From Lachnospiraceae bacterium (GTDB lineage: Bacteria > Bacillota > Clostridia > Lachnospirales > Lachnospiraceae): DNA of 64,000 bases. The stretch covers positions 1 to 64,000 of the forward strand of contig JAFUPV010000052.1 in the NCBI GenBank assembly GCA_017472605.1, given 5' to 3'. This document shows positions 1-64,000 of this stretch, in pieces. The position numbers and the translations under genes were made by a program. Within the stretch, counting starts at the first letter, position 1. Each line of letters begins with the position of its first letter. The notes under the pieces are model-generated. The model was not told where the DNA came from, made no database searches, and worked only from the letters and a program-made list of their open reading frames with translations.

Positions 1-44
1 AGACCGGCGGCATGGCGCAATTGATATCGATTCTTCTGCTCCAT
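1..44 (-). CDS. N-terminus of an unidentified protein, cut by window edge
   Basis: On the minus strand an ATG at 44 is preceded by GAGG with 8 nt spacing and opens a frame of 14 codons (M-E-Q-K-N-R-Y-Q-L-R-H-A-A-G) that runs off the left edge without a stop. The spacing and context fit a real start, but too little of the protein is present to name a family. Confidence 0.45.
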   Translation of the reverse strand, partial: MEQKNRYQLRHAAG

Positions 45-204
45 TTCTGTATCCTCTTCTGCACATAATATCGTCTATATTTTACCACTGTTACAGAAAA
101 AAATCTATATGATTTGTAAATTCTTCAGCGGTCGGCAGGAGTCGCTTCCGTACTCACTGCCGACATCTGTTCTGTTTCCTTTCGCTGCCCTGCGGCATGT
201 TCCG

Positions 205-380
205 CACTTGTTGCGCAGGAACCTCCCTCGCACAGTTTCGCACTTGTGGCGCAAGAGCCCCCTCGCACGGTTTCGCACTTGTGACGCAGGAACCTCCTTC
301 GCACAGTTTCGCACTTGTGGCGCAAGAGCCCCCCTCGCACGGTTTCGCACTTGTGACGCAGGCACTTCACTCGCGTACCT
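205..380. repeat. 36-bp tandem array, five monomers in A-B-A-B-A order
   Basis: Five head-to-tail copies start at 205, 241, 276, 312 and 348. Each begins CACTTGT and ends GCACRGTTTCG; the last is truncated. Copies 1, 3 and 5 carry a GCAGG core and copies 2 and 4 a GCAAGAGCCC core, so the real unit is a dimer of about 71-72 bp. There are no unique spacers. The array lies downstream of the rhodanese gene, and open frames through it on both strands are repeat artefacts without ribosome sites. Confidence 0.9.
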
Positions 381-390
381 GACGGCCTCT

Positions 391-687
391 TTACCGGATC
401 AGATATCTCCCCCGGTACGCCCTGATCCCGCCAATCGCCGATGCCACATGAAACCCGGCGTGGGACAGCTTTCGGCCCACCGCCATGCTTGTTGTTCCAT
501 GCTCACAGTAAAGGACAATGGTTCTATGGTGAGGAAGACCTGACATGGCATTCTCCATCTCTTCTTCCGGAATGTTTACTGCTCCGCGGATATGCGTCTC
601 TTGATATGCCTCTGCCGAACGCAGATCTACAATCAGAGCCCCATGGTCCAGATAATCGTCAATCAGTCCGGCTGCTATCAGCTTCAT
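391..687 (-). CDS. Single-domain rhodanese-like sulfurtransferase
   Basis: A 98-residue protein with one rhodanese fold. The N-terminal half carries the family signature V-D-L-R-S, and the active loop reads C-E-H-G-T-T-S, with Cys as the presumed persulfide-carrying residue. It would shuttle sulfane sulfur in the cytoplasm; partner and substrate cannot be read from the sequence. The ATG at 687 is chosen because GGAGG lies 5 nt upstream; an in-frame TTG five codons earlier overlaps that site and is unlikely. There is no signal peptide. It is followed on its strand by the 36-bp repeat array. Confidence 0.85.
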   Translation of the reverse strand: MKLIAAGLIDDYLDHGALIVDLRSAEAYQETHIRGAVNIPEEEMENAMSGLPHHRTIVLYCEHGTTSMAVGRKLSHAGFHVASAIGGIRAYRGRYLIR

Positions 688-839
688 AACTGCCTCCTGC
701 AACAGTTCTCGTTATAGAATATGTCCATCCGCACAAAGCGGTCACCGGCACAAAAAAAGAAATTGCAGAAAGAACTTGCAAAAAAGTCCGAAAATCCCCA
801 CTGAGTCTGCGCCCATCTGCGTAAATTACAGAAAACCGC

Positions 840-873
840 CCAAAACGGATGTGACAGGCACATTCCGTTTTGG
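840..873 (-). terminator. Hairpin after the Asn-rich ORF, probable terminator
   Basis: CCAAAACGGA(A)TGT pairs with its complement around a 7-nt loop (one bulge). On the minus strand it is followed by a short T-rich tract. It lies 70 bp past the stop of the Asn-rich frame and would end that transcript. Confidence 0.45.
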
Positions 874-942
874 ACGGTAAACTTGTGTTATCGGTTATTT
901 TTCTGTCTGGCAATTACCAGTCAGACCATCCGACGATTCCAA

Positions 943-1278
943 TCATCTGCAGTTTCTTGCAGACTGGTTTCCGGAAGCGTTTCGTGACTGACCCGCTGCA
1001 TTGGAAGTTCCCATGGTGTTACTGGCGCGGTTCTCTGACGCATCTGCTGCTGAATTCTGCTCAGCCGCACTGCGATAGCAGTTCTGCTCGCCGGCATTAC
1101 GGGATGCGTTCTGTGTATTCGCATTGTACGCTGTGTTCTGCTCTCCTGCGCTTCTGGACGCGTTCTTTGTATTCGCATTACGGGCTGTGTTCTGCTCTCC
1201 TGCGTTTCTGGACGCGTTCTGTGTATTCGCGCTGCGGGCTGTGTTCTGACTATTTGCATTCTGTTCTCTGTTATTCAT
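943..1278 (-). CDS. Asn/Ala/Arg/Gln-rich repeat protein of unknown function
   Basis: A 111-residue frame made almost wholly of Asn, Ala, Arg, Gln, Ser and Thr. About three units of 18 residues (54 bp) of the type N-T-A-R-N-A-N-T-Q-N-A-S-R-N-A-G-E-Q fill residues 10-65; the rest is degenerate. There is no membrane segment or signal peptide and it is expected to be disordered and hydrophilic. Translation is supported by AGGAGG 7 nt before the ATG. The composition recalls gamma-type small acid-soluble spore proteins, but that is only a resemblance in composition; no family is assigned. Flanking hairpins lie at 840-873 and 1293-1317. Confidence 0.55.
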   Translation of the reverse strand: MNNREQNANSQNTARSANTQNASRNAGEQNTARNANTKNASRSAGEQNTAYNANTQNASRNAGEQNCYRSAAEQNSAADASENRASNTMGTSNAAGQSRNASGNQSARNCR

Positions 1279-1292
1279 CCTAAGCCTCCTGT

Positions 1293-1317
1293 GCTGCCGT
1301 CTGGCAGCTGTTTTTTT
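1293..1317 (+). terminator. Plus-strand intrinsic terminator shape without an obvious gene
   Basis: GCTGCC-GTCT-GGCAGC followed by TG and seven T residues on the plus strand. No plausible plus-strand gene precedes it: the only open frame there is antisense to the Asn-rich protein and lacks a ribosome site. On the minus strand the same hairpin sits just upstream of the ribosome site of the Asn-rich gene. Confidence 0.4.
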
Positions 1318-1397
1318 GCGGAAAGTTTTCCCTTCACCGCTTCTTTAGTATGGCTTCTTTCCAGAGAACGATGCACAGAATTTCTGATTTTTCTTTC

Positions 1398-1838
1398 TTA
1401 CTTCTTATTCTTTTCCAGATATTTCCAGACTGCAACGGCAATGGCAACGATGACAGCCGGCCAGAACAGGATTTTTACAATCGCAATGATAATGGAGACC
1501 AGCAGATAGATGGCAAGCAGAATGACCGCAATGATGCCAACGGTCTGATACCACGGCTTCTCCTTCAGGTCACTGATAGAAAACGTAAATGATTTCTTCG
1601 CCTCCTGCTCCACCGGCTCGCTGTAGGCTTCCCCCTTTGCTTCTTCCGCGCTGATAATGGTTTTTGCAATCATCTGCGGTGTACCAAGCAGCTCAAACAC
1701 CTCTTCCTGGGATTTTCCGGATGCCAGCTGCTCTCTGATATACTCCCGATAATAATGCAGATTATACTCGATCACCTGCGGACTTACCTGCCCGCGCAGT
1801 GACTGCTCCAGCTCCTGGACAAATTCGTTCTGTGTCAT
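1398..1838 (-). CDS. DUF1700-family membrane protein
   Basis: A 146-residue protein. Residues 1-60 form the HAAS/DUF1700-type helical domain (short helices, Y-Y-R-E-Y-I, then L-G-T-P-Q-M-I-A). A linker follows, then two closely spaced hydrophobic segments (about 95-135) and a basic C-terminus. Related proteins usually sit beside PadR-type regulators and act in envelope stress signalling; no PadR gene is visible here. The ATG at 1838 is preceded by GAGGAAGG; a longer frame to 1889 has no ribosome site. It lies 85 bp downstream of the GT-C-like gene and could be read through from that operon. Confidence 0.75.
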   Translation of the reverse strand: MTQNEFVQELEQSLRGQVSPQVIEYNLHYYREYIREQLASGKSQEEVFELLGTPQMIAKTIISAEEAKGEAYSEPVEQEAKKSFTFSISDLKEKPWYQTVGIIAVILLAIYLLVSIIIAIVKILFWPAVIVAIAVAVWKYLEKNKK

Positions 1839-1923
1839 ACCTTCCTCATTTCCGCATAACCGGCCAATCAGCTGATTGGCCCATTCCATGCTTTTTGTAC
1901 TGCAAGTTCCAGCGTCTTCTGAT

Positions 1924-3780
1924 TTATTCCTGATAAACCGTCATCACCATCTGATAATCGCGTTTCCGGTTATCGACCGCTGCAAATTCCTCTTTGTTTC
2001 CAGTTACATTTTCGTTGTAGTAGGGGATGGAAAGAAGCATATCGCTCCGGGCTCCAAGGATTTCCAGCACAACCTCGTAATATGCACCCTCCTCAACCGC
2101 CATCCCGCCAAGGCTGCATTTAATCCGTTTTCCGTCATACCAGCTGTCGGTCATCCATGCTTCCTCATAGAGAATCTGATCCTCTTCGCCTTCCTTCTGC
2201 GCGCATTTTTTCAATGTCAGCTTCAGATGGCCTTTGTTGATCCGATTGTTTACAAAGACATTGAAATGAATCTCTTCCAGCGTTGTGCCCGTGGAACAGA
2301 AGCGCTGGCTGATCTGATCGCCGATTTCATCCAGTACTGCCATTTCGACCCGCTCATCCCCGGCATATTTTACCTGGTAGCCCGGATAGGGACTGCGTAA
2401 CGCCGCAGCAAGACAGAGAAACGCCGGAATGACAAAAAATCCGACACCGCAGAAGAACCGGGTACGCATCCAGCCCATGCATTCCGGAAGCGCCGTAAAG
2501 TCATTGAGACAGTACTTCGGATGCTTGAAGAAGGCATAGACCAGCATGATCATGCTGATTAAAGACAGACAGAGCGAGCGGTCCAGTCTGCCAAGAAGAT
2601 CTTCCATGGTCAGCTTTGTTCCGATGTCTCCGTTTACCAGTCCTCCAAGAACACCTTTGTTGATCATCGCCTGGTCCACGTTGTCCGGCACCATCTGCAC
2701 GATGAACATGACGAAAAACACCATGAACAGCAGATCGATGATCAGAAAGATCTTTGTGTCCCTGTGAAGGAACGAACTGATCACCCAGAACGGAACTGCA
2801 AACAGAAGCCACTGCGGATGCCATTTGGTCAGTCCGAACAGGACAAAGAAGGTAAGACAGGAAAGATAGAACACCCACTTTACCTGTTCTTTGTCATCAG
2901 CCGGTCTGGTAAAGTATGCAGTTCCCATGATCAGGCCATAGGCAAGAACGATCAGGCTGACGTTGTATTCCTGTGCACTTAACGCAAAGCCGGTATAAAT
3001 TCCGGCACTGAACAGGTATCCGGTCGGATTGTCGCCGCTTGAACCGACGCCGAACGCATAGGATGAAAATCCGGGGCTGCTTCGGTAAAGCAGGAATTCC
3101 AGAGCCAGCGGCAGCACAAGAAGGATGCAGCTTCCCACAACCTTCCAGACATTTTTCTGGCGAAGCAGAAGCATCGGCAGGAAAATGACCAGTGCCGTGT
3201 ATTTAAACGTAACAGCAATCGCAAACCAGAAGATGAACCAGATGTCCTTTTTCTTTAAATAGTAATACAGACCAAGAAGAACACAGGCTGTCATGAAAAT
3301 ATCGTACTGTCCGAAGATAAACTGATCATAGACAGCGATCGGCATGGTCAGGCAGGCATAGACACAGTACTTGGATTTTTTTCTGCCCATGCCGATCTCC
3401 ATGCAGATTTTATAGATCAGATAGCCGGACAGCAGGTAGACCAGACAGGGAAGCGCTTTGGACCACATGGTGGCTGTCAGCGTAATGTCCTCCGTCGGAA
3501 CGGTCAGAAATCCAAGCAGCTTCATTGGAATGTTCCAGACAGCAAAAAGAAGATACACCGTTGGCATGTAGCTGGGGTGAATGTCATAGGTGCCGCAGTA
3601 ATCATAAAAATCGCGGAAATGACCGTTCAGATACCCGACGCTGCAGCCGGTGGTGTGAAGCAGATCCCGCTGCTGAAAGCAGAAAAAGCAGACAGCCGCA
3701 ACCAGTGCAAACAGAACATAATCCCACCACTTCAGGTTTCCTTCTGTTATTGAAAATCGTTTCTGATTTGTTTGTTTCAT
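1924..3780 (-). CDS. Polytopic GT-C-fold glycosyltransferase-like protein
   Basis: A 618-residue integral membrane protein with about ten hydrophobic segments between residues 20 and 460, followed by a roughly 150-residue soluble C-terminal region. The first extracytoplasmic loop is acidic and aromatic (R-D-F-Y-D-Y), as in GT-C enzymes that use polyprenyl-phosphate sugars, and a second segment has F-G-Q-Y-D. It probably adds a sugar from a lipid carrier to a cell-surface polymer; donor and acceptor are unknown. Its ATG overlaps the TGA of the flippase gene by 4 nt (ATGA), so translation is coupled. It is the last gene of the five-gene glycan operon. Confidence 0.7.
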   Translation of the reverse strand: MKQTNQKRFSITEGNLKWWDYVLFALVAAVCFFCFQQRDLLHTTGCSVGYLNGHFRDFYDYCGTYDIHPSYMPTVYLLFAVWNIPMKLLGFLTVPTEDITLTATMWSKALPCLVYLLSGYLIYKICMEIGMGRKKSKYCVYACLTMPIAVYDQFIFGQYDIFMTACVLLGLYYYLKKKDIWFIFWFAIAVTFKYTALVIFLPMLLLRQKNVWKVVGSCILLVLPLALEFLLYRSSPGFSSYAFGVGSSGDNPTGYLFSAGIYTGFALSAQEYNVSLIVLAYGLIMGTAYFTRPADDKEQVKWVFYLSCLTFFVLFGLTKWHPQWLLFAVPFWVISSFLHRDTKIFLIIDLLFMVFFVMFIVQMVPDNVDQAMINKGVLGGLVNGDIGTKLTMEDLLGRLDRSLCLSLISMIMLVYAFFKHPKYCLNDFTALPECMGWMRTRFFCGVGFFVIPAFLCLAAALRSPYPGYQVKYAGDERVEMAVLDEIGDQISQRFCSTGTTLEEIHFNVFVNNRINKGHLKLTLKKCAQKEGEEDQILYEEAWMTDSWYDGKRIKCSLGGMAVEEGAYYEVVLEILGARSDMLLSIPYYNENVTGNKEEFAAVDNRKRDYQMVMTVYQE

Positions 3781-4991
3781 TTCAAATTCTCCTTATTGGA
3801 CGAAAGCGCGTAAAAGCCAAGGCCGCTGATCAGCAGGAATTTGATTCCATTGACAGCAAGCAGTCCCCACGCTGCTCCCCAGAGACCGCCAAAGGCAATC
3901 GCAGGAAGGACGATCAGGAAAAACAGGGCGGTATACGCGACACCCATGATCAGCTGGTACCGCTCCGAAGCGAAACGGAGCACGACAACCATCATCGTGT
4001 TTGAGAGGAAAAAGAAAACCTGACCGGCATTTGCCACCAGGAACAGATCCTTTACCAGCGGATACTGATCGCGGTAGAACAGCCAGACAAACAGATGGGA
4101 GCCGACGACGCTTCCGGTGATGATCACCAGTGCCAGAGCCAGCAGTGCAGCCATCACCCGGGCCAGCATCCGTCTTGTAAATGTTCCCTGATAATGAGAC
4201 AGATGGCCGGTAATGACACCGTTGAGAGGCGTAGACAGCAGAGAGGTCATTTTTCCGACCAGACTGGCGATGTAAAAATAGTTGGCCTGGGCATCTCCTG
4301 TCATGACAGACAGAAGAATCCGGTCTGTGTAGGAGACAAAATCCGACAACAGATAGGCGGCGCTCAGCGAAGTGCATATTTTTGCATCCTCTTTGAAGAA
4401 CTCGCTTCTGGACAGCAGGTTTCCTTTGAAGATGTGACCGGTAACCGCCACATAGACGAGACCTGCCAGCTCTCCGCAAAGGAAGATGCTTACCCAGGAC
4501 GAAGTGAACCGGTAAAGACCGATTCCCGCCAGATAACCGATGCCGATGATCATGTAGTAGAAGAAAAAGCCCCGGTAATTCATGTAGATCCGGTATTCCA
4601 CATCGGCATAGTAGCGGACTGCCGTCACAAAGATCAGAACGGCAACGGCAGCCGACGAAGCACCGGATGCCTCCTTCTTTACCAGAAAGCCGATCACAGT
4701 CACCAGAGCCGAGATCATCGCCAGGACAACCAGATACCAGCTGTAGTCTCCGTTGTGCGTGGTATGGCGGGTGGAAGCCTTCATCCGTCCGTAGTTGATG
4801 CCGGAACCGATGGCGGAGGCGACCAGACCCATCAGTGAAGTAAAGAACAGCATCCGTCCCTGTCCCGCATCCCCCAGCTGACGGTTCAGAAAGGGGTAGA
4901 CACCAAGGGAGAGGACCATGTTCATGAAGATCAGCGATACCATGCCGTACAGCAGATCTCCGGTAAATCGTTTCAGAAAGCTTTTATTCAA
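3777..4991 (-). CDS. Wzx-like polysaccharide flippase, TTG start
   Basis: A 404-residue polytopic protein with about twelve hydrophobic helices, typical of the MOP/Wzx superfamily that flips lipid-linked oligosaccharides across the membrane. The start is a TTG at 4991: it lies 7 nt after a perfect GGAGG and overlaps the TGA of licD (TTGA). The nearby ATG gives an immediate stop, and longer frames lie inside licD. Position between LicD and GT-C-like genes supports export of an undecaprenyl-linked glycan. The length is slightly short for the family, but helices are complete at both ends. Confidence 0.75.
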   Translation of the reverse strand: MNKSFLKRFTGDLLYGMVSLIFMNMVLSLGVYPFLNRQLGDAGQGRMLFFTSLMGLVASAIGSGINYGRMKASTRHTTHNGDYSWYLVVLAMISALVTVIGFLVKKEASGASSAAVAVLIFVTAVRYYADVEYRIYMNYRGFFFYYMIIGIGYLAGIGLYRFTSSWVSIFLCGELAGLVYVAVTGHIFKGNLLSRSEFFKEDAKICTSLSAAYLLSDFVSYTDRILLSVMTGDAQANYFYIASLVGKMTSLLSTPLNGVITGHLSHYQGTFTRRMLARVMAALLALALVIITGSVVGSHLFVWLFYRDQYPLVKDLFLVANAGQVFFFLSNTMMVVVLRFASERYQLIMGVAYTALFFLIVLPAIAFGGLWGAAWGLLAVNGIKFLLISGLGFYALSSNKENLK

Positions 4992-5863
4992 TCCGCATCC
5001 TCCATGTCCGGGTGACTGATGGAAACGTACTGCGGCTGAATGTGAGGCTGAACCCGTTTCTCCACAGGCGGCAGTTTCATGTAGTCGCCGTACTGCAGCT
5101 CCAGGCACTGATGCCAGTTTTTCGGTCCCGGGAAGGTTTCGCCGTCCAGCAGAACATCCACCGGCTCACCGAACCATTCCTTCTGATACAGCAGTTTGAT
5201 GTCACCAAACAGATAATTTCCAAAATAGCAGCGGTTCTTTTCTCCGTTCTTTCCTGTCTCCATCTTTGAGATCCGGTCATACTGACGGACGATGAAGCGG
5301 GCCGGCAGGAATTTTCCGATGGCAGCCAGCACACGGACCACAACTCCCGTCACGCCGGGATAGTTTGAAAAATCCAGTTCATAGCGGTGGCCGAGACCAA
5401 ATCCGTAGAAAATGGTCAAAAGTCCGCGGCAGAAAAGGTGGAACAGATCGCTGTCAGACACATCATCCACAATGAAAATATCAACCATCAGATGGTTATA
5501 GATGCCGTTCCCGTAGTACTGCTCTTCGCTGCTGTCCGGTCGGATGGACGAATCCAGCAGAACGACGCGCGGAACAAAGTCAAACACGGCATTTCCCAGC
5601 TGGTCCGGCTCGACATATCGAAACGCAGGTCCCAGTTCATCGGCTGCCACACGGCGGAATTTTTCAAAATCTGAGCGGAGCATGGCGATGTCCGCATCGT
5701 CATCCCACGGGATCGCGCTTTTATGGCGGATCGCGCCGATCAGCGTACCGCTGTCCAGATAGTAATGGATGCCATGCTTTCTGCAGATTCTGGTGATCTC
5801 GCGCAGAATGATCTTATGTCCTTTATGAATGCGGTCAAGAGCCGCTGTCATTTCCTGATTCAT
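4988..5863 (-). CDS. LicD-family phosphotransferase
   Basis: A 291-residue cytoplasmic protein of the LicD/nucleotidyltransferase fold. Residues 35-65 hold the hallmark D-S-G-T-L-I-G-A-I-R-H and P-W-D-D-D-A-D-I metal-binding cluster. Family members transfer phosphocholine or a related phospho-group from a nucleotide-activated donor to teichoic acids or surface glycans. No choline uptake or activation genes (licA-C) are in the window, so the transferred group is open. It sits between the GT2 gene (12 bp upstream) and the flippase, whose start overlaps its stop. Confidence 0.85.
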   Translation of the reverse strand: MNQEMTAALDRIHKGHKIILREITRICRKHGIHYYLDSGTLIGAIRHKSAIPWDDDADIAMLRSDFEKFRRVAADELGPAFRYVEPDQLGNAVFDFVPRVVLLDSSIRPDSSEEQYYGNGIYNHLMVDIFIVDDVSDSDLFHLFCRGLLTIFYGFGLGHRYELDFSNYPGVTGVVVRVLAAIGKFLPARFIVRQYDRISKMETGKNGEKNRCYFGNYLFGDIKLLYQKEWFGEPVDVLLDGETFPGPKNWHQCLELQYGDYMKLPPVEKRVQPHIQPQYVSISHPDMEDAD

Positions 5864-5875
5864 TGCACATCCTCC

Positions 5876-6859
5876 TTACTGCTCTCCGGCTACATGGTCT
5901 TCTTCTGATTTTTTATCCTCACCGGCAGCCGGGAAGTTGAGACGCTCCTCTTCCACAACAAGCGGACGGCGTTTTACCCGGTTGTTGATGCTCATGATAT
6001 ATTCACCGATTAAACCGATAAAGAACAGCTGAACCGAGCCCAGCAGACACATGCCAATCAGCATGGGCGCCATCCCTGCATTGAAGCTGTCCCAGTGGAG
6101 AAGCTTCTGGATCAGGTAAACGAAGGCAACCACCAGAAAGGACGCGCTTCCGATCATTCCAAGGAAGGTAGCCATCCGCAGCCCTGCTTTTGTGTAGGAA
6201 GTAAAGCTGAGCATGGCAGCATCAAACAGACGGAAGAAGTTGTTGCTTGTCTTTCCGGCTCTTCTCTGCGGCTGAGTAAATTCGATGTCTTTCCGGCGGA
6301 AGCCAAGCTCCGCCACAATGCCGCGAAGGAACGGCGTCGGGTCATCCAGCTTTTTCAGCACTTCAATGAACGCTCTGTCATAGAGGCCATAGCCGGTGAA
6401 CTGCTCAATCTGCTCCACATCCGACATCTTTTTCAGCATTTTGTAGTAAAGTCCGCGAAGGGCATACATCAGCCGGTTTTCCTGACTCTTTGTTTTGATG
6501 GCGGCAACAATCTTATAACCTTCCTCCCAGCCCTGGATGAAGTCCGGGATCAGCGCAGGCGGATCCTGAAAATCGGCAGCCATCAGAATTCCGCAGTCGC
6601 CGTTGGCCTGAAGCAGGCCGTAGTACGGGGAATTGAACTGTCCGAAATTCTTTGCGTTGAAAATCGCGCGGATCTTCGGATTTCCTGCACAGAGTCCCCG
6701 AAGCAGTTCTCTCGTGCGGTCCTGAGAATCGTTGTCAATAAAAATAATCTCATAATCATACTGAGGAAGCTTCTTCATCTCCTCAATGATCGCTTCACTG
6801 ATGGGGATGACATTTTCCTCTTCATTGAAGCATGGCACTACAATGCTTACTGTTTTCAT
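5876..6859 (-). CDS. GT2 family polyprenyl-phosphate glycosyltransferase
   Basis: A 327-residue enzyme with an N-terminal GT-A domain: I-V-V-P-C-F-N-E-E-E, the nucleotide-binding region D-N-D-S-Q-D-R-T and the catalytic D-F-Q-D-P-P, followed by R-R-A-G-K-T-S near residue 200. Two C-terminal membrane helices (about 215-290) are as in DPM1/GtrB proteins that load a sugar from UDP or GDP onto undecaprenyl phosphate. Such a product is the expected donor for the GT-C-like protein of the operon. The ATG at 6859 follows AGAGG by 7 nt; upstream frame codons come from a tandem repeat in the leader. Confidence 0.85.
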   Translation of the reverse strand: MKTVSIVVPCFNEEENVIPISEAIIEEMKKLPQYDYEIIFIDNDSQDRTRELLRGLCAGNPKIRAIFNAKNFGQFNSPYYGLLQANGDCGILMAADFQDPPALIPDFIQGWEEGYKIVAAIKTKSQENRLMYALRGLYYKMLKKMSDVEQIEQFTGYGLYDRAFIEVLKKLDDPTPFLRGIVAELGFRRKDIEFTQPQRRAGKTSNNFFRLFDAAMLSFTSYTKAGLRMATFLGMIGSASFLVVAFVYLIQKLLHWDSFNAGMAPMLIGMCLLGSVQLFFIGLIGEYIMSINNRVKRRPLVVEEERLNFPAAGEDKKSEEDHVAGEQ

Positions 6860-6880
6860 CTCGATACCTCTTTCGTTATG

Positions 6881-6965
6881 CCGGTACTTTCGTTTTTCCG
6901 GTTCTCCCGTCATTCCGGTTCTTTCGTTTTTCCGGTTCTCCCATCATTCCGGTTCTTCCGTTTTT
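6881..6965. repeat. 17-bp tandem array, five monomers in A-B-A-B-A order
   Basis: Five 17-bp monomers, all starting CCGGT. Monomers 1, 3 and 5 end in CGTTTTT and monomers 2 and 4 in TCATT, giving a 34-bp dimer repeat. The array fills the gap between the SDR stop and the ribosome site of the GT2 gene, so it would be transcribed as part of the operon leader for GT2. Confidence 0.9.
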
Positions 6966-6966
6966 C

Positions 6967-7899
6967 TCAGCTCTCGCTGTTTGTTCTTGCCCATGCAACC
7001 GTTTTCTGAATTCCTTCCTCAAAAGGCACCTGAGGCACAAAACCGGTGTCTCTTGTCAGCCTTGTGATGTCTGCCTGCAGATGCATCACCTGACCCGGGA
7101 AGTAGGGACGTTCTCCCAGTCCAACCTCTGCTTCCGGTCCCACTGCCGCCCGGATCAGCTCAATATATTCCGCCAGCGGCCGAACCTGACCGCTTCCGAT
7201 GCAGTAGACCGTCTGATCCATTCCGAACTGCGCTGCCAGAAGCATCGCCCGGGCAGCATCCTCGCTGTAGAGATAGTCCCACAGCTGATCGCCGGCTGTA
7301 TATTTCGGCCGCTTTCCGTCCAGCATCTGATAGATTCCGTCCATGACCATGGTATAGGCATTGTCGCCCGGACCATAGACGCTGAAAAAACGGGTCCAGA
7401 CATGGGCCATTCCAAACTGCTTGCAAAGCCCGCGGCTCATCATTCCGGCGGAAAGCTTGGCAATTCCATAGCCGTTTTCCGGTTTTGTCTTACTTTCCGG
7501 CGACAGCACGGTTTTCGGTTTTCCATATTCCGCCTGGGAACCGGCTCCGACAAAAATCTGACACCCAAACCGCTCTGCCAGCTTCACCGCATCCAGGGTG
7601 CAGCTGATGTTGCTCAGCTGAAGCTCATAGTCATTGCGGGCGTCTCCATAGGTTCCCATCCACGCCAGGTGAAAAAAGGCGTCTCCATAAGTCGTTGGCT
7701 GAAGCTCCTTCCAGTCCGTCATCTCCGCTTCCACAACGGTAAGAAGCGGATGGTCCGGCAGGTTCCCCCGTTTGGCGGATCCGGGACGGACAATTGCCGT
7801 CACCTTAATCCCCTGTTCTATTAATAATCGGGTCAGTGTGGAACCGATCATGCCGGTTGCGCCGGTGACCACTGCTGACCGAATGTTTCTTCCTTCCAT
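6967..7899 (-). CDS. NAD-dependent sugar epimerase/dehydratase (extended SDR)
   Basis: A 310-residue extended SDR. The Rossmann motif G-A-T-G-M-I-G lies at residues 13-19, the catalytic pair is Y-G-I-A-K near residue 143, and V-Y-G-P-G-D follows about 30 residues later as in GalE-like enzymes. It likely makes or modifies a nucleotide sugar for the downstream transferases; the substrate cannot be told from the sequence. It is the first gene of the glycan operon and has GGAGG 4 nt before the ATG. Just upstream are one copy of the 37-bp hairpin element and the terminator of the preceding MATE gene. Confidence 0.85.
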   Translation of the reverse strand: MEGRNIRSAVVTGATGMIGSTLTRLLIEQGIKVTAIVRPGSAKRGNLPDHPLLTVVEAEMTDWKELQPTTYGDAFFHLAWMGTYGDARNDYELQLSNISCTLDAVKLAERFGCQIFVGAGSQAEYGKPKTVLSPESKTKPENGYGIAKLSAGMMSRGLCKQFGMAHVWTRFFSVYGPGDNAYTMVMDGIYQMLDGKRPKYTAGDQLWDYLYSEDAARAMLLAAQFGMDQTVYCIGSGQVRPLAEYIELIRAAVGPEAEVGLGERPYFPGQVMHLQADITRLTRDTGFVPQVPFEEGIQKTVAWARTNSES

Positions 7900-7944
7900 A
7901 ATTCCTCCATACCTGTGAGATACGCACGTCTGTCTGGTACTGCG

Positions 7945-7980
7945 ATCCGACCGGCCATGTCACTGGCCTGTCCGCCCCGA
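7945..7980 (+). repeat. 37-bp hairpin element, copy 1
   Basis: Begins ATCCGACCGG, has the GTCACTGG centre, and is degenerate at the right end (CCGCCCCGA). It lies in the leader of the SDR-led glycan operon. Confidence 0.65.
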
Positions 7981-7989
7981 CAACGCGAA

Positions 7990-8032
7990 AAGAGTGTGCT
8001 GCTCTGGATTTCATCACAGAGTAACACACTCT
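7990..8032 (-). terminator. Terminator of the MATE gene
   Basis: GAGTGTG-T-T-A-CTCTG pairs with CAGAG-C-A-G-CACACTC (two mismatches) around a 10-nt loop and is followed by TTTT on the minus strand. It separates the MATE gene from the glycan operon. Confidence 0.7.
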
Positions 8033-8115
8033 AGTTTATCATACTTACATGGAAAAGTCACGTCTTTCTTGCCAGTTTCAGTAATTATGCGCCATGCACG
8101 CTTCTCTCCTGAACG

Positions 8116-9492
8116 TTAGCTGCCCTGGGAAGCGGTCGGTCTGTTTCCGATGTTCAGCTTCTTTCTCCAGATCACCATCAGACAGATGAAATGTACGCTG
8201 GCAGTCAGCGCCCAGGAAATCGGATAGGACACATAGAGGCAGTCCAGTGTCCGGTTCATTGCGAAAATCGTGTAAATGTAAATCACACGGAACAGGCAGG
8301 CTCCTGTCAGCGACACAATCATCGGCAGAACGGAATAGCCAAGACCGCGCACACTTCCCACCAGCGTGTCCATCATTCCGCAGAACAGATAGAAAATGGC
8401 CACATATTTCATTCGAAGCTGACCGATCCGGATTACCTCCGGAACATCGGTGTAAATCCGCAGCAGGGTACCGCTGGCCAGATATGCGCCTCCGCCCAGA
8501 ACAAAGCCGATCACGGCTACCATCCCCAGCGAATAGAACGTAATCTTCGGGATCCGCTCATATTTTTTCGCGCCGTAATTCTGACTGGTGAAACTCAGGT
8601 TTGTCTGGTAGAACGCGTTCATGGCGTTGTAAACAAAGCCCTCGATGTTTCCGGCTGCCGTGTTTCCAGCCATGGCATTGGCTCCAAACGAGTTAACCGA
8701 GGACTGGATCAGTACATTGGAAATGGAGAACACTGCGCCCTGCAGACCGGCCGGAAGACCGATCCGCGCCATGCGGATCAGCTTTTCCTTCACAATCCGC
8801 ACCCGTTTCAGCTCCAGATGGCAGATTCCCTCATCCTTCATCAGGCAGCGCACAACCATGACAGCGGAAAACGCCTGGGAGATGATGGTCGCAAGAGCGA
8901 CACCGGCCACATCCATGTGAAAGACAATCACAAAAATCAGGTTCAGCACCACATTGATCACACCGGCAATGGACAAAAAGTAAAGAGGGCGTCTGGTATC
9001 ACCAATGGCACGCAGGATCGCGCTTCCAAAGTTGTAAAGCATCACAACCGGCATTCCGGCAAAGTAAATTTTCATGTAAATGGCAGAACGGTCAATGACC
9101 TCCTCGGGCGTATCCATCAGCTCCAGCAGCGGACGGCAGAGCGTCACGCCGATGATCACAAGACAGAAACCGGCAATCAGGCTGATTGCAACCGAAGTAT
9201 GTACCGTTTCTTCCACGTCCTTTTTCTGGTTCGCTCCATAGTAATGGGCTACAAGGACATTGGTTCCCACCGACAGACCGATGAACAGGTTAATCATCAA
9301 ATTGCTCAGGGAACCGGTCGGGCTCAGCGCCGCCAGGGAATCCGAACCAGCAAACTGACCGACAACAATGATATCCGCCGCATTGAACAGCAGCTGCAGG
9401 ATACCGGAAAGCATGACAGGGATTGCAAAACGAATGATTTTTCCAAGGATTGGCCCGCTTGTCATGTCCATTTCATATGTTTTTCTGCTCAT
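8116..9492 (-). CDS. MATE-family multidrug/toxin exporter
   Basis: A 458-residue protein of twelve hydrophobic helices, the usual MATE length. The N-terminal half has I-P-V-M-L-S-G-I-L-Q-L-L-F-N-A-A-D and G-S-D-S-L-A-A-L-S typical of NorM/DinF-type carriers, which exchange organic cations for Na+ or H+. The ATG follows GAGGTGT by 5 nt. It is monocistronic, with a terminator at 7990-8032, and its substrate is unknown. It is one of three MATE genes in the window and is not closely adjacent to the others. Confidence 0.9.
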   Translation of the reverse strand: MSRKTYEMDMTSGPILGKIIRFAIPVMLSGILQLLFNAADIIVVGQFAGSDSLAALSPTGSLSNLMINLFIGLSVGTNVLVAHYYGANQKKDVEETVHTSVAISLIAGFCLVIIGVTLCRPLLELMDTPEEVIDRSAIYMKIYFAGMPVVMLYNFGSAILRAIGDTRRPLYFLSIAGVINVVLNLIFVIVFHMDVAGVALATIISQAFSAVMVVRCLMKDEGICHLELKRVRIVKEKLIRMARIGLPAGLQGAVFSISNVLIQSSVNSFGANAMAGNTAAGNIEGFVYNAMNAFYQTNLSFTSQNYGAKKYERIPKITFYSLGMVAVIGFVLGGGAYLASGTLLRIYTDVPEVIRIGQLRMKYVAIFYLFCGMMDTLVGSVRGLGYSVLPMIVSLTGACLFRVIYIYTIFAMNRTLDCLYVSYPISWALTASVHFICLMVIWRKKLNIGNRPTASQGS

Positions 9493-9591
9493 TTTTTACA
9501 CCTCTTTTATTTCCGTCAGGCACCCATTCGATCCGGAACCCGAAAACAGTTCCGCGCCGGCAGACACAAAACGTTCCGCGCCGTCAGCCTC

Positions 9592-11145
9592 TTACCTGCG
9601 AAGACTCCAGGAAGAACAATCCCAGACCTGCGCGCCAAGTGCCTCATAGAATTCCGGCTCATGGCATACCATCAGAATGCTTCCCTTATATTCCTTCAGC
9701 GCCGTCAGCAGCGAATCCTTCGCATCCACATCCAGATGGTTGGTCGGCTCGTCCAGAAGAAGGACGTTTGTCTCGCGGTTCATCAGCTTGCAGAGACGAA
9801 CCTTCGCCTGTTCACCGCCGGAAAGAACACGGACCTGACTCTCAATATGCTTGGTGGTCAGACCGCATTTTGCCAGAGCGGAACGGACTTCATACTGGTT
9901 CCAGGACGGGAATTCCTGCCAGATTTCTTCCATGCAGGTCGTTGTGTTGTCGCCGCTTACTTCCTGCTCAAAGTAGCCGATTTCCAGATAATCCCCCTGC
10001 TCCACCGTTCCGTCATAGGGCCGGATGAGTCCGAGAAGGCTCTTAAGCAGCGTTGTTTTTCCGATACCGTTTGCTCCCACCATCACAATGCGGCTTCCGC
10101 GTTCCATGTTAATGGAAATCGGAGCAGACAGCGGTGAATCGTAGCCAATCACAAGGTTCTCCGTGTGGAAGAGAATTTTTCCGGCTGTTCTTCCGTTCTT
10201 AAACCGGAATTCCGGCTTCGGACGCTCCTCTGCCAAAGTGATCACATCCATCTTGTCCAGCTTTTTCTGACGGGACATTGCCATGTTTCTGGTTGCCACG
10301 CGTGCTTTGTTGCGGGCAACAAAGTCCTTCAGCTGGGCGATTTCCTGCTGCTGGCGGTTATAGGCAGCCTCCAGCTGGGATTTCTGCACCTCATAGACCT
10401 CCTGGAAATGGTAGTAGTCACCCACATAGCGGGACAGCTTCTGGTTTTCCATGTGGTAGATGATGTTAATGACACTGTTGAGGAAGGGGATATCGTGAGA
10501 GATCAGAATGAAAGCATTTTCATATTCCTGCAGATAGCGCTTCAGCCACTCGATGTGCTGCACATCCAGGTAGTTTGTCGGCTCGTCCAGAAGCAGGATG
10601 TCCGGTTTTTCCAGAAGCAGCTTTGCCAGAAGGACTCTTGTACGCTGGCCGCCGGAAAGCTCCGTCACATCGCTGTCCAGTCCCAGCCGGTCCAGTTCAA
10701 AGGCACGGGCAACCTCGTCCACCTTGGAATCGATCATGTAAAAATCATGGGCCATCAGCATATCCTGCAGAGTACCCATTTCTTCCATCATATCCGCCAG
10801 CTCTTCCTCCGACGCCTCACCCATTTTATCACAAATCGCGTTCACCTGTGCTTCCATTTCATAGAGGAAATTGAAGGCGGACTGAAGGACATCGCGGATG
10901 GTCATTCCTTTTTCCAGAACGGTGTGCTGGTCCAGATAGCCGGTGCGGACATGCTTCGACCACTCAACCTTTCCTTCCTCCGGCGGCAGCTTGCCGGTGA
11001 TGATATTCATAAAAGTAGATTTTCCCTCGCCATTGGCTCCGATCAGACCGATGTGCTCTCCCTTCAGCAGACGAAACGAAACGTCCTGAAAAATGGCACG
11101 GTCTCCAAAGCCGTGGGAAAGATGTTCAACGTTTAAAATGCTCAT
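9592..11145 (-). CDS. ABC-F family ATPase (ribosome-associated type)
   Basis: A 517-residue protein with two ABC domains and no membrane helices. Domain 1 has Walker A G-A-N-G-E-G-K-S-T, signature L-S-G-G-Q and L-L-L-D-E-P-T-N-Y-L-D; domain 2 has G-A-N-G-I-G-K-T-T, L-S-G-G-E-Q and L-L-L-D-E-P-T-N-H-L-D. The charged linker (about 240-305) is the P-site interaction motif region of ABC-F proteins, which act on ribosomes in translation or antibiotic protection. The subtype is not decidable by eye. The ATG at 11145 has AAAGGAGT upstream; an upstream frame extension lacks a ribosome site. Confidence 0.88.
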   Translation of the reverse strand: MSILNVEHLSHGFGDRAIFQDVSFRLLKGEHIGLIGANGEGKSTFMNIITGKLPPEEGKVEWSKHVRTGYLDQHTVLEKGMTIRDVLQSAFNFLYEMEAQVNAICDKMGEASEEELADMMEEMGTLQDMLMAHDFYMIDSKVDEVARAFELDRLGLDSDVTELSGGQRTRVLLAKLLLEKPDILLLDEPTNYLDVQHIEWLKRYLQEYENAFILISHDIPFLNSVINIIYHMENQKLSRYVGDYYHFQEVYEVQKSQLEAAYNRQQQEIAQLKDFVARNKARVATRNMAMSRQKKLDKMDVITLAEERPKPEFRFKNGRTAGKILFHTENLVIGYDSPLSAPISINMERGSRIVMVGANGIGKTTLLKSLLGLIRPYDGTVEQGDYLEIGYFEQEVSGDNTTTCMEEIWQEFPSWNQYEVRSALAKCGLTTKHIESQVRVLSGGEQAKVRLCKLMNRETNVLLLDEPTNHLDVDAKDSLLTALKEYKGSILMVCHEPEFYEALGAQVWDCSSWSLRR

Positions 11146-11221
11146 GTAAAATGATACTCCTTTATCTTCCGATTCTTCCGTCAGTATACAATAAAAGCAG
11201 GGGAATTTCAAGCGAATCCGG

Positions 11222-11848
11222 TCACTGCTTCCGCACCTGATACAGCAGCAGCCGTCCTCTTTTTACACGAACCTCCGCTGTCATCCCCGGCAGCACCTCA
11301 TTGCTGATCCCATACTGATAGTCGCAGGTAATTGTCCCGTCATTGAGCGGATACTTTGCTCCTGTAATGGAAATTCCTTCCGCGGTTCCTGTCAGATTCA
11401 GCAGGGAAAAATAAGCAAACTGGTCTCCAATTCTGGCCGTTTCCGATGAAACCACCCGCATTTCCGCATGATCATCCACGGCAAGCGCCCGCTTTCCCAT
11501 GGAATCCAGCATGTAAAGGACAGAAACGTTTCCCAGAGTATGATCCAGACGGCCGCCAATGACACCGACCAACAGAAACTCCTCAAACCCTCTGGCGACA
11601 GCTGTCTTTATCGCGAAGACAGTATCCGTATCGTCCTTCTCACAGGGAAGAACAATTGTCTCCACGTCCAGATTGGGATTTTCATGGGAATCAAAATCTC
11701 CCACAATCAGATCCGGCAGGATTCCAAGACCCTCCCGATGTCTTAATCCGCAGTCACAGCAGATGTAAAAATCATCCGGCTTGAGATACCTGCGGACGAG
11801 ATCATACCGTTCAATCTCCGCTCCCGCTACTATGACACATCTTCTCAT
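11222..11848 (-). CDS. thiN: Thiamine pyrophosphokinase
   Basis: A 208-residue cytosolic enzyme that converts thiamine plus ATP to thiamine diphosphate. It shows D-L-I-V-G-D-F-D-S-H at about residues 45-54, the E-K-D-D-T-D pair motif and G-G-R-L-D-H-T-L-G-N, all hallmarks of the family, with a beta-rich C-terminal half. The ATG at 11848 is chosen because AGGGAG lies 6 nt upstream and it gives the normal family length; a 65-codon extension consists of tandem repeat sequence rich in Arg and Gly. No TPP riboswitch is visible before it. Confidence 0.88.
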   Translation of the reverse strand: MRRCVIVAGAEIERYDLVRRYLKPDDFYICCDCGLRHREGLGILPDLIVGDFDSHENPNLDVETIVLPCEKDDTDTVFAIKTAVARGFEEFLLVGVIGGRLDHTLGNVSVLYMLDSMGKRALAVDDHAEMRVVSSETARIGDQFAYFSLLNLTGTAEGISITGAKYPLNDGTITCDYQYGISNEVLPGMTAEVRVKRGRLLLYQVRKQ

Positions 11849-11908
11849 CAGACACTCCCTTCCTGCGCCGATGCCGACGGCAGCCAAATCCACCAGCCCG
11901 GTGGCGGT

Positions 11909-11998
11909 CCACTCTGCCAGACCACGGCAACCCGTCCTGCCAAATCGGCGGCAACCCATCCTGCCAGATCGGCGGAAACCCATCCTGCCAGACCGGCG
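11909..11998. repeat. 24-bp tandem array upstream of thiN
   Basis: Almost four 24-bp units (starts 11909, 11933, 11957, 11981) with the shared core CCTGCCARATCGGCGG. It lies upstream of the thiN ribosome site. The period is a multiple of three, so an open frame runs through it, but that frame is not expected to be translated. Confidence 0.85.
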
Positions 11999-12009
11999 TT
12001 TTTTTTGGA

Positions 12010-12040
12010 AAAAGCCACCTGCAAAAAACAGGTGGCTTTT
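12010..12040 (-). terminator. Terminator after the purine permease gene
   Basis: AAAAGCCACCTG and CAGGTGGCTTTT form a perfect 12-bp stem with a 7-nt loop. The flanking A and T runs make it active in either direction; the gene that needs it is the permease ending at 12075 on the minus strand. Confidence 0.85.
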
Positions 12041-12074
12041 CAACTTAAATGTTTACCATCTTATCATCCGTACA

Positions 12075-13442
12075 TTAAATGAAGATATACTTCAGAACAA
12101 AAACAACTGCCAGAATGTACATCAGAGGAGTTACCTTCTTTGCCTTTCCGGTTGCTGCATTTAATACAACGTAGGAGATAACGCCGAAAGAGATACCTTC
12201 GGAAATGGAATACAGGAACGGCATTGCCATGATGCAGATAAATGCCGGGATTGCTTCCAGCATATCGTCCCACATGATCTTTGTTACCTGCTGCATCATC
12301 ATAAATCCTACGATGATCAGAGCCGGTGCAGTCGCGAAGGACGGGATTGCAAGGAAGATCGGGGAGAACAGCAGAGCCAGCAGGAACAGAAGACCGGAAA
12401 CGATGGAGGTCAGACCGGTTCTTCCGCCTTCTGCAACACCTGCAGAGGACTCAACGAAAGTGGTGATGGTAGAAGTACCAAGGCATGCACCAAGAGTCGT
12501 ACCTACTGCGTCAGCCAGCAGCGCGCCCTTGATTCCCGGCAGCTTGCCGTCCTTATCCAGCATGTCAGCCTTGGATGCGCAGCCGATCAGTGTTCCCAGT
12601 GTATCGAAGATGTCTACGAACAGGAAGGAGAACACGATAACAACGAAGTCAAAGGTTGCAATAACAGAAAAGTCCAGCTTCATGAAGGTAGAGGACAGGG
12701 AGGACGGAGCAGAGATGATTCCGCTCGGAAGCAGGCTGTAGAAGCCGGCTTCTGCATCCGGTACATAGATTCCGAGGAGCTCGCAGATGATTCCAAGAAC
12801 CCAGGTAATCAGGATACCAAGAAGAATGTTTGCTTTTACCTTCTTGATTACAAGGAAAGCAGTGATCAGAAGACCAGCCAGTGCCAGAACAACAGTAATT
12901 CCCTCAGACTGCATGGTTCCGTTGGCAATTGCACTCTTAAAGGAGAACAGAGAAACCAGTGTTGCACTGTCTACTGCGATGTGAGCGTTCTGCAGACCGA
13001 TGAAGGTGATGAACAGACCGATACCAACGGAAACAGCAACCTTCAGGTTTGCCGGAATCGCGTTGAAAATCGCCTCACGAACGTTGGTCAGAGACAGCAG
13101 GATGAAGATAATACCTTCCACAAATACAGCGGTCAGCGCGATCTGCCAGGAATATCCCATTACACCGCATACGGTGTATGCAAAGTACGCATTCAGACCC
13201 ATGCCGGCGGAAAGAACGAACGGCAGGTTGGCAAAGAATGCTATGCAGAAGGATGCCAGCGCAGATGCCAGCGCGGTAGCGGTAAAGACTGCACCCTTAT
13301 CCATTCCGGACGCGCCGAGAATGCTGGGGTTTACAGCCAGTATGTAAGCCATGGTCATGAACGTGGTAATACCGGCGATCACTTCTGTTTTCGCGTCGGT
13401 TCTGTTCTCTTTGAATTTGAAAAACTTGAATAACTTCTCCAT
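12075..13442 (-). CDS. NCS2/AzgA-type purine (guanine/hypoxanthine) permease
   Basis: A 455-residue membrane protein with about twelve to thirteen helices. The N-terminal region (K-T-E-V-I-A-G-I-T-T-F-M-T-M-A-Y) and the motif F-V-L-S-A-G-M-G-L-N-A-Y-F are characteristic of AzgA/PbuG-type proton-coupled hypoxanthine and guanine permeases. It starts 20 bp after the phosphomutase stop with GAGGG 7 nt before the ATG, so it may be transcribed with the mannan locus, although purine uptake has no evident link to it. No purine riboswitch can be placed in the 20-bp gap. A strong terminator follows. Confidence 0.88.
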   Translation of the reverse strand: MEKLFKFFKFKENRTDAKTEVIAGITTFMTMAYILAVNPSILGASGMDKGAVFTATALASALASFCIAFFANLPFVLSAGMGLNAYFAYTVCGVMGYSWQIALTAVFVEGIIFILLSLTNVREAIFNAIPANLKVAVSVGIGLFITFIGLQNAHIAVDSATLVSLFSFKSAIANGTMQSEGITVVLALAGLLITAFLVIKKVKANILLGILITWVLGIICELLGIYVPDAEAGFYSLLPSGIISAPSSLSSTFMKLDFSVIATFDFVVIVFSFLFVDIFDTLGTLIGCASKADMLDKDGKLPGIKGALLADAVGTTLGACLGTSTITTFVESSAGVAEGGRTGLTSIVSGLLFLLALLFSPIFLAIPSFATAPALIIVGFMMMQQVTKIMWDDMLEAIPAFICIMAMPFLYSISEGISFGVISYVVLNAATGKAKKVTPLMYILAVVFVLKYIFI

Positions 13443-13462
13443 TTTTATTCCCTCTTCTGTGA

Positions 13463-15178
13463 TTAATCGCGAACCGTGTCAAGCAGTGCATTCAGTTTCT
13501 CAACGGAATCCTCAATGCCGGTACCCTTTACCCCTGCATAGAACTTAATCTTCGGTTCGGTGCCGGACGGACGAACGCAGAACCACGCATCATCCTCCAG
13601 ATCAAAATAAAGTACATTGGACTTGGGCAGTCCTGTGGTAGTCTTCTCGCCGGTTGCCATGTCCACAATCACATCATTCTTGTAATCACGGAACTTCAGC
13701 ACACGGTAAGCGCCAACCTGTTTTGGAGTATCCTGACGATAAGCGTCCATCATCTCCTGCATCTTCTTTGCTCCGTCTGCCCCCTTGAAGGTCTTGGATA
13801 CCTGATCTTCTCTGTAATAACCATACTTCTCATAGATCTGGATCATCTTGTCCCAGAGCGTGATTCCCTGTGTCTTGTAATAAGCAGCTGCTTCACAGAG
13901 AGCCATCACTGCAACAACCGCATCCTTATCTCTTGCATGGGTACCAACCAGACAGCCGTAGCTTTCCTCAAAGCCGAACAGATACTCATTGCTTCCGCTC
14001 TGCTCGAAGAACTTGATCTGCTCACCGATGAATTTGAAGCCGGTCAGCGTCTCGATGAAGTCCACATCATATTCCTTCGCAACTGCCTGAGCCATGTTGG
14101 AAGAAACGATGGTGGTGACAAGTGCTCCGTTCTTTGGCATCCGGCCAAGAGCCTTCTTCTGCTCCAGCTGATACTCGCAGATCAGCATGCCGGACATGTT
14201 TCCGGTAAATACCATGTACTCGCCGGTCTTTGTGTCCTTTGCGTAAACGCCAAGACGGTCCGCATCCGGGTCGGTTGCCAGCACCAGATCCGCATCGGTC
14301 TCGGCAGCCAGCTTCAGAGCCAGCGCAAATGCCTTCTTGTCCTCCGGGTTCGGGTAGGAAACGGTAGGGAAGTTGCCGTCCGGCAGCTCCTGCTCCGGTA
14401 CAACGAGAACGTTCTCAAAGCCAAGCTCCTTCAGAACACGGCGAACCGGAACGTTTCCGGTACCGTGGAGAGGTGTGTAAACGATCTTCAGGGAGGAAGC
14501 CATTTCCTTAATCGCTTCCGGATGAAGAACCAGCTTCTTTAACGCTTCCATGTACCTGTCATCAATTTCGGCACCGATCACTTCATAGAGACCGGAAGCT
14601 TTCGCTTCTTCTGCAGACACTTTCTGAATATCCGCATAGTCCGTGATCGCATTTACCTCGGAGATGATCTCATGATCCTTCGGAGCGGTGATCTGTGCGC
14701 CGTCTTCCCAGTAAACCTTGTAACCATTGTACTCAGGCGGGTTATGGCTTGCTGTAACAACGACGCCGGCTGTGCAGCCCAGTTCACGAAGCGCAAAGGA
14801 CAGCTCGGGAGTCGGTCTTAAGGAATCAAAGATGTATGCCTTGATGCCGTTGGCTGCGAACACACAGGCAGCCGTATCTGCAAACTCGGGTGACATGCGG
14901 CGGGAATCGTAGGCGATGGCTACTCCCTTTTCCTGTGCACCCTGCTTCTTAATGTAGTTTGCAAGACCCTGACTCGCCTTGCCTACGGTGTAAACGTTCA
15001 TGCGGTTGCTTCCCGCACCGATGACACCGCGCAGACCGCCGGTACCAAACTCCAGCTCTTTATAGAACCGGTCAAAAATCTCGTCCTCGTTTCCTTCAAG
15101 AGCCTTCAGCTCCGCCTTGGTAGCCTCGTCAAAAATCGGAGACTCAGTCCAATACTTATAGCTTTCCATTACGTTCAT
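13463..15178 (-). CDS. Phosphohexomutase (phosphogluco/phosphomannomutase)
   Basis: A 571-residue alpha-D-phosphohexomutase. The phosphoserine loop T-A-S-H-N-P places the catalytic Ser at 144, the metal loop D-P-D-A-D-R is at 303-308, and the sugar loop G-F-E-E-S-Y-G lies near 405. As the last carbohydrate gene of the mannan operon it would convert mannose-1-phosphate from the phosphorylases to mannose-6-phosphate; glucose-1-phosphate is an alternative substrate. The ATG at 15178 lies 10 nt from GGAG; an ATG six bases upstream is too close to that site. A 199-bp gap with short hairpins separates it from the esterase gene. Confidence 0.88.
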   Translation of the reverse strand: MNVMESYKYWTESPIFDEATKAELKALEGNEDEIFDRFYKELEFGTGGLRGVIGAGSNRMNVYTVGKASQGLANYIKKQGAQEKGVAIAYDSRRMSPEFADTAACVFAANGIKAYIFDSLRPTPELSFALRELGCTAGVVVTASHNPPEYNGYKVYWEDGAQITAPKDHEIISEVNAITDYADIQKVSAEEAKASGLYEVIGAEIDDRYMEALKKLVLHPEAIKEMASSLKIVYTPLHGTGNVPVRRVLKELGFENVLVVPEQELPDGNFPTVSYPNPEDKKAFALALKLAAETDADLVLATDPDADRLGVYAKDTKTGEYMVFTGNMSGMLICEYQLEQKKALGRMPKNGALVTTIVSSNMAQAVAKEYDVDFIETLTGFKFIGEQIKFFEQSGSNEYLFGFEESYGCLVGTHARDKDAVVAVMALCEAAAYYKTQGITLWDKMIQIYEKYGYYREDQVSKTFKGADGAKKMQEMMDAYRQDTPKQVGAYRVLKFRDYKNDVIVDMATGEKTTTGLPKSNVLYFDLEDDAWFCVRPSGTEPKIKFYAGVKGTGIEDSVEKLNALLDTVRD

Positions 15179-15377
15179 GAAATGCATACTCCTTTCGCTT
15201 TCCCTGCCATGAAGCGTTCCTGTCATACCGTATCGTTTCATGCAGACATCATTTTTATTTTATCATCAGTTTCGGCTGCTGTCCATCCTTTTTGCGGCAG
15301 CCGGATCGATTTTCTCTTTATCCCAAAGAATCCGTTAAAAACCGTCAGGAAATTGCGACTTTTAACCAACGTCTCTT

Positions 15378-16466
15378 TTACGCATAAATCACAGAAACAA
15401 GATAAAACGGTCTCACCACATTCTGTGCGTCCGTCACCCGGATCTCAAGCCGATGCATCTTCTTCTCCCCATGGTGCAGCAGCGGCTCCAGATAGAGACA
15501 GTCTCCCCATGTCTGGTCGAAATTTCCGTCCAGCACAACCGCATTCGCTTCATCTCCATCGATCACTGCGGCTGCAACCGGAACCGGCTGCTCCACAGAC
15601 TTGCGGTACTGAACCGCCAGGCAGGAGCACTCCAGCTCAAACACAATGGAATCACCAACCTGCTCTGCCGTCCATCCGTTTCTGAAATTATCCCAGATTC
15701 CTTTCTTTTCAACGGTATCCGCCATGAATCCCTTCAGCTGCGCACAGTTGTCCTGAATCTGGAGGCGCGCACTGGCTTCATAGGCATTTTCTGTCAGTGG
15801 CGCCGGGAACTCTGCAGCCGTTTCCGGATTCTTCCAATCCGCCTTTACCTCTTCCAGAAGCGCAGTGATCTGTCCCGCCACAAGCGCATGTCCCTTATCA
15901 TTCGGATGCAGATCATCCGGAGTCAGCTCTCCTCTCACCAGTTCTCCTGCCTCCATGGCCGCATAAATGCTGTCCTTCATGCTGACACAGGGAATTCCAT
16001 AGTGAGCGCCGATGCGGTTGTGATACGCCTGGGCATTCACGCCGGTATCGTAGCAGACATTGTTCATGATCACCAGAGCCGGTGCGGACGGTGCCTGCAG
16101 AAGACGACGGATCAGACCCTCAAAGGTTTCTTCAAAAAATTCCGTTGCGTCATCGTTCACTGTGAAATCCACGACAACAACATCCGGGCGGTACATCAGC
16201 ACGTCACTCCATGCTCTTGCCCCGCCAAAGTGAGAGGTTGTCCCACCGATTCCGCCATTGATATAGTTAAACTTTGCCTTCGGAAACGCTTTGCACCACC
16301 AGTCATAGACCAGATATGCATAGCAGGTCTGCGGTGTCGATGACAGGCTTCCCTGTGTGATGGAACCGCCCAGAAATCCGATATTCAGTGTCTCCCCCGC
16401 CTCTGCGCGTGCCATCACCTGCTTCAGCTTTGCCCAGTTTCCTCTGTTTGCCAATCCATGTTTCAT
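15378..16466 (-). CDS. CE17-like SGNH acetylesterase for acetylated mannan
   Basis: A 362-residue intracellular esterase without signal peptide. Residues 25-215 form an SGNH hydrolase: block I G-G-S (Ser35), oxyanion Gly75/76, block III N105, and D185-x-x-H188. A beta-rich C-terminal domain (about 225-362) follows, as in the two-domain CE17 esterase of Roseburia intestinalis, which removes 2-O-acetyl groups from mannosyl residues with the aid of a CBM35-type domain. The family and position are a good match; the acetyl position attacked is inference. The ATG at 16466 has GGAGG 8 nt upstream. Confidence 0.75.
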   Translation of the reverse strand: MKHGLANRGNWAKLKQVMARAEAGETLNIGFLGGSITQGSLSSTPQTCYAYLVYDWWCKAFPKAKFNYINGGIGGTTSHFGGARAWSDVLMYRPDVVVVDFTVNDDATEFFEETFEGLIRRLLQAPSAPALVIMNNVCYDTGVNAQAYHNRIGAHYGIPCVSMKDSIYAAMEAGELVRGELTPDDLHPNDKGHALVAGQITALLEEVKADWKNPETAAEFPAPLTENAYEASARLQIQDNCAQLKGFMADTVEKKGIWDNFRNGWTAEQVGDSIVFELECSCLAVQYRKSVEQPVPVAAAVIDGDEANAVVLDGNFDQTWGDCLYLEPLLHHGEKKMHRLEIRVTDAQNVVRPFYLVSVIYA

Positions 16467-16663
16467 TTCATCATCCTCCGGTTGTCTTTCCATTTCTGTC
16501 ATTTTCCGTCTTTTTTACACTGCATCCCGCCGCTCAGTCTGTTTTTGACACGCCGGGATGACCGTCTATTTTTCGTTCTTTTCGCTGACTCAGCAGCCCA
16601 TCATGTCTCACAAGCAACAATACCCCGCAGCAGAACAATTCTGCCGCAGGGTTCTGCTGTCAC

Positions 16664-17836
16664 TTAAAGACTCTTCAGATATTCAAGATTCTTACGGATC
16701 AGGTCGCAGCGCTGCGCCACGCACTCCACGGAACGGCCCGGATCCTGTGGTGTCTGGAACACATAGTCAACCAGACGGTCGATGGTCGTTGTTGCCACAT
16801 GAAGTCTGGTATCGCTGGACGCATAGTAAATGTAGACCACATCATCCTTTACGATGGCACCATTGGTAAACACAACGTTGGAAACGTCACCGACGCGCTC
16901 CCAGTCTCTCGGTCCGATGAGCATGCCGGACGGCTCTGCAATCACTCTGGACGGATCATCCAGCGCAGTCGCAAAGGCATAGATGACATAGCGGAGACCT
17001 GCTGCTGTGTTTCTTACACCATGGGCAATGTGGATCCAGCCCTTCTCTGTTTTGATCGGAACTGCACCGGCACCGTTCTTTGCCTCGGTGATGGTGTGAT
17101 ACTTTCTCTTGCTGGTGATGATTTCTTCGTCAATCACTGCATGCTCGATGTCATCGCAGAGACCGAAGCCAACACCGCCGCCGCTTCCGGTGTCGATGAA
17201 ATCGTCCATGGGGCGGGTATAGAAGGCATACTTTCCATTAATAAATTCCGGATGAAGAACCACGTTTCTCTGCTGCGGAGAACGAAGGGTCTTCAGGTTG
17301 GGCAGACGCTCCCAGGTCTTTAAGTCCTTTGTGCGGACAATACCGGCTGCCGCAACAGCAGCAGACAGGTCGTTTACTGTGGTGTCCTTGCTCTCGGAAC
17401 AGAAGACACCGTAGATGTAGCCGTCCTCATGCTTTGTCAGACGCATATCGTAAACATTGGTTTCCTCCGGGCACACATCGTCCAGAAGGATCGGATAATC
17501 CCAGAAACGGAATCCGTCCACGCCATTGTCACTCTCTGCCACAGCAAAGAAGGACTTCCGGTCATTTCCCTCCACACGGGCAACCAGATAGAACTTGCCG
17601 TCCAGCTCAATGGCACCGGAATTAAACACGGCATTTACGCCAAGGCGCTCCATGAAATATGGATTGATCTCCGGATTTAAGTCATATTTCCACTCAACCG
17701 GAATGTGCTCTCTTGTCAGGACCGGATTTTCATAGCGGTCATAAATTCCATTATAGAAGTCGGATTTGCGGTTTTTTGTCGCAATCAGCTTTTCCAGCTT
17801 ATTTTTCTCTACAAAATACTGCTCATGAAGCTTCAT
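16664..17836 (-). CDS. GH130_1-type 4-O-beta-mannosyl-glucose phosphorylase
   Basis: A 390-residue cytoplasmic five-bladed propeller phosphorylase. The catalytic Asp is D130 in N-V-Y-D-M-R-L-T, and the length and the long N-terminal helix match subfamily 1 enzymes (Man-Glc phosphorylase) rather than the shorter mannooligosaccharide enzymes. It cleaves Man-beta-1,4-Glc with phosphate to mannose-1-phosphate and glucose. Its substrate is the product of the epimerase encoded immediately upstream (102 bp gap), which strongly supports the assignment. AAGGAG lies upstream of the ATG. A 197-bp gap with two hairpins lacking T-runs follows before the esterase. Confidence 0.85.
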
Positions 17837-17938
17837 TCTGTTTCTCTCCTTGCATCATCCTGCGCACTTCCCTCGCGGTCCGGCAGCAGATTCTCTTACA
17901 TCTGCCCGCATCCGCAGACACGGGCAAAAATTCCTCTC

Positions 17939-19126
17939 TTATTCCGACAGACGCTTCATCATCTCGAAACACATGCGTCCATTGTGGTACGGGCACTTCC
18001 ACGGCTCAACGATCGGCTTACCGGCAGACGGCGTTCTGTCCGCATCCATGGACCAGAACCATTCGGATCCGGGGCGCTTGTCCGTCTGAACATTCTGAAT
18101 GTAGTTCCAGATAGACTTCACAGCCTCAAAATATTCCGTCTTTTCCGGGCATCTCTGGTATGCGTTCATGAAGCCGACAACTGCCTCCGCCTGAACCCAC
18201 CAGATGCGGATCGTGCTGTCCACACCGCGTTCGCACTCGTTGAGCAGAGAGCTGTCACAGTACGCTCTCTCGTAAATGCGCGCAGCCAGCTCCTTTGTTA
18301 CCGGCAGCAGCATCGCTTCCACTTCCGGATCGCCAAGAATCTCCTGGGCACGGTCTGCCAGCCAGGAGGTCTCAATGTCATGGCCGTAGGAATGAAGGTC
18401 GATGATGCTGTTCCACTCACGGTCAAAGAACACTTCCTGTCTGCGAAGTGCCGGATTATAGACCTTCTTCACCAGAATTTCCAGCATCCAGCGCAGATTT
18501 GCGCCGACACGTTCATCCTTTGTCACACGGTACAGCTCGCTGTAGCCCTCCATTACATGGAGCAGGGTATTCATGGTTTTTTCTGCCATGACGCCGTTTT
18601 CGGACAGCTTCTCATTGCTTACCGGCTTAAAGTTCCGGTCAAAGGCTTCCAGATAGCCCAGTTCATCCTTACAGTTTGCCTCGATCACATCATAGATAGA
18701 CCATGCGATATCCAGCGCTTCCTGGTCACCGGATACATCATAGTAGGAAGACAGCGCATAGATTGCAAATGCCTGATTGTAGGTATGCTTCATGTCTTCC
18801 TCTACCCTGCCGTCACAGGCAACGGACCAGTATACACCGCCGCACTCTCTGTCCAGGCAGGCGTTCTTTAAAAATTCATATGCATGCTTTGCATAATCCA
18901 GCAGTTCGGGACGCTTTAAGGTCATGTAGGCGTTTGAGAAAAACCAGAGGATACGATTATTCAGGATGCAGCCCTTTACTGCATCCCGAACAACATTCAG
19001 ATCCATATCTACATATCCGTAAAAGCCGCCATACTGGTTGTCCCGAAGGTTCATCCAGAAAGGAAGGATGACCTGATTCAGGTGATCCTCAAATTCCTTT
19101 TTCAACGTCTTCTTGATCTCTTCCAT
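17939..19126 (-). CDS. AGE-fold cellobiose/mannobiose 2-epimerase
   Basis: A 395-residue (alpha/alpha)6-barrel epimerase. Conserved His residues are H190 (N-T-L-L-H-V-M-E), H249 (H-S-Y-G-H-D-I-E) and H381 (C-P-Y-H-N-G-R), matching the catalytic histidines of cellobiose 2-epimerases. In mannan loci it turns the reducing-end mannose of Man-beta-1,4-Man into glucose, making Man-Glc for the GH130_1 enzyme. Its ATG shares one base with the TAA of the GH130_2 gene (TAATG), so the two are translationally coupled. Confidence 0.88.
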   Translation of the reverse strand: MEEIKKTLKKEFEDHLNQVILPFWMNLRDNQYGGFYGYVDMDLNVVRDAVKGCILNNRILWFFSNAYMTLKRPELLDYAKHAYEFLKNACLDRECGGVYWSVACDGRVEEDMKHTYNQAFAIYALSSYYDVSGDQEALDIAWSIYDVIEANCKDELGYLEAFDRNFKPVSNEKLSENGVMAEKTMNTLLHVMEGYSELYRVTKDERVGANLRWMLEILVKKVYNPALRRQEVFFDREWNSIIDLHSYGHDIETSWLADRAQEILGDPEVEAMLLPVTKELAARIYERAYCDSSLLNECERGVDSTIRIWWVQAEAVVGFMNAYQRCPEKTEYFEAVKSIWNYIQNVQTDKRPGSEWFWSMDADRTPSAGKPIVEPWKCPYHNGRMCFEMMKRLSE

Positions 19127-20148
19127 TATCTCTTTCCAATCTCCGTGTCAGACTCGGTTACGTGACTATGTTCTTTAATGTAGGCTACGATTTCGTCTAC
19201 CTGTGTAAATGCCAGTCCAACATAGCTGTCAGCAGCACCGTAGTAAACGGCGATCTTTCCTGTTACGCTGTCATGAATGGTTGCGCAGGGGAATACTACA
19301 TTCGGTACAAAACCTCTCTCCTCATACCACTCTTCCGGAGTCATCAGGAAGTTCTCGCAGCGATATTTTACTACAGACGGGTTGTCAATGTCAAGAATTG
19401 CGCCGCCGATGCTGTAAACAAATCCGTTGCAGGTTCCGGATACGCCGTGGTAGAACAGCAGCCATCCTTCGGAAGTCTCAATCGGAGCTGCGCCGCCGCC
19501 GATCTTTACGCTCTCCCACCATTCGCTGCTTCTGCCCATCACGTGGCGATGCTTGCCCCAGTAAACCATATCCGGGCTCTCAGACAGGAAGATGTCGCCA
19601 AACGGGGTATGTCCGCTGTCACTTGGTCTGGACAGCATCACATAGTTGCCGTTGATTTTTCTCGGGAAGAGAACTGCATTGCGGTTGAACGGGATGAATG
19701 GATTCTCGATGCGGGTGAAGGTCTTGAAATCGGTGGTCTTTGCCATACCGATAGACGCGCCATAGAAATCCTGACACCAGATGATATAGTAGGTGTCCTC
19801 AACCTTTACCAGACGCGGATCATATGCATAGATCGGCATGAACGGGTTGCCATCCTCATCTACGAAAGGAATCTTGTTCTGGTCAAACTCCCAGTGAATC
19901 GCGTCCTTACTTCTTCCAAGATAGATGTACGGAATTCCGTTGGTCTGCTCACCGCGGAACACTCCGATGAATTCATCGCCGTAAGGCATTACGGCACTGT
20001 TGAAAATACGTGCAACACCTTCGATCGGATTTCTGCCGATGATCGGATTTTCAGTATATCTCCAGATCGGTGCGCCCTTTAAGCCTTCCGGCTTCTCCTG
20101 CCACGGTACGTTCTTAACCTCCGGGCTGTAAATTGTTACCTTTTCCAT
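19126..20148 (-). CDS. GH130_2-type beta-1,4-mannooligosaccharide phosphorylase
   Basis: A 340-residue GH130 propeller with catalytic D110 in I-Y-A-Y-D-P-R-L. The length and the D-P-R motif match subfamily 2 enzymes, which release mannose-1-phosphate from the non-reducing end of mannooligosaccharides. It precedes the epimerase in a coupled pair, the order seen in Roseburia and Ruminococcus mannan loci (known from the family). GAGGAGG lies 8 nt before the ATG at 20148. There is no signal peptide, so it acts on imported oligosaccharides. Confidence 0.87.
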   Translation of the reverse strand: MEKVTIYSPEVKNVPWQEKPEGLKGAPIWRYTENPIIGRNPIEGVARIFNSAVMPYGDEFIGVFRGEQTNGIPYIYLGRSKDAIHWEFDQNKIPFVDEDGNPFMPIYAYDPRLVKVEDTYYIIWCQDFYGASIGMAKTTDFKTFTRIENPFIPFNRNAVLFPRKINGNYVMLSRPSDSGHTPFGDIFLSESPDMVYWGKHRHVMGRSSEWWESVKIGGGAAPIETSEGWLLFYHGVSGTCNGFVYSIGGAILDIDNPSVVKYRCENFLMTPEEWYEERGFVPNVVFPCATIHDSVTGKIAVYYGAADSYVGLAFTQVDEIVAYIKEHSHVTESDTEIGKR

Positions 20149-20212
20149 ATCTTTTTCCTCCTCTAGCAAAATACGCTTCCTTATTATATAACAAACCTTC
20201 GTGTTCCGTCAA

Positions 20213-21058
20213 TCAGCCCTTTACCGAACCTGCTGCAAGACCTGCATAAATCTGCTTCTGGCACAGGATGAACACAATCAGGGCCGGAGTCAGCGTGATC
20301 AGAACGCCGGCACAGATCAGGTTATACTGATTTCCAAGGGGGCCGGTGAACTTGTACAGGGAAGTCGCCATGGTAACAAGGCGGCTCTTGTCCTGAAGAT
20401 ACAGATTTGCCATGTAATACTCATTATAGGTACCTACACCCTTCAGGATCATTACGGTCACGATTGCCGGCTTTAACAGCGGCAGTAAAATCTTAAAGAA
20501 CACACCGAAGTAGGTGCAGCCATCCATGATGGCAGACTCGTCCAGAGAATTCGGAAGGTTCTCGAAGAACTGGATAAAGATGGTCACGGAAATGATATCC
20601 GTTCCGCAAAGAAGAATGATGTAACCGGGAATGGAATTGATCAGTCCCAGGTTGTACATGATCTTATAGGTAGTAACCTGCATTGCAATACCCGGCAGAA
20701 GGCTGGCAAACAGGAACAGATTGCGGACAAGTCCTCTGCCCGGGAAGCTGAATCGGTTCAGGATATAGGCCAGCATTGCACCGAACATGACGGAAAGAAG
20801 AAGTACGACTACAAGAACAATCAGAGAGTTCATGAATGCCGTCAGCATGTTTGCCGACACAAACGCTTCTTTGAAGTTGCCCAGGTAGAAGGTTTGCGGC
20901 ATTTCCATTACATTGGTCTGTGCATATTCCTCCGGAGTCTTTAATGCCGTGATGACACAGCTGACAACCGGAACAACAGCGATAAAGGACATCAGCAGCA
21001 GGGACGCATATTTGATAATTGTCCATGCGATTTTACCAATTTTCATTTTTGCAGTCAT
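20213..21058 (-). CDS. Sugar ABC transporter permease, MalG type
   Basis: A 281-residue inner-membrane subunit with six helices. The cytoplasmic coupling loop contains E-S-A-x-x-D-G-C-T-Y-F-G-V-F, the EAA motif that contacts the ATPase. It forms a heterodimer with the product of the preceding gene, with which it overlaps by 4 nt (ATGA, with GGAGG inside the upstream gene). No ATPase gene is present in the locus; as in other Clostridia a shared MsmK-type ATPase elsewhere probably energises it. Confidence 0.88.
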   Translation of the reverse strand: MTAKMKIGKIAWTIIKYASLLLMSFIAVVPVVSCVITALKTPEEYAQTNVMEMPQTFYLGNFKEAFVSANMLTAFMNSLIVLVVVLLLSVMFGAMLAYILNRFSFPGRGLVRNLFLFASLLPGIAMQVTTYKIMYNLGLINSIPGYIILLCGTDIISVTIFIQFFENLPNSLDESAIMDGCTYFGVFFKILLPLLKPAIVTVMILKGVGTYNEYYMANLYLQDKSRLVTMATSLYKFTGPLGNQYNLICAGVLITLTPALIVFILCQKQIYAGLAAGSVKG

Positions 21059-22050
21059 GCTCTTGCCTCCTTTTCCGCTTTCTTTCTTGCCTTGGCAAGC
21101 TTTTTATTTCTCCGCTCTTCTCTCCAGTCCTCATCAGCCACTTTCATGATTACCTGCTGGGCAATGGTTACAATAAAGATCAGTCCCATCAGGACAACTG
21201 CCATTGCGGCAGCCAGACCGATTTTGCCCTTTTCATGAGCAAGGCTGTTCATCATGACAAAGTATGTAGAAGTACCGAAGGTACCGCCTGTGATTACATA
21301 GGGCGGCTCAAACGCACTTAAGGAACCGGAAATCGACAGGATCATGTTTAAGAGAATGACGGACTTGATGCTTGGAAGCATGATGTACCGGAACTTTGCC
21401 CAGGAATTGGCACCGTCGATGGCACATGCCTCGTAGAGCGTCGGATCCACCGACATCATTGCACCAAGGAAGAGAACCATGTTCTGGCCCATGTAACGCC
21501 AGACGGAGGTTGCTGCCAGAGACGCGTTGTTGATCCTCGTGTCCTTCAGCCAGTATGGAAGGGATTCGGGATTGAGTCCAATCCAGCTGAGGACGGTATC
21601 AAATACAAAACCTCTTGTATAGAAGAATTTAAAGATGAAACCGATGGCGATACCGCTGATCAGATAGGGGAAGAAGATCAGACCCTTGAACAGGGATCCG
21701 CCCCTTACCTTGAAACAGAGAATGGTCGCAAAATAAAGTGCCATCGCCAGCTGAATAAAGGATGCCACAATGTAGTAACCTGCCAGCTTCAGGGAATTGA
21801 AGCAGTCATCTCTGGAAAAGACGTCCAGATAATTCTCCAGACCAATGAATTTATTGTTTTTGCTGTCGTAGCGCTTCATCTTGTAAAGGCTGAATTCGAA
21901 CATTTTTGCAAAGGGTACATAGGAAAATGTAACCAGCAAAATCAGCGGGATTGTCATAAAAGCAATGATCACAAGCCACTGCTGGACTTTTCTCGTCCGC
22001 AGCCACTGACCAAATGGCTTTTTTTGCTTACCTAACGTTGTACCTGGCAT
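21055..22050 (-). CDS. Sugar ABC transporter permease, MalF type
   Basis: A 331-residue permease with six helices after a basic cytoplasmic N-terminus; the EAA loop reads Y-E-A-C-A-I-D-G-A-N-S-W-A-K-F. It pairs with the MalG-type subunit to import mannan oligosaccharides, as judged from the surrounding genes. AGGAG lies 6 nt before the ATG. A stable hairpin in the 158-bp gap upstream separates it from the binding-protein gene and probably sets its lower expression. Confidence 0.88.
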   Translation of the reverse strand: MPGTTLGKQKKPFGQWLRTRKVQQWLVIIAFMTIPLILLVTFSYVPFAKMFEFSLYKMKRYDSKNNKFIGLENYLDVFSRDDCFNSLKLAGYYIVASFIQLAMALYFATILCFKVRGGSLFKGLIFFPYLISGIAIGFIFKFFYTRGFVFDTVLSWIGLNPESLPYWLKDTRINNASLAATSVWRYMGQNMVLFLGAMMSVDPTLYEACAIDGANSWAKFRYIMLPSIKSVILLNMILSISGSLSAFEPPYVITGGTFGTSTYFVMMNSLAHEKGKIGLAAAMAVVLMGLIFIVTIAQQVIMKVADEDWREERRNKKLAKARKKAEKEARA

Positions 22051-22108
22051 ATTGATCTCCTATTTCTTTTCTGACGTGTTTGAATTTTCATTTTTCGCCG
22101 TTTCATGA

Positions 22109-22140
22109 TACGGCACACCTGCCAAAACAGGTGTGCCGTA
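22109..22140 (-). promoter_or_regulatory. Stable intercistronic hairpin between binding protein and permease
   Basis: TACGGCACACCTG and its exact complement form a 13-bp stem with a 6-nt loop. No T-run follows on the minus strand, so it is unlikely to be a full terminator. Such hairpins commonly protect the 3' end of binding-protein mRNA and allow partial read-through. Confidence 0.7.
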
Positions 22141-22208
22141 AGGAATCCGTCAGCAAAGCTGCTGCCAAACGATATGGAAACGGTTATTCCGTCTCATTTC
22201 TTCTAAAA

Positions 22209-23630
22209 TTACTCAGCTGCGCTGGTCTCCTCAACAGCCTCATCCTCAGCTGCTGCGCCCATCGGCTGGTACTCATACGGAGCTACCTCAACCTCGTAGT
22301 CAGCCTGTGCCTCAGCCCATGCCTCGTTCCACTCAGCTGCGATCTCTTCCATGGTCTTTCCACCCTGAAGAGCCTCTTCCAGTACCATCTGTACATGAGT
22401 ATTGTCCATGTTCAGACCAACCTCGGAATCGGTGTTGATGTTTCCGAACAGATCCTCTTCGCCTTCCTTTGCAGGATTGTCAACAACAAGAGTTACACCG
22501 TCAAATGCGCTCAGAACATCCGGATACTCGCCGCCTACACAGATCGGAAGACCGCCCTGATCATAGGAGAAGCCGGACTCTTCGGTCAGCCACTTTACAT
22601 ACAGCAGGGAAGCGATCTGATTGTCGGTCTCTGCGTTTACGTTGATACCGTAGCAGTAGTCAGGACCTGCTGCAGCGTACTGTGCGCCGTCAACAGTGAT
22701 CGGGAATGGCATGTATCCGATATCAGCAGCGTTCGGACCAGCCTCCTGCATCTGTACAACAGCCCAGGAACCGAGAACCATGCAGCCGATCTCGCCGTTG
22801 TTGATCATGCCCTTGCAGCCTTCCCAGTCGGTCGTTGTCGGGTCATCCTCGATCAGACCCTGAGCAACTGCCTCATACAGTACGTTGTAAACTGCGTAAG
22901 GACCGGTCTGCTCGCCGTTGTCTGCGAACGGATTCTCGGCATGTACAAGACCATAGTTCATGAAATCCGGGTCACCGGTTGCAGAACCGCCAACGTAAGC
23001 GTCCCATGCGCCCATGGTCCAGCCTGCAGCGAAGTTGGTGTACAGCGGGATTGCTTCTGTGTTGTCCTTGATTGCCTGCAGAGCAGCGATGAACTCATCC
23101 GGAGTCTTCGGAAGCTCGGTGATGCCTGCAGCCTCGAATACCTTCTTATTGTAAACAACGCCCTGTGCGTTACCGGTAGACGGAATACCGTAAACCTGTC
23201 CATCATAGGTGAAGTTGTTCAGCATAACATACATGGTATCCAGCGTTTCCTTCTCACCGAAGCTGATGAACTCGTCAGCCAGCTCGTTCTTCTGAAGGTT
23301 GGTCGGGATCATGCAGATATCGCCCCAGTCATCGGTGGTCAGACGGATCTTGATGTCCTCCGCGTAATCAGTAACTGCCTCATACTCAACGGTGATTCCC
23401 GGATACAGCTCGTTGAAGGATGCAATGTACTCAGCGAATACCGTGTCAACGATGTCAGTTCTGTGGGTCAGTACCTTGATGGTAGCTTCCAGATCGGTGT
23501 AATCCTCACCAAGAACGATGGTATCCAGAGTCGGCAGCTCAGCCTCTTCTGCGAATGCCATGGTGCTCATAGCCATGGTTCCCATCATAGCGCCAGCCAT
23601 TACCAGTGCGGTCAGTTTCTTAACTTTCAT
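22209..23630 (-). CDS. Extracellular solute-binding protein for mannooligosaccharides, no lipobox
   Basis: A 473-residue family 1 binding protein (Gly/Trp/Asp-rich two-lobe type). Residues 1-27 are a signal peptide ending A-F-A before E-E-A-E. There is no Cys in the signal region, so the usual Gram-positive lipid anchor is missing and signal peptidase I cleavage is predicted. The C-terminus is an acidic Ala/Glu tail. It would deliver mannan oligosaccharides to the two permeases encoded next. First gene of the main operon; GGAGG 7 nt before the ATG. Ligand specificity is inferred from the locus. Confidence 0.85.
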   Translation of the reverse strand: MKVKKLTALVMAGAMMGTMAMSTMAFAEEAELPTLDTIVLGEDYTDLEATIKVLTHRTDIVDTVFAEYIASFNELYPGITVEYEAVTDYAEDIKIRLTTDDWGDICMIPTNLQKNELADEFISFGEKETLDTMYVMLNNFTYDGQVYGIPSTGNAQGVVYNKKVFEAAGITELPKTPDEFIAALQAIKDNTEAIPLYTNFAAGWTMGAWDAYVGGSATGDPDFMNYGLVHAENPFADNGEQTGPYAVYNVLYEAVAQGLIEDDPTTTDWEGCKGMINNGEIGCMVLGSWAVVQMQEAGPNAADIGYMPFPITVDGAQYAAAGPDYCYGINVNAETDNQIASLLYVKWLTEESGFSYDQGGLPICVGGEYPDVLSAFDGVTLVVDNPAKEGEEDLFGNINTDSEVGLNMDNTHVQMVLEEALQGGKTMEEIAAEWNEAWAEAQADYEVEVAPYEYQPMGAAAEDEAVEETSAAE

Positions 23631-23656
23631 TTTCTTACCTCCGTTGTTTTACGTTT

Positions 23657-23675
23657 TTAAGTTTATTTAACTTAA
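23657..23675. promoter_or_regulatory. Inverted repeat TTAAGTT-N5-AACTTAA, candidate operator
   Basis: A perfect 7-bp inverted repeat with 5-bp spacer lies just downstream of the predicted transcription start of the binding-protein operon. That is where a roadblock repressor such as the LacI-type protein of this locus could act. The sequence lacks the central CG of classic LacI sites, so the AraC-type protein or another regulator is equally possible. Confidence 0.5.
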
Positions 23676-23688
23676 TTTTTGTAAGTTT

Positions 23689-23697
23689 ATATTAGCA
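23689..23697 (-). promoter_or_regulatory. Extended -10 promoter of the mannan operon
   Basis: On the minus strand TGC-TAATAT forms an extended -10 element; no good -35 box lies 17 bp upstream, which suits an activator-dependent promoter. Start of transcription is expected near 23682, giving a leader of about 50 nt before the binding-protein gene. Confidence 0.45.
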
Positions 23698-23726
23698 CGT
23701 GTATGAGCAAAATACATCAATCTATC

Positions 23727-23755
23727 TTGACTTTTATCACAGTATCTTGTATAAT
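23727..23755 (+). promoter_or_regulatory. Sigma-A promoter of the AraC-type regulator gene
   Basis: TTGACT, 17-bp spacer, TATAAT. Transcription would start near 23762 and leave a 230-nt, T-rich leader before the regulator gene. The 361-bp region 23631-23991 holds this promoter, the divergent operon promoter and the inverted repeat; no other gene is seen in it. Confidence 0.7.
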
Positions 23756-23991
23756 TTTATTCAGTTAGTGCGTTTTTGGACAGGGGTGTCGTTTTTTTCT
23801 CACTATTTTATACAAAAGCGAAAATGTTGTCTATTGCTTTTATTTTTCATACATTTTTTGTTTTTTTCATGCCTCCATCCGCTTTTCGCATTTATTTTAA
23901 GTTCTTTTTAAGCGTTTTTAGCTTAACCGTACAACAAAAGTACCACTTACTCACGTTTCTTCCCTGTCAACTGCAAGCAAAGGAGTGTTTC

Positions 23992-24864
23992 ATGGATTTC
24001 TATACTACATACAGAAATAATCGCCGCCTGACCGCGGCACTGACCCGCCACGGCTTATCCGAAGATTTTCTGCTGGTTCCTGCTGCCGATCCGGTTCCCT
24101 TCCTCTATCCCCATGGGATTCTGCGGACCGGCAGCACCCAGCCCTGGAGAGCCGAGTTTTCTCCCCTTCCCGGTTATCGCCTTCTGCGCACACTGGAAGG
24201 CAGCGGTGAAATATCTGTTGATGGACAGACCGTTTCCTGTCAGAAAGACAGTCTTCTCTTTTTTCCTCTTGACAGGCCTCATACACTGACCGCCTCATCC
24301 TCCGGCTGGAGCTGTTCTTCTCTGTTTCTCGACGGTCCGGCCGCCGACTATTATTATCAGCGTTTTTACACACTGACCGCCAGTTCTCTGACACTTTCCA
24401 GACAGTCCGGGATTCCGCTGCTCTGGGATGACCTGTTTTCCCGTCTTCCCCATTCTCTCGATGACCCGCTCTGGCAGATTTCCGCTCTGACAAAGCTCCT
24501 GACAGAGCTGATCCGGGAAGCCTCCAGACAGGACGTTCCTCCTGTTCAGTCCTATCTTCTGGCGATTCGAAAGGAGCTTCACGATCACTATCAGCAGCAT
24601 GTCAGTCTGGACGATCTGGAGCGCCGCTTCCACATCAGCAAATTCCGGATTGCCAGGGAATTCACGGCAGCCTTCGGCAAGCCGCCGATCACATGGCTGA
24701 ATGAACGGCGAATGGAAGCTGCGGCCAGACTGCTTCTTCAGACAGACAGCCGTGTCAATGAAATCGGCTCCATGGTAGGGATTGACAACACAAACCATTT
24801 CATCAATCTGTTTCACAGACAATATTCTGTTACGCCGGGTGAATACCGAAGGCTCCACTCCTGA
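23992..24864 (+). CDS. AraC-family transcriptional regulator
   Basis: A 290-residue protein. Residues 1-165 form a cupin-like AraC ligand domain (L-E-G-S-G-E-I-S-V-D-G and D-R-P-H-T-L). Residues 190-290 hold two helix-turn-helix units, with L-E-R-R-F-H-I-S-K and the signature ending V-G-I-D-N-T-N-H-F-I-N-L-F-H-R. It is transcribed divergently from the mannan operon and is the best candidate for its sugar-responsive activator. AAAGGAG lies 6 nt before the ATG at 23992; upstream in-frame starts lack ribosome sites. Confidence 0.87.
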   Translation: MDFYTTYRNNRRLTAALTRHGLSEDFLLVPAADPVPFLYPHGILRTGSTQPWRAEFSPLPGYRLLRTLEGSGEISVDGQTVSCQKDSLLFFPLDRPHTLTASSSGWSCSSLFLDGPAADYYYQRFYTLTASSLTLSRQSGIPLLWDDLFSRLPHSLDDPLWQISALTKLLTELIREASRQDVPPVQSYLLAIRKELHDHYQQHVSLDDLERRFHISKFRIAREFTAAFGKPPITWLNERRMEAAARLLLQTDSRVNEIGSMVGIDNTNHFINLFHRQYSVTPGEYRRLHS

Positions 24865-24877
24865 CTGTTCAAAACGC

Positions 24878-24914
24878 ATCCGGGCAAACGTGTCACTGGT
24901 ACGTTCGCCTGGAT
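24878..24914 (+). repeat. 37-bp hairpin element, copy 2
   Basis: ATCCGGGCAAACGT, GTCACTGG centre, ACGTTCGCCTGGAT. The arms pair with two mismatches. It lies between the AraC-type gene and its terminator. Confidence 0.7.
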
Positions 24915-24919
24915 GCATC

Positions 24920-24983
24920 ATCGACAAAAACGGCTGTACGGATCCGATTTCTCAATCGAATCCGTACAGCCGTTTTTGTCGAT
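24920..24983. terminator. Long bidirectional terminator
   Basis: A 24-bp perfect stem, extended by more pairs after one mismatch, includes AAAAACGG and CCGTTTTT, so both strands end in a T-rich arm. It serves the convergent AraC-type (plus) and LacI-type (minus) genes. Confidence 0.9.
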
Positions 24984-25003
24984 TTACGCGTTTTTCTTCC
25001 TGT

Positions 25004-26017
25004 TCATCTCTCCAGAACCTTCACGCTGTCTTTTTCCACGATCCGTCCGCTCACAGTGTACAGCCTTCCCGGACCTGCCACCGTTTTGCGGATCCGGTCT
25101 CTCATCTGCTTCAGCGTCACTCTTGCCATTTCCGGCATGTCTACGCCATAGCTGGTGATCCCGATGTCACAAAGTCCGGCAAACAGGAAATTATCATATC
25201 CGACAACTGACACATCCTCCGGCACGCGATATCCCTTCGCCTTCAGCTGGCGGATCAGCCCGCTGGCAGTCAGGTCGCAGTTGCAGACAAAAGCAGTCGG
25301 CATTTCTTCCGGCAGCGCAATCTCCAGCATCTGGAAGGTTTCTTTTTCCCTGTCTTCCAGAACCCAGTCAGCCCGATCGGGAAGTCCATACTGACGGACC
25401 GCTTTCAGATAACCGAAATACCGGTCCGTGATGCTGCTGTTTGCGTAAACGGAACCGACATAGGCAATCTTTTTATGGCCCCGCTTTACCAGATATCTGG
25501 TCATGGTATGCATTCCGTAGAAGTTGTCTGAAATCACGCAGTCCACATCAAACCCGCCTGCATAGAAGTCCATAAACAGAACCGGCATTCCGGCATTGTC
25601 TACCAGCTTGCGCAGGTAGGCTCTGCTCAGTTCGCCCATGACAATCAGACCTTCCACCTTTCGCTCACGAACCAGAAGCGGCAGATCCAGCTGCTTTTCA
25701 TTTTCCATCTTCAGGACTTCAAACAGGAGAAAACAGTTCTGTTCCGCGCAGATCACAGACAGTTCCTGATACAGCTTCCAGTAAAACGTCATCTGATCAT
25801 CCAGAAACTTGGAGGAAATAATGACACCGATGTTCACCGATTCCTTCACACTGGCAGCGGAGCCAACCGGCTGATAGCCCATTTCTGCTGCCATTGCCTT
25901 GATTTTTTCTCTCATCTCTTCGCTGACGCCTTTCTGATTTGCCAGCGCATTGGAAACGGTTACTGTACTTACACCAAGCCGCTTGGCAATGTCCGCCAGT
26001 CTTACTGTTTTGCGCAT
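25004..26017 (-). CDS. LacI/GalR-family transcriptional repressor
   Basis: A 337-residue regulator. Residues 1-55 form the LacI helix-turn-helix (V-R-L-A-D-I-A-K-R-L-G-V-S-T-V-T-V-S-N-A-L), followed by a periplasmic-binding-like effector domain. The hinge region and V-G-Y-D-N-F-L-F are typical. It lies 128 bp downstream of the GH36 gene on the same strand and probably represses the GH2-GH36 unit, perhaps also the main operon. The ATG at 26017 starts exactly at the DNA-binding domain; a GTG ten codons upstream is the alternative. Confidence 0.87.
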   Translation of the reverse strand: MRKTVRLADIAKRLGVSTVTVSNALANQKGVSEEMREKIKAMAAEMGYQPVGSAASVKESVNIGVIISSKFLDDQMTFYWKLYQELSVICAEQNCFLLFEVLKMENEKQLDLPLLVRERKVEGLIVMGELSRAYLRKLVDNAGMPVLFMDFYAGGFDVDCVISDNFYGMHTMTRYLVKRGHKKIAYVGSVYANSSITDRYFGYLKAVRQYGLPDRADWVLEDREKETFQMLEIALPEEMPTAFVCNCDLTASGLIRQLKAKGYRVPEDVSVVGYDNFLFAGLCDIGITSYGVDMPEMARVTLKQMRDRIRKTVAGPGRLYTVSGRIVEKDSVKVLER

Positions 26018-26145
26018 ATCGTTACCACGCCTTTCCTCTTTTTTCACAGTATAAGCAAAATAAATCCGTTTGTCAAGGAATCTTTCTTAAATTTCAGTTG
26101 TTTCCCAACTATTTTTTAATTATTTCTGCTTAATACTACTTAATA

Positions 26146-28335
26146 TTACTCTCTTACAAAGTGCAGAAGCGTACTCTTCAGGTCGCCGAACGCTCTTGGC
26201 AGCAGATATCCGCCATACATCAGCAGATCACCCGGATATACCTGATCCGTTCCTTCCAGACGGTACATTGCCTTCGGATCCAGACCCTTGAAACAGATCT
26301 TGCGGCTCTTGAAGTTAGGACGGTTCCACACCTCCACACAGGTGACGAGAACCTCACTCTTGTCCTTTGCAACCACTTCCCAGCAGTCGAAATAGTGATT
26401 CTCATAGTAGGAATCCACACGATAGTAATCACCGTCTGCAATCAGTCCATGGTACTTGTGGTAGTCCGCGCACTGAGCCGGGATCATGTCACGGTCCTCC
26501 TGCGGGATTTTTGTCACATCCAGCTCGTAGCCGAAGGTTCCTGCCAGAGCCACATGGCCTCTTGTCTCAAACGGCGCCACACGGCCTGTGGTATGGTTCG
26601 GGGATGCTCCGACATGGGCGCCCATGCAGGACAGCGGATAGCAGAGAGCGGTACCCTCCTGAATTGCCAGACGCTCCGGCACATCCATGTCATCGGAGCA
26701 CCAGATCTGCGGGCTGTAGTAAAGCATGCCCGGGTCAAAACGCGCACCGCCGCCGGAACAGTTTTCCAGAAGCAGATCCGGGAACTCGGTCACAAGACGC
26801 TCCTGCATCTCATAGACAGCCAGTACATAGCGGTGATACAGCTCACCCTGACAGTCAGCCGCCAGTCCAGGGCTTCCAATGTCCGTCAGCTGACGGTTCA
26901 TGTCCCACTTGACGTAAGCGATGTTTGCGCTGCGCAGGATCTTTGCCACAGACTCATAGGCATAGTCTCTGACTTCCTTTCTTGTCAGGTCCAGCACATA
27001 CTGCTCACGGCACTGAGCCGGTTCTCTTCCCGGAATCTGGATCGCCCAGTCCGGATGGGCACGGAACAGCTCGGAATCCGGGGAGATCATTTCCGGCTCA
27101 AACCAGATGCCGAATTTCAGACCGATGGCATTAACCTGATCCACCAGATATTTCAGGCCGCCCTGGATTTTTTCCTCGTTGACAAACCAGTCGCCCAGGG
27201 AGCTGTTGTCCGAATTTCTGTGACCGAACCAGCCGTCATCCATGACAAGCATCTCAATACCGCAGCTCTTTGCCTCTTTTGCGATGGCGATCAGCTTCTC
27301 CGTTGTAAAGTTGAAGTAGGTCGCCTCCCAGTTGTTGATCAGGATCGGACGCTCTTTGTGAAGGTATGGACTGCGGATCAGGTGGCTGCGGTACAGATCG
27401 TGGTAGGTGCGGCTCATTTTGCCGATTCCTTCATCGCTGTAGACCATAACCACTTCCGGTGCCGTGAAGGTCTCGCCCGGGTTCAGCTTCCAGGTGAAGC
27501 CTTCCGGATGGATGCCCATAGTCACGCGAACCATGTCAAACTGGTTTACCTCTGCCTGTGCCATGAAGTTTCCGGAATAGACAAAGTGGAATCCGTAAGC
27601 TTCTCCCTTGTCCTGATCCGTTCCCTTCGATACCAGAGCAATAAACGGGTGATCCTGATGGCTGCTTTCGCCTCTGACGGAACCGATTCCCTGCTTTCCT
27701 CTGACAACCGGACGGCGGATGATGTTGCGCTCTCTTGCCCAGGAGCCGCTTAACGTGATCAGCTCAAAACCACGATCATTATCCATCTCCACGCTGGTGC
27801 TCAGCACCTTTTCCAGGTACAGCGGCCGGTCGGATTCATTCTCCAGAAGCACAGTTCTTGTAATCGCATCCACGTCTTCAAAGCAGCTGTAACGCAGCGT
27901 TGCCTTTAAGCCGATCACCGGATCCTTCATGATCAGATCCAGGGTCTGACACTCTTCTTCGGTTCCAAAGGTTGCCGGAAGTCCGGTCAGTCCCGGCTTT
28001 CCCTTTGTGATTTTCCAGCTGTCCAGGTGAAGCTCGCATCCTCTGTGTCCCGCTTCCGTGCGGACGGTGAGACAGGTGTCACGGAAGTCGCCAATGCCGA
28101 AGGCCGGGTACTCCATGGGGAAGCTGTCCATGAAGGACACCATCTCTCTCTTGAGTTTGGACGGAACAAGCGGGCTCTCACCGGTGCGCATCAGGTACTC
28201 GCCGCAGGGAGCGGACAGCTTCTTTCCGTAATACAGATGACCGGGGTATTTGTCATCCGCGATTCCCATCATGTAGGTTGTGTTCTTTGTGTTCAGTGCA
28301 AATACCTTTTCTTTTTCATTGTACAGAACTGGCAT
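26146..28335 (-). CDS. GH36 alpha-galactosidase
   Basis: A 729-residue cytoplasmic alpha-galactosidase with N-terminal beta-sandwich (1-320), (beta/alpha)8 barrel and C-terminal beta domain. The nucleophile is D478 in K-W-D-M-N-R and the acid/base D548 in W-C-S-D-D-M-D, in the same places as in Geobacillus GH36 enzymes of the same length. W-E-A-T-Y-F-N and D-D-G-W-F-G form the substrate-binding part. It would remove alpha-1,6-galactose from imported galactomannan oligosaccharides. The ATG at 28335 has GAGG 8 nt upstream; a longer frame lies in repeat sequence. Confidence 0.92.
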   Translation of the reverse strand: MPVLYNEKEKVFALNTKNTTYMMGIADDKYPGHLYYGKKLSAPCGEYLMRTGESPLVPSKLKREMVSFMDSFPMEYPAFGIGDFRDTCLTVRTEAGHRGCELHLDSWKITKGKPGLTGLPATFGTEEECQTLDLIMKDPVIGLKATLRYSCFEDVDAITRTVLLENESDRPLYLEKVLSTSVEMDNDRGFELITLSGSWARERNIIRRPVVRGKQGIGSVRGESSHQDHPFIALVSKGTDQDKGEAYGFHFVYSGNFMAQAEVNQFDMVRVTMGIHPEGFTWKLNPGETFTAPEVVMVYSDEGIGKMSRTYHDLYRSHLIRSPYLHKERPILINNWEATYFNFTTEKLIAIAKEAKSCGIEMLVMDDGWFGHRNSDNSSLGDWFVNEEKIQGGLKYLVDQVNAIGLKFGIWFEPEMISPDSELFRAHPDWAIQIPGREPAQCREQYVLDLTRKEVRDYAYESVAKILRSANIAYVKWDMNRQLTDIGSPGLAADCQGELYHRYVLAVYEMQERLVTEFPDLLLENCSGGGARFDPGMLYYSPQIWCSDDMDVPERLAIQEGTALCYPLSCMGAHVGASPNHTTGRVAPFETRGHVALAGTFGYELDVTKIPQEDRDMIPAQCADYHKYHGLIADGDYYRVDSYYENHYFDCWEVVAKDKSEVLVTCVEVWNRPNFKSRKICFKGLDPKAMYRLEGTDQVYPGDLLMYGGYLLPRAFGDLKSTLLHFVRE

Positions 28336-28361
28336 GTTATTATCCTCTCTTTCATTGATTC

Positions 28362-28373
28362 GCAAACGTTTCC
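28362..28373. promoter_or_regulatory. LacI-type operator candidate before the GH36 gene
   Basis: GCAAACGTTTCC has the 8-bp palindromic core AAACGTTT with the central CG typical of LacI-family sites. It lies about 30 bp upstream of the GH36 start, close to the LacI-type gene of the locus. Confidence 0.4.
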
Positions 28374-28375
28374 TC

Positions 28376-28438
28376 TGACGAGTCCGCCTTCGCCTGATGC
28401 GTGCGCAGGTGCCCTCGCCCGACTCACTGCCCGCGTAA
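28376..28438. repeat. Second intergenic repeat family, partial copy
   Basis: Shares the stretch ending CTCGCCYGACTCRCTGC-YCGCGTAA with the copy at 53874-53964. It occupies half of the 135-bp gap between the GH2 and GH36 genes. Confidence 0.5.
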
Positions 28439-28470
28439 CTTTCAATCACCGGGAATTCCCGTTTCACTTC

Positions 28471-31119
28471 TTAAACATAGGACTCACGTAATGTACGAAT
28501 TGACAGCTTCTTTTGGATTTCCTCCGCAGTCATCGTCATTTCCGCTTTCAGATCTTCCTTATTAATGGTAACTGAGAACGGTGTCTTCTCTGTCAGGCAG
28601 AAATAGTTGGTACTGAAGACTGCATCCGCCTGTTCCAGCTCCAGCAGCACGAAGGGAGCAAAGCAGTCCGTTGTCAGGCAGATCCGGAATTCCTTCTCCG
28701 TTTCCGTCACTTCTGTCTGAATCTGCGGCATCTGCAGCTCCATGTGCTTATAGGGAACAAACGTCTCAACCTCGACACTTGCTGTCTGATCCTGCCACTG
28801 ATAATCCGCCTCCACAAACACGGTGCGCTCCCGGCCCGCAATCAGCACTGCAAAATCCTTCTCAAAAACAATTCTGCTTGTCTGTGCCGGCACCGTGCAG
28901 GCAACCGTCTCTTCATAAAGTGTTTCCAGACCGGTGGTACGGATGCGCACAGTCACACGGACCGGACTGTTTTCCAGTGATTCATTGGCTGCAGCCACAA
29001 ATGCCTTCCCGCCTTCGATGTAGATGCTTCCCGCTTTTGGCGCAAAGAACTCCTTTGCCATGTAGTGCAGTGCTTTCCACCGGCCATAGTAGTCGATGCT
29101 GGCCCAGGATGCCACCGGCCAGTTGTCGTTAATCTGCCAGTACAGCGCACCCATGCAGCGGCCGCGGTGACGGCGCCAGTGGTCAACGCCCGCCTTGATG
29201 GCGATTCCCTGAAGAAGCTGGCTGACATAGATCAGGCTATTGAAATCCTTCGGGTAACGGAAGTTTTCTGAAATGTAGGAAAGAATCTTTCCGTTGGCAG
29301 TTCCGTTTTTCTGATGACTCTCCATGACCGGCGAGAAAATGTTGCAGTCTTCCGGGCGTGCAAAGGTATCGATTGTTTTTCGCTCCGGGAAGGACTCGAA
29401 ACCGAATTCGGAGCAGAAACGGAAATACTGTTTGCGGTAATCGGAGAAGGGCTTTAAGCCGTGCCATACATCCCAGTAATGGTTGTCTCCCCGATTATGA
29501 TCGTCCGGGTCATCCAGGCAGCCGCCGGAAGACGGGGAGGAGGGCCAGTAGAAGGTCACATCGTCCTCTTCCTGCGTTACACGGGGAAGCAGGTATTCAA
29601 ACTGCTTAATGTAGTCAGCTTTCAGTGCCGCGCAGTGGGTCTCTGCAATTCCCCAATGATCCCAGGCAGACTCGATCTCGTTGTTTCCGCACCAGAGACC
29701 GAGGCAGGCATGGTGGCGCAGACGCCTTACGTTGTCAATGGTTTCCTGGCGGATGTTCTCTTCAAATTCACGGGTAAAGTCGTAGACGTTGCAGGCATAC
29801 ATCAGATCCTGCCACACAATGAGGCCATAGCGGTCGCACAGATCATAGAAATCATCCGACGGATAGTAGCCGCCGCCCCAGACGCGGAGCATGTTATAGT
29901 TGGCGCGGGCAGAGGAGCTGACCAGATGCTCGATCCGTTCTCTTGTGATCCACGGGTAAACGCAGTCCTCCGGAATCCAGTCCGCACCCATGGAGAAGAT
30001 CTTTACGCCGTTGACCACAAAGGCAAAGTCCTCGCCCCACTGGTCTTTCTGACGGCTGACTTCCATCGTGCGCAGACCGATGGTATATTCCTTTGTTTCC
30101 GCGCCTTCCGGTGCGGAAAGCTCCACTTTCAGGGTGTAGAGCGGCTGGCCGCCAAGGCCGTTGGACCACCAGAGCTGAGGCTTCTCAACCGGAAGACGCA
30201 GCGTTGCCGTTTTGCACATGCCATCCGCATTGCGTCCCACACTGTTTTTGCCTGTGCATCCTGCCCTGTCTTTGCCTGTACATCCCGCATTGTCTTTGCC
30301 TGTGCATCCGTCAAAACCGTCTCCTCCCTGCGAAATCCGCGCCGATGCGGATGCCGTTTCGGTCTGATCCGGTGCCAGCAGCACTGCCTTCAGTTCACAG
30401 CCGTCACCCATTCCTTCCAGAGCCACATCCACGCAAACCGTTACCTTCGTCTTTCCTTCGCAGGCACGGACATAGTCCTTCTGAGACACGGATCCGATTG
30501 CCGGCAGCTCTCCCCGTTCATGCTTCTGGCGGATCCGGACATCCTCAATCCGCACCTCATCAAAGAATTCCAGAAAGGCAGGGCGCCAGATTCCCATATC
30601 CGGCAGCTGTGCGCTCCAGTCCCAGCCGAACATGGAATGGGCTTTTCGGATGTAGTGATTTCCGGAAATGCATCCGGTTGGAACATAGCTGATCTCTTTT
30701 CCCGGTGTTCCCTCATAACTGCGAATGAAGGTCAGCGCGGAATCAAAGTGGATTTCCAGACAGTTCTCTGCTGCCAGAACACCGGCACAGTCAAAACGCC
30801 AGGTGCGGTGCATGTTGTCGGCGCTGCCGATGAGCGTTCCGTTCAGATAAACCTTTGCCAGTGTGTCCAGTCCTTCGCACACCATCACCTGATGTTTTTT
30901 CGCAAGAAACACATCCTCCACCGGAAAAAAGGTTCGGAATATAAAATCATTCGCCAGTTTTTCTCTGACTATGTACTCATTTTCGCGATCGTAGGGGTCT
31001 TCGATCTTTCCGGCTGCCAGAAGTCCGGACAGCACAGATCCCGGCATGGTCACCGGTATCCATTCACTGCTGCCCTTTTCACAAAGGTGCCAGCCATTGT
31101 TTAGCATCATTCGTTCCAT
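28471..31119 (-). CDS. GH2 beta-mannosidase with an internal tandem-repeat insertion
   Basis: An 882-residue cytoplasmic beta-mannosidase: sugar-binding domain (1-190), immunoglobulin-like domain, TIM barrel (about 355-680) and C-terminal beta domains. The acid/base is E481 in W-C-G-N-N-E and the nucleophile E571 in S-E-F-G-F. It would release mannose from the non-reducing end of imported oligosaccharides, in parallel with the phosphorylases. Residues 268-293 are a Cys-containing tandem repeat (G-C-T-G-K-D-x-A) inserted in the second domain. AAAGGAG lies 7 nt before the ATG. Own promoter at 31214-31242. Confidence 0.9.
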   Translation of the reverse strand: MERMMLNNGWHLCEKGSSEWIPVTMPGSVLSGLLAAGKIEDPYDRENEYIVREKLANDFIFRTFFPVEDVFLAKKHQVMVCEGLDTLAKVYLNGTLIGSADNMHRTWRFDCAGVLAAENCLEIHFDSALTFIRSYEGTPGKEISYVPTGCISGNHYIRKAHSMFGWDWSAQLPDMGIWRPAFLEFFDEVRIEDVRIRQKHERGELPAIGSVSQKDYVRACEGKTKVTVCVDVALEGMGDGCELKAVLLAPDQTETASASARISQGGDGFDGCTGKDNAGCTGKDRAGCTGKNSVGRNADGMCKTATLRLPVEKPQLWWSNGLGGQPLYTLKVELSAPEGAETKEYTIGLRTMEVSRQKDQWGEDFAFVVNGVKIFSMGADWIPEDCVYPWITRERIEHLVSSSARANYNMLRVWGGGYYPSDDFYDLCDRYGLIVWQDLMYACNVYDFTREFEENIRQETIDNVRRLRHHACLGLWCGNNEIESAWDHWGIAETHCAALKADYIKQFEYLLPRVTQEEDDVTFYWPSSPSSGGCLDDPDDHNRGDNHYWDVWHGLKPFSDYRKQYFRFCSEFGFESFPERKTIDTFARPEDCNIFSPVMESHQKNGTANGKILSYISENFRYPKDFNSLIYVSQLLQGIAIKAGVDHWRRHRGRCMGALYWQINDNWPVASWASIDYYGRWKALHYMAKEFFAPKAGSIYIEGGKAFVAAANESLENSPVRVTVRIRTTGLETLYEETVACTVPAQTSRIVFEKDFAVLIAGRERTVFVEADYQWQDQTASVEVETFVPYKHMELQMPQIQTEVTETEKEFRICLTTDCFAPFVLLELEQADAVFSTNYFCLTEKTPFSVTINKEDLKAEMTMTAEEIQKKLSIRTLRESYV
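30243..30314. repeat. Three 24-bp units inside the beta-mannosidase gene
   Basis: Units start at 30243, 30267 and 30291 and share TTTGCCTGTRCATCC. The period keeps the reading frame and encodes three copies of an eight-residue G-C-T-G-K unit. Confidence 0.9.
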
Positions 31120-31213
31120 TCGCAGTCTCCTTTATTGCATTGTCGCTCGTGTACGCGTATTTACATACAGAAGCCGTGTAAGCCAGAATTTCTTACATGG
31201 CTGTCTGTTTCTG

Positions 31214-31242
31214 ATTATATCAAAGTGTCTGCTTAAGCACAA
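31214..31242 (-). promoter_or_regulatory. Promoter of the GH2-GH36 unit with palindromes
   Basis: On the minus strand TTGTGC, 17-bp spacer, TATAAT. The perfect palindrome TGCTTAAGCA (31230-31239) overlaps the -35 box and spacer, and a second inverted repeat AATGACT-N5-AGTCATT lies upstream at 31263-31281. Both are candidate regulator sites. Confidence 0.6.
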
Positions 31243-31338
31243 TAGAATTGTTTAAGTTCTTTAATGACTTTTTTAGTCATTGATAAGTTAATAAAGAACT
31301 GGAAAATGCATAGAACTGGAAAAAAGCGGATTTGTCCC

Positions 31339-31367
31339 TTGACATTTCCTGACACCCATATTATAAT
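31339..31367 (+). promoter_or_regulatory. Consensus sigma-A promoter with Fur/PerR-like box
   Basis: TTGACA, 17-bp spacer, TATAAT: a perfect consensus. Right after the start region, 31381-31395 reads CAGTAATCATTATCA, close to a Fur-family 7-1-7 box (right half exact, left half 4 of 7). Repression by Fur or PerR would suit a rubredoxin gene. Confidence 0.65.
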
Positions 31368-31418
31368 GAAGCCATAAAATCAGTAATCATTATCATTTTA
31401 TGAATACAGGAGGTTTTC

Positions 31419-32033
31419 ATGAATACAAAGGCAATGCATAAGCTCAGCTACGGTCTTTTCGTTATCACCGGAAAGAAAGACGGAAAAGACACCGGCTGCA
31501 TCGTGAACACGGTTTCTCAGGTAACGACTTCTCCGAACCGGATTTCCGTAACGGTCAACAAATCCAACTACACCCATGATGTGATCAAATCCACTCATGC
31601 CTTCAATGTCTCCATTCTGACCGAGAACGCACCGTTTGAAGTGTTCCAGCGGTTCGGCTTCCAGAGCGGTAAGGACACAAACAAGTTTTCCGGTTTCCAC
31701 TATACCTCACGCTCCGGCAACGGTCTGCTTTACCTGACCAGCTACACAAACGCCTTCCTTTCCTGCTGGGTCACCAACATGATCGATCTTGGAACCCATA
31801 CCATGTTCATTGCGGAAGTGACGGACTGTGAAGTAATCGGTGACGCACCAAGCGTAACCTACGGCTACTACCAGAGCAATATCAAACCAAAGCCTCAGAA
31901 ACCGGCTGCCGCCGAGCAGAAAAAGGGCTACCGCTGCACCGTCTGCGGCTACGTTTACGAGGGTGAGACGTTGTCGGCTGACTTTGTCTGTCCGCTGTGC
32001 AAGCATGGCGCGGATGATTTTGAACCCATCTGA
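31419..32033 (+). CDS. Flavin reductase-like domain fused to rubredoxin
   Basis: A 204-residue redox protein. Residues 1-150 form an FMN-binding flavin-reductase/flavoredoxin domain (K-L-S-Y-G-L-F-V-I-T, N-T-V-S-Q-V-T). After a Pro/Lys linker, residues 168-204 are a rubredoxin with C-T-V-C-G-Y and C-P-L-C-K iron ligands. The architecture matches high-molecular-weight rubredoxins (Hrb), which pass electrons from NAD(P)H to flavodiiron oxygen or NO reductases. No flavodiiron gene is in the window. AGGAGG lies 5 nt before the ATG. Confidence 0.88.
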   Translation: MNTKAMHKLSYGLFVITGKKDGKDTGCIVNTVSQVTTSPNRISVTVNKSNYTHDVIKSTHAFNVSILTENAPFEVFQRFGFQSGKDTNKFSGFHYTSRSGNGLLYLTSYTNAFLSCWVTNMIDLGTHTMFIAEVTDCEVIGDAPSVTYGYYQSNIKPKPQKPAAAEQKKGYRCTVCGYVYEGETLSADFVCPLCKHGADDFEPI

Positions 32034-32100
32034 CCTGACCTGCATGTTACTGACATCCCTGCCGAATACAGGAACGAGAAGAAACTCGCTGCTCATGTAA

Positions 32101-32147
32101 AAAAACGGATCTTTCTGTTCATTTCATCACAGACAGATCCGTTTTTT
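32101..32147. terminator. Bidirectional terminator between convergent genes
   Basis: AAAAACGGATCTTTCTGT pairs with ACAGACAGATCCGTTTTT (one mismatch). The A/T flanks let it stop the rubredoxin gene (plus) and the nitroreductase operon (minus). Confidence 0.85.
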
Positions 32148-32251
32148 GCATTTCTTCCACATAACAATCACGCCTGAAATCCAGGCTTTACCGATTCCGC
32201 CGCGCAATCCGTTCTCTTTATTTGCCAGAACACAGCTCCACGCGTCACGGC

Positions 32252-32794
32252 TTACAGGAAACGCATCACTTCCTCCGCGCTCTTACGTCCCGGCGCATCC
32301 GGTCTGAACTTCTCATATCCGGCTGCAATCAGGACAGCAACCTCCTGATCATCGGGCAGTCCGATCTTTTCTCCGACATAATCCCCGTCATAAATTCCAA
32401 GCATAACCGTTCCGACACCCTGTTCATGGGCCGCCAGCACAAAGGTCTGCGCCGCAATACCGGCATCGAACATCTGCCAGCTGTCTTTCTTTCCGGTCGT
32501 GTAGGAACCGTCCTTCTCAAATCCGCAGATTCCCTTCACATAGGAAACCACCACCAGAACCGGTGTCTGCTTCAGCGTCTTTGTGTTGAATTCGAAGCCG
32601 AGGCATCCGTTTTCTGCGATGTCATCGATCAGTTCACGGCTGTCGATCACCGTGTAGCGCGGTGTCTGGCTGTTCTTCCAGGACGGCGCCCAGACAGCGG
32701 ACTCCACGATTTTCTTCATTACTTCCCGGTCAACGGGCTGACCATTGAAACGTCTGACGCTTCTTCTTTCTTTCATTGCCTGTATCAATTCCAT
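32252..32794 (-). CDS. Nitroreductase-family FMN oxidoreductase
   Basis: A 180-residue protein with the nitroreductase fold: N-terminal E-R-R-S-V-R-R-F for FMN phosphate binding, and A-A-H-E-Q-G-V-G-T-V-M-L-G near the middle. Such enzymes reduce quinones, flavins or nitro compounds with NAD(P)H; the substrate is unknown. It is the last gene after trkH with only 6 bp between them and GGAGG 9 nt before the ATG, so it is co-transcribed with the potassium system. Confidence 0.87.
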   Translation of the reverse strand: MELIQAMKERRSVRRFNGQPVDREVMKKIVESAVWAPSWKNSQTPRYTVIDSRELIDDIAENGCLGFEFNTKTLKQTPVLVVVSYVKGICGFEKDGSYTTGKKDSWQMFDAGIAAQTFVLAAHEQGVGTVMLGIYDGDYVGEKIGLPDDQEVAVLIAAGYEKFRPDAPGRKSAEEVMRFL

Positions 32795-32800
32795 TTCCAG

Positions 32801-34246
32801 TTACCTCCTGCTTTTTCTCCAGACTCCCGGTGTACAAAGGACCAGCATCGGGAACAGTTCCAGACGTCCTGCCAGCATGTTAAAAATAAATACCAGTTTG
32901 GACAGATTCGAATAGTGACCAAAGTTGCAGATCGGGCCTACCTTTGACAGACCAGGTCCTACGTTATTGATTGTCGTTGCCACGGCGGTGAAATTCGTCA
33001 CCAGATCCTTTCCCTCCGCGGAAATAATCAGCAGAGAGCCGACAAACAGAAACAGATATGCCATGACGAAGACATTTACCGAACGAAGCACCTCATGCTC
33101 CACCGGCTTATATTCCAGATGGATTTTCTTCACAATCCGCGGGTGCGTGATGGAAGAAATTTCCTTTCCAATGGATTTAAACATGATGATGATCCGCGAT
33201 ACCTTCATACCGCCTCCTGTACTTCCCGCACAAGCGCCGATAAACATCAGCAGTACCAGCAGCGATTTCGACAGGCTAGGCCACAGATCAAAATCCGTTG
33301 TTGAAAATCCGGTTGTTGTGATGATGGAGGAAACCTGGAAGAAGGAATCGATGAAAGCCTCCCCCGGCGCCGCATACATTCCCATGATGTCAAAGCCGAT
33401 GATCAGGGAAAAGACAACGATGATTCCAAGATAGACACGCATTTCCTCGCATTTCAGCGCAGCTTTCACGCTGCCTGCATAGAGAAAGAAATAGACATTG
33501 AAGTTAATGCCGAACAGCGTCATAAACACCGTTATGATGATTTTAATCGTCGAATTGTAGCTGGCTGCGCTGTCATTGAGGAAGCCGAAGCCTCCTGTTC
33601 CTGCTGTGGACAGCGCCAGGTTGATGGAATCGAACACAGGCGCGCCTGCGATGATGAGAAGAATCATCATCAAAATTGTCATCGCAATATACAGACCATA
33701 GAGGATCTTTGCTGTGCTGCGGATCTTGGGCACCAGCTTTCCGACTGCCGGGCCCGGGCTCTCTGCCCGCATCAGATGCATGCTGGAGCCGCCGGCCACC
33801 GGAAGAATCGCCAGAATGAACACAAGAACACCCATGCCTCCGATCCAGTGGGTAAAGCTTCGCCAGATCAGAACGGCTTTCGGCAGACATTCCACATCAC
33901 TCAGGATGGTGGCTCCCGTTGTGGTGAAACCGGAAACCGTTTCAAACAGGGCATCGATGGGATTGGGATAGAAGCCGCTGAAGTACAGCGGCATTGCGCC
34001 AAAAATACTCATGACAATCCAGCTGAGCGCCACCGCAACATAGCCTTCCGTCGCATAGATTCTGGTATTTTTCGTCTTATTTCTGCGCATCAGAAAGCCG
34101 ATGAGCAGGCAGATTGCTGCTGCAGCCAGAAAACGGAACACACAGGATTCCCGATAAATCAGCGCAGTCAGGATGGGAAGCAGGAACAGCGCCCCCATTA
34201 CCATCAGAAGACTGCCCAGAATGTAACGTATCATTTTATAGTTCAT
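32801..34246 (-). CDS. trkH: TrkH/KtrB-type potassium channel subunit
   Basis: A 481-residue membrane protein with the four M1-P-M2 repeats of the Trk/Ktr superfamily. The pore loops carry T-T-T-G-A-T, G-T-G-G-F-G, T-T-T-G-F-S and N-N-V-G-P-G, each with its selectivity Gly. Together with the RCK protein encoded 16 bp upstream it forms a K+ uptake system. Its length and helix count are normal. Confidence 0.92.
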   Translation of the reverse strand: MNYKMIRYILGSLLMVMGALFLLPILTALIYRESCVFRFLAAAAICLLIGFLMRRNKTKNTRIYATEGYVAVALSWIVMSIFGAMPLYFSGFYPNPIDALFETVSGFTTTGATILSDVECLPKAVLIWRSFTHWIGGMGVLVFILAILPVAGGSSMHLMRAESPGPAVGKLVPKIRSTAKILYGLYIAMTILMMILLIIAGAPVFDSINLALSTAGTGGFGFLNDSAASYNSTIKIIITVFMTLFGINFNVYFFLYAGSVKAALKCEEMRVYLGIIVVFSLIIGFDIMGMYAAPGEAFIDSFFQVSSIITTTGFSTTDFDLWPSLSKSLLVLLMFIGACAGSTGGGMKVSRIIIMFKSIGKEISSITHPRIVKKIHLEYKPVEHEVLRSVNVFVMAYLFLFVGSLLIISAEGKDLVTNFTAVATTINNVGPGLSKVGPICNFGHYSNLSKLVFIFNMLAGRLELFPMLVLCTPGVWRKSRR

Positions 34247-34262
34247 CTTTTTCCACCGCCCA

Positions 34263-35618
34263 TTATTTCAGAATATCACGGATGTCCTTCAGACCGACAT
34301 GGGTCGTAATGATGACAACCGAATCTCCCACTTTCAGACAATCCTGGCCTTTGGGGATGATGATCTGACCGTTTCGGTGAATGGCACATACCAGCAGATT
34401 GGACCGCAGCTTCAGATTCTGCAGCGGCATATCCGTTACCGGTCCCGGCTCGCGGATGATAAACTCCAGCGCTTCTGCCCTTGCGTCTACCAGCTTGTAC
34501 AGCGTCTCAACATTACTGCCAATGGTATTCTGCATGGCACGGACATATTGAAGAATGTATTCCGTTGTGATGTGGCGCGGATAAATCACGCTGCCAATAT
34601 CCAGAGAATTGATGATGGAATCATAGGTTGTGCTGCTGACCTTGGTGATCATCTTTGCCTTGCTGATGCTCTTCGCGTAAAGAGCCAGCATGACATTTTC
34701 CTCATCAATCCCCGTCATTGCCGCAAACCCTTCCGCCTGCGCAATTCCCTCTTCCTCAAGAAGCTCCTGATCCGTTCCGTCCCCATGGATGATGGTGGCC
34801 TTCGGCAGCAGCTCACAGAGTTCCTCACATTTCGCCTGATCTTTTTCCACAATCTTGACATCAATTCCCATGTCCAGAAGACGGTTTGCAAGATAGAAGG
34901 AAATTTTTCCGCCGCCGATGATCATGGTGTTTTTCACCTGATTGGTTTCGATGTTGATCAGATGGAAAAAGCGGCTGGCATTGCCCGGTGAAGCCACAAT
35001 GGAAATCGTATCGTTGGCGCGAAGTTCCGTATTACCATCCGGGATCACGACCTGATTTTCACGCTCCAGTGCACAGACCAGCACCTCGCAGCGATTCAGA
35101 ACGGCAAGGTTCTTCAGCTGCTGGTCGCAAAGCGGACAGCCCTGAGGAATCCGGAAGCGGAGCAGCTCGATTCTGCCCTGCGCGAAGGTATCTATGTCAA
35201 TCGCCGTGGGGAAACGCAGCAGACGCGCAATTTCCATGGCAGCCGCCAGCTCCGGATTGATGACCATGGAAAGACCAAGTTCTTCCTTAATATAGCGGAT
35301 TTCCCGATGGTAGATGGGATTGCGCACGCGGGCGATGGTCTGGCAGTTACCTGCTTTTTTCGCAACCAGACAGCAAAGCAGATTCACTTCATCTGCATTG
35401 GTCACTGCGATCATCAGATCCGCTTTCTCAATTCCCGCTTCTGTCTGAACGGAATAGCTGGCACCATTTCCGCTCAATCCCCAGATATCCAGCTGGTTTG
35501 TCATTCTCTGTACCACATCGGACCGGCTGTCGATCACAGTGATGTCATGCCCCTCCGAGCTTAACTGCTCTGCAAGGGATGTACCAACCTTACCGCAGCC
35601 GATAATGATTATGTTCAT
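34263..35618 (-). CDS. trkA: TrkA-type potassium uptake regulator, two RCK modules
   Basis: A 451-residue cytoplasmic protein with two RCK_N/RCK_C modules. Rossmann glycines are G-C-G-K-V-G-T-S (residues 7-14) and, in the second half, G-G-G-K-I-S-F (about 231). It binds NAD(H) or nucleotides and gates TrkH. It starts 23 bp after the stop of the multi-module oxidoreductase, so one operon runs oxidoreductase, trkA, trkH, nitroreductase. Confidence 0.92.
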   Translation of the reverse strand: MNIIIIGCGKVGTSLAEQLSSEGHDITVIDSRSDVVQRMTNQLDIWGLSGNGASYSVQTEAGIEKADLMIAVTNADEVNLLCCLVAKKAGNCQTIARVRNPIYHREIRYIKEELGLSMVINPELAAAMEIARLLRFPTAIDIDTFAQGRIELLRFRIPQGCPLCDQQLKNLAVLNRCEVLVCALERENQVVIPDGNTELRANDTISIVASPGNASRFFHLINIETNQVKNTMIIGGGKISFYLANRLLDMGIDVKIVEKDQAKCEELCELLPKATIIHGDGTDQELLEEEGIAQAEGFAAMTGIDEENVMLALYAKSISKAKMITKVSSTTYDSIINSLDIGSVIYPRHITTEYILQYVRAMQNTIGSNVETLYKLVDARAEALEFIIREPGPVTDMPLQNLKLRSNLLVCAIHRNGQIIIPKGQDCLKVGDSVVIITTHVGLKDIRDILK

Positions 35619-35641
35619 CGTTTCTTCGCCTCCAAATTGAC

Positions 35642-38290
35642 TTAGCAGGTTGCCCCGCCTTTCATATGCTTCTCTGCTGCCAGATTCTCTTCCTTTGACG
35701 CAAGCAGCTCATCGGAAAGAATCAGACGCTGTGCCTCCTCAAAGCCGATTCTTGCAATCGTGTCCGCAAACCGCTCTCCGGTGATTCCTTTCTCACGGAA
35801 GAGAAGAATTGCTTTCTCAACCACATCAAGAACTTCCTGCTTCTCCGTAAACACCTTGTCCAGATAACGGCCCTGGGCAACACGCTTGCCCCATCTTCCG
35901 CCGATATAAACGCGGTATCCGGATGTAAATTCCTCCACGGCTTTGAACGGACAGATTCCGACACAGCGGCCGCAGTGGTTACATGTTTCTTCCGGAATCA
36001 CAAGCGTTCCGTCAATCACTGCCGCGGAATGGATCGGACACGCTTTCTCCACCTGACAGACTTTGCAGCCGCGGCATCTGCCGGAATCGATCACCGGTAT
36101 CTTCTGGCCAATGATTCCCAGATCATTCAGATCCGGCTTGACACAGTTGTTTGGACAGCCGCCCACCGCAATCTTGAATTTATGGGGAAGCCTGACCTGA
36201 TTGTATCCAAGGTAGAACCGCTCATGGATCTCATTGGACAGATCAAAGGTGTCGATCAGACCATACTGGCAGGTCGTTCCCTTACAGGACACCACCGGAC
36301 GCACTTTGGAGCCGGTTCCGCCGGTTATCAGGCCGGCTGCAGCAAGAAATTCACGCAGCGGCTCAATGTTATCATAAGGAACGCCCTGAATTTCAATGGT
36401 CATTCGGGAAGTCATGGCAATCTCGCCGCTTCCGAACCGTTCTGCCGCCTCTGCGATCACCGCGCTCTCCTTCGCTGTGATCTTTCCGTTTCTGGTAATT
36501 ACCCGTCCGTTGAACCGGTCTGTGCTTGTCTTATCAAACAGGAATCCAAGCGCCTTTACTTTTGTCTTCTCCGCTTCGGATACGGCAGAGACTGCTTTCA
36601 CTTTTACCTCATTGAACACGGTGGAGCCTTCCAGAACCTTCGTGTTGGTATATCCATAGTATTTCAGACGATTCTGCAGCAGATACGCCCGTTTTCCCCG
36701 GTTGCATACAAGAAGCAGCTTCGCATCCTTCTCAATTCCTTCCACCGGTCCGTCCACCGCTGTCACATCAAGAACCTTCGCGCCGCGGATTGACGGCTCT
36801 TTGGACGCGTCGATCACCAGATAGTCATCTGCCGCTCCCGCCATGTATTCCGCCGGAGTCATGCTGTCCAGGACTCCATCCATCTTGTTCTCCAGCACAT
36901 AGACTGCCTGCACCAGCGGATGAATCGCGGTTGAAAACGGCGGCGCATAGGAAAGATCCATGTTTTCGAAATCTTCCAGCGCTGCTCCCATGGAAATTCC
37001 GGTTACTGCCACGTCTATGATCTTATCCACAGCACCGCTTCCCATGACCTGCGCGCCAAGAAGTCTGCGCGATTTCTTATCTGCGATCAGACGGATCAGA
37101 AAAACGGATGAATCCGGATAGTAATGTGCCTTATCGTCATGAACGCTGAGAATAGTCTCCACCTCATAGCCGGCTGCCTTCGCCTGATCGACTGTCAGAC
37201 CGGTGCGGGCGCAGTTGAGTCCGGGCAGCTTTACGATGCCAGTGCCAAGGACACCGGGATATCGCCTGCCGCATCTGTTCTTCGCCTGCCCTGCAGCATC
37301 CGTTGCAAAATCTTCCGTACAGCCGCCGGGAGCACAGTTTCCTTCCGCAAGGATCTGCGCCAGCGTCCGGCCTTCATAATTTGCAGAAGAGCCCATGGGC
37401 GACCATTGTCTCTGTCCGGTGATCCGGTTTGTTACCATCACACAGTCGCCTGCCGCATAAACATCCGCCGCGCCTGTTCTCATCTGACCATCAACCAGGA
37501 TAAGGCCTTTTTCCATCGCAATACCGGTTCCTTCCAGAAAACCGGTATTGGGACGGATTCCTGCTGCCATTACGACCATGTCGCAGGCCAGCCTTCCAGC
37601 TGCTGTGCGGACTGCCGTTACTGACGTTTCTCCCTCAACCGCATCTGCTTTCACACCGGTCAGGACACGGATTCCCTGCTTCTGCAGATGGCGTTTTGCA
37701 TAGTCAGCCATGTCCGCATCCAGCACATTGGGCAGAATCTGCGGCGCACTGTCAATCACAGTTACGGAAATTCCTCTGGCGTGCAGATTTTCAGCCATCT
37801 CCAGCCCGATGAAGCTTCCGCCCACAACAACGGCCCGTTTCACCGGCGTCTCCTGGATGAATTCTTTCATCTGTACTGCGTCATCCGGGGTCCGGAGCGT
37901 GAAGACACCGGTTACAGACACGCCTTCCACCGGCGGCACCACACTTGATGCTCCAACAGCCAGAACAAGAGAATCATAGGAATGGATCTCTTCCTCCCCA
38001 TTCTCCAGATTGACTGCCTTTACCTGTTTCCTGTCCGTATCCACACTTACCGCTTCCCGTCTGGTCCATACCTTCACGCCAGTCAGCTTTTCAAAGCTCT
38101 GCGGCGTGTTCACAATCAGTTCCCCGCGGTTCTCAATCAGACCGCCCACATAGTAGGGGAGGCCGCAGCCTGCGTAGGAAATATCCGCAGACCTGGTCAG
38201 AATGGTTACCTCCGCGCTCCTGTCACAGCGCTTCAGCTTTGCCGCGGTTTTTGTGCCTGCGGCTACGGCTCCTATGATCAGTACCTTCAT
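35642..38290 (-). CDS. Multi-module oxidoreductase: CoA-disulfide reductase-like, rhodanese, siroheme/4Fe-4S, ferredoxin
   Basis: An 882-residue fusion. Residues 1-460 are an FAD/NAD(P) disulfide reductase of the CoADR/NADH oxidase type, with G-A-V-A-A-G, redox Cys42 in Y-A-G-C-G-L-P and NAD motif G-G-S-F-I-G. Residues 475-565 are a rhodanese with Cys529. Residues 575-730 resemble a sulfite/nitrite reductase half with Cys669, 674, 712 and 716. Residues 739-780 carry two 4Fe-4S ferredoxin motifs. It may reduce a sulfur species, or persulfide, with NAD(P)H and ferredoxin in one chain. GAGG lies 6 nt before the ATG. Function beyond the modules is inference. Confidence 0.85.
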   Translation of the reverse strand: MKVLIIGAVAAGTKTAAKLKRCDRSAEVTILTRSADISYAGCGLPYYVGGLIENRGELIVNTPQSFEKLTGVKVWTRREAVSVDTDRKQVKAVNLENGEEEIHSYDSLVLAVGASSVVPPVEGVSVTGVFTLRTPDDAVQMKEFIQETPVKRAVVVGGSFIGLEMAENLHARGISVTVIDSAPQILPNVLDADMADYAKRHLQKQGIRVLTGVKADAVEGETSVTAVRTAAGRLACDMVVMAAGIRPNTGFLEGTGIAMEKGLILVDGQMRTGAADVYAAGDCVMVTNRITGQRQWSPMGSSANYEGRTLAQILAEGNCAPGGCTEDFATDAAGQAKNRCGRRYPGVLGTGIVKLPGLNCARTGLTVDQAKAAGYEVETILSVHDDKAHYYPDSSVFLIRLIADKKSRRLLGAQVMGSGAVDKIIDVAVTGISMGAALEDFENMDLSYAPPFSTAIHPLVQAVYVLENKMDGVLDSMTPAEYMAGAADDYLVIDASKEPSIRGAKVLDVTAVDGPVEGIEKDAKLLLVCNRGKRAYLLQNRLKYYGYTNTKVLEGSTVFNEVKVKAVSAVSEAEKTKVKALGFLFDKTSTDRFNGRVITRNGKITAKESAVIAEAAERFGSGEIAMTSRMTIEIQGVPYDNIEPLREFLAAAGLITGGTGSKVRPVVSCKGTTCQYGLIDTFDLSNEIHERFYLGYNQVRLPHKFKIAVGGCPNNCVKPDLNDLGIIGQKIPVIDSGRCRGCKVCQVEKACPIHSAAVIDGTLVIPEETCNHCGRCVGICPFKAVEEFTSGYRVYIGGRWGKRVAQGRYLDKVFTEKQEVLDVVEKAILLFREKGITGERFADTIARIGFEEAQRLILSDELLASKEENLAAEKHMKGGATC

Positions 38291-38403
38291 CTTTATCCTC
38301 TTCCTATGGCAGATGCCATGTACTTTATTGTTCTGTCATACAGGTGATTATAATCCATTTTCCCTCTCATGACAACAGAAGGCCGTTATTTTTTTCGTTG
38401 TGG

Positions 38404-38432
38404 TTTACAATCCGGACTTTTTCCCTTATACT
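38404..38432 (+). promoter_or_regulatory. Promoter of the CHR transporter pair
   Basis: TTTACA, 17-bp spacer, TATACT, about 70 bp upstream of the first CHR gene. The divergent oxidoreductase operon starts on the other side of the 211-bp gap. Confidence 0.6.
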
Positions 38433-38501
38433 GTTTGAGAAACAGACACACGTTTGTCGTCAGCCGGTTTCCATTTCCGGTTTCTGAGGAGGTTGATTGA
38501 A

Positions 38502-39101
38502 ATGAAATCTGAACATTCCATTGACAAAAAACAGCTCTGGACGCTGTTCTATTCTAATTTTCTGCTAAGCTGCTGCGCCTTTGGCGGCGGGTTTGTGGCA
38601 ATTTCCCTTTTGAAAAAGAAATATGTGGAGGAGCTGAAATGGCTGGATGAAGATGAAATGCTGGACATTTCGGCAATCGCCCAATCGTCGCCCGGTCCGA
38701 TTCTGGTAAACGCTTCCGTCATTCTCGGTTACCGCATCTTCGGCGTTGCCGGCGCTCTGATCTCCGTTCTCGGAACGATTCTGCCGCCAATGATTGTTAT
38801 TTCCATTATCTCATTTTTCTATGACCAGTTCCGCACCAATCCCGTGGTTGCGACGGCGCTTCAGGTGATGCGCGCCGGTGTTGCCGCCGTTATCTTTGAT
38901 GTGGTTCTTAAACTGGCGTCCAACGTAATCAAGACCCATCGTCTGTTCTACATCGTCCTGATGGCTGCTGCTTTCATCGCCGTCTGCTTTTTCTCTGTGG
39001 ACGCCATGTTTGTCATTCTTGCCTGTCTTGCGGCAGGCATTGCCGATGTCTTCATTGACCGGATCCGGTCAGTGAACCTGCAGAAAAAGGAGGAAAACTA
39101 A
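38502..39101 (+). CDS. CHR-family transporter, half-size subunit 1
   Basis: A 199-residue membrane protein with one CHR domain: F-G-G-G-F-V-A-I near residue 25 and A-Q-S-S-P-G-P-I-L-V near 62, then about six helices. Short CHR proteins occur as pairs and form an anion (chromate/sulfate-like) transporter of opposed topology. Start ATG at 38502 follows GAGGAGG by 9 nt. Its physiological substrate is unknown; chromate export is known only for some members. Confidence 0.85.
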   Translation: MKSEHSIDKKQLWTLFYSNFLLSCCAFGGGFVAISLLKKKYVEELKWLDEDEMLDISAIAQSSPGPILVNASVILGYRIFGVAGALISVLGTILPPMIVISIISFFYDQFRTNPVVATALQVMRAGVAAVIFDVVLKLASNVIKTHRLFYIVLMAAAFIAVCFFSVDAMFVILACLAAGIADVFIDRIRSVNLQKKEEN

Positions 39102-39103
39102 CC

Positions 39104-39679
39104 ATGGATCTTCTGCTTCAACTGTTTTTCAGCTTTCTTCAGATTGGTCTTCTCAGTGTGGGCGGCGGCTACGCTGCAATTCCGCTGATTCAGGAGCAGG
39201 TCGTCACCATCAATAAGCTTCTCACCATGGAACAGTTCACAGACCTGATCACCATCGCGGAGATGACGCCCGGTCCCATCGCCATCAACTCTGCTACCTT
39301 TGTCGGTATTCGCCTCGGCGGTCTTCCCGGAATGCTCCTCTGCACCATCGGCTGCATCATTCCATCCTTCATCATTTGTCTGACACTGGCTTACTTCTAT
39401 TATAAGTACCGCAATTTCAGCGGTGTCCAGAAGGTTCTCGCTGCCCTGCGCCCTGCCGTGGTCGCCCTGATCGCCAATGCCGGACTTTCCATTCTTCTGC
39501 TTGGCGTGTTTCATGGCGGACTGGCGGACATTGCACTGGAAAACTTCCATGTAATCGAATTTCTGCTCTTCGCAGGAGCTTTCTTTGCGATCCGTAAGTG
39601 GAAGATCGGAGCGATTACAGCAATCTTTGGAACAGGTGTTGTCGGAACCATCCTTTCGTTTGCCCTGGGGCTGGTGTGA
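39104..39679 (+). CDS. CHR-family transporter, half-size subunit 2
   Basis: A 191-residue partner of the preceding protein (2-bp gap). It has the same CHR core: V-G-G-G-Y-A-A-I-P near residue 20 and A-E-M-T-P-G-P-I-A-I near 60. The two halves together equal the length of a full ChrA protein. The gene ends 49 bp before the convergent flavoprotein gene without an evident terminator. Confidence 0.85.
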   Translation: MDLLLQLFFSFLQIGLLSVGGGYAAIPLIQEQVVTINKLLTMEQFTDLITIAEMTPGPIAINSATFVGIRLGGLPGMLLCTIGCIIPSFIICLTLAYFYYKYRNFSGVQKVLAALRPAVVALIANAGLSILLLGVFHGGLADIALENFHVIEFLLFAGAFFAIRKWKIGAITAIFGTGVVGTILSFALGLV

Positions 39680-39728
39680 TGCTCCGCCACCCCTTCGCCG
39701 CGATCCGGACACGTATGCTGACCGTAAT

Positions 39729-41081
39729 TTATTTTTCCGGACAGTCCATCCGCTCCAGCACTTTCCGATACGGCATCAGCATTCCTTCCGTCATCTTATT
39801 TCCCATCTTTGCTTTGATTTTCGGATTGGAAATCATCGCTCCCAACAGATACATTGCCAGCATCCGTCCCGGTTTCTTCTGCGGGAAGTCATATTGTCCA
39901 TGTTCCTTATAGAATTTGTGATCGGCCTTCATCATTCCCTGCATCTGCCAGATCAGATCGCGGAAGATTTTCATGCCTCCTACACCATAGAAGTTCTGCG
40001 GCGGAACGTAGCCGTTCGTTAAGGCATAGGTGAGGGCGTCTGCCATCCGGTCGATTTCATGATCCGGATCGATTTCATCGGTTGCGACACCGGCAAGGAA
40101 ATTGCCGCCCACCTGGGCCCGCCCTTCAATAACCATCTGCAGATTGAATTCCTGACTGTAGTTTCCGCTGACCAGATAGCCCATCGGCATTCCCATGGTA
40201 ACGGTCCGATGCCCGTTGCAGAACTGACGGTCATCATACATCTTGAACCTGGCTCCCATGGAATGATCTTTGATGGAAAACGCAAACACGATGGCCTGAG
40301 CTTTTTGAATGTTGTTGCGCAGAAAATCGTCAAATCCGTCTTTGTAGATGCATGTGCCGGAAGCCGCGCAGTTGAAGCAGCCAAGGCAGCCGCCCTGAAA
40401 CGGATATTCGCGGATATTTACGATCCTTGTCTGCAGAGGAAGAACGGCGCGGAAACGGTCAATCATGGACTGCAGCTGGCGGTTTTCCGGTTCACAGTCC
40501 GTCAGAATGACCACGTCTCCTTCTTTTTTCGCATCGTCTTTTTCCGGAGCACTGACCGGAGTGTGTGCTGCCGCCTTCATGGGCTCGGGCAGCGGTTCAT
40601 AAGCATTCTGTTTCACAGACCAGCAGATAAACCGGAAGAAATCGTCCGCTTCTTTCTGCCCCTTCTCACTCAGCAGGTCATCCATGTCTGCAGACAGTCC
40701 GCGGATGTATTTCATTCCCATGTCCTGGCAGTTGTCCTGAATGTAGCGGTGCGCCGTTACATCGTAGAAATGCTTGGAGGTGGAAAACTGGGTTGCAAAG
40801 CGGCCTTCCAGGGAAATACCGGATGCCTTCAGCAGTTCGATGAACCGGTGCAGCTGACAAGGCGCAAGAAACGTATACACCGGATAGGAAAACAGCAGCA
40901 GATCTGCCTTTTCAATTGCTTCTCTGGCCGGTGCAAAATCGTTTTCCAGCGCGCGGATCCGCTGTCCCGCATGAAGCACATCAAAGGTGTGCTCCGGATA
41001 CCGTTTTTCCAGATAGTTTATTGTCTGCAGCGTAATGCTGTTTTTTCCTTTCGGACTTCCGTTTATCACTAATATCTTCAT
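39729..41081 (-). CDS. Tandem flavodoxin-fold oxidoreductase with CX2CX2CX5C cluster motif
   Basis: A 450-residue protein made of two NADPH-dependent FMN-reductase/flavodoxin-like domains. Domain 1 (1-180) has I-N-G-S-P-K-G for FMN phosphate. Domain 2 (about 205-400) has lost that motif but carries C-L-G-C-F-N-C-A-A-S-G-T-C, the spacing of iron-sulfur flavoproteins (Isf type). It may move electrons between a flavin and a 4Fe-4S cluster within one chain. Neighbours give no hint of substrate. It starts with ATG at 41081 upstream of a 338-bp gap. Confidence 0.78.
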   Translation of the reverse strand: MKILVINGSPKGKNSITLQTINYLEKRYPEHTFDVLHAGQRIRALENDFAPAREAIEKADLLLFSYPVYTFLAPCQLHRFIELLKASGISLEGRFATQFSTSKHFYDVTAHRYIQDNCQDMGMKYIRGLSADMDDLLSEKGQKEADDFFRFICWSVKQNAYEPLPEPMKAAAHTPVSAPEKDDAKKEGDVVILTDCEPENRQLQSMIDRFRAVLPLQTRIVNIREYPFQGGCLGCFNCAASGTCIYKDGFDDFLRNNIQKAQAIVFAFSIKDHSMGARFKMYDDRQFCNGHRTVTMGMPMGYLVSGNYSQEFNLQMVIEGRAQVGGNFLAGVATDEIDPDHEIDRMADALTYALTNGYVPPQNFYGVGGMKIFRDLIWQMQGMMKADHKFYKEHGQYDFPQKKPGRMLAMYLLGAMISNPKIKAKMGNKMTEGMLMPYRKVLERMDCPEK

Positions 41082-41271
41082 AACTCTCTCCCTTTTCTGC
41101 CGTCGTTTTTGACGTCATCCATGACTTTATTTCTCCGGCTGTTTTCTTCCGTGTCTCTTCTATCTTACCTCACCCATATCTGTTCGTCAAGGAACTCCGC
41201 CCTTTTCCCCGATTTCCATCTGGCATCCGCATTCGTTCCGGGAACGCCACTGACTTCTTAAATAAATTTAC

Positions 41272-41300
41272 TTTACGCTCACCCAATTCTATGATAGAAT
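41272..41300 (+). promoter_or_regulatory. Promoter of the MATE-rlu operon
   Basis: TTTACG, 17-bp spacer, TAGAAT; start expected near 41307. In the gene-free stretch 41082-41419 I see only this promoter and the leader structures that follow it. Confidence 0.55.
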
Positions 41301-41312
41301 AGAAAATAGTGG

Positions 41313-41367
41313 AAACCGAAACGTTACATTCGGTTTGTATCAAAAAACTCGCTCTACGGGTTTTTTT
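41313..41367 (+). promoter_or_regulatory. Leader with hairpin plus terminator, candidate attenuator
   Basis: Hairpin 1 is AAACCGAA-N8-TTCGGTTT (41313-41336). Hairpin 2 is AAAAAACTCG-CTCTA-CGGGTTTTTTT (41342-41367), shaped like an intrinsic terminator, and lies 52 bp before the MATE start codon. Because the predicted transcript starts just before hairpin 1, premature termination is likely to control the MATE gene. I do not recognise a known riboswitch class. Confidence 0.55.
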
Positions 41368-41419
41368 CTTTATTACAGCGCTTTGGCGCAAATACCAGGA
41401 ATAAGAAAGGGAAGAAAAA

Positions 41420-42787
41420 ATGGCCAATGTACTCAGTCGTCTATTTGCCCCGGTCGATATGACCGAGGGAAGTCCGGGAAAGAAAATTATCATGTTTTCC
41501 ATCCCCATGCTGATCGGAAACATCGCTCAGCAGCTCTACAACACCGTTGACAGCATCATCGTCGGACAGTTTGTCGGCGATAATGCCCTTGCCGCCGTTG
41601 GAAGCGCCGGACCGATCATGAATCTGCTTCTTGTTTTGTTCGTCGGCATTTCTGTCGGAATCGGCATCATGGTCTCCCAGTACCACGGCGCACGCCAGCG
41701 TGAAGAGCTTTCCCACAGCATCGGAACCAGCATCACGCTGACCTTCATTGCCAGCCTGATCGTCATGATTCTCGCGCCCCTTGTCTCGCGGCCGCTCCTT
41801 GAACTGCTGAACACACCGGAATCCTACATCGACTGGTGTGAATCCTATCTGCTGATCCTGCTTGTCGGTGTCATGGGCTCCGCATACTATAACATTCTCA
41901 GCGGTATCCTCCGCGGATTCGGTGATTCCACCTCCGCCCTGATTTACCTGCTGGTGGCAACGGTGATCAACATCGTTCTTGACTACACGTTCGTCCGCTA
42001 TTTTGAGATGGGTGTTGCCGGTGTGGCTCTTGCTACCATCATCGCGCAGGCTGTTTCCGCAGTCCTCTGCTACCGCAAGCTTCGCCAGATGAGCGATCTG
42101 TTTGACTCCTCAAGAAAGTATCTGATTCCGAGAGCCTTCTATACAAAGCTGATTGTAAAGCTCGGTATCCCGTCCGGTCTGACTCAGGCTGTGTTCTCCA
42201 TGGCAATGCTCCTTGTTCAGAACCTGTCCAACAGCTTCGGCGAGCAGTTCGTAGCTGCCAACGTAATTGTGATGCGAATCGACGGCTTTGCCATGATGCC
42301 CAACTTCTCCTTCGGAACAGCAATGACCACCTTTGCCGGCCAGAACATCGGCGCGAAGCGGTATGACCGCGTCACACAGGGAGCGAAGGAAGGTACGATT
42401 ATCGCTGTTGTTACCTCTGCAGTTATTACCGGCGCGATCCTGATTCTCGGAAAGCATCTGATGGCAATCTTTACCAGTACACCGGAGGTTATCGCCACGA
42501 GCCGCCTGATGATGAGCATTCTGGCTGTGGGCTACATTGCAATGGCCGTTACTCAGTGTCTCTCCGGCGTGATGCGTGGTGCCGGTGACACCATGACTCC
42601 AATGTGGATTTCCCTGATCACCACCGTAGCCATCCGTGTTCCGGTCGCTTATGTGCTGGCATGGCTTACAAAGAGCAATACCTGTGTTATGGTTTCTCTG
42701 CTTGTTTCCTGGTGTTCCGGCGCAGTCCTGACGTTCATCGCCTATCGCACGGGAAAATGGAAGAAGAAGGCAATTGATATCAAGTAA
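41420..42787 (+). CDS. MATE-family exporter
   Basis: A 455-residue twelve-helix MATE protein. The N-terminal region has I-P-M-L-I-G-N-I-A-Q-Q-L-Y-N-T-V-D and G-D-N-A-L-A-A-V-G, and the second half repeats the pattern (I-P-S-G-L-T-Q-A-V-F). It is co-transcribed with a pseudouridine synthase gene that starts one base after its stop. Regulation by a leader terminator is suggested by the sequence at 41313-41367. The ribosome site AAAGGGAAG precedes the ATG. Confidence 0.9.
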   Translation: MANVLSRLFAPVDMTEGSPGKKIIMFSIPMLIGNIAQQLYNTVDSIIVGQFVGDNALAAVGSAGPIMNLLLVLFVGISVGIGIMVSQYHGARQREELSHSIGTSITLTFIASLIVMILAPLVSRPLLELLNTPESYIDWCESYLLILLVGVMGSAYYNILSGILRGFGDSTSALIYLLVATVINIVLDYTFVRYFEMGVAGVALATIIAQAVSAVLCYRKLRQMSDLFDSSRKYLIPRAFYTKLIVKLGIPSGLTQAVFSMAMLLVQNLSNSFGEQFVAANVIVMRIDGFAMMPNFSFGTAMTTFAGQNIGAKRYDRVTQGAKEGTIIAVVTSAVITGAILILGKHLMAIFTSTPEVIATSRLMMSILAVGYIAMAVTQCLSGVMRGAGDTMTPMWISLITTVAIRVPVAYVLAWLTKSNTCVMVSLLVSWCSGAVLTFIAYRTGKWKKKAIDIK

Positions 42788-42788
42788 C

Positions 42789-43694
42789 ATGGATCGAAAT
42801 TTCTCTTACATCATTGCTCCGGGCGAAGACGGACTTACCATTGAGAGGTATCTCGCTGCCCGCGGCTATTCCGCGCGGCTCTTTTCTCATCTTCGAAGTT
42901 ACTCCGATGGCATTCAGCTTAATGGAAGCCAGGCCTATACCACACGCCGCCTGACTGCAGGAGACTGTCTGAACATTCACCTGACGGAATTTCCTGCTTC
43001 CGAAAAGCTGGCGGTATCAAAGCTTCCGCTTTCTGTTGTATACGAAGACGAGGATGTTCTCGTGATCGACAAACCGGCCGGCATGCCTGTCCATCCCTCC
43101 ATGGGACACCATACCAATACCGTTGCCAATGCCTGCGCCTGGCATTACCGCCAGGAATCCTCTCCGTTTTTGTTCCGTGCAATTAACCGGCTTGACAGGG
43201 ACACTACCGGTCTGATGCTGATTGCGAAAAATCCGCTCAGCGCGGCGATCCTCGGTCCTCAGGCTGCAGACAGACAGATCCGCCGAACCTATCTGGCAGC
43301 AGCGTTTGGAGAAGTTCCTCCATCCGGTACCATTGATGCCCCTATCGCCCGTGTGGACGGCTCCACCATTGAACGCTGCGTGGATCCGGAGCACGGAGAA
43401 CGGTCTGTCACCCACTACGAACGGCTGCAGTTTCACAATGGTCTTTCACTGGTAAAGCTGCGGCTGGAAACCGGTCGCACCCACCAGATCCGTGTGCACA
43501 TGAAGCACATCTGTCATCCCCTGCCCGGTGACTTTCTCTACTGTCCGGATTTCTCCCGGATCAGCCGGCAGGCGCTTCATTCCTGGCAGCTGGAATTTAC
43601 GCATCCGATCACCGGTGAGCAGATGTGCTTTACGGCGGAGCTTCCAGATGATATGAAGCGACTGTTCCACTCGATGGAAAACCTGCATCAATGA
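42789..43694 (+). CDS. RluA-family pseudouridine synthase
   Basis: A 301-residue enzyme. A degenerate S4-like N-terminal domain (1-75) is followed by the RluA catalytic domain with D-K-P-A-G-M-P-V-H-P (95-103) and the catalytic Asp136 in R-L-D-R-D-T-T-G. R-T-H-Q-I-R-V-H-M-K lies near residue 235. It converts uridine to pseudouridine in rRNA or tRNA; the target site cannot be read. It starts 1 bp after the MATE stop. Confidence 0.9.
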   Translation: MDRNFSYIIAPGEDGLTIERYLAARGYSARLFSHLRSYSDGIQLNGSQAYTTRRLTAGDCLNIHLTEFPASEKLAVSKLPLSVVYEDEDVLVIDKPAGMPVHPSMGHHTNTVANACAWHYRQESSPFLFRAINRLDRDTTGLMLIAKNPLSAAILGPQAADRQIRRTYLAAAFGEVPPSGTIDAPIARVDGSTIERCVDPEHGERSVTHYERLQFHNGLSLVKLRLETGRTHQIRVHMKHICHPLPGDFLYCPDFSRISRQALHSWQLEFTHPITGEQMCFTAELPDDMKRLFHSMENLHQ

Positions 43695-43706
43695 TTCCAA
43701 ATGAAG

Positions 43707-43742
43707 GTCTGACTGTCATGTCACTGGCACATCTTTCTGGAT
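43707..43742 (+). repeat. 37-bp hairpin element, copy 3
   Basis: GTCTGACTGTCATG, TCACTGG centre, CACATCTTTCTGGAT. It directly follows the pseudouridine synthase gene and is 8 bp from copy 4. Confidence 0.6.
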
Positions 43743-43750
43743 GCAGGCAC

Positions 43751-43786
43751 ATCCGGCTAAACGTGCCACCGGCATGTTTTCCGGAT
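43751..43786 (+). repeat. 37-bp hairpin element, copy 4
   Basis: ATCCGGCTAAACGTGCC, then ACC, then GGCATGTTTTCCGGAT: a long near-complete hairpin very similar to copy 2. Confidence 0.65.
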
Positions 43787-43796
43787 TTGTAAACCG

Positions 43797-43867
43797 AAAA
43801 TCCCCTCCGCAACCATCCAATCGGTTCCACAGCACGTGGCGCCTGATGATTTGCGGAGGGGATTTTT
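43797..43867. terminator. Bidirectional terminator between rlu and htrA genes
   Basis: AAAATCCCCTCCGCAA pairs perfectly with TTGCGGAGGGGATTTT around a 38-nt internal segment. It lies between two convergent genes. Confidence 0.8.
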
Positions 43868-43959
43868 CACGTGAATGCTTATTACAAAGTCATTTTTTGA
43901 AGCCTTTTACGAAGTCATTTTGCAAAGCGCTCCGATTCTTTCACCCTTCTCATACCTGG

Positions 43960-45306
43960 TTATTCAATACTGCTTTTCTGTGCCAGTGTGACATCGATGG
44001 AAAGCTCTTCAAACTGGTTTCCATTGATCCGCTGTACCGTCAGTGTTACCGTTTCCCCCGGCGCATAGTAGCTTAACGCGCTGCTTAATCCGGTATAGTC
44101 ACTGACTTTCTTTCCGTTTACCGCCGTGATGATATCGTACATCTGAAGCCCGCTTTCTGCAGCCGGACTTCCCTCCGTTACGGAAACGATCTGAGCGCCG
44201 GCCGGATAGCCGTACTGGCTGACTCTTGTCTCGCTGACATCCTCACCATAGATTCCAAGATAGCCTCTGTCCTCCGTTGCCAGCATATCTCTTGTTTCCT
44301 GAACTTTCAGACCTTCTACAATCTCGCTGACTGCGGTGATCGGGATTGCATAGCCGATGCCCTCTACACCAACATCTGAATATTTTGCGGAGTTGATACC
44401 GATCAGCTCACCGTTTCCATTGAACAGACCGCCGCCGCTGTTGCCCTGATTGATCGCTGCGTCTACCTGCATCAGTGTTCTTGTATATCCGTCCTCAATG
44501 GTTACTTCACGATCCAGCGCGCTGACATAGCCGACTGTTACAGACTGTCCAAGACCGAGGGCGTTACCGATGGCAATGGCACCCTGACCAACCTTTACCT
44601 CATCGGAATTTCCGATGGTTGCAATTCGGATCGCGTCTCTTGTGGTGTCCTCCAGTTCAGACAGCTGAACCGCGATGACAGCCAGGTCAGCTTCCTCGTC
44701 TGAACCCTTCAGCTTTGCCTCATAGTCCTTTCCGTCCGGCATCGTTACCGTCAGCTTCACAGAAGACGCGGTGTATTGATAAAAATAGCTGTTTCCGGAC
44801 GTGTCATAGGTTGAAACATGGTTGTTCGTCAAAATCAGCAGCTCCGTATCGTTCTGACCGATGATGACACCGGAACCATAGGCTTCTGTCTCCTCTACCG
44901 TAGTCTCACTCTGCGTTCTTCCTCCTCTGCCATTTCCATAGAAATAGGAGAACGGATCGGAGCTTCCTGTGGTAGTTGTCGTTACCTCAATGGTATTTGT
45001 GATGGAAACAACAGATGCCATGCAGGACTGTGCGATGTCGGATACATCCGGAAGACCGGTGATCTGCGTCACATCTGCAATGTCGTTTCCTGTCTCCGCA
45101 AAGGTTTCCGTCTCACCTGCCACAGCCGGTGCTGCACTGTAGAAGGAACCAACGGCAGCCCCTCCGATCACCGCACCGGAAAGAAGCAGTGCGCCTGCAG
45201 CAAGCAGTGCCGTTCCTTTTCTGTTCTTTCTATTCTTTCCGCCTTTTCCACGCTTTGTCTCATAAAAATCGTTTGATTCCAGTTCGTTGTGATTTCTTTC
45301 TGTCAT
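43960..45306 (-). CDS. htrA: HtrA/DegP-type membrane-anchored serine protease
   Basis: A 448-residue envelope protease: basic cytoplasmic tail (1-31), one membrane anchor (32-58), linker, trypsin-like domain with H163, D207 and S290 (G-N-S-G-G-G), then one PDZ domain (about 345-440). It degrades or refolds misfolded exported proteins outside the membrane. The ATG at 45306 has GGAGGG 7 nt upstream; the longer frame reaches into the operator region. A strong palindrome lies 46-65 bp upstream. Confidence 0.92.
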   Translation of the reverse strand: MTERNHNELESNDFYETKRGKGGKNRKNRKGTALLAAGALLLSGAVIGGAAVGSFYSAAPAVAGETETFAETGNDIADVTQITGLPDVSDIAQSCMASVVSITNTIEVTTTTTGSSDPFSYFYGNGRGGRTQSETTVEETEAYGSGVIIGQNDTELLILTNNHVSTYDTSGNSYFYQYTASSVKLTVTMPDGKDYEAKLKGSDEEADLAVIAVQLSELEDTTRDAIRIATIGNSDEVKVGQGAIAIGNALGLGQSVTVGYVSALDREVTIEDGYTRTLMQVDAAINQGNSGGGLFNGNGELIGINSAKYSDVGVEGIGYAIPITAVSEIVEGLKVQETRDMLATEDRGYLGIYGEDVSETRVSQYGYPAGAQIVSVTEGSPAAESGLQMYDIITAVNGKKVSDYTGLSSALSYYAPGETVTLTVQRINGNQFEELSIDVTLAQKSSIE

Positions 45307-45351
45307 GATTACACCCTCCTGTTGATATGATATCCACTGGTTGTGATTTTC

Positions 45352-45371
45352 AATATCACCACTGTGATATT
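45352..45371. promoter_or_regulatory. Perfect palindrome upstream of htrA
   Basis: AATATCAC-N4-GTGATATT, with a further GTGAT half-site 9 bp nearer the gene. It does not match CtsR or CIRCE sites, so an unidentified dimeric regulator is likely. Confidence 0.55.
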
Positions 45372-45488
45372 TTCCGGTAACTGTCATCTGCTGATCAATT
45401 ACTGTACCTGAAAAATACCATTGGTTTGTGAAGAATCGGTGTTTTAATTCGAAAGAAACCGTGAAAAGGAGGGGATGTCACAAAATCT

Positions 45489-45785
45489 TCACACTCTTGT
45501 ACGCTGCTCCTTCAGCATATCCAGAATGTCTCGATAGCGCTCCATCATTGCGCCATAGTTTTCCCGCCGATGGGGGAAGGTACACTTGCCGCAGCTTTTT
45601 ATGCCGTTCTCTGTATACTCAAAATTTCCGCCGCACCGCTCTCCAAGCAGATAGAGCGGACAGTAGCAGAACAGACAATTGAAATTTTCCGGGTCATCGG
45701 TGGGATGACAGGGGAAATATTCACACAGACTGTTTTTGAAAAAGGAATAATGTTTTTCCTTCCAGATCTCTTGTTCCATATGCAT
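45489..45785 (-). CDS. Cysteine-rich small domain protein
   Basis: A 98-residue protein with nine Cys residues arranged as F-F-K-N-S-L-C-E-Y-F-P-C-H, F-N-C-L-F-C-Y-C-P-L-Y, G-x-x-C-G-G and S-C-G-K-C. This is the cysteine-rich small domain (PF04071-type), thought to bind metal; some relatives lie in cobalamin genes, but none is nearby here. GGGAG lies 7 nt before the ATG. Function unknown. Confidence 0.8.
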   Translation of the reverse strand: MHMEQEIWKEKHYSFFKNSLCEYFPCHPTDDPENFNCLFCYCPLYLLGERCGGNFEYTENGIKSCGKCTFPHRRENYGAMMERYRDILDMLKEQRTRV

Positions 45786-45835
45786 CTTCTAACTCCCGAT
45801 TATCAGTATACCTGTTGACAGGAATTCACCATTTC

Positions 45836-46390
45836 TTAATACAGCAGCTTGCTCCCCTTCTCGCAAAGCTCATAAATTTCGTCATACTTCGCCTCAATCA
45901 GCGGCGTGATGCGCAGACGTTCCTTCTCCACCAGCTTTGCATAGAGAAACGGCGGAAACAGCCAGCCGAGAAAGGCAGGAATGGCAAGCAGGATGCATAA
46001 GCCGATATGAGGAGGCTGTGCAGTCACAGCAAAGACGGAGCCCGCCATAAATACCGTGCCGATCAGACCGACAATCAGCGCATACATGGTTGCCATAGAG
46101 TTTTTATTCCGCTCCAGCGTTTCAATTTCTTTCATGCATGCTTCAAAATTCCGCTGCAGTCTGGTCAGCTCCATTTTGTTGACAATCCTGCGGTCACGCT
46201 TCAGCCGGATATATACCTTTGGCACATGGGGTATCCCGGAGGTTTCCATTCCTCCCGGCATGTTTCCGTCCACCTCCCATCCAAAGCACTCATAGACATC
46301 CAGCATCATGGACGCATTGCTGTTGGACGCGATCACCTCTTTATATTCATAAGCCACAAAGTTTTTATGTGGTTTCTTATTCTCCTCCAT
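45836..46390 (-). CDS. Two-helix membrane protein at the end of a two-component operon
   Basis: A 184-residue protein of unknown family. A soluble N-terminal half, with a basic stretch R-L-K-R-D-R-R and a short coiled segment (75-100), is followed by two membrane helices (about 108-155) and a charged C-terminal helix. Its ATG lies inside the last codons of the sensor kinase gene (14-bp overlap) with GGAGG 9 nt upstream, so it is made with the kinase and may be an accessory or target of the system. Confidence 0.7.
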   Translation of the reverse strand: MEENKKPHKNFVAYEYKEVIASNSNASMMLDVYECFGWEVDGNMPGGMETSGIPHVPKVYIRLKRDRRIVNKMELTRLQRNFEACMKEIETLERNKNSMATMYALIVGLIGTVFMAGSVFAVTAQPPHIGLCILLAIPAFLGWLFPPFLYAKLVEKERLRITPLIEAKYDEIYELCEKGSKLLY

Positions 46391-47477
46391 TACCTGGTTC
46401 CTCCATTGTTTCATTTTGGACAGCCGGCAGAACCACTGTAAAGGTACTGCCAACGCCCTCCTCGCTGGTAACATGAATGTCACCATTCAGAAGCTCAAGG
46501 ACCCGCTTCACCAGTGCCAGACCAAGTCCGTTTCCTTCCTTTGCATGGGATGTATCCCCCTGATAAAACTTATCAAAAATGTGCCGAATGCTTTCTTTCT
46601 TCATCCCGCAGCCGGTATCTGCAACGAATATCTTCACATATCCGTCTTCCGAAATCTGCCGCACGGTAACGGTGCCTCCCGGTTCGGTAAATTTCAGAGC
46701 ATTGGACAGCAGATTGTTCCACACCAGCTCCAGCAGGGACTGATCCGCCAGTACCATTGCCTCGTCTTCCAGATCAATCTCCATCTCGATGCGGCGCGCT
46801 TCCCAGACCTCCTCGAAGGGAAGAATACAGTCACAAAGCTGTCTGCACACATCATAGACTTCCACTTCCGGTGTGATCCGCTGATTTTCCAGCCGGTTCA
46901 ACTTCAGAATGTTGCTGATCAGACTGGAGAGCCGGATCGACGCATCTTCCATGGCAGCCGCATATTCCATCCGCCGCTCCCTGGAAACCTCCTCCGCCTG
47001 CAGCATTTCCGCATAGTTCTTGATGATTGCAATCGGTGTTTTCATCTCGTGGGAAACATTGGAAACAAAATCGGTTTTCAGCGTTTCGATGCTGCCCAGT
47101 TCCTCCACCATTTTGTTGAAATCCAGAATCATGCGGTCCAGGTAATCCAGCTTATCCGCCGTGTGACAGGTCGGCATGTATACGGAAAAGTCACCGTTTG
47201 CTACTTTTTTTGTTGCCTCCGCCAGCTTATGCATCGGCTCGTCGTAGGAATCCCGGATCTGTTTTCTGGTAACAAACGTAATCACCGCAGCCACCAGTCC
47301 CCAGTATACCATAGGAACCACACACTGCACAACATCATTCAGCTGCAGCCGGTTCATCAGCACAATGATGCCGATGTGGACGCCTGACATCAGCGACAGG
47401 GTTATCCAGAAAATTGCAAACAGCGATGCGGGAAAGCGGCTCTGTTTAACCGGTTCCTGTTGTTTTCGTTCCTTCAC
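46377..47477 (-). CDS. Sensor histidine kinase, GTG start
   Basis: A 366-residue kinase. Two membrane helices (about 18-42 and 52-70) enclose almost no extracellular loop, so this is an intramembrane-sensing type. A HAMP domain follows, then the H-box with H143 in N-V-S-H-E-M-K-T-P, the N-box V-W-N-N-L-L-S-N-A, and the G boxes D-T-G-C-G-M and G-N-G-L-G-L-A-L. The start is a GTG that overlaps the TGA of the regulator gene (GTGA) after AAGGTGG. Small-loop kinases of this type often sense cell-wall antibiotics through partner transporters. Confidence 0.9.
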   Translation of the reverse strand: MKERKQQEPVKQSRFPASLFAIFWITLSLMSGVHIGIIVLMNRLQLNDVVQCVVPMVYWGLVAAVITFVTRKQIRDSYDEPMHKLAEATKKVANGDFSVYMPTCHTADKLDYLDRMILDFNKMVEELGSIETLKTDFVSNVSHEMKTPIAIIKNYAEMLQAEEVSRERRMEYAAAMEDASIRLSSLISNILKLNRLENQRITPEVEVYDVCRQLCDCILPFEEVWEARRIEMEIDLEDEAMVLADQSLLELVWNNLLSNALKFTEPGGTVTVRQISEDGYVKIFVADTGCGMKKESIRHIFDKFYQGDTSHAKEGNGLGLALVKRVLELLNGDIHVTSEEGVGSTFTVVLPAVQNETMEEPGNGGE

Positions 47478-48145
47478 TGCAGCACCACCTTATAGCCAAG
47501 TCCTCTTACCGTTACTATTTTGAATCCGTCGCAGGCGGACAGCTTATCTCTCAGCTTCGTCACATAGACATCCACAGCCCGCAGGCTGGTCTCACTGTCC
47601 ACGCCCCAGAATTCATCCATCAGCTGAGCCCTGGAAAAGGTCTTCTTCGGGTAGGACAGCAGCTTGTAGATGATGTTGAATTCTCTTGTCGTCAGACTGA
47701 TCTCCTCTCCGTCAACCTCCGCACTCATGCCATCCGCATCCAGAACCAGATTTCCAATGGTAATTTTCCGCTCCATTTCGATGTTTGCCCGGCGCAGAAG
47801 CGCTCTCACGCGAAGGAGCAGTTCATCCAGCTCAATGGGTTTTACCATGTAGTCATCAATTCCCAGCTGAAAGCCCTTCTGTTTGGCAGGCAGATCATCC
47901 CGGGCGGACATGAACAGGATCGGGATTGTTTTGTTCACCTGTCTCACGGTACGGGCAAATTCAAAGCCGTCGATCTCCGGCATCATGATATCGGAAATGA
48001 TCAGTTCATATAGATTGTTGTACATCTCATCATAGGCATCCCGCGCATTGAGACAGCCTTTTGTCATGAATCCGCAGTCACTTAAATAGGTGCAGACAAT
48101 CTGGTTCAGCTTTCCATCATCTTCTACTACTAATATGTGAATCAT
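47474..48145 (-). CDS. OmpR-family response regulator
   Basis: A 223-residue regulator: receiver domain (1-120) with phospho-acceptor Asp in I-S-D-I-M-M-P-E and Lys in M-V-K-P-I, and winged-helix DNA-binding domain (128-223) ending V-R-G-L-G-Y-K-V. It overlaps the preceding membrane-protein gene by 4 nt (ATGA) and the kinase by 4 nt. The 11-bp repeats in the promoter of its own operon and two others are the natural candidate binding sites. Confidence 0.92.
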   Translation of the reverse strand: MIHILVVEDDGKLNQIVCTYLSDCGFMTKGCLNARDAYDEMYNNLYELIISDIMMPEIDGFEFARTVRQVNKTIPILFMSARDDLPAKQKGFQLGIDDYMVKPIELDELLLRVRALLRRANIEMERKITIGNLVLDADGMSAEVDGEEISLTTREFNIIYKLLSYPKKTFSRAQLMDEFWGVDSETSLRAVDVYVTKLRDKLSACDGFKIVTVRGLGYKVVLQ

Positions 48146-49146
48146 GTTTTCCCTCCTGTTATGTTCGCTGCTGTCTGTTTTTCCAGATCTTCCTCTTTCC
48201 TCTCCCATGCGGCTTCTTCGCCGCCGGCCAGTCTCCTGCTCATCTTCCCGGCTGCCAGAATCCCCTGGATTCCCACAGCAAACACAATCAGGCAGACCAC
48301 TCCGCCAGTCATTCCGTTCATGACGCGGATCAGCATCTTCTGATCGCCGCCAAAGGAAGCAAACATGGCACTCTGCAGGGTAAGAATCGATACACACGCA
48401 TCGATATAACCGATTTTTCGTATGATGGTCAGAAGCGGCGAGTTCTGTTTTCTCACTCTCACCACGTTGATGGATGAATGGATGATCCGGTAAAAGGTAT
48501 AGGCGGCTGCCGCGTAGATGGTAAGACCCGGATAGTTCTTCCCGCCCTGAGACAGCACCAGCAGGACCACCATGCCTCCAAGAACTGCAGCCATCAGAAT
48601 GAACAGAATGCTGTTCTTTCGATAGATTATGATTTCCTTTTGTACCCGATCCCGGCTTCTGCTCATTCCTGTCAGCTGTCGTGCCTGCTGCACGGCTCCA
48701 AGACGCATGACACACAAAAGGATGTAATAGGCTGCCAGGCTTCCGAACCAGGCAGAATGGCTTACCAGTCCAACAACACCGTTGAATATCGCAAACACGA
48801 TGTTGCTCACCACACCGGGAACCGCAAATACGACGGTCCGCAGTCCATAGTCTGCCGCGACACGGCTGGTGTAGGGATTGGCGGCGATTCCTGTCCGGAT
48901 AACATCCTTAACGCCGTACCGGATGTCGAAGAACAGATACCAGCAGCCTGGAAAAAGAGTGGCTGCGGCACACACATAGATGGAAATCTGAAAGAACCGT
49001 TTTTCCGGTCCGTACGCGGCGCTGATCAGCGCAAGGGTCGCAAAAACAACCATTGCAATATAGAGAAGGATCCGCTGCCAGACACGAAGCTTCGGCATGG
49101 AGGGAAGCTTTTTCCTCTTCTTTCCTCCGCTTTCCTGCTTTTCCAT
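48142..49146 (-). CDS. Polytopic membrane protein heading the two-component operon
   Basis: A 334-residue protein with a basic N-terminus and about eight hydrophobic helices in four pairs; the C-terminus is charged and cytoplasmic. No family is recognised with confidence. It is the first gene of the operon with the regulator and kinase and overlaps the regulator start. It may act as a sensor partner for the small-loop kinase. GGAGG lies 6 nt before the ATG at 49146; the longer frame lies in the promoter. Confidence 0.75.
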   Translation of the reverse strand: MEKQESGGKKRKKLPSMPKLRVWQRILLYIAMVVFATLALISAAYGPEKRFFQISIYVCAAATLFPGCWYLFFDIRYGVKDVIRTGIAANPYTSRVAADYGLRTVVFAVPGVVSNIVFAIFNGVVGLVSHSAWFGSLAAYYILLCVMRLGAVQQARQLTGMSRSRDRVQKEIIIYRKNSILFILMAAVLGGMVVLLVLSQGGKNYPGLTIYAAAAYTFYRIIHSSINVVRVRKQNSPLLTIIRKIGYIDACVSILTLQSAMFASFGGDQKMLIRVMNGMTGGVVCLIVFAVGIQGILAAGKMSRRLAGGEEAAWERKEEDLEKQTAANITGGKT

Positions 49147-49204
49147 TCTCCACCTCCTTACCCAAAGAAAAGCGGACTCATTTCCGCTCTTCTCTCTTTT
49201 TATC

Positions 49205-49254
49205 AGTATACCATGATTTTGTTTGCGTTTTGTTTTTAATTTGTGTCCATTCTG
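49205..49254 (-). promoter_or_regulatory. Phased-repeat promoter 1 (two-component operon)
   Basis: On the minus strand the -10 is TATACT (49210-49205). CAAAA-type cores lie 7, 18, 29 and 40 bp upstream: CAAAA, CAAAA, CAATT, CAGAA. There is no -35 consensus; the repeats cover its place. Same register as promoters 2 and 3. Confidence 0.7.
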
Positions 49255-49260
49255 TGAACA

Positions 49261-49350
49261 GACAAAACACGTCGTGCCGGCTTCTCCCGTCATCGCGGCA
49301 CTCGTCTGGTTTGCTCGCAGGCGTATCTCCTGACTTGCTGACGCGCATAT
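49261..49350. repeat. Second intergenic repeat family, copy
   Basis: About 90 bp alignable to 53874-53964, with the shared block ATCGCGGCACTCGTC and an end CTCCTGACTTGCTGACGCG. It lies upstream of phased-repeat promoter 1. Confidence 0.55.
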
Positions 49351-49352
49351 AG

Positions 49353-49398
49353 AAACAGGAAAAGCGGCAGACTCCTCCACCGCACCTTTTTCCTGTTA
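49353..49398 (-). terminator. Terminator of the small helical protein unit
   Basis: AACAGGAAAA with GCGG, loop, CCGC with TTTTCCTGTT; T-rich right arm on the minus strand, 32 bp after the 86-residue protein gene. Confidence 0.7.
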
Positions 49399-49429
49399 TC
49401 GTTCTGACTTTCTGTCTGTTCCAGAAGCT

Positions 49430-49690
49430 TTATTCCTCGTCCTTCTTCTCGCCGGAAAGACGCGCCTTTGCCTCCTCGACGGTCTCGCCTTCCTTTGCGA
49501 AAAACAGATCAACAAACTTGTCGCTTACTTTATTGAAGCCTTCCACTGCTCCCTCTTCCATCTTCTTGTAGCCGCCGACAACACCATCCTCGATTTTCTT
49601 ATAGCCGCCGACAACGCCGTCTTCGATTTTCTTGTATCCGCTCACTACCTTCTCCGCAATCTTCTCATTTACATCTGCAAACTTTGCCAT
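49430..49690 (-). CDS. Small amphipathic protein with three 11-residue repeats
   Basis: An 86-residue protein with three tandem copies of G-Y-K-K-I-E-D-G-V-V-G (residues 18-50), followed by a helix F-N-K-V-S-D-K-F-V-D-L-F-F and an acidic tail. The 11-residue period is that of apolipoprotein-like helices that lie on membranes. There is no signal peptide. The function is unknown. It is 83 bp downstream of the 83-residue gene and both appear to come from phased-repeat promoter 2. AAAGGAAG lies before the ATG. Confidence 0.75.
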   Translation of the reverse strand: MAKFADVNEKIAEKVVSGYKKIEDGVVGGYKKIEDGVVGGYKKMEEGAVEGFNKVSDKFVDLFFAKEGETVEEAKARLSGEKKDEE

Positions 49691-49773
49691 TTTTTTCTTC
49701 CTTTCCGCCTGAATCGGCTGCTCCTGACTGTAACTGTCTTCTTCCTTCCAACAACTCCCGCTCCTGCGCAGTC

Positions 49774-50025
49774 TTAATTCCTGCCCTGCGCCAGATCAAT
49801 GCGCTTCTGTGCTTCTGCTGCACGTTCCTGCGCTGCCGCAATCTGCTTGTCGCGCTCTTCCTGCATCAGTGCCTTGCGTGTTTCCGGCTTGCCCATTGCC
49901 TTTGCCTCTTCCCACTGCGCCTTCGATTCCGCCTTTGCTGCGGCGAAATTTGCTTTATCTACCTCGTGCTGCGCCTTTGCGCTTTCTTTCATATCGCTGA
50001 ATGCCTTCTTCAGAAAATTACTCAT
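49774..50025 (-). CDS. Small Ala/Lys/Glu-rich helical protein
   Basis: An 83-residue highly charged helix-forming protein: M-S-N-F-L-K-K-A-F amphipathic start, then Ala/Lys/Glu heptad-like sequence to residue 80. There is no Cys, membrane segment or signal peptide. The amphipathic N-terminus could touch the membrane. It is the first gene after phased-repeat promoter 2, with a short leader; the ribosome site (GGGGTAA) is weaker than elsewhere. No family recognised. Confidence 0.72.
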   Translation of the reverse strand: MSNFLKKAFSDMKESAKAQHEVDKANFAAAKAESKAQWEEAKAMGKPETRKALMQEERDKQIAAAQERAAEAQKRIDLAQGRN

Positions 50026-50098
50026 GTTTGCTTACCCCGTTTTTCTTTCTGTTCTGTATCTGCTTTGCGTCTTCCATTTCCACCGCAAGCATGACTGC

Positions 50099-50150
50099 AT
50101 TATATTCTGTTTTTATTTGAAATGTATTTCTGTTTTGTTTCTGTTCTGTT
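50099..50150 (-). promoter_or_regulatory. Phased-repeat promoter 2 (small helical proteins)
   Basis: On the minus strand the -10 is TATAAT (50104-50099). Cores 7, 18, 29 and 40 bp upstream read TAAAA, TACAT, CAAAA and CAGAA in 11-bp units (50107-50150). No -35 consensus. Confidence 0.7.
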
Positions 50151-50218
50151 AAACAAAAACATTTTTCCATACCGGGCCGATCTTTCTGCCACACACCGCT
50201 CCCTTACACGGCTCTCCC

Positions 50219-51046
50219 TTACACAACACTTGTCTTTTCCAGCACTCTTTTGCTGACAGCTCCAAGGCCGACTGCAAACAGCACACCGCCTGCAAGACAC
50301 AAAACGACATGGAACAGCGTGGAACCAAGCGGAGTAATCAGGGAGACCATCATGAAAAGCAGCATTCCCGCACCGAGAGAACCACAGAGTGCCAGCCACG
50401 CTTTCTGCTTTGCGCCCACACTGACAAGGACGAAAATCGAAACAAAGACAAGCATCAGAAAGACCTTGGCAATCATGCACATTACAATGTTCCCGGCATT
50501 CAGCGAACCAAGGGCAAAAGACAGACCGGAAATTGCGCCGCCAAGCATTGCACCGATCAGATAAACGATCAGCATCAGAGCTCCGCAGACAAAACCTGCA
50601 AGGGTTTTTGATACAACATAATCGCCTCTCCTGGCACGGATGGTAAAGAGGTTCTTTGCATATCCGCTTCGGAAATCCTCCGAGATAAACAGACAGATGA
50701 AAACGGCGGCAAGCAGGAACATCATGTTGATGTTGCACATGCTCATGACATCCATACCGCCCATTGCCGCACCGCCGTTTTCTGATCCGTCCGCAGGCAG
50801 CGTTCCGATGGACTGCCAGGCATTTTCCGGTCCTTCCAGAACAGTTTCCACTCCAGTCTGCGGATCAACAGAAACCGAACCATCCATCATGGTCATCATT
50901 ACAGTAATGAGGATCGGAATGACGAGCGCACAGGCAATCAGAATGTAGAAGAGCTTTGAGCGGAGCATTCGTCTGAAGTCAACCTTCAGCATGCTTGCCA
51001 ATCGTCTGCCAAAGCTGACATTTTCCAGTTTTACTGCGTTTCCCAT
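50219..51046 (-). CDS. ABC-2 type permease B
   Basis: A 275-residue permease with six helices and a 60-residue extracytoplasmic loop after helix 1. Its N-terminus (F-G-R-R-L-A-S-M-L-K-V-D-F-R-R) matches that of permease A, so the two are paralogues. It starts one base after the stop of ATPase B, the same spacing as in the A pair. Such ABC-2 exporters protect against lantibiotics or bacitracin-like peptides in relatives; the substrate here is unknown. Confidence 0.82.
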   Translation of the reverse strand: MGNAVKLENVSFGRRLASMLKVDFRRMLRSKLFYILIACALVIPILITVMMTMMDGSVSVDPQTGVETVLEGPENAWQSIGTLPADGSENGGAAMGGMDVMSMCNINMMFLLAAVFICLFISEDFRSGYAKNLFTIRARRGDYVVSKTLAGFVCGALMLIVYLIGAMLGGAISGLSFALGSLNAGNIVMCMIAKVFLMLVFVSIFVLVSVGAKQKAWLALCGSLGAGMLLFMMVSLITPLGSTLFHVVLCLAGGVLFAVGLGAVSKRVLEKTSVV

Positions 51047-51047
51047 C

Positions 51048-51947
51048 TTATTTCCCCTCCTTCATCAAGTCAATATAATATTCTTCCAGACCGATCTTGT
51101 CTGTTCTCATTTCTGTTACACAAATTCCGTTTTCATAGAGATATGTCACAATCTCTTCCGGAGTTGTCCGGTCATAAACACGAAGGAAGCCTGCTTCATC
51201 TTCTTCCACACGGGAATACCTGCAGCCAAGCAGCATCTTACTTTTGTTCATCTCACCGGTCCGCAGCGCAACATAGGTACGGCAGCCGGCATCCAGCTCG
51301 TCTGCTGTCATTTCCCGGATCATTTTTCCGTGGCGTATGATTCCGTAATGCGTGGCAACCTTCTGAAGCTCTCCCAGCAAGTGGGAAGACACGATTACAC
51401 TGCGTGTTCCGTCTTTTACGACATCAGTCAGCACTTCCCGCATGATTCTCATGCCATCGGCATCCAGACCATTCAGCGGTTCATCCAGAACAAGCAGAAG
51501 AGGATCTCCCAGCAGTGCCATGGCAATGCCGACCCGCTGCTTCATGCCAAGGGAACAGTTCTTATATTTGTTTCCTGCGGCGCCTTCCATCCGAACCAGC
51601 TTCAGAACCTTCACAACCTCTTTCTCCGCGTCCGGGATGCTCAGATTTCCTGCCTGAAGCATCATGTTATCCCAGACGGAAAGACCGGGAAAGCAGCCCG
51701 GCGCTTCAATCAGCACGCCAATTCTTGCTCTTACCGCTCCATCGGTATAGTCTTTCCCGTACAGTTTGATGGAACCGCCGCTTACAGGAATCAGCCCGCA
51801 GATCATTTTTTCCGTGGTGGATTTGCCGGAACCGTTTTCACCGATAAAGCCATAGACAGCGCCCATGGGAACGGTCATGTTCAGACCGCAGACCGCCTGT
51901 TTCGCCCCGAAGTTTTTCGAAAGATTTTTTATTTCAACTGCATTCAT
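51048..51947 (-). CDS. ABC transporter ATPase B (BcrA-like)
   Basis: A 299-residue ATPase: Walker A G-E-N-G-S-G-K-S-T, signature L-G-M-K-Q-R in place of L-S-G-G-Q, Walker B L-L-V-L-D-E-P, and a 75-residue C-terminal domain typical of BcrA-like exporters. It is a close paralogue of ATPase A and nearly the same length. The ATG at 51947 has AAGGAGG 8 nt upstream; the longer frame lies in permease A. Confidence 0.9.
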   Translation of the reverse strand: MNAVEIKNLSKNFGAKQAVCGLNMTVPMGAVYGFIGENGSGKSTTEKMICGLIPVSGGSIKLYGKDYTDGAVRARIGVLIEAPGCFPGLSVWDNMMLQAGNLSIPDAEKEVVKVLKLVRMEGAAGNKYKNCSLGMKQRVGIAMALLGDPLLLVLDEPLNGLDADGMRIMREVLTDVVKDGTRSVIVSSHLLGELQKVATHYGIIRHGKMIREMTADELDAGCRTYVALRTGEMNKSKMLLGCRYSRVEEDEAGFLRVYDRTTPEEIVTYLYENGICVTEMRTDKIGLEEYYIDLMKEGK

Positions 51948-51963
51948 CTGCCTCGCCTCCTTC

Positions 51964-52806
51964 TTAATAGACATCGCTCTTTGAGAGAATCCGTGTGCCA
52001 AGCACATTGTAAATAACTGCCCATGCCGCAGACACCGCAGCACAGATGAGCAGTGTCGGAATCCCGCTTACCAGGCAGGCATTGACAGATGAACCATAGA
52101 GGAAAAGGTTCAAAAAGGAGGTGGGAAGCGACAGATTTTCAACAATGGCAGCAATCCCAATGATCAGGATACCGGTACCAAAGAAGAAACTGGACGCAAT
52201 GGAAACACCGAAATATTTTCTGAAAATGATGTTGAGGAAGGTGTAAAGGCTTGCCCAGCCGAAGCTCATGATCATTTTGCCAAGAATGGCAAGAATCAGC
52301 GATCCCACATTTACTTCCAGCGAATAACCTGCCAGCACGCCCCCAATGGTGCCGCCGATGAGGTAGGTAATGCACATGCAGACCATGGCAAAGGCGCAGA
52401 CAATGCTCTTGGACATCATGTAGTCCTGCTTCTTCGCATGGGTCGTAAAGAGCTGTTTTACATAGCCGCTCTTATAGTCGTGGCCGATGAAAATGGATAC
52501 CATGATTCCGCCGAAGATGAATACCATGTTCATGTTGGCATAATCGGCAATGCTGTTTACAACATAGAGCGGTTCTGACGCCGCAATGATTTGCCACACG
52601 TTGGAATACAGCGGTTCCATTTTGTTGCCGTTGGCATCCGGCATCGTTGTCATGGCCGACACCATGGCCGGGATAATGGCAGCAATAACAAGGAAAATGT
52701 AAAACATCGGCGTATGGAACAGCCGGTAAAAGTCCACACCAAGCATCCCCTTCAGCCGCTTTGAAAAGCTGGGCGATTCAAATTTCAGTTCCCGTTTTGT
52801 TTCCAT
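51964..52806 (-). CDS. ABC-2 type permease A
   Basis: A 280-residue permease with six helices and an extracytoplasmic loop after helix 1, paralogous to permease B (F-S-K-R-L-K-G-M-L-G-V-D-F-Y-R). It begins one base after the stop of ATPase A. The order ATPase-permease-ATPase-permease indicates tandem duplication of a two-gene cassette, now diverged. Confidence 0.82.
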   Translation of the reverse strand: METKRELKFESPSFSKRLKGMLGVDFYRLFHTPMFYIFLVIAAIIPAMVSAMTTMPDANGNKMEPLYSNVWQIIAASEPLYVVNSIADYANMNMVFIFGGIMVSIFIGHDYKSGYVKQLFTTHAKKQDYMMSKSIVCAFAMVCMCITYLIGGTIGGVLAGYSLEVNVGSLILAILGKMIMSFGWASLYTFLNIIFRKYFGVSIASSFFFGTGILIIGIAAIVENLSLPTSFLNLFLYGSSVNACLVSGIPTLLICAAVSAAWAVIYNVLGTRILSKSDVY

Positions 52807-52807
52807 G

Positions 52808-53710
52808 TTACTTTCCCTCCTTCTGCGACATCAGTTCAATGTAATATTCTTCCAGACCAATCTTATTCTTTTTGATTTCGCTGATCACATGGCCGTTTTT
52901 CATCAGATAATCCACAATGGCAGCCGGATCATCTGCATCATATACACGGATCGATCCGTCTTCTTCCCGGACATCCGCAAATTTTTTTTGCAGCAGCGCT
53001 TTGGCTTTCTGCATCTCTCCTGTTTTCAGCGAAATAAACATCTGCGCTCTGCTGTCCATTTCCTTCGCGGAAATTTCCATGATCATTCTTCCCTGACGGA
53101 TGATGCCATAGTGAGTTGCGATCTTTTCCAGCTCACCCAGGATGTGGGAGGAAATCAGAACGGTGCAGCCGTATGTCTGAGTAATGTCCACAAGAATTTC
53201 TCTCATAATCCGCATACCGTCTGTGTCAAGACCATTGATTGGCTCGTCCAGAATGAGGAGCGCCGGATCACCAAGCAGCGCCATGGCGATTCCAATTCTC
53301 TGTTTCATACCGAGCGAGCAGTTTTTAAATTTGAGATTCGCGGAATCTTCCATTCGAACGATTTCCAGCACACGTCTGATTTCTTCCTCCCCGTTTTCAA
53401 GTCCCAGGTTAATTGCCTGCATCATTAAATTCTGATACACGCTGGAACCCGGAAAACATCCGGGATCCTCAATCAGCGCACCGACTCTGACTCTGACGCC
53501 GGGATCGGTGTAATCTTTGCCGAAGAGCGTTATCGTTCCTCCATCCGGAACCAGATGTCCGCAGATCAGTTTTTCCGTGGTCGATTTTCCACTGCCGTTT
53601 TCGCCGATAAATCCATAGATTGCTCCCACTGGAACGGTCATGTTCAGATGATCGACCGCATACATGCCGCGAAAGCTTTTGGATAAATTTCTGATTTCAA
53701 TCGCATTCAT
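52808..53710 (-). CDS. ABC transporter ATPase A (BcrA-like)
   Basis: A 300-residue ATPase with Walker A G-E-N-G-S-G-K-S-T, signature L-G-M-K-Q-R, Walker B L-I-L-D-E-P and the C-terminal extension of BcrA-type proteins. First gene of the duplicated exporter operon, read from phased-repeat promoter 3. The shared Gln/Lys-containing signature supports common origin with ATPase B. Confidence 0.9.
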   Translation of the reverse strand: MNAIEIRNLSKSFRGMYAVDHLNMTVPVGAIYGFIGENGSGKSTTEKLICGHLVPDGGTITLFGKDYTDPGVRVRVGALIEDPGCFPGSSVYQNLMMQAINLGLENGEEEIRRVLEIVRMEDSANLKFKNCSLGMKQRIGIAMALLGDPALLILDEPINGLDTDGMRIMREILVDITQTYGCTVLISSHILGELEKIATHYGIIRQGRMIMEISAKEMDSRAQMFISLKTGEMQKAKALLQKKFADVREEDGSIRVYDADDPAAIVDYLMKNGHVISEIKKNKIGLEEYYIELMSQKEGK

Positions 53711-53764
53711 TCGTTCTTCCTCTCCTTCTGTGATACCTAGTGCCTGCGCCAGGCAGTTTTTTTT

Positions 53765-53815
53765 ATCATACGCGTCATGTGTTTGGGTTTTATTTGCCTT
53801 TTGTTTCTGTTTTGT
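53765..53815 (-). promoter_or_regulatory. Phased-repeat promoter 3 (duplicated ABC exporters)
   Basis: On the minus strand the -10 is TATGAT (53770-53765). Cores 7, 18, 29 and 40 bp upstream read CACAT, TAAAA, CAAAA and CAAAA; 53783-53815 is three clear 11-bp units. No -35 consensus. The rest of the gene-free stretch 53711-54059 holds two repeat elements and a terminator. Confidence 0.7.
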
Positions 53816-53825
53816 TAATTAACGT

Positions 53826-53861
53826 GTTCACATGTCGTGTTGCTGGCACATTCGTCTGAAT
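53826..53861 (+). repeat. 37-bp hairpin element, degenerate copy 5
   Basis: GTTCACATGTCGTG, TTGCTGGCACATTCGTCTGAAT. It aligns over the whole length with the other copies but with more changes. Confidence 0.45.
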
Positions 53862-53873
53862 GTATAAGCAACC

Positions 53874-53964
53874 GGTCGAAACAGCTGCGCGAGTTACGAC
53901 TGTTATCGCGGCACTCGTCGGATGGGTACGCAAACAGCCTCGCCTGACTCGCTGCTCGCGTAAA
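53874..53964. repeat. Second intergenic repeat family, fullest copy
   Basis: About 90 bp, with ATCGCGGCACTCGTC in the middle and the end CTCGCCTGACTCGCTGCTCG. It aligns to 49261-49350 along its length and to 28376-28438 in its right half. Confidence 0.55.
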
Positions 53965-53993
53965 TAAAAAAGGCCTGTCAGCTGACAGACCTA
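53965..53993 (-). terminator. Terminator of the lipase-MATE operon
   Basis: On the minus strand AGGTCTGTCAGCTGACAGGCCT, built on the perfect palindrome CTGTCAGCTGACAG, followed by six T residues. Confidence 0.8.
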
Positions 53994-54059
53994 TTCGGTG
54001 AAACCTTGAAATTTTACAGTAATCCGTGACTTGTTTCCAACGTGAAGCGTCTCTTTATG

Positions 54060-55466
54060 TCACACCACCTGAAACCTCAGCCACTTTCCCTTCACAAACC
54101 GCACAGAAAAAATGATGCCACGGATCATCCAGTCTGCAAACATGCCAATCCAGACACCCATCGGGCCGCTGCTGCAGTACCGCATCAGGAAAACAGACAA
54201 TACCACCCGGCACAGCCACATTGTCAGTGTTGCCGTAATCATGGAAAATCGCACATCTCCGGCAGATCGAAGTCCATGGGGAATTACAAACGCAGGAACC
54301 CAGAACAGAGGCTTTACAATGGTAATCGCAAGTGTCATCTGCAGGCAGATTGCCGCGCCCTCTGCTTCCATTCCTGCCAGAATGGTTACCGGTTTTGCGC
54401 AGAGATATACCAGCAGACAGTTGATGATCAGCGCAGCCTCCGCATAAGCCGCCAATCGGACAATGTAATACTTCGCTTCTTCCTTCCGTCCGGCGCCGAT
54501 GCTCTGCCCAACGACTGTCATCAGTCCGATTGCGATTCCGCTTGCCCCTACGCTGTTGACCATCTCAAAAATAATCGTCATAGCCTGAGCGGCAATTGCG
54601 GTTGTCCCAAGTGAAGATACGGTTGACTGAATTGCCAGCTTGCCGAACTGAAACATTCCGTTTTCGATTCCACTGGGAATACCAATGGAAAGAACACGGC
54701 CAATCATTCCAAAATCCGGCCGAATCGTCCGGTAATCACGGACTACAATGGGCTGATCCGGCTTTCGCAAAAACCACATCACAACCACCGCGCAGACAAT
54801 ACGGGAAATCAGGGTTGCCAGCGCAGCTCCCGCAACACCCCATTGGAAGACAAAAATCAGCAGCGCATTGCCGCCAATGTTCAGCAGATTGACACAGAGA
54901 GAAACCTTCATCGGGAACCGGGAGTTTCCGGAAGCACGGTAGAAAGAAGAGCCGGCATGGAACAGCGCGATAAACGGATAGGAAAGTGCCGTAATCAGAA
55001 AATAGATCTGTGAATATTCCATGACATCCGCTTCCACACTTCCAAACACCAGGGACAATAGCGGTCTGCGGGCAGCCACACAGACAACAGCCAGTACCGC
55101 TGCAATCACAGTTACGGTCAGCACAATCTGCCGTGCCGCTTCGTTACACCCCTTCTGATCCCGCTTTCCCATGTATTGGGAGCAGATGATGGAAGCTCCC
55201 GCTGCCAGCGCGGTAAACACCTGCATGACAAGCATGTTAATGGAATCCACCAGCGAAACCGCGGAAATTGCCGCGCTTCCCACACGGCTTACCATCATGG
55301 TGTCCACCATTCCCATCAGAGCATTCAGAAGCTGCTCGATCATCAGCGGAATCAGAAGCTGCCAGAGCTGCCGTCTGGAAAACATCAGGTTCGCCTGGTT
55401 GATTTTTGTTTTATCATATAGTTGTATGGTCTTAATTCCCATGACCTCAATTATCCTCTTTCTCAT
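54060..55466 (-). CDS. MATE-family exporter in the DnaK-lipase cluster
   Basis: A 468-residue (or 460 if the second ATG at 55442 is used) MATE protein with twelve helices; L-I-P-L-M-I-E-Q-L-L-N-A-L-M-G-M-V-D and S-A-A-I-S-A-V-S near the start are typical. The ATG at 55466 is preferred because it lies 2 bp after the lipase stop and is translationally coupled; neither start has a well-spaced ribosome site. A terminator follows. Substrate unknown. Confidence 0.87.
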   Translation of the reverse strand: MRKRIIEVMGIKTIQLYDKTKINQANLMFSRRQLWQLLIPLMIEQLLNALMGMVDTMMVSRVGSAAISAVSLVDSINMLVMQVFTALAAGASIICSQYMGKRDQKGCNEAARQIVLTVTVIAAVLAVVCVAARRPLLSLVFGSVEADVMEYSQIYFLITALSYPFIALFHAGSSFYRASGNSRFPMKVSLCVNLLNIGGNALLIFVFQWGVAGAALATLISRIVCAVVVMWFLRKPDQPIVVRDYRTIRPDFGMIGRVLSIGIPSGIENGMFQFGKLAIQSTVSSLGTTAIAAQAMTIIFEMVNSVGASGIAIGLMTVVGQSIGAGRKEEAKYYIVRLAAYAEAALIINCLLVYLCAKPVTILAGMEAEGAAICLQMTLAITIVKPLFWVPAFVIPHGLRSAGDVRFSMITATLTMWLCRVVLSVFLMRYCSSGPMGVWIGMFADWMIRGIIFSVRFVKGKWLRFQVV

Positions 55467-55468
55467 AA

Positions 55469-56962
55469 TCACGCAATATGCTCCTTCACCACCGCACTGC
55501 ATATTTTCAGATTCTGGTACCGGTGCTCGATGCGCTGGTCCGGGTAGTGCCGGTCAAAATAACGCCAGAAATGGTTCTGCACTGCCGTTCCCCGGTTCCG
55601 GTCTGTGTAGCGTTTTAACGCCAGCGCGGAAACAAACCCGTCCAGAAGAAGGAAGACGAACATCACCATGCAAAGCGGTTTTCCGATAGACGATGGAATC
55701 CGCTCAATCTGCGTGCTTCCTTCCTCCTTCACAGTCTGCTGCAGATGCTGGATTCGCTCTATCTGTGCGCTTCCTTCCTCTTTTACAGCCTGCTGCAGAC
55801 GCTGAATCCATTCCATCTGCGCCTCTTTCGTTTCTTTCACTGTCTGCCGGATCTGCCCGCTTCTTACTGCGCCTTCCTCAATGACTGCCAGACGAACCTC
55901 CGATGCCAAAATCCGAACCAGACGAACCAGCGCATGGAAAACCAGTTTCCGGTCTTCTGAACTCAGTTCCGACATGCCGCTGATCAGACCTTTTGTCCGC
56001 TGCAGCCACTGTTCCTTCAGTTCCAGAAATTCCTGAATGCCGATACGCTCAATTACATGGAACACGGTATTGACAATCGTCTCCCGTTTTTCCACAGCCA
56101 GCTCGTCCAGCCAGCTGTCCAGCGCCTGTTTTGTATGTCTGGAAAAAGCATCCACCCGGTCTGCCAAAACAAACGTCCCGTCACTTACCTCCCAGGTATA
56201 GGGATCGTGCTGAAAAAAGACATCCGCGCTGTTTGAAACGACCTGATACTGGTCATCATCCTGCCAGATCATTCCAATCACCGAAGACTGAGGAACGGTT
56301 TTCCTTATCAGCGGCTGGATTCTTTCATAGGCATCCCGATCCATGAAGTCTCTGCACAGAGACGGACCATCGTGACTGAACACGCCGGCAATCCGTTCCT
56401 GCAGTTCTTTTGGAAGTCCTGCCGCCGCATAGACAGCCAGATTGCCGCCTTTGGAATGTCCGCCCAGATAAAACTGCCCGGGAAACTGTTCCATGACTGC
56501 TTTCGCATACAAAAGAGCAGAACGCTGGGCTGGAATCTGCGGGCAGAAGCTGAGGCAGAAATCCTCCTTCCAGCCGACAACACTGTTGTCTGTGCCCCGA
56601 AACGCTATGTAGTATCGGTTCGCTTCCAGCTCAAAGGTAACTGCAGAAAACTGTTCGCCCTCTTCCCGATCGGTCACTTCCACATACCGACAGGCACGCA
56701 GACGACCGAATCGTGTTCCCTCTCCCATGTGCATCACCAGCTGACAGTCGTTTTTCTGCGTCACCAGTCCGGTTGTCATCTGCTGCGCATGTCTGGTCAG
56801 AAATCCGCCGATGGAACCGGTGAACGTCTCCTGTTCAAAATCGCTGCCGGTAAAATCGTAATATGAAATCTGACTCAGGATCAGACTGTCTACCGCTCCG
56901 AATGGCTTTTCCTCAAATCCGGTCTGACGATACGTTTCCGCATATGAAATCATTGTTCCCAT
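55469..56962 (-). CDS. DUF2974-type alpha/beta-hydrolase (lipase-like) with repeat stalk
   Basis: A 497-residue protein. Residues 1-290 form a Mbeg1-like/DUF2974 hydrolase with the nucleophile elbow G-G-H-S-K-G-G and later D-G-P-S. A helical region follows. About residues 385-435 hold 18-residue repeats (I-E-R-I-Q-H-L-Q-Q-T-V-K-E-E-G). A single hydrophobic helix (about 438-462) is near the C-terminus. There is no signal peptide. It may be a membrane-tethered esterase facing the cytoplasm; substrate unknown. The ATG at 56962 follows AAGGCGG. Confidence 0.78.
   Translation of the reverse strand: MGTMISYAETYRQTGFEEKPFGAVDSLILSQISYYDFTGSDFEQETFTGSIGGFLTRHAQQMTTGLVTQKNDCQLVMHMGEGTRFGRLRACRYVEVTDREEGEQFSAVTFELEANRYYIAFRGTDNSVVGWKEDFCLSFCPQIPAQRSALLYAKAVMEQFPGQFYLGGHSKGGNLAVYAAAGLPKELQERIAGVFSHDGPSLCRDFMDRDAYERIQPLIRKTVPQSSVIGMIWQDDDQYQVVSNSADVFFQHDPYTWEVSDGTFVLADRVDAFSRHTKQALDSWLDELAVEKRETIVNTVFHVIERIGIQEFLELKEQWLQRTKGLISGMSELSSEDRKLVFHALVRLVRILASEVRLAVIEEGAVRSGQIRQTVKETKEAQMEWIQRLQQAVKEEGSAQIERIQHLQQTVKEEGSTQIERIPSSIGKPLCMVMFVFLLLDGFVSALALKRYTDRNRGTAVQNHFWRYFDRHYPDQRIEHRYQNLKICSAVVKEHIA
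55699..55851. repeat. 54-bp coding repeat in the lipase-like gene
   Basis: Two nearly identical 54-bp units (55699-55752, 55753-55806) and a diverged third. They share CTTCCTTCCTC and CTGCTGCAGA and encode 18-residue coiled-coil-like units. Confidence 0.85.
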
Positions 56963-57081
56963 GGAATCACCGCCTTTTCCCAACAGGGAGAAACACGCTG
57001 CAGGAATCTCTTCCACTCCTCTTGTGCTCTCCCAACGAATACGCAGGCGCCCACCGGCCTGCTTTACCAAACCTGTGGCCG

Positions 57082-58839
57082 TTACAGAATTCCTGCAGCC
57101 GACTGCTCCAGCTTCTCCTTTGCCTGACGAATCTCATCCAGCTGCTCCTGCGTCACTTTTTCAAGCCGGAACCTGGAAACCAGCTTTTGCAGGGACGCAA
57201 TATCCGCCTTCACCTGCTTCTTTGTTTCCTTATCCATTTCCTTCTTTGACTCCTTTAACGCCATCTGCGCCCTGTTCAAAAGACTCTGGGAAGCATTAAT
57301 CAGTTCCAGCGCATCCCGTTTCAGAGAATCTGCCCCCGCATACTCATGGGCATCACGCATTGCTTTCTCGATTTCTTCCTCTGTCATACGGTCCGAAGCC
57401 GTAATGGTGATGGACTGCTGCATTCCTGTATCCATGTCTCTGGCCGAAACCTTCAGAATACCGTTCGCATCGATGTCAAAGGTCACTTCGATCTGAGGAA
57501 CACCTGCAGGGGCACGACGGATTCCTTTCAGCTTGAACTTGCCAATGGTTTTGTTATCTCTTGCCATGGGACGCTCTCCCTGAAGCACATGAATCTCCAC
57601 ATCACGCTGATAAGGCGCTGCCGTTGAAAAGATCTTTGAATAGCGGGTCGGAAGCGTGGAGTTTCTCTCCACCAGCCTGGTCGCCACACCGCCTACCGTC
57701 TCAATGGAGAGACTCATTGGCGTTACATCCAGAAGCAGAAGCTCCTGTCCGGTTCCTGCAGCCACCAGCGACTGTCCCTGCAGCGTGCTTCCAAGGATCG
57801 CTGCTCCCTTTGCCACACATTCATCCGGATTGATGTTTCTGGACGGCTCTTTTCCGGTCAGACGGCGAACCTTTTCCTGAACAGCCGGAATTCGTGTGGA
57901 ACCGCCTACCAGAAGAACTCTTCCCAGTGCGGCAGCAGAGATTCCTGCATCGCTTAGCGCAGTCTGCACCGGTCCCGCCGTCCGCTCGATCAGATCATAG
58001 ACAAGGCGTTCGAACTCACTTCTTGTCAGAGTCAGATCCAGATGAACCGGTTCTCCCTTGATCTGCGTCAGATAGGGTAGAACAATCTGGGTACTGTCCG
58101 TGGCAGACAGTTCCTTTTTTGCCTGCTCAGCCGCTTCCTTAATCCGCTGCATTGCCGCAAAGTCTCTGGTCAGATCCGCGCGGTACTGCTTCTTAAACTC
58201 CTTCATGATCCAGTCAGCAATCCGCTGGTCAAAATCGTCGCCGCCAAGATGGTTATCACCGGCAGTTGCCAGCACCTCAATGATACCGTCTCCAATCTCA
58301 ATAATCGAAACATCAAACGTACCGCCCCCCAGATCGTAAACCATGACCTTCTGTGCTTCCCCATGGTCCAGACCGTAGGAAAGAGCGGCACTGGTCGGCT
58401 CGTTGATAATCCGCAGAACATTCAGCCCGGCAATTTTTCCGGCATCCTTTGTCGCCTGTCTCTGTCCGTCGCTGAAATAGGCGGGAACCGTGATCACCGC
58501 ATCCGTCACCGTCTCTCCCAGGAAGGCTTCCGCATCCGCCTTCAGCTGCATCAGAATCAGAGCACTGATGGTCTGCGGACGATATTCCGTTCCGTCAATC
58601 CGCGCGCTCCAGTTTGTTCCCATGTGCCGCTTAATTGAAACAATGGTTCGGTCTGCATTGGTCGCTGCCTGACGCTTTGCCATATCACCGACCATCCGCT
58701 CTCCATTTTTTGCAAACGCAACGATGCTTGGTGTCGTTCTTCCTCCGGCCGAGTTCGGCACAATGACCGGTTCCATATTTTCAATCACAGAAACGCAGCT
58801 GTTTGTTGTTCCCAGATCAATTCCAATTACTTTACCCAC
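57082..58839 (-). CDS. dnaK: Hsp70 chaperone, DnaK-type, without grpE/dnaJ neighbours
   Basis: A 585-residue Hsp70: [11 protein letters not shown] at the start, [18 protein letters not shown] and [10 protein letters not shown] in the ATPase domain, linker L-L-L-D-V-T-P and the substrate domain. The tail is short and lacks the usual acidic end. hrcA, grpE and dnaJ are absent, so this is probably a second DnaK. The start is a GTG at 58839 (AAGGAGG 5 nt upstream), because the longer frame has no ribosome site. It leads the cluster with the lipase-like and MATE genes. Confidence 0.9.
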
Positions 58840-58917
58840 GTTTTCCTCCTTAATTTTCAGAAGCGATGCACACATCTGTCTCTCGGCAGATGATATGCAC
58901 CGCTGTTTTGTTTATTC

Positions 58918-58954
58918 ATCCAGACGCACATGCCAGTGACGCGTCCGGTCAGAT
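58918..58954 (-). repeat. 37-bp hairpin element, copy 6 (inverted)
   Basis: On the minus strand ATCTGACCGGACGC, GTCACTGG centre, CATGTGCGTCTGGAT. It lies between the MacB-like gene stop and the dnaK leader. Confidence 0.7.
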
Positions 58955-58969
58955 TCTTTTCCTCTTCGC

Positions 58970-61900
58970 TTATTCAGACCGCAGCGCAACAACCGGATCT
59001 TTTCTCGCAGCACTTCTCGACGGAATGATTCCGGAGATCAGCGTCAGGAACATGCTGATCAGAACAAGAATCACTGCCGCATTTACCGGCAGGAACACGT
59101 TCATTCCGGTAATTCCTGTCAGACTGTGGATGATCATGTTGATCGGAATACACAGCAGATAGGTCACAAGGACTCCCAGAAGACCGGAAGTAAAGCCAAT
59201 GATGATCGTCTCTGCACTGAACAGACTGGATACATTTTTCTTGGATGCGCCGATGGCACGAAGGATACCGATTTCCTTTGTTCTCTCCTGTACCGAGATC
59301 AGGGTAATTACTCCGATCATGATCGAAGAAACAACAAGAGAAATTGCTACAAACGCAATCAGAATGTAAGTGATGGCATTGATGATCGTAGAAACCGAGG
59401 ACATCATCAGACCGACATAATCCACATAGGTGATCTGGGAAAGCTCATCCTGTCCCTCATTGTAGGCAGCAATCGCATCTTCGATCACTTCTTTATTGTC
59501 AAACGTTGACGCATAGATGCTGATGGATGCCGGATCGTCCAGATCCAGATAGCCAAGCTCTGTCAGATTTCCTTCCCAGGTATTCTCTGAGAAGATCATA
59601 ATCTCATCATAATACAGGGCACACTGCTCATCTGTGTAGCTCTCCAGTTCAAAGGTCAGACCGGCTGCCAGCTCTTCCTGCTTCATGGAAGCCGTCTGCT
59701 GCTGAACCTGCGCCGCATACTGTGCCTTCACCTGCTCTGTCATCATTTGCGTGAAGTAGGAAGTGATTTCCTCATCACCCATGGACGCAATGTAACCGGC
59801 GATCTCCGCTTCGCTCATGCCCATCTGGGCGGTAAACGCCTGAATCATCATTTCCTCCATGGCTTCCCGATCAAATCCTTCCATCGCCTGCGAAACAGCT
59901 GCCTGAAGCTGCTCTTGCGTCGGTACACTCTTAATCTGAACATATACCTCTGCCATCTTTGCGGTATCCAGTTCTTCAATATAAGCCTTCAGTTCCTCTG
60001 CCTTTTGGGCATCGCTCAGGTTTCCTGTTGTCTCATTGAACGGAAGTCCGGTAAAGATGTCGGTTGACGGATCCTCCAGCTGAGCAAGGATTGCCGGGGA
60101 TTCTTTCATGTTTTCAACCACATGGGTGGTCAGCTCACTGGTGTAGCAGATCGTTCCGGACAGCATCGGTGCCTCCACATCCTCGTTGGGGCGGATGATG
60201 CCGGTTACCTTCAGCGGAATCGCGTTGTCATACAGATACTGCAGACCGGCATCTGTCTCTCTCAGATCCATGTACAGACCGGTATGCTCGTCATAGCTGT
60301 AGCAGTCCGCATTGAGGATCGTGCGAAATTCCATGCCGCAGATTTCCTCATAGGACCAGGATTTATCTTCGTAAACCAGCTCCTCCTGCTCCAGAGCAGC
60401 TGCCGCGATCCGGTCAACCGTTTCTTTTGATTCCAGACCAAGCGCATAGAGTGTCATGTCATCCAGTTCATTGTTCTGGTCCAGCACAAGAACGATTTCA
60501 TCATAGCTGTTGGGCCAGCTTCCATAGACAAGGTCATACTGATTTTTCAGCACATCATTGATCAGCTCGCCATTATCACCGGAAAGCATCTCTTCCCAGA
60601 GGCTCATTCCTCCCGTCATCATGGAAGACGAACCGCCGGTGATCGAAGATATACCCTGATCACGCATGCTGATCAGCGATGACATGTCAATGCTCATGTA
60701 TTCCGTTGCAAGATCGGTCAGCAGCTCCTGCAGATCGGAACGGATGATCTGACCGTCCACGTTCTTTGTATAGATCTGAAGGTCCAGATCATAGGTGTAT
60801 TTTAAACCGTTCACCGCTTCATAGAGCGCGCTTTCCGGATCACTGCTCTCTTTTTCCAGATATGCCTTGAACGATTTCAGATCGTTTTCCGTTGTTTCCA
60901 GATTATTCATGGCATTCAGCAAATCATAGAGCGAAGACTTGGTGTATACAGCCTCTCCGTCGTGATCCACATTTTCACTTCGGATTCCCATGAAGGCAGA
61001 CATCAGACTGCTCAAATCGGTCTGTGTTTTCTGAATCGTCAGCGGATAGGAAGAAAGTGTTTCTTCCTGAACGGCATCAATGTATGCGGTAAGCCCCTGA
61101 GAGATGGAAAGGATCAGCGCAATTCCGATGATACCGATGCTTCCGGCAAAGGAAGTCAGAAGCGTCCTTCCTTTCTTGGTAAACAGATTTTTCAAAGACA
61201 GAGAAAAGGACGTTGCCATGGACATGGACGGCATTTTCGCCTTCTTTTTCTTTTCCTGTGCCGCTTTGTCATTGACCGCTTCCAGCTGAAGCTCCTTATC
61301 CGTCAGCGGAGCGGAGTCACTGATAATGTCTCCGTCCAGCATGCGGATGATTCGTGAGGAATAGCGCTGTGCCAGATCCGGGTTATGGGTTACCATGATG
61401 ATCAGGCGGTCACGGGAAATCTCTTTCAGAATTTCCATGACCTGAACGCTGGTTTCTGTGTCCAGCGCGCCGGTAGGCTCGTCGGCAAGAATGATGTCCG
61501 GGTTGTTTACCAGCGCACGGGCAATTGCCACACGCTGCATCTGGCCGCCGGACATGGCTCCCGGCTTCTTGTTAATCTGGGTTTCCAGACCTACATCCTT
61601 CAGTGCCTGAATTGCACGCTGTCTGCGCTCCTGCCTGGAAACGCCTGAAAGCGTCAGAGCCAGCTCCACATTCTGAAGAACGGTCTGGTGAGGAATCAGA
61701 TTGTAACTCTGGAACACAAAACCAATGGAATGGTTGCGGTAGCTGTCCCAGTCTCTGTCACGGTAATTTTTCGTTGAAATTCCGTTAATCAGCAGATCAC
61801 CGCTCGTATACTGGTCAAGACCTCCGATCAGATTCAGCATCGTCGTTTTTCCGCATCCGGATGGTCCAAGAATGGACACAAACTCACTGCGGCGGAATTT

Positions 61901-61978
61901 CAAGTTAATTCCTTTCAGCGCATGGACGGTTCCATCGCCGGCCGGATAGTCTTTTTTGATGTTTCTTAATTCTAGCAT
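58970..61978 (-). CDS. MacB-like ABC transporter with very large external domain
   Basis: A 1002-residue single-chain ATPase-permease. Residues 1-235 are the ATPase (Walker A G-P-S-G-C-G-K-T-T, M-S-G-G-Q-M-Q-R, I-L-A-D-E-P-T-G-A-L-D). After a charged linker come one helix (about 283-305), an extracellular region of about 540 residues with coiled-coil parts, and three C-terminal helices of the FtsX/MacB type with the cytoplasmic loop E-R-T-K-E-I-G-I-L-R-A-I-G. The ATG at 61978 is chosen from the ATPase start, with GGAGG 11 nt upstream. It is divergent from a two-component system that probably controls it. Confidence 0.88.
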   Translation of the reverse strand: MLELRNIKKDYPAGDGTVHALKGINLKFRRSEFVSILGPSGCGKTTMLNLIGGLDQYTSGDLLINGISTKNYRDRDWDSYRNHSIGFVFQSYNLIPHQTVLQNVELALTLSGVSRQERRQRAIQALKDVGLETQINKKPGAMSGGQMQRVAIARALVNNPDIILADEPTGALDTETSVQVMEILKEISRDRLIIMVTHNPDLAQRYSSRIIRMLDGDIISDSAPLTDKELQLEAVNDKAAQEKKKKAKMPSMSMATSFSLSLKNLFTKKGRTLLTSFAGSIGIIGIALILSISQGLTAYIDAVQEETLSSYPLTIQKTQTDLSSLMSAFMGIRSENVDHDGEAVYTKSSLYDLLNAMNNLETTENDLKSFKAYLEKESSDPESALYEAVNGLKYTYDLDLQIYTKNVDGQIIRSDLQELLTDLATEYMSIDMSSLISMRDQGISSITGGSSSMMTGGMSLWEEMLSGDNGELINDVLKNQYDLVYGSWPNSYDEIVLVLDQNNELDDMTLYALGLESKETVDRIAAAALEQEELVYEDKSWSYEEICGMEFRTILNADCYSYDEHTGLYMDLRETDAGLQYLYDNAIPLKVTGIIRPNEDVEAPMLSGTICYTSELTTHVVENMKESPAILAQLEDPSTDIFTGLPFNETTGNLSDAQKAEELKAYIEELDTAKMAEVYVQIKSVPTQEQLQAAVSQAMEGFDREAMEEMMIQAFTAQMGMSEAEIAGYIASMGDEEITSYFTQMMTEQVKAQYAAQVQQQTASMKQEELAAGLTFELESYTDEQCALYYDEIMIFSENTWEGNLTELGYLDLDDPASISIYASTFDNKEVIEDAIAAYNEGQDELSQITYVDYVGLMMSSVSTIINAITYILIAFVAISLVVSSIMIGVITLISVQERTKEIGILRAIGASKKNVSSLFSAETIIIGFTSGLLGVLVTYLLCIPINMIIHSLTGITGMNVFLPVNAAVILVLISMFLTLISGIIPSRSAARKDPVVALRSE

Positions 61979-62073
61979 TCTCCTGTCAGCCTCCTGGATT
62001 GATTCTTCACCGATTTCTGCCGTCAGTCCCCGGTCGGGTCCGGCATCTTCGGCTTTATGCATTGATTAAACAC

Positions 62074-62171
62074 TGTCAACCTCAATTCCACATCAAATCA
62101 ACCTCAATTTTCGTTGAGGTTCTCTTGAGATAACTTTGAGGTTGCAGAGGTACCATAAAATCAGGTATACT
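62074..62171. promoter_or_regulatory. Mirror-symmetric divergent promoter with four TTGAGGTT sites
   Basis: AACCTCAA at 62078-62085 and 62100-62107, TTGAGGTT at 62114-62121 and 62136-62143. Sites in each direct pair are 22 bp apart. Rightward, the last TT of the proximal site opens the -35 TTGCAG (62142), then an 18-bp spacer and TATACT (62166). Leftward, the same overlap gives -35 TTGACA (62079-62074) with a weak -10. This is the layout of an OmpR-type regulator activating both directions. Confidence 0.75.
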
Positions 62172-62178
62172 AAGAGCG

Positions 62179-62215
62179 ATCCGACCGGACATGTCACTGG
62201 CATGTCCGCCTGGAT
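62179..62215 (+). repeat. 37-bp hairpin element, copy 7
   Basis: ATCCGACCGGACATG, TCACTGG, CATGTCCGCCTGGAT; the inner arms GGACATG and CATGTCC pair perfectly. It lies in the leader of the response regulator gene. Confidence 0.7.
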
Positions 62216-62274
62216 GCAGACGCGATCCATTAATACCGCAGGAAAGCGTATCACCAACAGGGAGGGGACTAACA

Positions 62275-62946
62275 ATGTTTCATATTCTGGTCGTTGAAGA
62301 CGATATCAGCTTACAAAATCTGTTCTGCAAAACACTGCAGCGGAACAATTACATGACACACGGCGCGGCCTGCGCCGAAGAGGCACTGGAAATCCTCGAC
62401 AGAGAATCCGTCGATCTGATCATCACCGATGTTATGATGCCCGGCATCAGCGGATTTGAATTCATTCATCAGCTCCGGGACGCACGGATTGATCTGCCTG
62501 TCCTGATCATTACGGCAAAAAGTGACATTCTGGACAAGCAGACCGGTTTTCTTGCCGGCGCGGACGATTACATGGTCAAGCCAATCAACATCAACGAAAT
62601 GGTTCTTCGTGTCAATGCGCTGCTGCGCCGTGCCAGAAGTGTCAGCGAAAAGAAACTGAACTTCGGAAACACGGTTCTGGAATACAGCACATGGACTGTC
62701 AGCGACCGGAACGGAACGCAGATCCTTCCTCAGAAGGAATTTCAGCTTCTCTACAAGCTGCTCTCCTATCCGGGGCAGATTTTCACCCGGCAGCAGATTC
62801 TTGATGACATCTGGGGCATTAATAACTATGAAGACTCTCATACACTTGATGTCCATATCAGCCGTCTGAGAGACCGGTTCCGAAACAATGGAGACTTTGA
62901 GATCGTTACGATCCGCGGCCTCGGATACCGGGCGGTGAAAAAATGA
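62275..62946 (+). CDS. OmpR-family response regulator
   Basis: A 223-residue regulator: receiver with phospho-acceptor Asp in I-T-D-V-M-M-P-G and M-V-K-P-I, then winged-helix domain ending T-I-R-G-L-G-Y-R-A-V. It is of the same length and type as the regulator at 47474-48145 but clearly distinct. GGAGGGG lies 7 nt before the ATG. It overlaps the kinase gene by 4 nt (ATGA). The TTGAGGTT sites upstream are its likely targets. Confidence 0.92.
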   Translation: MFHILVVEDDISLQNLFCKTLQRNNYMTHGAACAEEALEILDRESVDLIITDVMMPGISGFEFIHQLRDARIDLPVLIITAKSDILDKQTGFLAGADDYMVKPININEMVLRVNALLRRARSVSEKKLNFGNTVLEYSTWTVSDRNGTQILPQKEFQLLYKLLSYPGQIFTRQQILDDIWGINNYEDSHTLDVHISRLRDRFRNNGDFEIVTIRGLGYRAVKK

Positions 62947-64000
62947 GGAAACGGATTAAATTCAGCAGCAACTACCTTCGTGCGCGAACGATCTCCATCC
63001 GTCACCGTTTTTCCCTGGGTTTCTTTTCCATCGTCTTTCCTTTTTTTCTGATCACCCTTGGTATTCTGTATCAGCTTGACCGACACGGGATTTCTTTCTA
63101 CAAAATCCCAAACCCCGCCATGGCTACCCTGATCATCAGCATCCTCTGTCTGATTCTGGGTTATGTCGCATCGTTCTATCTGCTCACCAAAGTCTTTCGT
63201 CCCCTGGAACAGCTCAGCGAGGCCTCCCAACAGATTGCCAACGGAAATTATGACGTCCGTGTGGAATATGACGGATCCATCGCAGAGCTTGCGCATACCA
63301 TTGAAAACTTCAATTTCATGGTACAGGAACTGAATTCTGTGGAAATCATCAGCAAGGATTTCATTGCCAATGTCTCCCATGAATTCAAGACACCGCTCTC
63401 CTCCATCAGCGGATATGTCACACTGCTCCAGGACCCGGAGCTGACTGCTGATGAACGCAGCGAATATATCCAGATGGCATTCTTTAACATCGAAAAGCTC
63501 AACGATCTGACCGGAAACATCCTCCAGCTGTCCAAACTGGAGCATCAGAACACCTTGAACAATACGGTCACTTACCGTCTGGATGAACAGATCCGGGAAG
63601 CGATTGTTCTGCTGGAACCACGCTGGAGCCAAAAAGAAATCAATCTGGAACTGGATCTTCCATCGACCATTTACTGCGGTCAGCAGGCGCTCCTCTTTCA
63701 GGTTTGGACGAATCTGATCGGCAATGCCATTAAGTTCTCCAATCAGAACGACACCATCTCCATCCGCCTTGGTAAAAAGCGAAACGACATTGAAGTCATT
63801 GTTTCTGACAATGGAATCGGCATGTCTGCGGAAACCATGGCACACATGTTTGACAAATTCTATCAGGGAGATTCCTCTCGCCGCTCTCAGGGCAGCGGTC
63901 TCGGACTGGCTCTCTGCAAAAAAATTCTGGATCTCTGTGACGGCAGAATTTATGTTTCCAGCGAACCGGAAAAGGGATCTACCTTTCTTGTCCGACTTCC
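62943..64000 (+). CDS. Sensor histidine kinase, 3' end cut by window edge
   Basis: At least 352 residues, open at the right edge but nearly complete. Two membrane helices (about 24-45 and 60-83) enclose a short loop; HAMP domain, H-box H146 in N-V-S-H-E-F-K-T-P, N-box T-N-L-I-G-N-A-I-K-F, then D-N-G-I-G-M and G-S-G-L-G-L-A-L follow. The short external loop suggests sensing within the membrane or through the divergent MacB-like transporter. Start ATG at 62943 overlaps the regulator stop. Confidence 0.92.
   Translation, partial: MRKRIKFSSNYLRARTISIRHRFSLGFFSIVFPFFLITLGILYQLDRHGISFYKIPNPAMATLIISILCLILGYVASFYLLTKVFRPLEQLSEASQQIANGNYDVRVEYDGSIAELAHTIENFNFMVQELNSVEIISKDFIANVSHEFKTPLSSISGYVTLLQDPELTADERSEYIQMAFFNIEKLNDLTGNILQLSKLEHQNTLNNTVTYRLDEQIREAIVLLEPRWSQKEINLELDLPSTIYCGQQALLFQVWTNLIGNAIKFSNQNDTISIRLGKKRNDIEVIVSDNGIGMSAETMAHMFDKFYQGDSSRRSQGSGLGLALCKKILDLCDGRIYVSSEPEKGSTFLVRL

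Follow-up and report, generated by a model that had tools for sequence, protein, structure and literature searches.

In the 64-kb window analysed here (the whole stretch of DNA, to which all coordinates refer), three promoters on the minus strand, P1, P2 and P3, carry short A-rich repeats upstream of their -10 boxes, which raises the question of whether a single regulator controls all three and, if so, which one. P1 serves the MemX-regulator-kinase-Mem184 operon, P2 serves smA-smB and P3 serves both exporters (Table 1). We consider it probable that P1-P3 are activator-dependent sites of one OmpR/PhoB-type regulator, the product of the P1 operon, which would activate a membrane-stress regulon.

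Table 1. Promoter arrays and genes of the locus
Feature	Coordinates	Strand	Description
P1	49205..49257	-	Half-sites TTCACA, GACACA, AAAACA, CAAACA in 11-bp steps; -10 TATACT at 49210-49205
P2	50099..50152	-	Four half-sites, first TTAACA; -10 TATAAT at 50104-50099
P3	53765..53820	-	Four half-sites, first TTAACA; -10 TATGAT at 53770-53765
Mem184	45836..46390	-	184-aa membrane protein; accompanies the regulator in 77/80 related loci
Histidine kinase	46377..47477	-	Two membrane helices, short loop
Response regulator	47474..48145	-	OmpR/PhoB type, Response_reg + Trans_reg_C; proposed regulator of P1-P3
MemX	48142..49146	-	334-aa membrane protein; ZnT/YiiP-like predicted fold, residues 96-314
smB	49430..49690	-	86 aa; 11-residue repeats, 11/3 amphipathic helix; no Pfam match
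smA	49774..50025	-	83 aa; amphipathic N-terminus; no Pfam match
Exporter permease 2	50219..51046	-	ABC2_membrane_2 and 4; 29% identity with permease 1 over 207 positions
Exporter ATPase 2	51048..51947	-	61% identity with ATPase 1
Exporter permease 1	51964..52806	-	ABC2_membrane_4
Exporter ATPase 1	52808..53710	-	

Arrays of four units in a fixed register

Read in order, the units of P1 are CAGAATGGACA CAAATTAAAAA CAAAACGCAAA CAAAATCATGG, then TATACT; those of P2 are CAGAACAGAAA CAAAACAGAAA TACATTTCAAA TAAAAACAGAA, then TATAAT; and those of P3 are CAAAACAGAAA CAAAAGGCAAA TAAAACCCAAA CACATGACGCG, then TATGAT. The initial annotation had claimed an identical register to the -10 box, CAAAA-like pentamers and the lack of a -35 consensus, all of which we could confirm: each promoter has four 11-bp units, 12/12 pentamers fit YANAW (5/12 being exactly CAAAA), and the best agreement with TTGACA at a spacer of 16-18 bp is 2, 3 and 3 of 6 positions in P1, P2 and P3, respectively. 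Comparison with relatives, using a matrix seeded with the window's own units, refined the motif to TTAACA followed by three NAAACA in 11-bp steps, again without a -35; P2 scores lowest of the three promoters, at 20.6 bits. Cytosines are conserved among the sites at -33 (89%), -22 (75%) and -11 (67%), and TTAA is strongly conserved at -48 to -45, where P1 has TTCA. This TTAA is a feature that the earlier description had missed.

A matrix built from the window scores the P1-P3 sites at 46.8-49.2, the remaining three of its top six matches being register-shifted overlaps of the same sites (27.8-32.2), whereas 20 Markov samples of 64 kb reached no more than 14.4; this chance test is circular, because the matrix was derived from the three sites themselves. 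The periodicity can be read from relatives. Identity of 4-mers in 75 of their upstream regions shows an excess at lag 11 (z 7.8), the next-best lags being 18 (z 3.0) and 22 (z 2.7), while in stretches downstream of the regulator lag 11 reaches z 1.1. When the window matrix was run over both strands of 77 non-redundant related loci at threshold 18, period 11 with offset 0 recovered 33 loci, as opposed to at most 7 for each of the other offsets (-5 to +5) or periods (9-13) tried and at most 5 for the unit read backwards. A strict 22-bp pattern gave four matches in the own genome, two of them inside P3; the other two (named by eye, at the start of an RNase Y-like gene and upstream of an acyl carrier protein-like gene) are unphased to any -10 box and were dismissed as chance.

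Sites follow the regulator across genomes

The initial annotation had proposed a profile scan of the genome and its relatives. Using profile R1, made from 80 sites that all come from other genomes, we scored 150 of 1411 candidates in the whole 3.68-Mb genome; among these P3 ranked first (E 6.6e-7), P1 second (8.8e-6) and P2 fourth (1.5e-3). Two more full-length matches precede a cardiolipin-synthase-like gene (521 aa, PLD domains) and the gene for a small membrane protein, while 7/12 matches at E <= 10 are partial. These two sites lie outside the window, and the putative regulon extends beyond it; the five-part limit originally drawn around the module does not hold.

Across 195 genomes, scanned with strict filters and 29 candidates scored per genome, full-length sites (model start <=4, end >=53, a cut chosen after the matches had been inspected) occur in 20/28 genomes with an orthologue of the regulator versus 0/167 without one (Fisher 3e-21). 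A genome was counted as lacking the orthologue when none of its scored candidates (15 at most) matched at E <= 1e-70. With the genomes of the training rows dropped, the counts are 15/23 versus 0/167. Matches of any length at E <= 1e-4 occur in 19/28 versus 1/167 genomes and at E <= 0.01 in 23/28 versus 29/167. Under the same filters, 8/28 orthologue-bearing genomes gave no full-length match at E <= 0.01, among them one of the same genus (G002) whose orthologue is 68% identical. Nearly full-length matches occur in two orthologue-less genomes, G113 (positions 9-55) and G181 (positions 6-53), and G069 has a partial match of 26.5 bits.

Around the regulator itself, 171 sites were found in 84/96 related loci (72/77 named, 12/19 others). 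Of the 5/77 named loci that have no site, L084, L096 and L134 are either short or truncated close to the regulator, and L090 and L143 are neither. Besides the operon of the regulator, the genes behind these sites include those for an amphipathic small protein and for small membrane proteins, as well as genes of lipid or envelope function. Directly upstream of the regulator gene lie 26/171, and another 26/171 lie upstream of MemX, which in such loci is mostly immediately upstream of the regulator. One family of small membrane proteins follows 24 sites in relatives and has a member behind the own-genome match; its single-linkage cluster counts 31, of which 7 match Mem184. The cardiolipin-synthase-like gene also recurs: a homologue lies downstream of a site in G050, and in L124, a Tyzzerella MAG, a single site is followed by smB, the cardiolipin-synthase-like gene, ATPase 1, permease 1 and ATPase 2, so that homologues of genes that lie here behind three separate arrays share one site there.

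These distributions bear on the other ways in which the arrays could be read. Phased A-tracts might, as intrinsically curved, UP-element-like DNA, strengthen a promoter with no specific regulator, and the units are indeed rich in A and recur at close to one helical turn. We regard this as highly improbable and the least probable of the alternatives: the period is 11, with periods 9, 10, 12 and 13 giving at most 2 loci at threshold 18, curvature requires neither the conserved cytosines nor the TTAA, and none of the 167 orthologue-less genomes has a full-length match. It is very unlikely that the arrays are bound instead by some other response regulator or transcription factor encoded in this genome. 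Many genomes hold at least 26 OmpR-type candidates at first look, and both the eight orthologue-bearing genomes that gave no full-length site and the 29/167 orthologue-less genomes with a weaker match would fit such a factor; against it, 52/171 sites precede the regulator gene or MemX, mostly in the same operon, and full-length sites track this orthologue across the 195 genomes. The same two counts favour a single shared regulator, for which the initial annotation had named this gene as the simplest candidate.

The regulator could also bind the arrays and mainly repress, or merely set a basal level, a reading suggested by the location of the array over the -35 region; an array that overlaps the polymerase site fits repression too. 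We find this very unlikely. Hexamers agreeing with TTGACA in at least 3/6 positions at 16-18 bp are found in 20/171 sites as compared with ~45% of background positions, a rarity that the motif itself dictates, and polymerase would therefore have no -35 to use unless an activator is present. The fixed register to the -10 box is, moreover, like that of CiaR-activated promoters (PMC3091779).

A conserved core and its variable partners

The regulator, kinase and Mem184 are the conserved core of the system. Counted over 80 named loci, of which some lie on short contigs and make every count a lower bound, the regulator is accompanied by the kinase in at least 78, Mem184 in at least 77, MemX in at least 44, smB in at least 36, and smA and permease 1 in at least 1 each, which speaks against the fixed five-part module originally suggested. 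The receiver and winged-helix Trans_reg_C domains of the regulator score 84 and 73.8 bits, both over their cut-offs. Regulators of the OmpR/PhoB type bind half-sites arranged as direct repeats ~11 bp apart close to the -35; repeats with this spacing are present in the arrays, as putative targets of this regulator. Intramembrane-sensing histidine kinases lack a sensor domain and have two membrane helices joined by a very short loop on the outside, and the kinase conforms to this type, with helices at residues ~22-40 and 52-70 by hydropathy, a loop of ~11 residues and no sensor domain, in agreement with the short-loop kinase of the earlier description. The predicted fold of MemX resembles the ZnT/YiiP-type membrane domain of cation diffusion facilitators, with a consistent match by VIA-align; Foldseek gave no match at E <= 0.001. 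Cation diffusion facilitators carry conserved H/D metal ligands in their membrane helices. Among 32 MemX sequences no invariant or nearly invariant column holds H or D; N115 and E171 are nearly invariant. Mem184 gave no fold match at E <= 0.001.

The sequence of smB supports its proposed membrane-lying nature: residues 6-64 have a helical moment of 0.443 at 98.2 degrees, compared with 0.117 +/- 0.059 (maximum 0.365) in 2000 shuffles. A PDB sequence search with smB returned a chance match only (E 0.8).

The exporters seem to have been added locally. Their ATPase is absent from the other genomes among the 195 at E <= 1e-110, and one named locus, L124, does carry it, with identities of 84% for ATPase 1, 73% for permease 1 and 77% for ATPase 2 over 82 available residues. 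We set the exporters aside as a conserved part, since nothing past L124 appeared at the thresholds used; their link to the sites stems from P3, L124 and one distant ATPase behind a site in L073. Like LanFEG/BcrAB exporters, they pair a small ATPase with an ABC2-type permease, and among NCBIfam models both ATPases match TIGR03740 (lantibiotic protection) best, but their 192.3 and 198.5 bits lie under its cut-off of 309.75. The permease of BceRS-BceAB has about ten helices and a large extracellular loop; the permeases here (275 and 280 aa, ABC2_membrane families) are not of this type.

A putative membrane-stress system and its known counterparts

In the mechanism that we propose, the short-loop kinase, assisted in the membrane by MemX and/or Mem184, would report membrane or envelope disturbance and phosphorylate the response regulator, which would then bind TTAACA-N5-NAAACA-N5-NAAACA-N5-NAAACA as two tandem dimers, head-to-tail. 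With the last half-site ending nine bases upstream of the -10 box, the dimers may recruit RNA polymerase and so substitute for a -35. A membrane-protection set would result, including the signalling operon itself (autoregulation), the amphipathic 11-residue-repeat protein predicted to lie on the membrane, the cardiolipin-synthase-like enzyme, the small membrane protein and, here, the two exporters. It is tempting to go further, although we hold the following only tentatively: a membrane-stress system so far without a name, widespread among gut Clostridia and extending to Paenibacillus and Enterococcus, might use MemX (a transporter fold with its metal ligands lost) and the short-loop kinase as sensor, with smB as the synuclein-like main effector coating damaged membrane and cardiolipin synthase altering the lipids beneath.

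For a two-component system that recurs in many gut Clostridia, the analysis supplies a binding site, a regulator and a set of targets, all ready for testing. It ties Mem184, MemX, smA, smB and the small membrane protein, families without described function, to one switch that also connects cardiolipin synthesis and export, so that their role in membrane protection becomes directly testable, and it may explain how the bacteria concerned withstand membrane-active agents.

Among known systems, LiaFSR/LiaIH and Psp combine a short-loop kinase with an induced, membrane-lying helical protein in membrane protection, as the present system would with its own short-loop kinase and smB. LiaFSR has a NarL-type regulator and a HisKA_3 kinase, whereas the present pair is a HisKA kinase with an OmpR-type (Trans_reg_C) regulator and falls outside LiaFSR; unlike the LiaIH and Psp proteins, smB is an 86-aa 11-residue-repeat protein without Pfam match. 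The pho boxes of B. subtilis are TTAACA repeats that take the place of a -35, a half-site close to the TTAACA found here. The regulator and kinase nevertheless lie well under the PhoB, PhoR and PnpS cut-offs (for the regulator, 158.7 versus 296.2 bits in the PhoB equivalog TIGR02154 and 171.1 versus 270 in NF053854), and the target genes seen include no phosphate genes, which places the system outside the Pho regulon. The likeness to pho boxes of PhoB/PhoP, an OmpR/PhoB-type regulator, lies in the tandem head-to-tail 11-base repeats (PMC4415409).

HexRK-HexSDF of Clostridioides difficile is likewise a clostridial two-component system with a small set of membrane-lipid genes, and has a bacitracin and daptomycin phenotype; it acts mainly on a glycolipid operon, however (PMC10128005), and it was by this target only that we set HexRK aside as the named equivalent. 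Passages on the regulators of nisin O in Blautia obeum contain neither 'direct repeat' nor 'binding', and no description of the present system was found in titles and abstract openings of the open literature, subscription journals lying mostly outside. A close parallel in promoter layout is CiaRH of streptococci, whose NTTAAG-N5-TTTAAG lies ten bases before the -10 box and whose effects concern lysis and beta-lactam resistance, many CiaR sites driving small RNAs (PMC3091779). Both systems have an OmpR-type regulator, direct repeats in 11-bp steps, a fixed distance to a TATAAT -10 and activation (presumed here), but the present arrays have four half-sites versus two, with different letters, in a comparison made at the level of the sites. 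The initial annotation knew of no described system with these parts. The two-component system seems to be without name or description in the open literature searched, and its promoter architecture is already known from PhoB and CiaR.

Promoter architecture and register

Ahead of each of three gene groups in the window, direct reading reveals a TATNNT box and four 11-bp units upstream of it in exactly equal register. We refer to these minus-strand promoters as P1 (MemX operon), P2 (smA-smB) and P3 (exporters). The initial annotation had described them accurately, except that its term "CAAAA-like" is loose, with exact pentamers in only 5 of the 12 cases.

Gene groups and neighbouring genes in the window
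Feature	Position	Strand	Transcription order
Two exporters	53710-50219	minus	first
smA and smB, small proteins	50025-49430	minus	second
Operon of MemX (334-aa membrane protein), OmpR-type response regulator, histidine kinase and Mem184 (184-aa membrane protein)	49146-45836	minus	third
HtrA-like protease (Trypsin_2 and PDZ)	43960-45387	minus	
Mbeg1-like protein	55469-57070	minus	

A matrix built from P1-P3 themselves is circular and was therefore used mainly on other genomes. Applied to 77 non-redundant loci from relatives, it placed 33 above the threshold of 18 at period 11 and offset 0 relative to the -10 box, compared with at most seven at any other offset or period tried and at most five for the unit read backwards. 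A seed-free lag analysis of 75 upstream regions of relatives peaked at lag 11 (z 7.8; lag 18, z 3.0; lag 22, z 2.7), and the lag-11 peak was absent from stretches downstream of the regulator (z 1.1).

From 96 loci, 46 seeds obtained with the window matrix led finally to 171 sites in 84 loci. Numbered from the first base of the -10 box, the refined motif reads TTAA at -48 to -45, then YAWTTCNGAAA, CAAAACTCAAA, CAATNCNNAAA, CAANNNNNNGN and TATNNT or, expressed as half-sites, TTAACA at -48 and NAAACA at -37, -26 and -15. TTAA is present in P2 and P3; P1 has the variant TTCACA...GACACA in place of this form, which it shares with several sites preceding MemX in related loci (L113:3316, L116:739, L085:5788, L111:5985, L112:5974 and L097:3161, for example). 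One relative (G106, locus L061) carries three array-like minus-strand sites at 15943, 16240 and 16537, a regular spacing of 297 bp that looks like the tandem duplication of a promoter segment.

Distribution of the array within and between genomes

The whole 3.68 Mb of the own genome was scanned with R1, a profile of 80 of the collected sites, none of them from this genome (150 of 1411 candidates scored). Five matches covered at least 52 of the 56 positions, ranked P3, P1, C11:30143, P2 and C19:5499, and the seven others at E <= 10 were all partial. C11:30143 lies upstream of the gene for a 521-aa PLD-family, cardiolipin-synthase-like protein, and C19:5499 upstream of that for a small membrane protein. 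Occurrence in random promoters of this genome had been named in the initial annotation as a refutation; since near-full matches among the scored candidates are limited to five sites, the pattern is no feature of such promoters.

With up to 15 candidates scored in each of 195 genomes, the own included, a regulator match at E <= 1e-70 was found in 28, the identities ranging from 59 to 100%. Full-length R1 matches (position 4 or earlier to 53 or later, E <= 0.01, a length cut chosen post hoc with the list already seen) occurred in 20 of these 28 genomes versus 0 of the 167 without the regulator (Fisher 3e-21). Dropping the five of these 20 that contributed rows to R1 left 15 of 23 versus 0 of 167. 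A cut at E <= 1e-4 instead gave 19 of 28 versus 1 of 167 (G069, partial), and any match at E <= 0.01 gave 23 of 28 versus 29 of 167, two of the 29 being nearly full length (G113, G181). The eight regulator-bearing genomes without a full-length match at E <= 0.01 include G002, of the same genus, in which MemX and smB are also missing; possibly the eight are a diverged subgroup, or the filters dropped weaker sites.

Genes behind the array

In relatives, the first gene after the 171 sites belongs to the smB family (34), the regulator (26), MemX (26), the small membrane protein family found behind C19:5499 (24), NAD-dependent epimerases (8), Mem184-like proteins (7), radical-SAM proteins (3), a family without a Pfam match (3) or various others (1-2 each); 13 sites have no recognised gene behind them. 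The conserved core in 80 named loci comprises the regulator, the kinase (78) and Mem184 (77); MemX occurs in 44 of the loci, smB in 36. Going by record titles, the relatives are mostly Lachnospiraceae and other Clostridia, and Enterococcus larvae and Paenibacillus macerans contribute one locus each.

Locus L124, from a Tyzzerella MAG, has a single row of genes behind one site: smB, a cardiolipin-synthase-like gene, ATPase 1, permease 1 and ATPase 2 (cut by the locus end). They are homologous to own-genome genes behind three separate arrays, one on another contig. This gene order would place exporters and synthase under the same control.

Genome G028, represented by loci L202, L073 (G028:C16) and L210 (G028:C86), has nine R1 matches at E <= 0.01, eight of them on one contig. 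The genes behind them include those for CmpB-like, radical-SAM, epimerase and small membrane proteins, which would make this an expanded version of the regulon. A Mbeg1-like homologue (by Pfam) in its locus L210 has a strong array site upstream; the window's Mbeg1-like gene has no R1 match upstream. The HtrA-like protease gene lies downstream of the signalling operon and lacks an array of its own. In two Lachnospiraceae loci (L088, 4023; L095, 3957), an array-like site stands before the gene of a protein that resembles, by eye, a small alarmone (ppGpp) synthetase.

Relation to known systems

The evidence for the system is comparative throughout. Among the best 25 of 93 and the best 25 of 90 NCBIfam models, respectively, the regulator and the kinase passed no cut-off, and no description of the gene set was found in titles or abstract starts of the literature searched. 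The regulator class and the site architecture are of known kinds. On these grounds we would call the system a variant, namely a two-component system of the envelope that has accessory proteins of its own and a promoter with four half-sites.
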